Position numbers and translations under genes: made by a program
Shown: positions 1 to 24,939 of the stretch, one piece after another
Position numbering within the stretch: the stretch's first letter is position 1
Layout: each line of letters starts with the position of its first letter
The notes under the pieces: generated by a model
The model's database searches: none
What the model was told of the DNA's origin: nothing
What the model saw: only the letters and a program-made list of their open reading frames with translations
Source: a virus
Length of the DNA stretch: 24,939 nucleotides
Virus record (IMG/VR): IMGVR_UViG_3300035659_000092
Span: 1 to 24,939 of that record
Strand: one strand, 5' to 3'

Positions 1-465
1 AGAATCGTAAATATTGTACGTCTGCATCAAGTCGCTTGAGATGCTTTGAACTGTGCCACAAATATCGTAAGCGCGGGCATATGGGCGCGGCTTATTGTTG
101 CGGTCTGTTAGGCTGTTGTTTGCGCTTACTGCCTGCCTGTTAACACTGGCTTCTTCAGGCATTGGCAGAATCGCATCACGTATTTTGCGGTTAATTCCAA
201 GCGGGTCATTGAATGATGAGAATGGATTTAATACATTTCTGCCGCTCGATTCAACGATAGTGAAATCACCATCCTGAAGCATGGCATCAATATCTTCGCG
301 AATATCAACGCCGTTTTTGTAGCAACGAAATGGCACACCGTTAGGAATTTTATTTATTACAAATTCTGCAGGGCTTGAATAGTACCCGCACTCGACGCGC
401 TCAAACTCTCCATTTGCCTTTTTTGTGTGGTGATGTATTAGCGCCAAAATTCTACCCTCTCGCAT
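1..465 (-). CDS. Tail hub / host-specificity protein, N-terminal part (runs off left edge)
   Basis: The frame is open from an ATG at 465 to the window edge (155 codons), so only the N-terminus is seen. The ATG overlaps the stop of the peptidase gene by one base (TAATG). The N-terminal 90 residues read like a small beta-grasp domain (PNGVPFRCYKNG, then GDFTIVESSGR), followed by NPFSSF, a linker pattern common before the large central tail-tip proteins of lambda-gpJ type. Its place after a DUF1833 protein and an NlpC/P60 peptidase fits a tail hub or central fibre, which would contact the host surface. The role is inferred from gene order and this short N-terminal pattern. The receptor-binding part is outside the window. 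Confidence 0.6.
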   Translation of the reverse strand, partial: MREGRILALIHHHTKKANGEFERVECGYYSSPAEFVINKIPNGVPFRCYKNGVDIREDIDAMLQDGDFTIVESSGRNVLNPFSSFNDPLGINRKIRDAILPMPEEASVNRQAVSANNSLTDRNNKPRPYARAYDICGTVQSISSDLMQTYNIYDS

Positions 466-806
466 TATTCAGATAGCGATTCTAGCGAATCAAGGCGTAC
501 TTGTCGTGCGTATCTGTCGCAGTGTGAAACCATGCCATCAATATAGACTCCTGAGTGCCATACCTCGCGGCCCATAATTATTTTCATCATCAGCACAGCG
601 CAAAGTCTTTCTGGTGATTGAATTTGTTTTAGTCCCTTGCTGTTATCGTGAGCTGCAATAAAAACTGAGTCTGACAAATCAGGGTGGGTGCAATCAAATT
701 CAGGAGTGCTAAGATTGTAATCAGCTCTAACCCTGCGCACGAATTGCCAGCAGTTATGGTTTTTAAAATCGTATGGTAGTCCTGTGTATCTGGCCAATTC
801 GTTCAC
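465..806 (-). CDS. NlpC/P60-like cysteine peptidase, tail-tip
   Basis: This is probably a tail-associated peptidoglycan peptidase that helps the tail tip cross the cell wall. The motif NHNCWQFVRR carries the expected nucleophile (Cys19 with the start used here) and WHSGVYIDG carries the expected His (His84), followed by SHCD, as in NlpC/P60 domains. Two starts are possible. A GTG at 833 gives 122 residues but has no ribosome binding site. The GTG at 806 has ACGAGGG nine bases upstream and a 4-base GTGA overlap with the gene before it, so 806 (113 residues) is preferred. The domain is short for the family, and the middle is divergent. Its place between the DUF1833 gene and the tail hub is usual for this enzyme. 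Confidence 0.72.
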   Translation of the reverse strand: MNELARYTGLPYDFKNHNCWQFVRRVRADYNLSTPEFDCTHPDLSDSVFIAAHDNSKGLKQIQSPERLCAVLMMKIIMGREVWHSGVYIDGMVSHCDRYARQVRLDSLESLSE

Positions 807-1315
807 GTCATAAACCCTCGTATCAGTGGGCACAGTGCAGGCGTTACGATTAACCCTGTGCCTCGGATATTTAACTTTGGCGCAGATACCGAAGCTGTGA
901 ACGTACCTTTACCTTGATTAATGTCTTGCGCTTCGTAAACTACTGGCCCGTCTGCTGGATATGATAAGTCAGAAAGCAAGTAAGACCTAAAGGTTAACTC
1001 TGGGTCGGTTTCGTTGTTAAGCGATATTCGGTCTAGTTCATCGTCAAGCAGGTTTTCAGGATCGGCTATTGTGAAAGTAGCTGACTGATTCATGTCTGCG
1101 TTGTTTGATGCCCCCTTTGCGTCAGCGTTCACTGGCTCAAATGTCACTAACTCACCAGTTTCTAAATAAGCTGTCAAAGGCACAGTGTCGATGACAAACC
1201 GATACCGCTTCGACATTAGCGGGTGATAAAGCTCGATCGTTTGCAGCGTTATTTCGCCGTCAGGATTTGACGCTAATACTTTCCTGTACGCTTCTTCTAC
1301 TGATTGCTGACTCAT
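803..1315 (-). CDS. DUF1833-family tail-tip protein
   Basis: A 170-residue protein that looks like the phage family DUF1833. It has an N-terminal helix (VEEAYRKVLAS), a beta-rich core with the ELYHP segment, the pattern ATFTIADPENLLDDELDRI, then TFRSYLLSDLSYP before a final beta section. In siphophages with this gene order these proteins belong to the tail tip or baseplate that joins the tube to the hub. The ATG at 1315 overlaps the stop of the preceding gene by one base (TAATG), showing tight coupling. Residues of the SDLS..P segment are typical of the family. The biochemical role is unknown. The family call is from memory of the family pattern. Confidence 0.75.
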   Translation of the reverse strand: MSQQSVEEAYRKVLASNPDGEITLQTIELYHPLMSKRYRFVIDTVPLTAYLETGELVTFEPVNADAKGASNNADMNQSATFTIADPENLLDDELDRISLNNETDPELTFRSYLLSDLSYPADGPVVYEAQDINQGKGTFTASVSAPKLNIRGTGLIVTPALCPLIRGFMT

Positions 1316-1815
1316 TAGCTTGGCTCTGGTAGGTTATTGATAAAGTTTGGTGTCGTGCAGTAAATCTCGTAATAGTTTAGGAATGCTGGCAATCCGTCGC
1401 CGTACTCTCCAAACAAATCTACTAGCGTGTCGCTGAACTCGGTTTGATCTTGAATACTTGTCCTTTCAGCCGTTGCCGCAAACTGAATATTGTAGAACAC
1501 ATCCGTTTGAGTCGTGTCTATTATATCGCTGGTAATCTGGACATTGTGCATTTCAAGCCCGTTGCCAGTGTCTAGCTCCATCATGAAAGATGATGCCCCA
1601 CCGTCGATTTTTGCAATGAAAGACCAGAATGCTTGACGGCCAAGCTTGCTAACAACTAAAGCAATGCTTATCGGTGTTGGGTCATAATATGTGTCTCGAC
1701 CCTGCCGCGGCAACCCTCCTTGAACTGGTGAGCGCCAAATGTTTGATCCGCGAGTTTGCCCATAGCCACTGTTAACGATAGGCTTTAATGATTTAGGAAA
1801 TACATGGTTGCTCAT
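1315..1815 (-). CDS. Minor tail protein downstream of tape measure
   Basis: A 166-residue protein encoded directly after the tape measure (its ATG touches the tape measure stop) and before the DUF1833 protein. By position it is a distal-tail or tail-tip protein. The N-terminus (VFPKSLKPIVNSGYG, then TRGSNIWRSPV) and the section around residues 45-75 (SIALVVSKLGRQAFWSFIA) suggest a beta-rich fold like that of other distal tail proteins. There is no signal peptide or membrane segment. I do not recognise a specific domain family, so the product is named by gene order only. Confidence 0.62.
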   Translation of the reverse strand: MSNHVFPKSLKPIVNSGYGQTRGSNIWRSPVQGGLPRQGRDTYYDPTPISIALVVSKLGRQAFWSFIAKIDGGASSFMMELDTGNGLEMHNVQITSDIIDTTQTDVFYNIQFAATAERTSIQDQTEFSDTLVDLFGEYGDGLPAFLNYYEIYCTTPNFINNLPEPS

Positions 1816-3978
1816 TTAAAACCCCGCTTGGTTAGCTGTTGACCTGCGAGCCTTGGACATTCTTGAATCAGGATCCAGCATCTGGTTAATAATGTTTTCC
1901 TCAATAGTGATCATCAGCATTCCATCGTCGCGCTGTTCAGTTTGCACGTTGTCAACTCGTCCAGTTGTGTTATTGACGATAGTAATATTGGAAGCTCCGC
2001 CGCCATTCTGCCCCATTATATCGCGCATTTGTGCAGCAGTGCGAGCGCGTGACGCGCCAGCAGGCATAATAACTTCTGCTTTGCCACGTTCAGCCATTTG
2101 ATACGCTCCACCACCTACCATGGAGCCGCCCTGCTCGCGAGCGCCACGGATTGCGGCCACGTTGGCCAAGCCAGCAACCACGGCAGCACCAGCAGCTATA
2201 CCGCCAAGTACGGGGCCAACATATGGGATTGATGCCATGGCAGCATAAGCACCAGTTGCCGCCTTATAGGTATCAATAGTTGCCGTTACGATAGCTGATG
2301 CTTTGTAAAGTGATGACTGTTCACCTAATGCTGATTTTAGATTGGCGGTCATGTTGCGCTGAGCATCTATGCCATCGTCAATTTGCTTTTCACGAATGCG
2401 GGATTCTTCTTTAACTCTAGCTAGTTCACCCTTCCTAATTTCTTCCTTGGCTTTTGATTGCTCATCAAGTATCTGAGTTTCTAAACTTGCGCGAGATAGC
2501 ACTGCATTAGTCTGAATCTCAGTTAGCGAGTCTTGGTATTGCTGCTCACTGATTAGTTTAAGATCGTAAGACTCTTTGACCTTTGTTTGTTTTTCTTGCT
2601 CCTGAACGTCGATCAGTTGCATCTCGCTAAGGTTTGATTGCCTTAGTTTCTCAAGGTATGCCTCTGCTTGCTTTTTTTGTTCAGCTAACTTTTCAGCAGC
2701 TCTAGTTTCTTCTTTTGATACTGGAGCTGCTGAAGGTGTTGATGGCGCAATTACTTTAAATTGCCCTAAGTCTGTAGATGGCTGCTTTTGCGCCTCATCA
2801 TAGGCTATTCTTAGCGCCTTTGCCGCCTCAAGTTCTTCTTTTGTTTTTGTTATTCGCTTATCTCTCTCTGCAAGATAAACGCTATTTGTAGCTAAAACAT
2901 TTTGATCAATCTGATTGAATTGGTCTGCGTACTTGGCGCTAAACTCATCAATAGTTAATAGCCAGTTTTCAGGATTAAGAGCCTCGCTCCATATCTTTGT
3001 TTTGTCAATAAATCCAGCCATTTCAACAGTGACGACTTGAGTTAGTGCGCGTCTATGTGTCGGTAACTGCCAAAAAGAGTCCGACATTAAATTTAATGAT
3101 TCTTCTGCGCTTATTCCTAATCCTAGCAAAGTTTCTTTTATGAACAGGCTTGCACTGTTTATTGCCGTTTTAACATCCTCAGTTGTAGAATCCCACTGCT
3201 CACCCCAAGCCTTGATCGATGCTAGCGCCTGACCAGAGCTAATCATTGCATTAAGTTCATCTAGCGCGGCAGTTGCAGACCTAACTTGATCTTCTATTAC
3301 TCCGCCAGCCCCTTGGCTTGATACTGCCCTAAATAATCCGTCCCAACTATCTTCTAAGTTTGACAGTGCACCGTCTAGTGTTGCCATCCTGTTGGCCATA
3401 GCGCCAGCAAATTGGTTTTCACCAAGAGCCATCAAGTAACCTTCAATCTCTGCCGCGCTCTTTCCTACCGTAGTTGTTACACCTTGGAAGGTAAATGAAA
3501 CTTTGTCACCCTCCTGCTTTGATTTAATGCCAAACTCTTTTAGGCGTTCAAACTCCAAAGTTGTAGCATCTGCCACAGCCTCGATCATTTGATTAAGGTC
3601 TTTCCCCATTGCCGCAGCGGTGTTACCGTAGCTTTGCAGGGCTTTTTGAGACGGAGTAAGGCCTAGACTTACAAGTTTTGTGAATGCAGTTACTGATTGA
3701 TCTAAAGCGTAAGGGGTATCTCTGGCAAACTTTTCAATCTCTTTAAATGCCAACGCAGCCTTTGCAGAGCTACCAGTCATTGTCAAAAGGCTTGCGTTAA
3801 GAATGTCAGTGCTTCTTGATACAGCGACTAGCTTGTTTAGTGCTGCGCCAGCGGTAGCCAAAATGATAACTGATGCCGCTGCCATTTTTGCTGAATCAGA
3901 TAGTTTATTTAAATCGCTTTCAGTCTGCTTAGCGCCTTTTTGCGTAACTCTAACTACAAGTGATGCTGAATCGGCCAT
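1816..3978 (-). CDS. Tape measure protein
   Basis: At 720 residues this is the longest complete gene, in the standard place after the tail chaperones. The N-terminal 240 residues have the common tape measure domain (VVRVTQKGAKQTESDLNKL, then SLLTMTGSSAKAALAFKEIE and FARDTPYALDQ). A long charged coiled coil covers roughly residues 385-545. A hydrophobic stretch near 575-610 (YVGPVLGGIAAGAAVVAGLAN) probably serves membrane passage. The C-terminus has GRVDNVQTEQRDDG and is basic at the end. The protein sets tail length: at about 1.5 angstrom per residue the tail would be near 110 nm, a family-based estimate. ATG at 3978 follows the previous stop by two bases. Confidence 0.93.
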   Translation of the reverse strand: MADSASLVVRVTQKGAKQTESDLNKLSDSAKMAAASVIILATAGAALNKLVAVSRSTDILNASLLTMTGSSAKAALAFKEIEKFARDTPYALDQSVTAFTKLVSLGLTPSQKALQSYGNTAAAMGKDLNQMIEAVADATTLEFERLKEFGIKSKQEGDKVSFTFQGVTTTVGKSAAEIEGYLMALGENQFAGAMANRMATLDGALSNLEDSWDGLFRAVSSQGAGGVIEDQVRSATAALDELNAMISSGQALASIKAWGEQWDSTTEDVKTAINSASLFIKETLLGLGISAEESLNLMSDSFWQLPTHRRALTQVVTVEMAGFIDKTKIWSEALNPENWLLTIDEFSAKYADQFNQIDQNVLATNSVYLAERDKRITKTKEELEAAKALRIAYDEAQKQPSTDLGQFKVIAPSTPSAAPVSKEETRAAEKLAEQKKQAEAYLEKLRQSNLSEMQLIDVQEQEKQTKVKESYDLKLISEQQYQDSLTEIQTNAVLSRASLETQILDEQSKAKEEIRKGELARVKEESRIREKQIDDGIDAQRNMTANLKSALGEQSSLYKASAIVTATIDTYKAATGAYAAMASIPYVGPVLGGIAAGAAVVAGLANVAAIRGAREQGGSMVGGGAYQMAERGKAEVIMPAGASRARTAAQMRDIMGQNGGGASNITIVNNTTGRVDNVQTEQRDDGMLMITIEENIINQMLDPDSRMSKARRSTANQAGF

Positions 3979-3980
3979 CG

Positions 3981-4789
3981 TTAAACCTTAGCCTCGCGGC
4001 ATTCAAATATTGCGTCAATATCCATGATTATCTCAATCTCGGGTGGCCGCAATGGTTTAAGCTGCTGCCTGTTGTAGCTTTCTAGTTCCGCATAATTTAA
4101 AGCGTTACGAGGCACTAGCATTATCGAATCTTCACCAACTGCCCTACCGAATCTAGCGCGCTTGTAATGCAAGTAAACATCAAGCATTTCACTTGGCAAA
4201 TCTGGCTTATCACGCTCGCGCTTCTCGATTTTATCAATGATACCCATCGAAGCTAAAGCTTGTTGATGAGCATCACCGATTGCGTCAAACTTGTCGATAT
4301 CTTGCTTAGCGCCAAACTCCCATCGGCAATAATCAAGCAGGGCATTTACTTTTTTGCGTGTTCTTCTGCAAGCTTATTGAATCGGCTGATAATCTGTTCT
4401 TGCAAGCTAATGAACTGCGGGGCGCGGAATGCGTTAAGCGCGGCTTGCAATCTCTCGCTTGTAAACTCATCGTCAAAGTCCCACCCTTCAACAATTTCAT
4501 GGCAAAAGGCGTCGCGCAGGTCTTTGCATGAGCTAGAAAATTCAATGTTGTAGTGCGAGTAATCTCCAATCTCTCTGCAATAGTTACGCAGTTCAACATT
4601 ATCTACTTCGTACTTTTCCAGTCTGCGCTTAATTGCGCTATTGAAAAGATATGATGCCTTAGATGACTTCTCGCCGAACGGGTCGATTAGTGTGATGTGC
4701 CCACCTGATAAAGTCATGTCACTGCGCAAAACTTCAAACGTGCGCTCATCTTGCGCCACTTCTTTAGCGCATAAATCTTCAAGTTTCAT
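3981..4789 (-). CDS. Tail assembly chaperone G-T fusion made by -1 frameshift
   Basis: This is the longer product of the paired tail chaperone genes, like lambda gpGT. The upstream frame (G) ends at 4346. The overlapping -1 frame is open from a stop at 4374-4376 through to 3981. Reading G to the slippery A AAA AAG at 4355-4349 and slipping one base back gives 147 residues of G plus 122 of T, about 269 in all. The junction reads AEEHAKK then VNALLDYCRWEFG. The T part continues with DKFDAIGDAHQQALAS and a C-terminal helical domain. A free-standing ATG at 4247 (88 residues) exists but would miss the first 34 residues of the T domain. T is thought to recruit the tape measure and tube protein during tail assembly. 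Confidence 0.8.
4346..4789 (-). CDS. Tail assembly chaperone G
   Basis: The short, unshifted product (147 residues) of the tail chaperone pair, encoded between the tail tube side and the tape measure. It is acidic and helical with a C-terminal helix (QEQIISRFNKLAEEHAKK). It should coat the tape measure during tail assembly and be absent from the virion. Two ATGs lie close together. The one at 4795 has AGGA directly against it, while the one at 4789 has the same AGGA six bases upstream, so 4789 is preferred. Here the late operon is interrupted by the plus-strand cassette at 4.9-7.0 kb, and the gene has its own promoter-like element at 4819-4831. Confidence 0.8.
   Translation of the reverse strand: MKLEDLCAKEVAQDERTFEVLRSDMTLSGGHITLIDPFGEKSSKASYLFNSAIKRRLEKYEVDNVELRNYCREIGDYSHYNIEFSSSCKDLRDAFCHEIVEGWDFDDEFTSERLQAALNAFRAPQFISLQEQIISRFNKLAEEHAKK
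4349..4355 (-). promoter_or_regulatory. Slippery heptamer A AAA AAG (programmed -1 frameshift)
   Basis: On the minus strand the last codons of G are GCA AAA AAG TAA, so the heptamer A AAA AAG sits in the correct phase just before the stop. It is the same heptamer as in E. coli dnaX. Slipping one base back enters a frame that is open to 3981. Downstream, TGCTT and AAGCA (with GCC/GGC inside) could form a weak stem, but no strong pseudoknot is obvious. Confidence 0.85.
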
Positions 4790-4818
4790 TGTCATTCCTG
4801 TTAGTTTGTGTTGTGCAT

Positions 4819-4831
4819 ATTGTAGCCCTTT
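4819..4831 (-). promoter_or_regulatory. Putative late promoter element AAAGGGCTACAAT
   Basis: On the minus strand AAAGGGCTACAAT lies about 30 bases upstream of the tail chaperone start. TACAAT is a good -10 hexamer, but no -35 hexamer is visible at the usual distance. The same 13 bases, with one change, occur upstream of terS. The tail operon needs a promoter here because the genes on the other side are on the opposite strand. Confidence 0.5.
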
Positions 4832-4862
4832 GGAGAAATAAAGGCTATTAGCTAATATTTGT

Positions 4863-4891
4863 TTGACTTGGCTATAGGTTTATGCAATTAT
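4863..4891 (+). promoter_or_regulatory. Sigma-70-like promoter of the plus-strand cassette
   Basis: TTGACT (4863-4868), a 17-base spacer, then AATTAT (4886-4891), about 33 bases before the first start codon of the plus-strand cassette. The -35 is close to consensus and the -10 matches 4 of 6. The motif TATTTGTTTG occurs twice here (about 4856-4865 and 4889-4898) and could be a regulator site. Confidence 0.5.
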
Positions 4892-4923
4892 TTGTTTGTC
4901 AGGTTAATTTTTTGGAGGATAAA

Positions 4924-5307
4924 ATGGAAAAATTTACCCAAGGACCGTGGAAGTGGCTAGTAAATAAAGAAAGTAAAAAAGTTGAACTGTGCGGAAAAGG
5001 CATTGAGGTTCTTAGATTTAAGCGATATGGAATGCAAGGAGCTACACCAACTTTTACTGAAAATCATATGGGGCATAAACTTCAGGGGGTGAAATCAGAA
5101 GATTTGGCTGTTGATATTCAAGGCAGAGAGCATCACTCGCATTGGTGCCAAACAATAGATAACCCAGATGCTCACTTAATCGCAGCAGCTCCTGAGATGT
5201 ACGAGATGCTTGTCGAGTTAAGGTCAATTACTCATAAATGTGGAGTAATTTATGCTAGAGACTCTATTGACTTGCTGTTGGCTAAGGCTAGAGGTGAATC
5301 AGTATGA
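4924..5307 (+). CDS. Conserved phage accessory protein (AHLIAAAPE family)
   Basis: First gene of the plus-strand cassette, 127 residues. The ATG at 4924 has GGAGG six bases upstream; an earlier in-frame ATG at 4882 has none and lies inside the promoter, so it is rejected. The N-terminus FTQGPWKWLV and the central NPDAHLIAAAPEMYEML are the two signature patterns of a small family found in very many phages and prophages, usually in accessory or early regions. Its function is unknown. There are no membrane segments. It is co-transcribed with the following five genes through overlapping stop and start codons. Confidence 0.8.
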   Translation: MEKFTQGPWKWLVNKESKKVELCGKGIEVLRFKRYGMQGATPTFTENHMGHKLQGVKSEDLAVDIQGREHHSHWCQTIDNPDAHLIAAAPEMYEMLVELRSITHKCGVIYARDSIDLLLAKARGESV

Positions 5308-5522
5308 GTAAAACATCAAACCTAACTATTCACTGCTTAGGCATTGAGTCTCTAGGTGCCCCTACATTTGAAAACCGAAAGAAAGGCAAAGCCGCTATTG
5401 ATCTGGTCGATGTAAACCTGTCTGATTTAACTCAGGAGCTTATAACGCACTATGGTGCTGATAGTATACTTGAGCATATCGACTTGGAAATTATTAAATC
5501 ATATTTGGAGGATAGAGCATGA
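5304..5522 (+). CDS. Small accessory protein, unknown
   Basis: A 72-residue acidic protein whose ATG overlaps the stop of the previous gene (ATGA). The C-terminal half reads VDVNLSDLTQELITHYG then ADSILEHIDLEI, a helical pattern seen in other small phage proteins, perhaps a protein-protein interaction domain. I do not recognise a named family. The overlaps at both ends support that it is translated as part of the cassette. Confidence 0.7.
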   Translation: MSKTSNLTIHCLGIESLGAPTFENRKKGKAAIDLVDVNLSDLTQELITHYGADSILEHIDLEIIKSYLEDRA

Positions 5523-5863
5523 AAACAGTGGCATATTATAAGAGTCTTGGGTTAATAGACTATAATGCTGATGATGTCTTTGTAAATGATTTTGCAGAGG
5601 TTTGTGACGCATCAGCTTCGATAGTTGCTGGCTATGGCGATGGATTAACAATAACTTATTTTGCATGGCGCGAAAACACAGGGGTTAAGCCTGAGTTTAG
5701 TGGATTAGTTGAAATTATGGTGAGGAATGGAGGGGTTGGAATAGTTAAGTCAGATAGCGCATGCTGGGCTGTTAATTTTATGGATGTAAGCCGAGATTTA
5801 GATATTATAAAATGGCGCCCAAGTCTGAATCAGTCATCAATTGCAGAGCCAGACAACAAATAA
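5519..5863 (+). CDS. Accessory protein, unknown
   Basis: A 114-residue protein with an ATGA overlap to the previous gene and a good TTGGAGG site before the ATG. The C-terminal part (WAVNFMDVSRDLDIIKWRP) resembles small phage proteins that end or continue after IIKWRP. No catalytic motif is visible. The next gene is in the same reading frame after the TAA at 5861-5863, so the two could once have been one gene. However, the next gene has its own possible GTG start, so the stop may be genuine. Confidence 0.7.
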   Translation: MKTVAYYKSLGLIDYNADDVFVNDFAEVCDASASIVAGYGDGLTITYFAWRENTGVKPEFSGLVEIMVRNGGVGIVKSDSACWAVNFMDVSRDLDIIKWRPSLNQSSIAEPDNK

Positions 5864-5884
5864 TCAGCAATCCATAAGGCTTGG

Positions 5885-6550
5885 GTGGCTTTAGGTGGTA
5901 GTATCAGGCTCTACTTCCAAGATGCTAACTCGATTTGGCATGTTAGCGGTGCCAGCTATGTAAATGGTGAGTATTATTTTTCATCAGGCGACACTTCTTG
6001 CTTTATATCTGGCGCTAAGCTTGTTTGCACAGTTAAAGAATTCACCGAATACTGCGAAAAAATGGCAGCAGAAGAAAAGCGCATGGATATAATTGGTAAA
6101 AACGGCAATGACGGATTGCACTATGATAACACTGCGCAGCAGGTTGAGTCGCTGGCTATTAATGACAAGCCAATCTTCACTCAGGCAATGGCTGATGCTG
6201 GTGAGTTTCCGCCTGTTGGTTCAAAATTAACTCTATTTAAGAAGACGCACTTAAAAAGAATTGACGAGTTTTTAAATGAGGAGCTAACAATTATTGGAGT
6301 GTCAAGCTCTCTCGATGGTCAGCGCGTAATTACATGGGAGCATGAGCACATTGGTTTGTGTTGCGGCGTTTATTTAACTGGGTATTTCAAACCTATCGAC
6401 ACTCGCACCGACAGAAAAAAGATGCACGAAAAAATCCATAGCATAATGACTGATGATTCAGGTCGCTTTATGAAGTTTTCGGAACTTCCTGACTACACGA
6501 TTGAGTCTTATGACAAACTGATAGATACCTTTGGACTGCTAATATGCTAG
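5885..6550 (+). CDS. Accessory protein with DTRTD motif
   Basis: A 221-residue protein. The best start is GTG at 5885 with TAAGG five bases upstream; the first in-frame ATG is at about residue 60. Two parts are visible: an N-terminal beta-rich section (GSIRLYFQDANSIWHVSG), and a second section that begins PIFTQAMADAGEFPPVGSKL and ends YFKPIDTRTDRKKMHEKIHS. The second pattern belongs to a widespread phage accessory family of unknown function. The frame is continuous with the previous gene apart from one TAA and seven codons, so a read-through or former fusion cannot be excluded. It overlaps the next gene by seven bases. Confidence 0.7.
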   Translation: MALGGSIRLYFQDANSIWHVSGASYVNGEYYFSSGDTSCFISGAKLVCTVKEFTEYCEKMAAEEKRMDIIGKNGNDGLHYDNTAQQVESLAINDKPIFTQAMADAGEFPPVGSKLTLFKKTHLKRIDEFLNEELTIIGVSSSLDGQRVITWEHEHIGLCCGVYLTGYFKPIDTRTDRKKMHEKIHSIMTDDSGRFMKFSELPDYTIESYDKLIDTFGLLIC

Positions 6551-6786
6551 CCTATATCAAAGAAATCACCCTAGGCATAGTCACAGCACTATGCATCTAT
6601 GCAATATTCGGCGGCTACATTGCCGCCATGTTCAACGGTAAGTTGCCATTCATGCAGGATAATGAACCCGCTCGAATGTGCGCAGTGTTTCAGGATGGCA
6701 CAAAATACGGTCGTGATAGCACTCTTTCAATAGATGCTTATCACGAAAACACTGGGCAGAGTTTTGATTGTGAGGTGTGTGAATGA
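6544..6786 (+). CDS. Small membrane protein
   Basis: An 80-residue protein with one clear membrane segment near residues 7-30 (ITLGIVTALCIYAIFGGYIA) followed by a short soluble tail with CEVC near the end. It overlaps the genes on both sides (seven bases upstream, ATGA downstream). It is probably an inner-membrane accessory protein. Small single-pass proteins in such cassettes are sometimes involved in exclusion of other phages, but nothing in the sequence shows this. Confidence 0.7.
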   Translation: MLAYIKEITLGIVTALCIYAIFGGYIAAMFNGKLPFMQDNEPARMCAVFQDGTKYGRDSTLSIDAYHENTGQSFDCEVCE

Positions 6787-6965
6787 CACTTAACGATCTT
6801 AAGTTTGGAGATACTTTTATCTTAAAAAGAAGCGGTAAGATGTATAAAAAGATAGCAATAAAAAATGGCCACAGGATATTTGTAGAGACAATAAATAACT
6901 GCCATATGCTTGTGATTAATGGGAAATGCTCACTTAACCGACAATCCGAAGTTATTAAAGTTTAA
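6783..6965 (+). CDS. Small basic accessory protein, unknown
   Basis: Last gene of the plus-strand cassette, 60 residues, starting in an ATGA overlap with the membrane protein. It is lysine-rich and beta-like (LNDLKFGDTFILKRSGKMYK), similar in style to small SH3-like barrels, but I do not recognise a family. A strong terminator follows within ten bases of its stop. Confidence 0.62.
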   Translation: MTLNDLKFGDTFILKRSGKMYKKIAIKNGHRIFVETINNCHMLVINGKCSLNRQSEVIKV

Positions 6966-6970
6966 GAATA

Positions 6971-6995
6971 AAAACCCACTTAACCGTGGGCTTTC
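6971..6995 (+). terminator. Intrinsic terminator of plus-strand cassette
   Basis: CCCAC (6975-6979), loop of six, GTGGG (6986-6990), then CTTTCC. It starts about ten bases after the last stop of the cassette and insulates it from the convergent tail operon. Confidence 0.75.
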
Positions 6996-7014
6996 CATTT
7001 CGCGCATCCATATG

Positions 7015-7035
7015 TTAAAGCCCCATCCGTGGGGC
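7015..7035 (-). terminator. Intrinsic terminator after the tail tube gene
   Basis: On the minus strand GCCCCA, a four-base loop, TGGGGC and then TTTAAC. It follows the tail tube stop at 7044 by nine bases. Together with the plus-strand terminator it forms a convergent pair. Confidence 0.8.
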
Positions 7036-7043
7036 TATTTACT

Positions 7044-8189
7044 CTAGTAAACTAGGCGCTGGATAACGATGGATGACTTCATCGAGTTTCCAATGGCTTG
7101 ACCTTCCACGCTTAAAGTAACTGATTCAGGGCCACCCAATTCAGGAGTTGCGGCGGTGATTTTTGAATCGTTAAGCGTGAATGACATTGCACCAGATACA
7201 CCGCTTAGTATTGCGTGAAGCGTTACGTATGTTTCGTTGATGAACTTTTCAACCATAGCTAGGTCGTAAAGTTTTCCAGCTAAGCTGAACGTGTTGTTTG
7301 CTCTGCCGCGCTCAACGAATGCAACGCCACGGTTTCCTAACTCAAATTGTGAACTAGCTTCGTTGTCGTTTGTGATAGTAAACGAGTCAACAAGTTTTAG
7401 TGGTGCAGCGCCATCGAATGCCGAAACGTCAACCGATGCGAAGGGGTCTGCGCTAAAGTTGGTTACGAATGTTGATCCAGAAGGTAGGCCAGTTAGAATT
7501 TCTTGGCTGCGGCCAATCATTGGTAATGAACCAGTGACCATTGCATTAACCGCTATCTCAATAGTGAACCCACTTCCTTCTACGCCTTTGGTTAACAGCC
7601 ATGCATCAGCAGTTCCACAGCGGCCTTTTAGCCAAGTCAGAATAGAAATCGACTTACATAAATCGCCAGTTGATAAAGTGTCAGCTATAACTAGCGTGCT
7701 ATCTTCCGTTTCGTCAGCTAATGCGTATTGAATTGCTGCACCAGTAATCAGCGTTGGCGTTGCAGCAGTTACAATAAACGGCTTAGCGTTATTTCCAGTT
7801 AAAGATGGGAAATAAATGAGGTCGCCAACTTCAGCGGTGAAACCTGCGCCGCTGAATGTTTTTGTTGTTGCGTTAACAGTGATAGCTTGGCTTGCTACAG
7901 TCGATCCAGCTACCCAATCAGAGGTCATAGCAGCGGCCAGTAAGTCGTCTTGGCTAGATTGTGACAGCTCGACAGCGTACTCACCTGCTACTTGTTCGTT
8001 ACCAGTGCGCACCGAGCTTACTTCTCGGCTAGCATTTAGCTCGTTAGAAATTAGTGAATCACGAGTGATTGATGGAATGCCAGAAACTGTGCGCAAAGGT
8101 TTCCAAGCTGGATTGACTGGTGTTTGTCCAGCCACTATTTCAGCAACATAAAACTGCGCTACTGTCGCGCCTTTGTATGGGGTAGTCAT
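7044..8189 (-). CDS. Major tail tube protein
   Basis: A 381-residue protein that forms the tube of the non-contractile tail. It resembles the phage tail tube family with an N-terminal region rich in SGIPSITRDSLISNE and a beta-rich body. The central section (about residues 100-175, FTAEVGDLIYFPSLTGN) looks like an inserted domain, and the C-terminal GPESVTLSVEGQAIG then SIVIQRLVY resembles the closing strands of tube proteins. It is encoded after the tail terminator and is followed by a terminator, so it may be made at a high level independently of the genes beyond the plus-strand cassette. Confidence 0.83.
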   Translation of the reverse strand: MTTPYKGATVAQFYVAEIVAGQTPVNPAWKPLRTVSGIPSITRDSLISNELNASREVSSVRTGNEQVAGEYAVELSQSSQDDLLAAAMTSDWVAGSTVASQAITVNATTKTFSGAGFTAEVGDLIYFPSLTGNNAKPFIVTAATPTLITGAAIQYALADETEDSTLVIADTLSTGDLCKSISILTWLKGRCGTADAWLLTKGVEGSGFTIEIAVNAMVTGSLPMIGRSQEILTGLPSGSTFVTNFSADPFASVDVSAFDGAAPLKLVDSFTITNDNEASSQFELGNRGVAFVERGRANNTFSLAGKLYDLAMVEKFINETYVTLHAILSGVSGAMSFTLNDSKITAATPELGGPESVTLSVEGQAIGNSMKSSIVIQRLVY

Positions 8190-8192
8190 AAA

Positions 8193-8612
8193 TTAAAGCC
8201 TCTCTGTGTAAGTGTGCCAAGTTATTGATATCGGCTTTGTCGCCCATCCGTTTTCTACAATTAGCCTTTCTGGTGAAAAGTTTGTTACCTCAACGCATAC
8301 GCCTGAGCGGGTAAATGTTGAACTAGGTTTGAATGCCAGGTTAAGCAGGTCTATCATTTTGTTTGTTGTGGCGCTTCCAAGATGAGAGGCATAGTTAACG
8401 TCTATCTGATAAATCCCGCTGCGCCTATCGGTGAAATATAGGTCTGCATCTTCAACTGGTACTGGCAGTAAAAAACCAGCTATGTAAGGCGTTGCCGTGT
8501 TGGTTGGCGCGTTAATATTCTCAAGCGCAACAATGATACTATTTGCAACTCCAAACGCTTTTAACGCTGCATCTAAGGCTTTCTGAATCGATTCTGTTAC
8601 ACCTTCTGCCAT
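8193..8612 (-). CDS. Tail terminator protein (DUF4128-like)
   Basis: A 139-residue protein like the DUF4128 family, which includes lambda gpU-type tail terminators that cap the tube at the head-proximal end. Support comes from the N-terminal helix (IQKALDAALKAF), the segment TPYIAGFLLPV, the SGIYQIDVNYASHLG strand-helix section and the C-terminal SITWHTYTERL. Its place just before the tail tube gene is usual. The ATG at 8612 coincides with the stop of the previous gene. Confidence 0.8.
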   Translation of the reverse strand: MAEGVTESIQKALDAALKAFGVANSIIVALENINAPTNTATPYIAGFLLPVPVEDADLYFTDRRSGIYQIDVNYASHLGSATTNKMIDLLNLAFKPSSTFTRSGVCVEVTNFSPERLIVENGWATKPISITWHTYTERL

Positions 8613-9052
8613 TAGATAAACTCCCCACTATCCACATCGTAAAGATAAACTTTACCACCAGTGCCGCTATCTCTTTTTTTGGCATGTTCAACCGCTTCTT
8701 TTGCGTTGCATCCAAAATCAAATGCAGATAATGCAAATTTCCATCCAGAACCTAATGCGTCGTCATTTGTGATTTTCTGCTTCCAGAATAATCCTTCTTC
8801 AGTGACTCCACATCTGTAAATAAATCCATTGTCTACAGTAAAAGAATTGCAATCTGGTATCTCTGTTGATTTTTCACCAAAGTACATTTTTATGAAAATA
8901 TCATAGTCGCAAGGGCTTCCGCATAGAAAAAACATAACACCATCGACAACCTCAAACTTTTCAGTTTGGTCACTCATTATGGTATTTACTCTAGAAGATC
9001 GGCTATCGCAAGCAATCTGCCTGTCTTTGTGGTTATAAGCTAAGGTTGTCAT
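8612..9052 (-). CDS. HslV-like Ntn-hydrolase (proteasome beta fold) phage protein
   Basis: A 146-residue protein of the proteasome/HslV fold that some phages carry among tail genes. The N-terminus MTTLAYNHKDRQIACDSRSS aligns with HslV TTIVSV..GDGQA: Thr2 could be the exposed nucleophile after Met removal, Asp16 takes the place of HslV Asp17, and Lys32 (DQTEKFEV) takes the place of Lys33. MFFLCGSPCDYDIF matches the HslV GFAGGTADA helix region, and GSGWKFALSAFDFGCNAKEAV matches the later Gly-Ser-Gly turn and helix. If active it would be a peptidase, perhaps self-assembled. It lies between the gp10-like and tail terminator genes with one-base overlaps. The role in the phage is unknown. Confidence 0.8.
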   Translation of the reverse strand: MTTLAYNHKDRQIACDSRSSRVNTIMSDQTEKFEVVDGVMFFLCGSPCDYDIFIKMYFGEKSTEIPDCNSFTVDNGFIYRCGVTEEGLFWKQKITNDDALGSGWKFALSAFDFGCNAKEAVEHAKKRDSGTGGKVYLYDVDSGEFI

Positions 9053-9471
9053 TATCTATTCTCTCTTGCTGCTTCATCAAGTATCCGCTGGAATCTGGCT
9101 ACGTTAACCCTTATCATGCCCATAGGAGCCTGCTTAGAAAACCCTCCAACAGTATTTGACCCGTCACCAGCATAGCCACCATATTCAAGTTTTGCAGCAT
9201 ATGGCAGGTTATTTGATAGCGTAAACTCATCCGCTACACGCTGACCGTTAACCGTTGTGATAACCGTGGCTGTAGGGTTAGCGACTCCAGCAACTTCACC
9301 AGTGGCAGGAGACTTACCACTTGCTTGCCAGTTAGCGCGAAACCTGCCTGAGTCAACAGGACTTGATTTAATCACGGCGCTGAATAGCTTAATCGAAACA
9401 CCACGCATAGTGCGATCAATGCTCATGTTAGCTTTCTTTGCAAATGCTGCGACTTGGCCGCCAAAGTTCAT
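9052..9471 (-). CDS. HK97 gp10-like head-tail joining / tail completion protein
   Basis: A 139-residue protein with the pattern of the HK97 gp10-like family: an N-terminal helix, then SSPVDSGRFRANWQASGKSP (hydroxyl-Asp-Ser-Gly turn and Trp), and LSNNLPYAAKLEYGGYAG near the middle. These proteins act at the head-tail neck or the top of the tail. The order stopper, gp10-like, tail terminator, tube is standard for siphophages. There is a one-base overlap with the HslV-like gene. Confidence 0.85.
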   Translation of the reverse strand: MNFGGQVAAFAKKANMSIDRTMRGVSIKLFSAVIKSSPVDSGRFRANWQASGKSPATGEVAGVANPTATVITTVNGQRVADEFTLSNNLPYAAKLEYGGYAGDGSNTVGGFSKQAPMGMIRVNVARFQRILDEAARENR

Positions 9472-9472
9472 G

Positions 9473-9652
9473 CTAACTTAATTCTTTGTCAGTAGATGAT
9501 AATTTCTCAATCAAATCCCTGTATTGTTCTATATCCATCTCTATGGAATCATCACCTTGGCATATCGACACTGTCTCATTTCCTGATTTTTCGTTTCTCA
9601 GAAAAGATACCGATATATCTCCGCAAACCACGCTTTTTGTATGTTTATACAT
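9473..9652 (-). CDS. Small protein between connector genes, unknown
   Basis: A 59-residue minus-strand gene in the space between the stopper-like gene (stop at 9654) and the gp10-like gene (start at 9471). The ATG at 9652 has CAGGA seven bases upstream. The sequence begins MYKHTKSVVCGDISVSF and ends YRDLIEKLSSTDKELS: a short beta section then a helix, acidic. The tight spacing on both sides (one base each) argues that it is real. The function is unknown. An antisense frame over it is considered spurious. Confidence 0.7.
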   Translation of the reverse strand: MYKHTKSVVCGDISVSFLRNEKSGNETVSICQGDDSIEMDIEQYRDLIEKLSSTDKELS

Positions 9653-9653
9653 T

Positions 9654-10028
9654 TTATTTCCTGCAATGAATTTTATAGCAAATAGTTAAGCCAGTGTAAT
9701 CAACTTTTGGCTCTTGAGTGATAGACCAATGAACCCCGTCAATTAGCACTTTATCTTGAACGCTGATATTTTCGATTAGCGGATTAACCTTGGCAATCAC
9801 CATAACGTCTCCAGCTTGAATTGTGGTTCCGTTTATCATTGCTGCACTGAATTGCGTAGTAACGCCAACTAAATCGAATTGCTCGGATTCTTGTGGCACC
9901 ATTTCAGCTAGAGTTTCATCCCAAATCGGTTCACCAGCAGGCTTTATTAATTTAAGTCTGACCTTAGACTCATCAAACTTATCAAGCAGCTTACTAGCAA
10001 CTCCTTGCATGCGCTTTGCGAATGACAT
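9654..10028 (-). CDS. Head-closure (stopper-like) connector protein
   Basis: A 124-residue protein in the position of the head completion or stopper protein that closes the portal channel after packaging. It has an N-terminal helix (FAKRMQGVASKLLDKF), followed by a beta barrel-like section, including VMVIAKVNPLIENISVQDKV and DGVHWSITQEPKVDYTG. The pattern of a beta barrel ending in a line on the tested quantity (W.I......) is common in these proteins. The name rests on gene order and general form rather than a clear motif. The ATG coincides with the stop of the gene before it. Confidence 0.65.
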   Translation of the reverse strand: MSFAKRMQGVASKLLDKFDESKVRLKLIKPAGEPIWDETLAEMVPQESEQFDLVGVTTQFSAAMINGTTIQAGDVMVIAKVNPLIENISVQDKVLIDGVHWSITQEPKVDYTGLTICYKIHCRK

Positions 10029-10711
10029 TACACAATGCCCTCGATTCTTGATGCTACCAGCAAAGCAGAAGGAGCGATATTCCAGCCGTTTGCGGAAGTA
10101 ACAGCATATAGTCCGCCAAAGTTTACGCCTGAGCTATCCCTGATTATTTGAAGCGTGAGCACATCGCCAGCAGTTAGTGTCAAGGTTACTTTTGACTCAA
10201 CAATATAGATAGGGTCAGCGGAAGTCATCTTTGCCGCAGCACTAACGCCACCTTGAGCGCCATTAACCAAGATTCTAGATAGCAATATGCTTGTGCCACT
10301 TGCGCCTGAACGACCTTTTTGCAGCTTAAGTCTAAACGCATACGTGCCAGAAATATTGCAAGTGACCGCGCCATTTGCCGCTAGCGATAAATAAGCGCCA
10401 ACCTGCAATGCGCCAAACTCAACCTGTAAAGCAGTGCCTAGCGCTGTTGGTAACTGACTTGCAGCTAGCGAATGAGCCCGTAAAACCTCAACCTCACGAG
10501 CTCCAACAATTACATCATTACCGACTTTTTTTAACCCTCCAGTAAAATTACATAAACCAGCAACTGTTTGCGGGCTAGTATCGGCTAAGTTAAGTGCAGA
10601 ATCGGCAACCTGAGTTTCAACCTCCCTAACTTTTTCTGGCGTGATAAGCCCGTTGGTATTGTTTGGAATATTGGTGTTTATTAACGTGAATAGCTCTGTC
10701 TTAGTTTTCAT
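10028..10711 (-). CDS. Neck or head appendage protein (C1q/jelly-roll-like C-terminus)
   Basis: A 227-residue protein with two parts. The N-terminal 50 residues (FTLINTNIPNNTNGLITPEK then VREVETQVADSALNL) match the N-terminal anchoring segment often found on phage fibres and appendages. The C-terminal 130 residues (SGTYAFRLKLQKGRSGASG, then DVLTLQIIRDSSGVNFGG) have the alternating pattern of a C1q/TNF-like jelly roll. It is encoded between two connector genes, which suggests a neck whisker or a decoration fixed near the head-tail joint, perhaps with a role in host or surface attachment. It is a structural rather than assembly protein by inference. Confidence 0.62.
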   Translation of the reverse strand: MKTKTELFTLINTNIPNNTNGLITPEKVREVETQVADSALNLADTSPQTVAGLCNFTGGLKKVGNDVIVGAREVEVLRAHSLAASQLPTALGTALQVEFGALQVGAYLSLAANGAVTCNISGTYAFRLKLQKGRSGASGTSILLSRILVNGAQGGVSAAAKMTSADPIYIVESKVTLTLTAGDVLTLQIIRDSSGVNFGGLYAVTSANGWNIAPSALLVASRIEGIV

Positions 10712-11214
10712 CGATAAACCCTAAATTCAAAACCATTTGAGCAAGCCACCATTAGCGTTTTAAGCGCATCAATTGCCTTGGTAATGACTACAGTGTTACC
10801 TGTTTTTCCATTGTTAAAGTATGAAACTGCAACAGCGCCAGTAACTTCCTCACTTGCAATAGCCTTGCCATCATCAGTTGCTCTAACGTCTACTCCTGCG
10901 CCGTATTCAGCAGCAGCAGCGACAACGGCTATTTTTAGCTGTTCAGGAATAGTATCATCGGAAATCTCTGCCTTGAATGTTGTTTTTGCGCCAACTCGAG
11001 GCCAAGCTAAAGCCTGAGTTAATAGCTTTCTAACGCCGCCAAAACATGACTCATGCATGTCAACGTACTGCGTACCATTCCTTATTGATACATTGGCCTT
11101 ATCGTCATCAGTTGGCAGCGTGTAGCCGTATTTAGCAGCCAATGCGCGAGCATCAATTAGCGATACATAGCTGTCTGAATCTGGTTTACCAGTGCCATCT
11201 TCAACTATTAGCAT
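10708..11214 (-). CDS. DnaT-like head-tail adaptor protein
   Basis: A 168-residue protein of the DnaT-like family used by many phages as the adaptor ring under the portal. The N-terminus VEDGTGKPDSDSYVSLIDAR and then AAKYGYTLP, and the middle NGTQYVDMHESCFGGVRKLLTQALAWPR (quoted here as separate parts: NGTQYVDMHESCFGGVRK, LLTQALAWPR), are the family signature. The helix IPEQLKIAVVAAAAEYGAG follows. It overlaps the appendage gene by four bases. The DnaT name reflects a fold match and does not imply a role in replication. Confidence 0.8.
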   Translation of the reverse strand: MLIVEDGTGKPDSDSYVSLIDARALAAKYGYTLPTDDDKANVSIRNGTQYVDMHESCFGGVRKLLTQALAWPRVGAKTTFKAEISDDTIPEQLKIAVVAAAAEYGAGVDVRATDDGKAIASEEVTGAVAVSYFNNGKTGNTVVITKAIDALKTLMVACSNGFEFRVYR

Positions 11215-11223
11215 GTTAAACCC

Positions 11224-11520
11224 TTAGAATGAATCAGGAAGAGCAACTGCGCGAACAAACCACATTTGACCAGTTTGCAAGTTGGTCTTAGCTAACGCTA
11301 AGCAGCGCATTGATTCACCGTATTGATCAGTGGTTAAGTTGTCTGTTCTTTCTAACGGCACTCCATACATATCGTGATTGCGCGCGTTTTTACGCAAGTT
11401 ACTTACTTCTTCAATAAGTAAGGCCGTATTTTCTGCATGTTCTTTGATGCGATTCATCAAGTCTATTTCTTGCTGGCTTAGGTCACGATAGCCTTTAATT
11501 TTTTTATGCTGATTTTCCAT
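11224..11520 (-). CDS. acb2: Acb2-like anti-CBASS cyclic-nucleotide sponge
   Basis: A 98-residue protein with the Acb2 (T4 Vs.4-like) signature. The N-terminus reads HKKIKGYRDLSQQEIDLMNR and the C-terminus LAKTNLQTGQMWFVRAVA. Acb2 forms hexamers that bind and hold cyclic di- and trinucleotides made by CBASS enzymes, so that the effector is not activated. Tyr11 (GYRDL) and Lys26 (NRIKE) fall at the positions reported to bind the ligand in the Pseudomonas phage protein, as I recall. A good GAGG lies upstream of the ATG, and an extended -10 promoter may drive it. The connector gene follows ten bases after the stop, so it should also be read with the late genes. Family call is strong; activity is inferred. 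Confidence 0.85.
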   Translation of the reverse strand: MENQHKKIKGYRDLSQQEIDLMNRIKEHAENTALLIEEVSNLRKNARNHDMYGVPLERTDNLTTDQYGESMRCLALAKTNLQTGQMWFVRAVALPDSF

Positions 11521-11548
11521 GGTGAATCCTCTGATTTGTCAATGCTTA

Positions 11549-11557
11549 ATAATACCA
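11549..11557 (-). promoter_or_regulatory. Possible extended -10 promoter for the Acb2-like gene
   Basis: On the minus strand TGGTATTAT, an extended -10 with 5 of 6 matches, lies about 30 bases upstream of the Acb2-like ATG. No good -35 is seen. It lies just after the terminator of the cassette upstream, so a start here is needed unless that terminator leaks. Confidence 0.4.
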
Positions 11558-11584
11558 CAGCAGACAGGTTTATCCATAGGCAAT

Positions 11585-11610
11585 AAAAAGCCCTCGCATC
11601 GGAGGGCTTT
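11585..11610 (-). terminator. Intrinsic terminator of the 11.6-12.2 kb cassette
   Basis: On the minus strand GCCCTC, a six-base loop, GAGGGC and then TTTTTATT. It follows the stop of the small cysteine-rich gene by about ten bases. Confidence 0.82.
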
Positions 11611-11616
11611 AAAGTG

Positions 11617-11760
11617 TCAATCAGTAATGTTTGGCTGTTTTGCTTTCTTCTTTTTGCGGTTGTCTCGCGCCCTGCATGCTGGCTCGAAATACTTACCGCC
11701 CGATTGCATTGGTCGTGAACGTCCACAGCCGCAATCGCATATTTTGTTTTCAATTGGCAT
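11617..11760 (-). CDS. Small cysteine-rich basic protein (possible zinc ribbon)
   Basis: A 47-residue gene. The ATG at 11760 overlaps the end of the previous gene by 11 bases and has GAGG nine bases upstream. The sequence has four cysteines in the pattern C-x-C-x-C then C 17 residues later (CDCGCGRSRPM and PACRARDN), followed by a basic tail (RKKKKAKQ). This suggests a small zinc-binding and perhaps nucleic acid-binding protein. It is followed at once by a terminator. No named family is recognised. A longer frame on the same strand over this region (11478-11753) is judged spurious. Confidence 0.65.
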   Translation of the reverse strand: MPIENKICDCGCGRSRPMQSGGKYFEPACRARDNRKKKKAKQPNITD

Positions 11761-12196
11761 TAAATAAAACCTCGAATTGTTGCTTTAATGATTCTTCCTT
11801 TTCCATCTGCCCTGAAAGCTCTATTTTTGTTTCACAGATTTTTTGGTTAATAATTTCTTTTAGCATTTTCTTTAGATCTAATATTGCAACCTCTAAAGCC
11901 CCGTCCCAAGCTCCGTGATTTCTGGTGAATTTATTAAAACCATACTGAGACTCGTTATACCAATAGGTGCCATTTATTACTTCATATGTATCTGTGCCAT
12001 TTTCTATAAAAACTTTCACGCTTACGCCAGTACTATGCGAATAAGCACTGAAGTTAAATAGCCCAATTTTTATATCCCCCCTTTTCCCGTATACCTGAAG
12101 TTTGTACAGAACAAAACCAAGCCTAGTTCTATCGATTTCATTTAGATTTTTTTCTTCTGTTATTATTTTATTTTTTAAAAATTCAATTCGACTCAT
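11750..12196 (-). CDS. Accessory protein, unknown, with coiled C-terminus
   Basis: A 148-residue protein. The ATG at 12196 has TGGAG six bases upstream; an in-frame GTG at 12208 overlaps that site and is not used. The N-terminus is a helix (SRIEFLKNKIITEEKNLNEI), the middle is beta-like with NGTYWYNESQYGFNKFTRNH, and the C-terminus is a charged coiled helix (LSGQMEKEESLKQQFEVLF). Low-GC codon use compared with the capsid genes suggests a recent gain. It forms a two-gene cassette with the cysteine-rich gene, with a promoter and tandem repeat upstream. No family is recognised. Confidence 0.7.
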   Translation of the reverse strand: MSRIEFLKNKIITEEKNLNEIDRTRLGFVLYKLQVYGKRGDIKIGLFNFSAYSHSTGVSVKVFIENGTDTYEVINGTYWYNESQYGFNKFTRNHGAWDGALEVAILDLKKMLKEIINQKICETKIELSGQMEKEESLKQQFEVLFNAN

Positions 12197-12210
12197 GATT
12201 ATCTCCACTT

Positions 12211-12238
12211 ATTAAATTAATTAGCACCTGATAAGCAA
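12211..12238 (-). promoter_or_regulatory. Sigma-70-like promoter of the 12.2 kb cassette
   Basis: On the minus strand TTGCTT (12233-12238), a 16-base spacer and TTTAAT (12211-12216, 5 of 6), directly before the ribosome binding site of the cassette. The -35 matches only at TTG, so an activator might help; the 12-bp repeats lie four bases upstream of it. Confidence 0.4.
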
Positions 12239-12242
12239 ATAG

Positions 12243-12278
12243 TACGCGCATTGGTACGCGCATTGGTACGCGAACGCA
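12243..12278. repeat. 12-bp tandem repeat (TACGCGCATTGG, 2.6 copies)
   Basis: Two perfect copies of TACGCGCATTGG (12243-12254 and 12255-12266) and a third partial copy (TACGCGAACGCA). The unit equals about one helical turn, so copies would face the same side. It lies just upstream of the cassette promoter. A related sequence, GCGCATTGGGTGCGCG, is present on the minus strand at the terS start region. Confidence 0.8.
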
Positions 12279-12304
12279 ATAGAGTATTGTAATTTATTCA
12301 ACCC

Positions 12305-12334
12305 AATAAAAGGCCCCAATCAAGGGGCTTGTTT
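12305..12334 (-). terminator. Intrinsic terminator after the capsid operon
   Basis: On the minus strand GCCCC, a six-base loop, GGGGC and then CTTTTATT. It lies directly after the stop of the 53-residue gene. A run of T also follows on the plus strand, so it could work both ways. Confidence 0.75.
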
Positions 12335-12496
12335 TTACTTCTTAGTTTTTACTGGTTCAGGCTCTGGCTCAGGATCACCTTCAATTAATTCCAAGTGTTC
12401 AGGATGCTTGCCGCCAAAGTCGGCTACAACATGCTGGCCTTCTAGGTACAGTTTGCCATCGATAAAGCATTTTTCTTTCGCAACGTATGAAGCCAT
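12335..12496 (-). CDS. Small capsid-operon protein, unknown
   Basis: A 53-residue gene between the cement protein and a terminator. The start ATG at 12496 overlaps no stop but is four bases after the cement gene stop, with GGGG upstream. The sequence starts MASYVAKEKCFIDGKLY, has FGGKHPEHLELIEG, and ends in an acidic-proline tail (DPEPEPEPVKTKK). Small proteins of this kind occur next to capsid and connector genes in many phages, including Mu-like ones, and usually have no known function. It is co-transcribed with the capsid gene. Confidence 0.75.
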   Translation of the reverse strand: MASYVAKEKCFIDGKLYLEGQHVVADFGGKHPEHLELIEGDPEPEPEPVKTKK

Positions 12497-12499
12497 TGA

Positions 12500-12886
12500 T
12501 TAAATCCCCGCTACAATGCCAGCAACAACAGTGCCAGCGGTGCCAGTGCCTACAACCGTGTAGTTTAGTCGAACGTATCGACCAAGTACGCCGCGAGGCA
12601 CTGAGTCAATGTTAAACTGATAACCAGCTTTAAGTGATGCCAGTGGAATATCAGGAGTTTGAACAACTGTTACCGCTGTGCCAAATGCTTCGTCGCTATC
12701 TGTTTGCACAGATACCTGAATCGAAGTTAAGTCTGTGAATGTTGCCGACACACCAATGTATAGCGGGATATTTTCGCCGACACCGATATTTCGATTGGCA
12801 ACGCCAAGGTCAATAACATTGGTTGACGCTGCGGTAGCAGTTAAAGCTTGATCTGTTGAAAACTTATTTGTTGAATCAAAAATCAT
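12500..12886 (-). CDS. Bbp16-like capsid cement protein
   Basis: A 128-residue protein that matches the pattern of the BPP-1 cement protein Bbp16: an N-terminal STNKFSTDQALTATAASTNV, then IDLGVANRNIGVGENIPLY, TSIQVSVQTDSDEAFG, IPLASLKAGYQFNID and the ending GRYVRLNYTVVGTGTAGTV. In BPP-1 this jelly-roll protein forms dimers that hold neighbouring capsomers together on the outside of the shell. It follows the major capsid gene by ten bases. It is rich in Val, Thr and Ala and lacks Cys, as expected for a highly expressed structural protein. Confidence 0.85.
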   Translation of the reverse strand: MIFDSTNKFSTDQALTATAASTNVIDLGVANRNIGVGENIPLYIGVSATFTDLTSIQVSVQTDSDEAFGTAVTVVQTPDIPLASLKAGYQFNIDSVPRGVLGRYVRLNYTVVGTGTAGTVVAGIVAGI

Positions 12887-12896
12887 TTCGTTCTCC

Positions 12897-13889
12897 TTAA
12901 ACTACGCGAGATTCAGTATTTAACAGCGCGTCCGTTTCACGGATTGGGATGCCGCGATAAGTTAGCACTTCTGCACCTTCAATTTCTGTGTACTTTAAGC
13001 GCACAAAGTTGTCAGTAGTGCCAGCGTTTGTTGCTAATGCGTCCAATGCTTCCATGATGTCAGAGTTGCAGTAAATCGCAGCGTTACCGCCAGCAATTCG
13101 GCGCTGATAAAGCTTGTAATATGCTTTGCGCAAGAACTTATACAAGTCAACAGTGCCAGCAACAACGGCCGCTGAATCGATGTTTGCAACGCGAGAAACA
13201 TAGCGCCAATCACGAACAGTCAAACCCAAGTCCCAATTGAACTTTTCACGGTGAACATCATAGATTGAGCCGTCAGCATTGGTTTTGGTCTGCATGCCCT
13301 TATCTTCACGCACTAAACCGGCTTGAGTACCTTTAGGGTACAGGCCGTGGCAAGTGCGCTCGCCCCAAACAACCATCCAGATAGACGTATTGATTGAGCC
13401 AGTACCGCCAGCATCAATAATCTGCTCGCCACTCTCTGCTGAAAGAGAATTGAATCGTGGTGCTAAACCAGTGAATTGATTTGCTGCTGAGCCATAGAAC
13501 AGAGTTGTAGACATTTCATTGGACATACCTTCCAAGAATGCGCTTGCTTCATTCAGTCTGAATTGACCAGAACCAGAGCCAGCTAAGGCAACAAGTTTAG
13601 AATCTACTTCCGACCAAGCCTCAAGCATACCTGTTTTGTCGGTTACTTGCTTGGTGGTTGATTTGCTTGGTTGCACACCTTGATACAGTTCGCGCCAAGT
13701 TGCTTCTGGCAAGCCTGTACGGACCGTGGTTAAGTGAGTGGCACCGCTGTTACATTCTTGAACGATCATGTCTTGAAGGATAGGGTTTAGCTCGGTCAAC
13801 ATTTCAATGATTGTTGCCGTAACTTCGCCGCCTTGCTGCTGTTTAAACAGGTCGGTTAGCGATAAATAAGTATTGCCAGTTGTAGCCAT
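12897..13889 (-). CDS. Major capsid protein (BPP-1-like HK97 fold)
   Basis: A 330-residue shell protein. It resembles the BPP-1 (Bbp17) type, with ATIIEMLTELNPILQDMIVQ near residue 30, then HLTTVRTGLPEATWRELYQG, FLEGMSNEMSTTLFYGS and FTGLAPRFNSLS. The C-terminal part has LGLTVRDWRYVSRVANID, and RRIAGGNAAIYCNSDIMEAL. The family folds as a permuted HK97-like protein. There is no protease domain or delta peptide, and a separate scaffold is encoded just upstream. The cement gene follows. Confident from sequence pattern and gene order. Confidence 0.92.
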   Translation of the reverse strand: MATTGNTYLSLTDLFKQQQGGEVTATIIEMLTELNPILQDMIVQECNSGATHLTTVRTGLPEATWRELYQGVQPSKSTTKQVTDKTGMLEAWSEVDSKLVALAGSGSGQFRLNEASAFLEGMSNEMSTTLFYGSAANQFTGLAPRFNSLSAESGEQIIDAGGTGSINTSIWMVVWGERTCHGLYPKGTQAGLVREDKGMQTKTNADGSIYDVHREKFNWDLGLTVRDWRYVSRVANIDSAAVVAGTVDLYKFLRKAYYKLYQRRIAGGNAAIYCNSDIMEALDALATNAGTTDNFVRLKYTEIEGAEVLTYRGIPIRETDALLNTESRVV

Positions 13890-13900
13890 TTAAAGCCTCG

Positions 13901-14557
13901 CTATTTTTGTGGGTAAAGGATATCTGCTGTTGATTTAGCTACGGCACCGCCACTAGCATTATTTTTCGCTCCGGTAGCCCCGCCACCGCTTGCTCCGTCA
14001 GCTTTCATTAGATGGCTGATAGCTGGATGTTTTGCCATCCATTTTTTGAACTCGGCAGCGTCAGTAGTAATGACGTTGCCTTGAAAATCTGTGAACTGTG
14101 TTTTGACGTCAGTACCATCAAATTCAGTTTTTACCAATTGCGAAATCAAATCAAGCGATTCAGGCGCGATAAAGTCACCAGTGAATGCGCTTAGTGTTGC
14201 TCGCTTACTCTCACCAACAACTTTGCCTTTAAGTGCTTCAAGCGTGGTTGATAGTTCGCCTTTTTCTTTGTCGAATCCAGCTCGCAATGACTGTTCAAAT
14301 TTATCAAGCTCACCAAGTTTCTTGGCTGATTCAAGCTCCAATGCTAAGCGAGCTTCTTCTGCTTCCTTGGCTTTCTGCGCTACTGTTTTCTTTTCAGAAA
14401 GCAGGGTGTCACGGGATTCTTTAAGGCCTTTAGTTAGCTCATCAACTTCTGCCTGAGTGTAAGTCTTTGCTGGAACAGTTTCATCACCAGCGCCACCAGC
14501 GCCAGTGCCGTCATCCGCTGCTTGGTAATACTTTAAAAACATATTTCTGCGTAACAT
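13901..14557 (-). CDS. Capsid scaffold protein
   Basis: A 218-residue helical protein directly before the major capsid gene. It has an N-terminal acidic-glycine linker, a coiled coil at about residues 35-120 (EVDELTKGLKESRDTLLSEK) and a C-terminal region with FKKWMAKHPAISHLMKAD, a segment often present in scaffolds and thought to bind the capsid protein. The end is glycine- and alanine-rich. The ATG at 14557 has AGGGGG four bases upstream, better than the internal ATG at 14542. A promoter-like element lies 40 bases upstream, so capsid genes may be started here. Confidence 0.85.
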   Translation of the reverse strand: MLRRNMFLKYYQAADDGTGAGGAGDETVPAKTYTQAEVDELTKGLKESRDTLLSEKKTVAQKAKEAEEARLALELESAKKLGELDKFEQSLRAGFDKEKGELSTTLEALKGKVVGESKRATLSAFTGDFIAPESLDLISQLVKTEFDGTDVKTQFTDFQGNVITTDAAEFKKWMAKHPAISHLMKADGASGGGATGAKNNASGGAVAKSTADILYPQK

Positions 14558-14595
14558 TCTGCCCCCTAGGCATTATGCGTTAATTACTCAAGCAA

Positions 14596-14624
14596 TTGTA
14601 GCCTAATCAAGATTGTCAAGCAAT
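14596..14624 (-). promoter_or_regulatory. Promoter-like element before scaffold
   Basis: On the minus strand TTGCTT (14619-14624), a 17-base spacer and TACAAT (14596-14601). The spacer ends in AGGC, so the -10 region reads ATTAGGCTACAAT, related to the AAAGGGYTACAAT element before terS and the tail chaperone. An exact TTGACA is also present but only 13 bases from the -10. Confidence 0.5.
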
Positions 14625-14631
14625 GGGCAAT

Positions 14632-14657
14632 AAAAAACCCGCACAATGGCGGGTTAT
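14632..14657 (-). terminator. Intrinsic terminator of the 14.7-16.3 kb cassette
   Basis: On the minus strand AACCCGC, a short loop, GCGGG and TTTTTTATT. It follows the Gp49-like gene by about 20 bases and precedes the scaffold promoter. Confidence 0.82.
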
Positions 14658-14677
14658 CTTTAATGCATTAACAGGTG

Positions 14678-14929
14678 CTATTCGTGAAACTTGTATTGGC
14701 ATGCAAGCTTATAGCCCTCAAGCTCCCATAGTTTATTTTTAGCCGACACTAAGGCCTTTTCAATGCCGCACTTAACTCCCTTCTCGGCGTTAAAGTTGCG
14801 CGGGTCAACACAAGCCATAATTTCTGTGCACAAAGTAAAGTTAATCTTACCAACTGGAATATAGGCGGTGATGACTGTTGTAGTTGTGCCGTCAACAATG
14901 TGAGCGTGGTACTTAACTTGCTCCATCAT
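14678..14929 (-). CDS. Gp49-family phage accessory protein
   Basis: An 83-residue protein whose C-terminal half has the pattern of the phage Gp49-like family: MACVDPRNFNAEKGVK, then KALVSAKNKLWELEGYKL. The N-terminal part is a beta section (YHAHIVDGTTTTVITAYIP). The family is common in accessory and early regions of phages and has no known function. The start is one of two adjacent ATGs (14929 or 14926) with only a weak GAAAAG upstream. It is the last gene of a cassette that ends with a terminator. The 385 bases upstream hold no gene. Confidence 0.7.
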   Translation of the reverse strand: MMEQVKYHAHIVDGTTTTVITAYIPVGKINFTLCTEIMACVDPRNFNAEKGVKCGIEKALVSAKNKLWELEGYKLACQYKFHE

Positions 14930-15013
14930 CTTTTCAATATGTGTTGCTTCAACTTTTGGATAGATTGATCAGCTGGCTTCGAAGTCTTTTTGCATTTCTA
15001 AATCTGAAGTTTG

Positions 15014-15038
15014 TTCAATTATTAATAACCTAATTGAA
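15014..15038. repeat. Inverted repeat, 8 bp perfect, 9-base loop
   Basis: TTCAATTA (15014-15021) and TAATTGAA (15031-15038) are exact reverse complements. It is directly followed by a second hairpin. Confidence 0.8.
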
Positions 15039-15039
15039 T

Positions 15040-15057
15040 GCGCATATCTCTATGCGC
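15040..15057. repeat. Inverted repeat, 7 bp perfect, 4-base loop
   Basis: GCGCATA (15040-15046), TCTC, TATGCGC (15051-15057). It is a compact, GC-rich hairpin right beside the previous one. Confidence 0.8.
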
Positions 15058-15170
15058 GATAAGGTGCTGCGGAATTTGCATAATCCACACTTCACAGCGT
15101 TGACTTTGCTTGCATGTCTATCGCTTCATGCTGCGAGATATGACCACCTCCAGACGGATGTGAACCATAT

Positions 15171-15219
15171 AATGTGATTTAGCTGGATAGATTAAAGGTC
15201 TACTGCTGTTAATCACATT
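15171..15219. repeat. Inverted repeat, 9 bp perfect, with inner pairs
   Basis: AATGTGATT (15171-15179) and AATCACATT (15211-15219). Inside, AGC/GCT and TAGA/TCTA can also pair, giving a long broken stem with a seven-base loop. Confidence 0.78.
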
Positions 15220-15295
15220 GGTCAAGATGACTGCTTTACAGTTTGGATCAATGGATAGGTTTTTTAATCCTACCTACCTTTAGTCATCTTGCCAA
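15218..15295. repeat. Inverted repeat, 14 bp with one bulge, with inner hairpin
   Basis: TTGG, a bulged T, and CAAGATGACT (15218-15232) pair with AGTCATCTTG and CCAA (15282-15295). Inside, TAGG and CCTA, extended by GG and CC across a bulge, form a second hairpin with a T-rich loop. The minus-strand copy is about 73 bases from CAAGATG to CCA, tRNA-like in size, but it lacks tRNA features. Confidence 0.78.
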
Positions 15296-15314
15296 TATAA
15301 TTTACTGCTACTAT

Positions 15315-15572
15315 CTATACCTCTGCTTTTGGATATTTTATAAGCAATCCTTCGCTTTTTAAAATACATCTTTTTGCATAATACTCTAAAACCCAAATCG
15401 GTAAAGATCTCCATTCCGTGTATACCAACTGATATCCTGAGTCTTTAATGTACTGAATTCCCTCTCTGCTTAAATGATTCCATCTGCTGTCGGCTGGCGA
15501 TTGACTTTCTATTATTGATATTAATTTTCTTCTTTTTAACTTATTTTTTATTATAGCTATCATGCTTTTCAT
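15315..15572 (-). CDS. Small basic accessory protein, unknown
   Basis: An 85-residue protein with a basic N-terminus (IAIIKNKLKRRKLISIIES) and then a helical section (HLSREGIQYIKDSGYQLVY) that ends with aromatic residues. ATG at 15572 has TTTAAGG eight bases upstream; an in-frame ATG at 15563 is less well placed. It is AT-rich compared with its structural neighbours. No family is recognised. Confidence 0.6.
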   Translation of the reverse strand: MKSMIAIIKNKLKRRKLISIIESQSPADSRWNHLSREGIQYIKDSGYQLVYTEWRSLPIWVLEYYAKRCILKSEGLLIKYPKAEV

Positions 15573-15610
15573 AACTTTTACCTTAAATAATGGTAAATCG
15601 ATATAATCAC

Positions 15611-15620
15611 CGCACGTGCG
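15611..15620. promoter_or_regulatory. Perfect 10-bp palindrome CGCACGTGCG
   Basis: CGCACGTGCG, an exact palindrome, lies in the 65-base space between two small accessory genes, 40 bases upstream of the 15572 start. It could be an operator. No clear promoter hexamers surround it. Confidence 0.3.
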
Positions 15621-15637
15621 TTCACTAGAATATAGCT

Positions 15638-16051
15638 CTAAATTGATTCAGGAACAAGCTTGATGATGTTTTTAGCATGTTCACGATTCAATGTTCTATG
15701 GTTTGACATGTAAAATAAATCATCAGCTTTTCCGTATATTCCAATAAATTTACCAGCAATATATTCAAACTGATAATCCGCACCATCAACCAGTTCAATA
15801 GGCTTTTTGTGGATCTTTCCTACCTTTGGATTAATGCTCGCAACCCTAATCATTTTCCATCCACATCCAAGAGCAAAGTATATGTACTCACCACTTGGCG
15901 GGCCAACTCTTTCAAGCACTGATAATTTTCATTCAGCACCAGTGTCACTAAACTCATAAAGCCCTCCAATATCAAAACCATCGTCATTATGGTTGTATTT
16001 AATTTCATCCATCTTTGGCCTGCAATCTTGCACAAATATACCTTCTGACAT
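15638..16051 (-). pseudogene. Accessory gene with in-frame TGA at codon 41
   Basis: A frame of 138 codons from the ATG at 16051 to 15638 that is broken only by a TGA at 15931-15929. Before the stop it reads DIGGLYEFSDTGAE and after it KLSVLERVGPPSGEYIYF. In related phage proteins as I remember them, the segment YEFSD.G is followed by two residues and a Trp, exactly where the TGA stands, so TGG to TGA is the simple explanation. A GTG at 15919 has no ribosome binding site, so separate expression of the second part (94 residues) is less likely. It may be a pseudogene, a suppressed stop, or a base error. The first part alone would give a 40-residue peptide. Confidence 0.6.
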
Positions 16052-16072
16052 TTCGGCTACGCATTGGTTGAA

Positions 16073-16291
16073 TTAGTCAATGTTGCAAATAACTTTCCAA
16101 TAGTCATTTCCTATTCCGTTACTAAATGATGCCACAGAGTAGTCTCCAACAAAGTATCCTTCCCATCCATTTTTATGAATTGCTAGAACAACCTGATTTT
16201 GACCTTCATTAAAGTCATAACATTTATTTAGCTCACCTTGCAATGCATTGACAGCATCTACCGCTGTTTTATTTTTATGTGAATTTACCAT
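16073..16291 (-). CDS. Small accessory protein, unknown
   Basis: A 72-residue protein, the first gene of the minus-strand cassette at 14.7-16.3 kb. It begins with a polar helix (KTAVDAVNALQGELNKCYDF) and continues with a beta section (VVLAIHKNGWEGYFVGDYSV). A GGAG site lies about ten bases before the ATG, and a strong sigma-70 promoter lies 30 bases upstream. No named family is recognised. Confidence 0.68.
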   Translation of the reverse strand: MVNSHKNKTAVDAVNALQGELNKCYDFNEGQNQVVLAIHKNGWEGYFVGDYSVASFSNGIGNDYWKVICNID

Positions 16292-16322
16292 TTTTGTGAT
16301 TCTCCAAAATTAATGTGTATCA

Positions 16323-16351
16323 AATATAATAATCTAACATTTGTTTGTCAA
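16323..16351 (-). promoter_or_regulatory. Strong sigma-70 promoter of the 14.7-16.3 kb cassette
   Basis: On the minus strand TTGACA (16346-16351, exact), a 17-base spacer and TATATT (16323-16328, 5 of 6). The -35 overlaps the last codons of the MuF-like gene, so the cassette has its own promoter right after that gene. Confidence 0.75.
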
Positions 16352-17406
16352 ACTTTATTTTGCATATATTCAGCAATTCTCTTATCCGCTGAGATTAGCT
16401 GGTCAATAGTTAACTGCCTGCCTAGGTTATCTACCGATAGCTTTCTAAATTCTTCAGGAGACAAACCAGCGTTGCGGAATATCAAGCCTTTGGTTTTGCC
16501 AAGAACCTCATCTTGATAAGCTGCTGGTTGACGCAGAAGCATGTTGTAGTAAGACGTATTTGCATCAACGGCTTTACCGCCATCAGCCATGTTAGCCGCT
16601 CTTGTAGCTCCTTCATCCAAGAAATCAAACTCAGGCGATAATCTTGGTTCTGTGGTCGTCCTGCAAAGATAGTGAAAAGGCGGTTTTGGCTGATACGTAT
16701 CATTAAACTTATAAGTAACGGACTCATCCCATGCTCTGCATATTGGGCTAGTGCGTCCGTCTAATGTTATTACTATCCCATACCCAATAATTACATTGTC
16801 ATTTTCTCTGTAGGTTTCGAATCTGGCTTCACTTGCAATATGCGCTAATGATGTTTGAGCAACTTTCATTGCGTTGCCTTTTGAAATATCAGACAGCCCA
16901 CCAGCGCCAACAACGTCTTTGATAATCTGCCTAGTCGTCTGCCCTTGAATAAAGCCAGTCTTGACACCCATAACTAGGCGACTAACTTCTTCAGCTCCCC
17001 AATCATCAATCAGCTTTTCAAAGTCCAATGGCTTGGTGCCAAGTGCCAATGGCTGAAACTGTGCAGCAGCCCATACCTGACTAACGGTAGGCACTGTCAG
17101 CTCAACCTTAACGAATCCGCCAATAGTCTCAGCTTGATAATCAGCCTCGTACTTAGCGAATGATTTAAGCCCAACCTTAAGCTGTTCAAGCCACTTACCT
17201 GCTGGCTTGTCTAGCTGATTAGCCAGCGTCTCGATTAGCTTCTGTAGTCGCGCCTTGGTTCGTTTTTCGCTATCGAATCCAGCAACTCGCTTACGGATTA
17301 TCGATCGCATCTCGTCAAGGTATGGATTTACGCTATTTCCAAATCCTACACCTAGCTTTAGCGTGTTGGTGTGGTGGGCTAATAGCTGGTCGTTTAGTGG
17401 TTTCAT
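16348..17406 (-). CDS. MuF-like minor head protein
   Basis: A 352-residue minor capsid protein. The C-terminal half has the Mu gpF-like domain: FIQGQTTRQIIKDVVGAGG, then AHIASEARFETYRENDN, TLDGRTSPICRAWDE and PPFHYLCRTTTEP, with the Asp-Gly-Arg-Thr/Cys and His-x-x-Cys-Arg elements of the family. It usually sits near the portal inside the head and is needed for head assembly or DNA injection. Its start overlaps the stop of a 51-residue gene (ATGA). The stop lies inside the promoter of the next cassette. The N-terminal half is helical and family-variable. Confidence 0.88.
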   Translation of the reverse strand: MKPLNDQLLAHHTNTLKLGVGFGNSVNPYLDEMRSIIRKRVAGFDSEKRTKARLQKLIETLANQLDKPAGKWLEQLKVGLKSFAKYEADYQAETIGGFVKVELTVPTVSQVWAAAQFQPLALGTKPLDFEKLIDDWGAEEVSRLVMGVKTGFIQGQTTRQIIKDVVGAGGLSDISKGNAMKVAQTSLAHIASEARFETYRENDNVIIGYGIVITLDGRTSPICRAWDESVTYKFNDTYQPKPPFHYLCRTTTEPRLSPEFDFLDEGATRAANMADGGKAVDANTSYYNMLLRQPAAYQDEVLGKTKGLIFRNAGLSPEEFRKLSVDNLGRQLTIDQLISADKRIAEYMQNKV

Positions 17407-17558
17407 TGCTTTTTAGTTCCGCTATAAATCATTTTTTCTATCGCTGCATCTGCTATGTCTGCGGCTTTCTTTCTCGTACAAGAGATGTAATCACTGCGAT
17501 TAGTCTGCAAGAAATGCATTCCTTTTCTCCACGGAGACAATCTTTTATCTTTGTTCAT
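17403..17558 (-). CDS. Small basic protein before MuF gene, unknown
   Basis: A 51-residue gene with an ATGA overlap to the MuF-like gene, which argues for translational coupling. The sequence begins KDKRLSPWRKGMHFLQTNRS and continues with RKKAADIADAAIEKMI. It is strongly basic. An ATG at 17558 is the only start; a clear ribosome binding site is not visible. The function is unknown. It could be a head-associated small protein or the remainder of an accessory gene. Confidence 0.6.
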   Translation of the reverse strand: MNKDKRLSPWRKGMHFLQTNRSDYISCTRKKAADIADAAIEKMIYSGTKKQ

Positions 17559-17607
17559 AATAAAATTAACATAACCACATTATGCTCGATAGTCATAATT
17601 AATTACC

Positions 17608-17778
17608 CTACATAGGCTCAGTCTCTATATTTACCAAGTCCTGAATAGCATCTTGCATGGTATTACACTCACTAACCAATAGTGTATCGACTAAGAGTAA
17701 AAATTTTCCATTATTCTCAACTATCTTCCAAGCAGAGTATCGCTTACCTTTAATTGATATCTCATTGCATTCGTTCAT
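17608..17778 (-). CDS. Small accessory protein, unknown
   Basis: A 56-residue protein. The ATG at 17778 has GGAG eight bases upstream and comes after the stop of the previous gene, so a longer in-frame start at 17835 is rejected. The sequence has a beta section (ISIKGKRYSAWKIVENNG then FLLLVDTLLV) and an acidic end. It is one of a row of very small genes between the portal and the MuF-like gene. No family is recognised. Confidence 0.6.
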   Translation of the reverse strand: MNECNEISIKGKRYSAWKIVENNGKFLLLVDTLLVSECNTMQDAIQDLVNIETEPM

Positions 17779-17798
17779 AACAATAACTCCATAATCAC

Positions 17799-18038
17799 CT
17801 AGCCAAACAATCCACCAAGCAAAGCTATCACCCACTCAGGCGATTCGAATGTGTGAAATCCTGCACTCTTTACAGTATCAGCATCATACATTGGCGATTG
17901 CAATTCCCATTGTGCTAATTGGTGGTTATAAATATGCAAGCGATCATCTTCATCTAGCTTAGCGTAATCAACCATATTGCCAGTGATTCTGAAATACTCA
18001 GCACCTTATGGCGCTACCTTGCTTATGTTTTTAGTCAT
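17799..18038 (-). pseudogene. Accessory gene with in-frame TAA at codon 11
   Basis: An 80-codon frame from the ATG at 18038 to 17799 with a single TAA at 18008-18006. It reads MTKNISKVAP, stop, GAEYFRITGNMVDYAKLDED and continues to ESPEWVIALLGGLFG. The ATG has GGA seven bases upstream and is spaced two bases after the previous gene stop, as expected of the true start. The first ATG after the stop (codon 22) has no ribosome binding site. The stop is one change away from CAA, GAA or AAA. It could be a decayed gene, or a read-through gene. The product would be about 79 residues, of unknown function. Confidence 0.6.
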
Positions 18039-18040
18039 GA

Positions 18041-18223
18041 TTAAATCCAAATGTTAATTATTGTAGTTAGTGCAATTAGAAAAACAGCCACGCTAATTAC
18101 AGATAAAACTATCCAATCTAGCACTGGGCTTTTGTATGGCAAATCTTGGTAAAAATGCACAAGCAGTATTGCAATAACAGCCATAACCGCGAAGGTCTTA
18201 GTTATATTTTATAGTAATTCCAT
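18041..18223 (-). pseudogene. Two-helix membrane protein gene with in-frame TAA at codon 5
   Basis: A 61-codon frame from the ATG at 18223 to 18041 with a TAA at 18211-18209. It reads MELL, stop, NITKTFAVMAVIAILLVHFY and goes on to a second membrane segment (LDWIVLSVISVAVFLIALTT). Alternatively translation begins at the ATG at 18184, giving 47 residues with two membrane segments, but that ATG has no good ribosome binding site and falls at the edge of the first helix. The start at 18223 has GGTGAG upstream. Either a small membrane protein with a shortened start or a broken gene. Confidence 0.55.
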
Positions 18224-18248
18224 CACTCACCATCCTGATTAAATTATA

Positions 18249-18266
18249 CCGCGCCAGATAGCGCGG
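18249..18266 (-). terminator. GC hairpin after the 241-residue gene
   Basis: CCGCGC, six bases, GCGCGG, a perfect 6-bp stem six bases after the stop at 18272. The following bases on the minus strand are TATAATTT, so the T-run is weak. TATAAT also matches a -10 exactly, though no -35 is seen. Confidence 0.5.
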
Positions 18267-18271
18267 AAAGG

Positions 18272-18997
18272 TTAGATATTCTCGCCAAAGTGTTGAGAAT
18301 TATCCTTGTACTCAAACCTTCCAGAATCGAAAAGCTCTCCAAATATCTGCACTGGAGTTTGCTTTTGAGATTTAATTCCATGATTAATCGCAGCGGCAAT
18401 AAATAATTCGCGCTCTGATTTTTGCTTGATGCGGTAAACATAGCCACTAATCCACAAGTAATCATCAGCACGTAGCCATATACCGCAATCTGAATCAAAC
18501 TCAACCTTACAGCCAGCACGCCAAGCATTAAATAACTGCGCTGCTTGCTCATCACTCAATTCAGAAAGTGGCAGAGTGTTGTTGTGTGCGATCCATGATT
18601 CAGATTTATGCTCAATAAACTCTATTTTGCTGCCACCGCTTAGCGCGGCTGCTGAAAGGATGTAGCGCTTATCATCATCAGGCAGAATATCGTTTGTTCT
18701 TGCGTTTACTTCTGAAAATTCAGCCACATCACCATTAATTAACATGAAAATATCACCTACCGAAAAAGTTATCCCAGCATCCAAAAACTCTTTCAGCGTT
18801 GAGCAGTAGTCGGCAGGATTGCAAATTACCCAAGAATCATCGGCAATTTCATGAGAGCCATCTTCATCGGTTTCATCCAAAACTAACTCCTCGAAAATTC
18901 CAACCATCACTACATCTCCACTCCAATACTTTCCAGTAGTAACAATCTCACAATCTGGATTGGCTATCTTTGCTTCTGCGTATGTTTTGTAGTTCAT
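18272..18997 (-). CDS. Accessory protein with N-terminal KTYAEAKIANPD motif
   Basis: A 241-residue acidic protein. The N-terminus (NYKTYAEAKIANPDCEIVTTG) is quoted in part: KTYAEAKIANPDCE, which is a recurrent start of phage accessory proteins of unknown function. A middle segment DDSWVICNPADYCSTLKEFL with GITFSVGDIF follows, and the C-terminal 90 residues hold a second domain with LWISGYVYRIKQKSERELF. The protein thus looks modular, made of small domains shared among accessory genes. ATG at 18997 overlaps the stop of the 42-residue gene (ATGA). No catalytic residues or membrane segments are visible. Confidence 0.72.
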   Translation of the reverse strand: MNYKTYAEAKIANPDCEIVTTGKYWSGDVVMVGIFEELVLDETDEDGSHEIADDSWVICNPADYCSTLKEFLDAGITFSVGDIFMLINGDVAEFSEVNARTNDILPDDDKRYILSAAALSGGSKIEFIEHKSESWIAHNNTLPLSELSDEQAAQLFNAWRAGCKVEFDSDCGIWLRADDYLWISGYVYRIKQKSERELFIAAAINHGIKSQKQTPVQIFGELFDSGRFEYKDNSQHFGENI

Positions 18998-19122
18998 TTT
19001 GATTCTTCCTTCTGACTTTTTTTGAATTTAGCTACCATTTCATTTATTTCCTTTAGTAGCGGCTGAGGTATCCATATCTTACTTGATTTCCATTTGTTAT
19101 TTGGGCGACCTACTGATGGCAT
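18994..19122 (-). CDS. Small GRPNNKWKS-type protein (possible DNA binding)
   Basis: A 42-residue gene with a very good AGGAG site before the ATG at 19122 and an ATGA overlap with the next gene. The sequence MPSVGRPNNKWKSSKIWIPQ and then PLLKEINEMVAKFKK resembles the N-terminal part of small phage or plasmid DNA-binding proteins that begin GRP.. and continue with a beta strand and helix as in ribbon-helix-helix proteins. The rest ends in a basic helix. It may regulate its own cassette. First gene after a strong promoter. Confidence 0.7.
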   Translation of the reverse strand: MPSVGRPNNKWKSSKIWIPQPLLKEINEMVAKFKKSQKEESK

Positions 19123-19152
19123 TACGACTCCTAATGATTGCTTTCTGGAACC

Positions 19153-19180
19153 AATATATAGCAATTGTTTATGGTGTCAA
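19153..19180 (-). promoter_or_regulatory. Sigma-70 promoter of the 17.4-19.1 kb cassette
   Basis: On the minus strand TTGACA (19175-19180, exact), a 16-base spacer and TATATT (19153-19158, 5 of 6), 31 bases upstream of the ATG at 19122 and just after the portal terminator. Confidence 0.75.
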
Positions 19181-19195
19181 TAATTATCTTTAGTT

Positions 19196-19222
19196 AATAA
19201 AAAGCCCACGATTAAGTGGGCT
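19196..19222 (-). terminator. Intrinsic terminator after the portal gene
   Basis: On the minus strand AGCCCAC, a six-base loop, GTGGGCT and TTTTATT, starting seven bases after the portal stop at 19229. Confidence 0.88.
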
Positions 19223-19228
19223 AGTGGA

Positions 19229-20677
19229 TTACTCTTCTTCTGGTGGCGCTTCTGGTATGTCAACCGTCACGCTAGTATCAAGCGTTGGCGCAGGCGGTGG
19301 AGTTTGGCGCTTTAGTTCATCCTCAATTTCTTCATCGCTCCAGTTAGTTACACCTGAGCTTCTTAGTGCAGCTTGATATGCTCTGCGCGGCAATAGTCCT
19401 GCGTTGATATCTGCCATCCATGCAGCTCGGTCTTGAGCTGTCATCGGCTGCAAGAAGAACTCTTGATTAAGCTCGAATACGATTTCACCAGTAGCACCCA
19501 TCATCTCAGCGCACCACTTGATAGCTTGCTCGTATGCTGCGCTTACGTTGCTGGAAATGGTTGACATAATGGAAGTATCTGCACCGCGCTGAATCCTTGC
19601 TGACTCTGCGGTTATTTGGGCTGTTGGCGTCAATAGCTGAGCACCAGCCATTACCGCTTGGTTCTCCTTGTCGAGCATCAGGGTTTTAGCAAGGTTGCTT
19701 TCCTGCGCTTGTAGTAACTCAGAAGAGCCACCATAACCTAGGACGTGGCCGCTACGCGATCCCATTCTAATGCCGTTAGGGTTAGCCTCTTTGAATCGCT
19801 CAAGTGTCATCGACTCACTAGGGTAAAGCATCAGCGTAGGCTGCGAGCAAATAAAGCTAGATTCTTCAACATCAGCACTGTTTCGATAGTGACCTATATT
19901 CAAGTCAACTAAAGTTTCCAGCGGTGACGGGTCGATAGTCGCGTCATTGTTATCTGAGCCAATGAATACAAACGGGATTGTATTTCTGGGTGGGTTTACC
20001 TCGATTATTTCCACTTCACCAGTAAGCGAGCCTGTGCTATCGAACTTAAACAACCTTTGACGGTAACGACCTTCGACAATTTCTAACACTCGATACTGCT
20101 CGCCAATCAACACACTAAACTCATCTATGTCGCTGGTGTATTCGTAAACTTCACGCAGAACGATAAACTTTAATACCTGAGTGCTACCAAGCGTTTCATG
20201 TCGCCAGTTAATTATATTCTCTGCTGTGTACATTAAGATGCGAGGATTAAGCATCCCTGCGTTTTGCTCTGCCATAGTTGCCGCCGCAACTGGTGGAGCG
20301 TCAACAAGCAAACCAGCTCTACCAAGCGAATCATCCTCCCTTAGAGTGTCTTGCGCTTGTTGAATAACACCTAGGCCAGCCCCGTTACAGTTAGTTAGCA
20401 GATATTGCAAGACAGTTGGCAATTTATCCTCTGGCGGATTACGCATTACAGCGCCCACCATTCCTGATAGCGTGCGCTTGACGAAGTTATACAGCACCGC
20501 ACCATCTGCATAGTCTTCCTGCCTTTGCGCTCCATACTCTGGGTCTGGCTCACTTGAACCCACGTCACGCAGATAGCTTCTGCAATCGGAAGCCAGTACA
20601 TCGCGAATCTTCTTCCACTTCGGCGCATTTGCAACGTATTCACGGTGCGGCGTTTTAACTCCGATATTAGCACTCAT
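19229..20677 (-). CDS. Portal protein (DUF4055 family)
   Basis: A 482-residue protein of the DUF4055 family, a portal type of many siphophages. It has the N-terminal region (RDVLASDCRSYLRDVGSSEP, then ADGAVLYNFVKRTLSGMVGA, which is close to the family signature), a central NPPRNTIPFVFIGSDNND, and the stem and wing region FICSQPTLMLYPSES with SRSGHVLGYGGSSELLQAQE. The C-terminus is acidic-proline. The portal is the dodecameric channel at one capsid vertex, for DNA entry and exit. It overlaps the preceding gene by 11 bases and is followed by a terminator. Confidence 0.92.
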   Translation of the reverse strand: MSANIGVKTPHREYVANAPKWKKIRDVLASDCRSYLRDVGSSEPDPEYGAQRQEDYADGAVLYNFVKRTLSGMVGAVMRNPPEDKLPTVLQYLLTNCNGAGLGVIQQAQDTLREDDSLGRAGLLVDAPPVAAATMAEQNAGMLNPRILMYTAENIINWRHETLGSTQVLKFIVLREVYEYTSDIDEFSVLIGEQYRVLEIVEGRYRQRLFKFDSTGSLTGEVEIIEVNPPRNTIPFVFIGSDNNDATIDPSPLETLVDLNIGHYRNSADVEESSFICSQPTLMLYPSESMTLERFKEANPNGIRMGSRSGHVLGYGGSSELLQAQESNLAKTLMLDKENQAVMAGAQLLTPTAQITAESARIQRGADTSIMSTISSNVSAAYEQAIKWCAEMMGATGEIVFELNQEFFLQPMTAQDRAAWMADINAGLLPRRAYQAALRSSGVTNWSDEEIEDELKRQTPPPAPTLDTSVTVDIPEAPPEEE

Positions 20678-21074
20678 TAGCTGGCACCTTTAATTTACCT
20701 TTAATTTCACCGCCACAGGCAATATCTGGCTTTTCTCCCCACCCACAGATTGATCCACAAGGAGCATAAATCCAGAATGAACTAACAATAGCATCAGCAA
20801 CTCCATGCGTAGAAACCACCTTAGATATAGGATATCCTGCTATAACTTTTTCAGTGATAACCCCATTAATAAAAACCTTAACATCCCCGTGATCTATCCC
20901 TCTTGAATGAAGATATTCTAGGTTGTATGCATAGCTATCTATATCTCCAGCTAGCATTTGCATAGCATTAAGCACCTCAGACGGCAGCTTATGCATATTT
21001 GCAACCAAGACATCAAGTAGGCTTTTAACTGGCTCCATATCTGCAACATTAAATGTAATAATTGATTCAGCCAT
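20667..21074 (-). CDS. Unknown protein between terminase and portal
   Basis: A 135-residue protein coded two bases after the terL stop and overlapping the portal start by 11 bases. It has an N-terminal helical half (FNVADMEPVKSLLDVLVANM, LPSEVLNAMQMLAGDID) and a C-terminal beta half with GVADAIVSSFWIYAPCGSIC, GWGEKPDIACGG. There is no membrane or catalytic motif that I can identify. By position it may be a packaging or head protein, or an accessory gene added between two essential genes. Three cysteines are near the C-terminus. Confidence 0.7.
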   Translation of the reverse strand: MAESIITFNVADMEPVKSLLDVLVANMHKLPSEVLNAMQMLAGDIDSYAYNLEYLHSRGIDHGDVKVFINGVITEKVIAGYPISKVVSTHGVADAIVSSFWIYAPCGSICGWGEKPDIACGGEIKGKLKVPANEC

Positions 21075-21076
21075 TA

Positions 21077-22354
21077 CTATCTCCTACCCCAAGGGGTTAT
21101 TTGTATTTGTGCAACTGGTTTTACAATCGGCATTTCGTAAGCGATTGGGTATGTTGTGGCGTCATTTTGGTGATCGACTCCACCTGACTTATCTGGCTCA
21201 CCATTTTTGTCGTAAGCCTGCTGCTCAAGTCCTCTAGCGGTATTGGGGCATAGTGAATCGTTGATCCACACCTTGCCAGACTCAAGCACCTTATTCATCG
21301 ACAAAACCCTGTCTTTTACCGCTGGATTGCTTGGGTTAGCTCTTACCTCAAAGCCTGCCTGTTCAAACAATGCTATATCTGACGTACTAGCGTTGTTTGA
21401 TTTGCGATTATTCCCACTGGCATCAGGGTAAATGATAATCCTATGGCCCTTATCTTTCCACCGCTCTTTGATGACACGCACGACGTCTGGAGTATCGAAC
21501 AAGTCGCACAGCTCAGCTACCGCATGCCACCCGTTAGGCCGCTTAACGTAAACAGTCGATGCCATCTTACCAACGTTAAAGTCCTGACCTATGAATAGTG
21601 GTTCATTTTGCTGGATAGTTTCGCCGCTTCTGCATCTAACACGATCGTAGTTATGGTAAACAGTTCCGCTTGTTAAGTTGACGAATTGGCCATCAATATA
21701 GGCGTCAATCAACTGTTCGGGGTACGAAGCTCTAAGTGAGTCAACATAATCAGGTGGCAAGAATGGGTTTGATAATGTGCTGGCCTGAATCATATCGTAT
21801 CCATCAGCCCGATTAACCACCCATCTATCGTGAACAAACCTGAACCCCTCAGGAGTTGAGAATATTGAAACCGTATTAGGCGGCTTGTTTGATGTTGGTC
21901 TATAGGTATCTGGAAGCTGTCTGTTTCGAGCAATTATCTTAAACCAAGCCTCTGCTGCATGTTCTTTTTTTAAAGTATCAATCTCGTCTATCTTTGCCCT
22001 GAACGACTCGTAACCAACTATTCGACTAGGGTTGTCAAGAGTCCTTAGTACAAAATCACCAAGCTGGCCATTGCTTGTGTAGATAATATTCTCAGATTTA
22101 TTGTACTTGTACCTAACTCCCCACTGCTGAAGCTTCTCCTCCATTCTTGGCGCTAGGATTAATCGCACCAAGTCATAAGTGGGTTCGTACATGGCAATTA
22201 GAGATGACGCACCACCTTCCAAGCTGTCAAGTAGCGCAGAATTACACATAACCTCAGACTTGCCAGTGCCGAATCCAGCTATGAATGCTGGAAATTTGCA
22301 ATCAAGTGCCAAGAAATCAGCCTGAGGCTTAGTTGCTGATATCTTGACTTGCAC
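21077..22354 (-). CDS. terL: Large terminase subunit
   Basis: A 425-residue packaging ATPase and nuclease. The Walker A motif AGFGTGKS is at residues 26-33, the Walker B region FRAKIDEID at about 118-126, and the coupling motif SIFSTPEG at 163-170. The nuclease domain has FIGQDFNVG (Asp258), IIIYPDASGNNR (Asp311) and a final DHQNDATTYP. The best start is GTG at 22354 with GGAGG six bases upstream; a TTG at 22360 directly abuts that site and is rejected. It overlaps terS by 26 bases. The protein cuts concatemers and drives DNA into the head. Confidence 0.93.
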   Translation of the reverse strand: MQVKISATKPQADFLALDCKFPAFIAGFGTGKSEVMCNSALLDSLEGGASSLIAMYEPTYDLVRLILAPRMEEKLQQWGVRYKYNKSENIIYTSNGQLGDFVLRTLDNPSRIVGYESFRAKIDEIDTLKKEHAAEAWFKIIARNRQLPDTYRPTSNKPPNTVSIFSTPEGFRFVHDRWVVNRADGYDMIQASTLSNPFLPPDYVDSLRASYPEQLIDAYIDGQFVNLTSGTVYHNYDRVRCRSGETIQQNEPLFIGQDFNVGKMASTVYVKRPNGWHAVAELCDLFDTPDVVRVIKERWKDKGHRIIIYPDASGNNRKSNNASTSDIALFEQAGFEVRANPSNPAVKDRVLSMNKVLESGKVWINDSLCPNTARGLEQQAYDKNGEPDKSGGVDHQNDATTYPIAYEMPIVKPVAQIQITPWGRR

Positions 22355-22859
22355 TAACAACCTCCACCACTACGCGCTGAATTATCTTATCTTTATGATT
22401 GTCGTCATTAACTGCGGTGAAAGCATTTATACTTACGTGCTTACCAAGCAGTTCAAGATTTCTCAGCTTATCAGGCCACTTTACTTTTTTAGTGATCACA
22501 TCCATATCGCCAGAGCTTATTAGCTGAACGTCTATAGCAGAAAGGCTGGTGCGCCAAACCTTTGGCCATTCCTTAACTGGCTTAATGTCGCCATTGTCAT
22601 TGAGTATGTCAGCAACATCCATCTGGTCTATTTCAACAAGCCTTTTAAGTACATAATTGGCGTTTATATCATTAGCACTATTGCGAGCATCCATCAATTC
22701 AGATATTCGACTTTGAATAAGAGGTTTAGAGAAGTTTTCCGAGCCTATCCTTTGCGCGGTCTTTTCTGAGTAACCAGCCCTTATTGCTGCCTGAGTCATA
22801 TTAAGATCAATGATGTACTCTCGGCAAAATGTCTCCTGTTTTTTGGTTAGCTTAGCCAC
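22329..22859 (-). CDS. terS: Small terminase subunit
   Basis: A 176-residue DNA-recognition subunit of the terminase_2 family: AKLTKKQETFCREYIIDLNM then TQAAIRAGYSEKTAQRIGSE and the LIQSRISELMDAR helix. The N-terminal helix-turn-helix binds the packaging site. The GTG at 22859 with GGGGG four bases upstream is preferred over the GTG at 22883, and it gives the usual N-terminus (M)AKLTKKQ. It is the first gene of the late operon, after a promoter and terminator. Overlaps terL by 26 bases. Confidence 0.9.
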   Translation of the reverse strand: MAKLTKKQETFCREYIIDLNMTQAAIRAGYSEKTAQRIGSENFSKPLIQSRISELMDARNSANDINANYVLKRLVEIDQMDVADILNDNGDIKPVKEWPKVWRTSLSAIDVQLISSGDMDVITKKVKWPDKLRNLELLGKHVSINAFTAVNDDNHKDKIIQRVVVEVVSASQDISN

Positions 22860-22898
22860 TATGCCCCCAGCATTTACGCGCACCCAATGCGCATAGTG

Positions 22899-22927
22899 AT
22901 TGTAACCCTTTGCCGCATAAAATACAA
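22899..22927 (-). promoter_or_regulatory. Putative late promoter before terS (AAAGGGTTACAAT)
   Basis: On the minus strand TTGTAT (22922-22927), a 17-base spacer ending in AAAGGGT, and TACAAT (22899-22904). The motif AAAGGGTTACAAT is nearly the same as that before the tail chaperone (AAAGGGCTACAAT). It lies between the terminator and terS. Confidence 0.55.
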
Positions 22928-22944
22928 AACCCGCCGAAGCGGGT
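22917..22944 (-). terminator. Intrinsic terminator with UUCG loop before terS
   Basis: On the minus strand ACCCGC, TTCG, GCGGGT, then TTTGTATTTTA: a 6-bp stem capped by the very stable UUCG loop. It ends the accessory operon at 23.0-24.2 kb before the terS promoter. Confidence 0.88.
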
Positions 22945-22966
22945 AGTGATTGCTATAATATTTTAT

Positions 22967-23332
22967 CTACTTAACTAGGATTGCCGCGTACTCAATAAGC
23001 CACACTTTTGGAGCTATCAATATCTTCAACCACTCGATATTTATAAACAGCAGCCCAATAGCTGGCCATCCATGAGTAAAAAGCATAAATGGCTCGAAAC
23101 CATTTGAGCAAAAAACTGACACTGATTTATGATACCTCCTGACTATGTAGCCACCAACAACAATAAACAATATACCAAAAGCACACTCAAGAACCTATTT
23201 TACGCCATGCCACAGCATCAACTGCATCACTACATCTTGAATTTCTCCAGCCAAAAATTCCGCTCCAGCATCTAAATCACTTAACGCCTTTTCAATCATC
23301 TTTGTAATTGCTTGCTGTAGTTGTTCATTCAT
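22967..23332 (-). pseudogene. Membrane accessory gene with in-frame TAG at codon 46
   Basis: A 122-codon frame from the ATG at 23332 to 22967 with a single TAG at 23197-23195. Before the stop: NEQLQQAITKMIEKALSDLD and IQDVVMQLMLWHGVK. After it: VLECAFGILFIVVGGYIV and, at the end, ILIAPKVWLIEYAAILVK. The order of an N-terminal helix with EFLAGEIQDVV, a membrane helix and the ending APKVWLIEYA..VK is that of a known small family of phage membrane proteins, as I remember it, so both halves belong to one gene. GGAG lies nine bases before the ATG. The TAG is one change from TGG, CAG or AAG. It may be decay, suppression or a base error. Confidence 0.7.
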
Positions 23333-23334
23333 TT

Positions 23335-23409
23335 CTAATCACTCCAATTTCTATCAAACCATTCGTCAAATTCTTGCTGATTAATTTTAATGCCTTTGGT
23401 GGCATCCAT
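23335..23409 (-). CDS. Very small protein (24 residues), tentative
   Basis: A 24-codon frame (MDATKGIKINQQEFDEWFDR, then NWSD) that fits exactly between the stop at 23418 and the next ATG at 23332 (TAGAAATG). AGGT is nearby upstream. The tight packing and the balanced amphipathic sequence favour translation, but it is too short to be certain. Confidence 0.4.
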   Translation of the reverse strand: MDATKGIKINQQEFDEWFDRNWSD

Positions 23410-23417
23410 AGCATCAC

Positions 23418-23621
23418 CTACCTTGAGTAAAATTCTGTTTTTCTATCCATCACGTAAGCCATATCGTCTCCATTGCTATTACAGTAAAATCCACCTCCAG
23501 CCTCACTAATGCCAATCTTATTTAATATCGCCTCAGCTTCTCGATAGCGTATTTTAATAGTAACTGATGAATAGCTATCGCCACTGCAAATCTCGACTAT
23601 GTCTGATTGCTCAATCATCAT
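23418..23621 (-). CDS. Small accessory protein, unknown
   Basis: A 67-residue protein whose ATG pair overlaps the stop of the previous gene. It has a beta-helix form (SSVTIKIRYREAEAILNKIG) and ends with DDMAYVMDRKTEFYSR. It is acidic to neutral, with no membrane segment. It is the middle gene of the operon at 23.0-24.2 kb. No family is recognised. Confidence 0.65.
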   Translation of the reverse strand: MMIEQSDIVEICSGDSYSSVTIKIRYREAEAILNKIGISEAGGGFYCNSNGDDMAYVMDRKTEFYSR

Positions 23622-23941
23622 TTCTGCTCCGTAGCTGATAGTGCTTTGTACGCCATTAATAGCTCATCTGACTCTTTGAAGTCTTTGTACATTCTGTCAG
23701 CAAGTTTTTCTTCATTTTCATGACTTATTGATGCAAGATTTGATAAAGCCTCGCGCAGCATCTTGATTTGCTCTGCTTGCTTGGCGCAAGTGTTATTGAA
23801 CCCGTTAAGCATTTTTACGCACTCAGCTTCATCTAGTATTGACTCACCATAAGCACCATTGAATGCAACGAAGTCTCCGCAACCTTCTCCTTCTGGTTGG
23901 TAAATAAAAAACTTATCACTCATCTTAATTTTACCTGTCAT
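23618..23941 (-). CDS. Accessory protein with coiled coil, unknown
   Basis: A 107-residue protein. The ATG at 23941 has GGAG nine bases upstream; the frame is open upstream to 24016 but that part overlaps the previous gene and has no ribosome binding site. The N-terminal third is beta-like (FFIYQPEGEGCGDFVAFNG), then a long helix with AEQIKMLREALSNLASIS. Small proteins with such a helix and NTCAKQAEQI-type start are frequent in phage accessory regions. The function is unknown. Confidence 0.7.
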   Translation of the reverse strand: MTGKIKMSDKFFIYQPEGEGCGDFVAFNGAYGESILDEAECVKMLNGFNNTCAKQAEQIKMLREALSNLASISHENEEKLADRMYKDFKESDELLMAYKALSATEQK

Positions 23942-23960
23942 TTGTGATTTCTCCACGCAG

Positions 23961-24179
23961 CTATAATGCCGCTTTAATTTCATCGATAGCGCTGTTGATA
24001 GCAGCAACTTCTTCATCGTTTAGCCTTGCTTTAACTCGATAAGAGTTTGCCTCTCCGTCTTTAGCTATTAGCGAGCCAAGTCGGCAAGGCTTTAATCCAG
24101 TTCTGCTGCAAATCGAGCGCAAAGAAACCCCATTACTGTATGCAACCCGCAATCTTTCCTCTACTTCTGATTGTGTCAT
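23961..24179 (-). CDS. Small helix-turn-helix protein
   Basis: A 72-residue protein with a likely helix-turn-helix (VEERLRVAYSNGVSLRSICS, then RTGLKPCRLGSLIAKDGE) and a C-terminal helix (NDEEVAAINSAIDEIKAAL). AGGAG lies five bases before the ATG. It is the first gene of its operon, right after a promoter, which suits a local transcription regulator. The DNA target is not known. Confidence 0.7.
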   Translation of the reverse strand: MTQSEVEERLRVAYSNGVSLRSICSRTGLKPCRLGSLIAKDGEANSYRVKARLNDEEVAAINSAIDEIKAAL

Positions 24180-24207
24180 GTTATCTCCTATAAATTATTG
24201 TCGAACT

Positions 24208-24236
24208 ATTATTTGTCAATATGATGCATTAGTCAA
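24208..24236 (-). promoter_or_regulatory. Sigma-70 promoter of the 23.0-24.2 kb operon
   Basis: On the minus strand TTGACT (24231-24236), a 17-base spacer and AATAAT (24208-24213, 5 of 6), 28 bases before the helix-turn-helix gene. A second TTGACA lies within the spacer. Confidence 0.65.
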
Positions 24237-24260
24237 GTTTTTGTTTGTAATTTGGCAAAT

Positions 24261-24286
24261 AAAAACCCAAGTTAAGGGGCTTTTTT
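24261..24286 (-). terminator. Intrinsic terminator after the 24.3 kb gene
   Basis: On the minus strand AAAAAG, CCC, an eight-base loop, GGG and TTTTTATTT. It lies right after the stop at 24289 and before the promoter of the next operon. Confidence 0.7.
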
Positions 24287-24288
24287 AT

Positions 24289-24591
24289 TTAGCTAATAAA
24301 GGCTACGTTTCCAATCCAGTTTAATTTTGATGGATTGAATTTTTTATTGTTGCTCCTGACTATATTCTCATGCGTATCAACACCGTCAAGCGACTTGTTA
24401 TTGCAATCAAGCATTTCTCCAAATCCGATAAAGTGAGCAACGTAATAATATCGGTTTCTTGCGGCTCCGTTATGACCGCAAGGTCTCCTTGTTATTTTGA
24501 AAGGCTTAACAACATAATCTCCACACTCAAAAGTTGTGCAGTGACCTTTGCTTATGTGCTTGTTTGCAACTCTTACCGTTAATTCCATCAT
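24289..24591 (-). CDS. Accessory protein, unknown
   Basis: A 100-residue basic protein directly after rdgC. The start codon overlaps the rdgC stop (ATGA), with GGAG upstream. It has [20 protein letters not shown], then [20 protein letters not shown], with three cysteines and three histidines that might bind metal. No family is recognised. The tight link with rdgC suggests a linked role or at least joint expression. A terminator follows. Confidence 0.65.
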
Positions 24592-24939
24592 TCACGCTCC
24601 AAACTTTCATATCCGCCAAAATCACCAGCCAGTGAATCCATCAATCCGCCAATCTCTTTAGTGCACAGAATAAAATCAGCATCGAGTCTAGCGGCTGCAT
24701 CATCAACTCCAACTTCATCATTAAGCGCCATAAATTCCTCAGCAAACTTAATGCGCTTTAGTGAACCATCTGAGAAAGCGATAAATGATATTGATTTGCC
24801 GTAGCTCAGTGCCAACTTGTGAACCTGCTTACCTGTTGCAATGTGGGCAAGCACTTCATCTTCGCTAAGGTCTTGGTCTTTGAATCGTGCAATGCCAGTT
24901 TCATCACAGCGTAATTCTGCTTCGTTTTGCATTTCAAAC
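24588..24939 (-). CDS. rdgC: RdgC homologue, C-terminal part (runs off right edge)
   Basis: The frame is open from the right edge to the stop at 24588 (116 codons). It matches the C-terminal third of Rdg[21 protein letters not shown], then [33 protein letters not shown] and [18 protein letters not shown]. RdgC is a ring-shaped DNA-binding protein of about 300 residues that limits RecA access to DNA. Phages also carry it, presumably to influence recombination. The ATG at 24932 is not taken as the start because the homology needs more N-terminal sequence, which lies outside the window. Confidence 0.85.

Follow-up and report, generated by a model that had tools for sequence, protein, structure and literature searches.

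In-frame stop codons interrupt accessory genes of a siphophage whose particle genes are whole

Why does a phage carry stop codons inside the reading frames of several accessory genes, while the genes for its particle are unbroken? This question is raised by a virus record of IMG/VR, which was analysed at its whole length of 24,939 bases and is called the window below. A preliminary description had reported four accessory genes on the minus strand with exactly one in-frame stop each. We confirmed the four stops, TAG 23195-23197 in gene 1, TAA 18209-18211 in gene 2, TAA 18006-18008 in gene 3 and TGA 15929-15931 in gene 4. It turned out that the counts of genes and stops were both too low. Gene 4 has a second TAA at 16073-16075, gene 3 has a probable TAG at 17799-17801, and a fifth gene at 5519-6550 is split at 5861-5863. 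The total would then be seven stops in five genes, those at 17799 and 5861 being less certain than the rest.

The window encodes siphophage packaging, head, connector and tail genes, recognised by PHROG family matches: the small and large terminase subunits, portal, head morphogenesis protein, scaffold, major head protein, head-tail connectors, tail tube and tape measure. The best IMG/VR relative of the terminase, L002, is 88% identical. The record is probably a fragment. The genomes of relatives have about 40 kb, so that about 15 kb is missing from the window. An Rfam search gave no match. Two accessory genes on the minus strand are intact. One (11224-11520) encodes an Acb2-type anti-CBASS protein (PF24729, E 1.1e-19; PDB 8h2j, E 2.6e-22). 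The other (18272-18997) adjoins gene 2 and has homologues in Shewanella phage ZP9, in the 5.8-kb IMG/VR contig L082 and in many vibriophages. The gene order in L082 is the same as in the accessory region of the window. Genes 2 and 3 are absent beside six distant relatives of 18272-18997. Genes or short stretches of DNA are common to the window and the phages ZP9, 1.076.O (recorded host Shewanella) and 1/4. Since the accessory genes point to Shewanella phages, we infer that the host is probably Shewanella. In a search for the host, none of 395 genomes from the order to which a Colwellia MAG belongs had a match to the protein of 18272-18997.

The head, connector and tail proteins that we tested match their PHROG families without an internal stop, in agreement with the earlier claim that the virion genes are intact. 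The sole split virion gene is the tail assembly chaperone pair (3981-4795, minus strand), which matches positions 1-138 and 173-258 of the 259 in phrog_15027 and is joined by a programmed -1 frameshift. The slippery heptamer A AAA AAG stands directly before its TAA at 4346-4348, and no slippery site was found at any of the seven stops. This control within the same genome shows that real recoding has a recognisable signal, which the seven stops lack.

Gene 1 (22967-23332, minus strand) encodes a membrane protein of the phrog_3054 family, annotated in vibriophages as 'TMhelix containing protein'. Its start is preceded by GGAG, and the TAG breaks the frame after 45 codons. The two halves match phrog_3054 in order, at positions 1-44 and 100-137 of 137. 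When the TAG is read through, the joined frame gives a full-length profile match (positions 1-137 of 137, E 2.5e-23). We found the gene in 173 phage records, 171 of which cover at least 80% of the query. At the site aligned with the TAG, the homologues have varied sense residues, and none of the full-length IMG/VR homologues fetched has an internal stop at this position.

Gene 4 had been described as 15638-16051. This part is 58% identical over residues 1-137 to its counterpart in L082 (2566-3237), a single uninterrupted frame of 223 amino acids over its whole length. The L082 frame starts further upstream and includes what appears in the window as a separate ORF at 16073-16291; thus, the ancestral gene 4 would span 15638-16291 on the minus strand as one moron-like gene, now with two stops. 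At TAA 16073-16075, L082 has GAA (Glu), and Glu is also found in a paralogous domain within the window (5885-6550). At TGA 15929-15931, L082 has TGG (Trp). A sigma-70-like promoter, TTGACA-17-TATATT, lies at 16351-16323, and the same promoter is present in L082. GGAG stands upstream of ATG 16291. Scans of GTDB genomes with gene 4, and of IMG/VR and phages with its L082 form, gave nothing beyond L082.

Gene 3 (17775-18038, minus strand) has about 87 codons if read to its TGA, overlapping the start codon of the following gene (ATGA, 17775-17778). Its homologues in L082 (908-1186; 57% identical) and ZP9 (WOZ57854.1) are uninterrupted and have 92 amino acids. Both have Glu at the position of TAA 18006-18008, encoded by GAA in L082. 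The second stop, TAG 17799-17801, cuts a C-terminal hydrophobic helix, and the L082 codon aligned with it is GCG, two changes away. Because both homologues run on through the helix and the frame stays open for seven more codons, up to the TGA overlapping the next ATG, we take this TAG as a probable second premature stop, on thin homology.

Gene 2 (18041-18223, minus strand) encodes a small membrane protein of two helices and is interrupted by TAA 18209-18211 after four codons. It is missing from L082. In ZP9, WOZ57855.1 (61 amino acids) fills the same slot, between the homologues of 18272-18997 and gene 3. The two proteins are equal in length and align from the first Met (MELL*NITKTF... and MDILNNLAQTF...) through the final NIW, with Asn in ZP9 at the position of the stop. 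Thus, the interruption claimed earlier agrees with ZP9 in slot, length and start, while the sequence match is weak when taken alone. It is the position that argues for an interrupted gene 2, the homology being thin.

Gene 5 (5519-6550) lies on the plus strand. It consists of the ORFs 5519-5863 and 5885-6550, which share a reading frame and are separated by TAA 5861-5863. The domains on both sides of this TAA are fused in WOZ57853.1 of ZP9 (262 amino acids) and in AUR85512.1 of 1.076.O (244 amino acids). Compared to these two ORFs, the gene of the window contains one more domain, an inner one, and possible homology of this domain begins ahead of an alternative start, GTG 5885, which has a weak AAGG upstream. 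TAA 5861-5863 appears to break gene 5, less certainly than the other stops do their genes, given the extra inner domain and the possible restart. Scans of IMG/VR with genes 2 and 5 gave no relatives beyond L082.

The preliminary description had proposed to align the joined translations with homologues. The homologues are indeed continuous across the stops, firmly so for genes 1, 3 and 4, and by position and partial sequence for genes 2 and 5. Since the homologues of genes 1, 3 and 4 run across the stops, the interruptions of these three genes are real. The frames past the originally reported stops of genes 1-4 are open for 75, 55, 68 and 96 codons, and with TAA 16073 included the range is 47 to 96 codons. 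When the strand is modelled by a first-order Markov surrogate, about 1.0%, 3.3%, 1.6% and 0.3% of stops are followed by open runs of at least these four lengths. The lengths by themselves are therefore no more than suggestive; for genes 1, 3 and 4 it is homology that settles the matter. The frame is unchanged across all seven stops, and the five interrupted genes contain no frameshift. We found no shared context in the codons flanking the stops. No recognisable ribosome binding site precedes the restarts after the stops of genes 1-4, and none is clear before ATG 16051 of gene 4, while GGAG is present at gene 1 and at ATG 16291. The start signals therefore appear to favour the ancestral frames. 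As a rough baseline, we screened 162 loci (2.1 Mb) for genes split by a single stop, with antisense ORFs filtered out, a sample that sees few accessory genes. After filtering, there were 55 candidates, mostly near gene ends or with weak alignments. In these 2.1 Mb, where the power for rare accessory genes is low, only a handful were judged convincing, for example, L016 7611, L027 2483 and window 23197.

The preliminary description had noted that every stop could be a single C-to-T or G-to-A step. We compared the stop codons with L082. At 18006-18008 and 16073-16075, the change is GAA to TAA, a G-to-T step on the coding strand. At these two stops the neighbour codon is clearest, and we rejected a deamination signature on their account. 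Where the ancestral codon is visible, TGA 15929-15931 (TGG in L082) is the only stop that fits G-to-A.

To what extent the broken genes are still constrained was estimated by comparison with L082. Over the conserved segments, gene 3 has a pN/pS of 0.30 and gene 4 one of 0.46 (few codons and one sequence pair). Among the intact genes it is 0.21 for 18272-18997, 0.15 for the head morphogenesis gene and 0.06 for the scaffold gene. The values for genes 3 and 4 point in the direction of relaxed selection and suggest a somewhat weaker constraint, as far as few codons of one pair can indicate. Against inactivation speaks that the ratio in the broken genes is still well below 1, though part of the divergence lies on the L082 branch. 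The breaks would be recent, because the frames remain open downstream of the stops and gene 4 is, in the DNA of its 3' part, 91% identical to L082.

The explanation that we hold with good confidence is that these are accessory (moron-type) genes inactivated by nonsense mutations in a siphophage lineage that otherwise works and probably infects Shewanella. The virion genes are whole and the accessory genes are broken, which suggests a working phage shedding genes it does not need. The five genes would encode small proteins dispensable for building the particle, and base substitutions that create stops may be tolerated in them and so persist. Persistence may be due to drift once selection is relaxed, or the nonsense alleles may be short-lived variants in the population. 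The broken genes would give no useful product, and their loss may be neutral or mildly beneficial. In-frame stops are widespread in prokaryotic genes, over-represented in the category 'Mobilome: phages and transposons', and short-lived, lasting on a timescale like that of polymorphism within populations (PMC7918605). Of the earlier interpretation, the interrupted accessory genes, the spared virion genes and the exclusion of a single-codon reassignment stand; among the readings that it offered, only the loss of accessory genes survives.

The absence of frameshifts could also mean that the genes remain in use, a little full-length protein being made by readthrough while the stops act as dampers of expression. 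Every frame is open past its stop and pN/pS is below 1, and many bacterial genes with in-frame stops but no other signs of decay have been argued not to be pseudogenes (PMC7918605). We nevertheless consider such leaky stops unlikely: the three stop types stand in unrelated contexts, no homologue retains a stop at the same sites, and in gene 4, probably also in gene 3, ribosomes would have to pass two stops of different types in succession, so that the losses would be multiplied. The bolder form, in which stops of all three types, made by substitution only, are retained as leaky switches that hold moron genes off reversibly, with selection keeping the frames and readthrough giving low expression, seems very unlikely. 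If it were true, the phage could turn its accessory functions down, and one back-mutation would restore them. It is quite unlikely that the genes have instead become sets of shorter genes that work, with translation of the downstream piece beginning at an ATG, GTG or TTG within the frame, 3-10 codons past the stop. Internal starts do exist at 23170, 18184, 17975, 15919 and 5885, and with the weak AAGG ahead of GTG 5885 a natural split of gene 5 is possible. However, the first four restarts lack a recognisable ribosome binding site, gene 4 would fall into three pieces, and the homologues are single ORFs. Free decay should yield small insertions and deletions as well. Seven stops without any frameshift are unusual for it, and this is a small point that we leave unexplained.

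The remaining sources of stops concern the record as a whole. Relatives of the terminase lie within long chromosomal contigs (e.g., L123 and L125), which places temperate phages in the wider family, and the preliminary description had listed decay in a prophage among its possible readings. That the sequence comes from a prophage decaying in its host is highly unlikely. Loss in cryptic prophages falls preferentially on the genes for replication, packaging and release (PMC7744054), and decay would be expected to strike the packaging and lysis genes; the window has the reverse pattern, with the tested head, tail and packaging genes whole. Host flanks and genes for lysis and lysogeny lie outside this 25-kb fragment. 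Errors of base calling or assembly, suggested by the fact that the sequence comes from a virus record in IMG/VR of which no second copy was found, are almost certainly not the cause. About one in 20 random substitutions creates a stop, and therefore seven in about 2.5 kb imply well over a hundred errors. At this density about 15 kb of virion genes would also have been broken, and none is. Frameshifts, the usual type of long-read error, are absent too. We give practically no credence to suppressor tRNAs or stop-codon reassignment in the phage or its host. A tRNA gene could lie in the part missing from the window relative to the longer genomes, but suppression would be required for all three stops, no tRNA was found in the window, none of 26 related loci has a suppressor tRNA, and the virion genes have no internal stops. 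The presence of TAG, TAA and TGA excludes, as had been argued before, the reassignment of one codon. Thus, nonsense inactivation of dispensable accessory genes is the reading that we carry forward.

The window may serve as a compact example of the loss of accessory genes in a phage with whole particle genes. The near-matching intact module in L082 makes the loss datable and its causes testable, and the pattern of nonsense changes alone poses a modest puzzle of readthrough versus decay. Caution is also needed in annotation, since the separately called ORFs 16073-16291, 15929-16051, 5519-5863 and 5885-6550 are probably fragments of longer genes.

The finding is real but ordinary, as in-frame stops in genes of mobile elements have already been documented (PMC7918605). 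The window resembles phage morons, accessory loci of variable presence (PMC7067206): gene 4 stands between late genes behind a sigma-70-like promoter of its own, and gene 2 is present here and not in L082, whereas the genes of the window are broken. The tail chaperone also has two ORFs over one family profile, but they are joined at a slippery heptamer, which is not found at the seven stops. In crAss-like phages with code 15 (PMC9523058), in-frame stops likewise occur in phage genes; there one stop is reassigned, whereas here three types occur and only accessory genes are affected. A further likeness is to the in-frame stops surveyed in prokaryotic genes by Belinky et al. 2021 (PMC7918605). 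Those stops also arise by single substitutions to any stop codon within open flanking frames, with dN/dS below 1 and phage genes over-represented; the survey used stops common to at least two genomes, whereas the stops of the window each come from one virus record.

Among the late genes of the window lies an intact Acb2-type gene (11224-11520, minus strand), assigned by matches to PF24729 (E 1.1e-19) and to p26 of PDB 8h2j (E 2.6e-22). Its product is a predicted anti-CBASS cyclic-nucleotide sponge. Thus, some accessory genes of the window are unbroken.

Gene 4 is an accessory gene interrupted by stops (15638-16291, minus strand). Upstream of it there is a near-perfect sigma-70 promoter, TTGACA-17-TATATT (16323-16351, minus strand), which is kept upstream of the counterpart gene in L082, a 5.8-kb contig of the same gene order. 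Gene 4 resembles a moron carrying its own predicted promoter. The inner parts of gene 4 and of accessory gene 5 (in gene 5, the stretch 5885-6550) are weakly similar via the L082 form (E 2e-5). This suggests that domains may be exchanged as modules among the accessory genes of Shewanella phages.

Lone in-frame stops were seen in two related loci, TGA at 2483 of L027 and TAG at 7611 of L016, each in an otherwise well conserved gene and at a position where other loci have Glu. Possibly, these are dead genomes or base errors.

The minus strand encodes a tail assembly chaperone with the -1 frameshift site A AAA AAG TAA (3981-4795) and a phage HslV/proteasome-like peptidase (8612-9052; phrog_1040, E 9e-30), which is flanked by the tail terminator and a Neck1/tail completion gene. 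An RdgC-like exonuclease gene (24588-24938, minus strand; PF04381, E 8e-25) is incomplete at the contig end.

The conserved interval 15026-15220 has no called gene, its RNA folding z-score is -1.95, and an Rfam search with it gave no match. In Shewanella phage ZP9, tRNA-Gly is flanked by two blocks (24746-24809 and 24973-25023) that adjoin in this interval, with the tRNA-Gly missing between them. Different DNA separates the blocks in L082, and in Shewanella phage 1/4 one of them adjoins a pseudo-tRNA and tRNA-Gly. The interval thus has the look of a tRNA cassette site.
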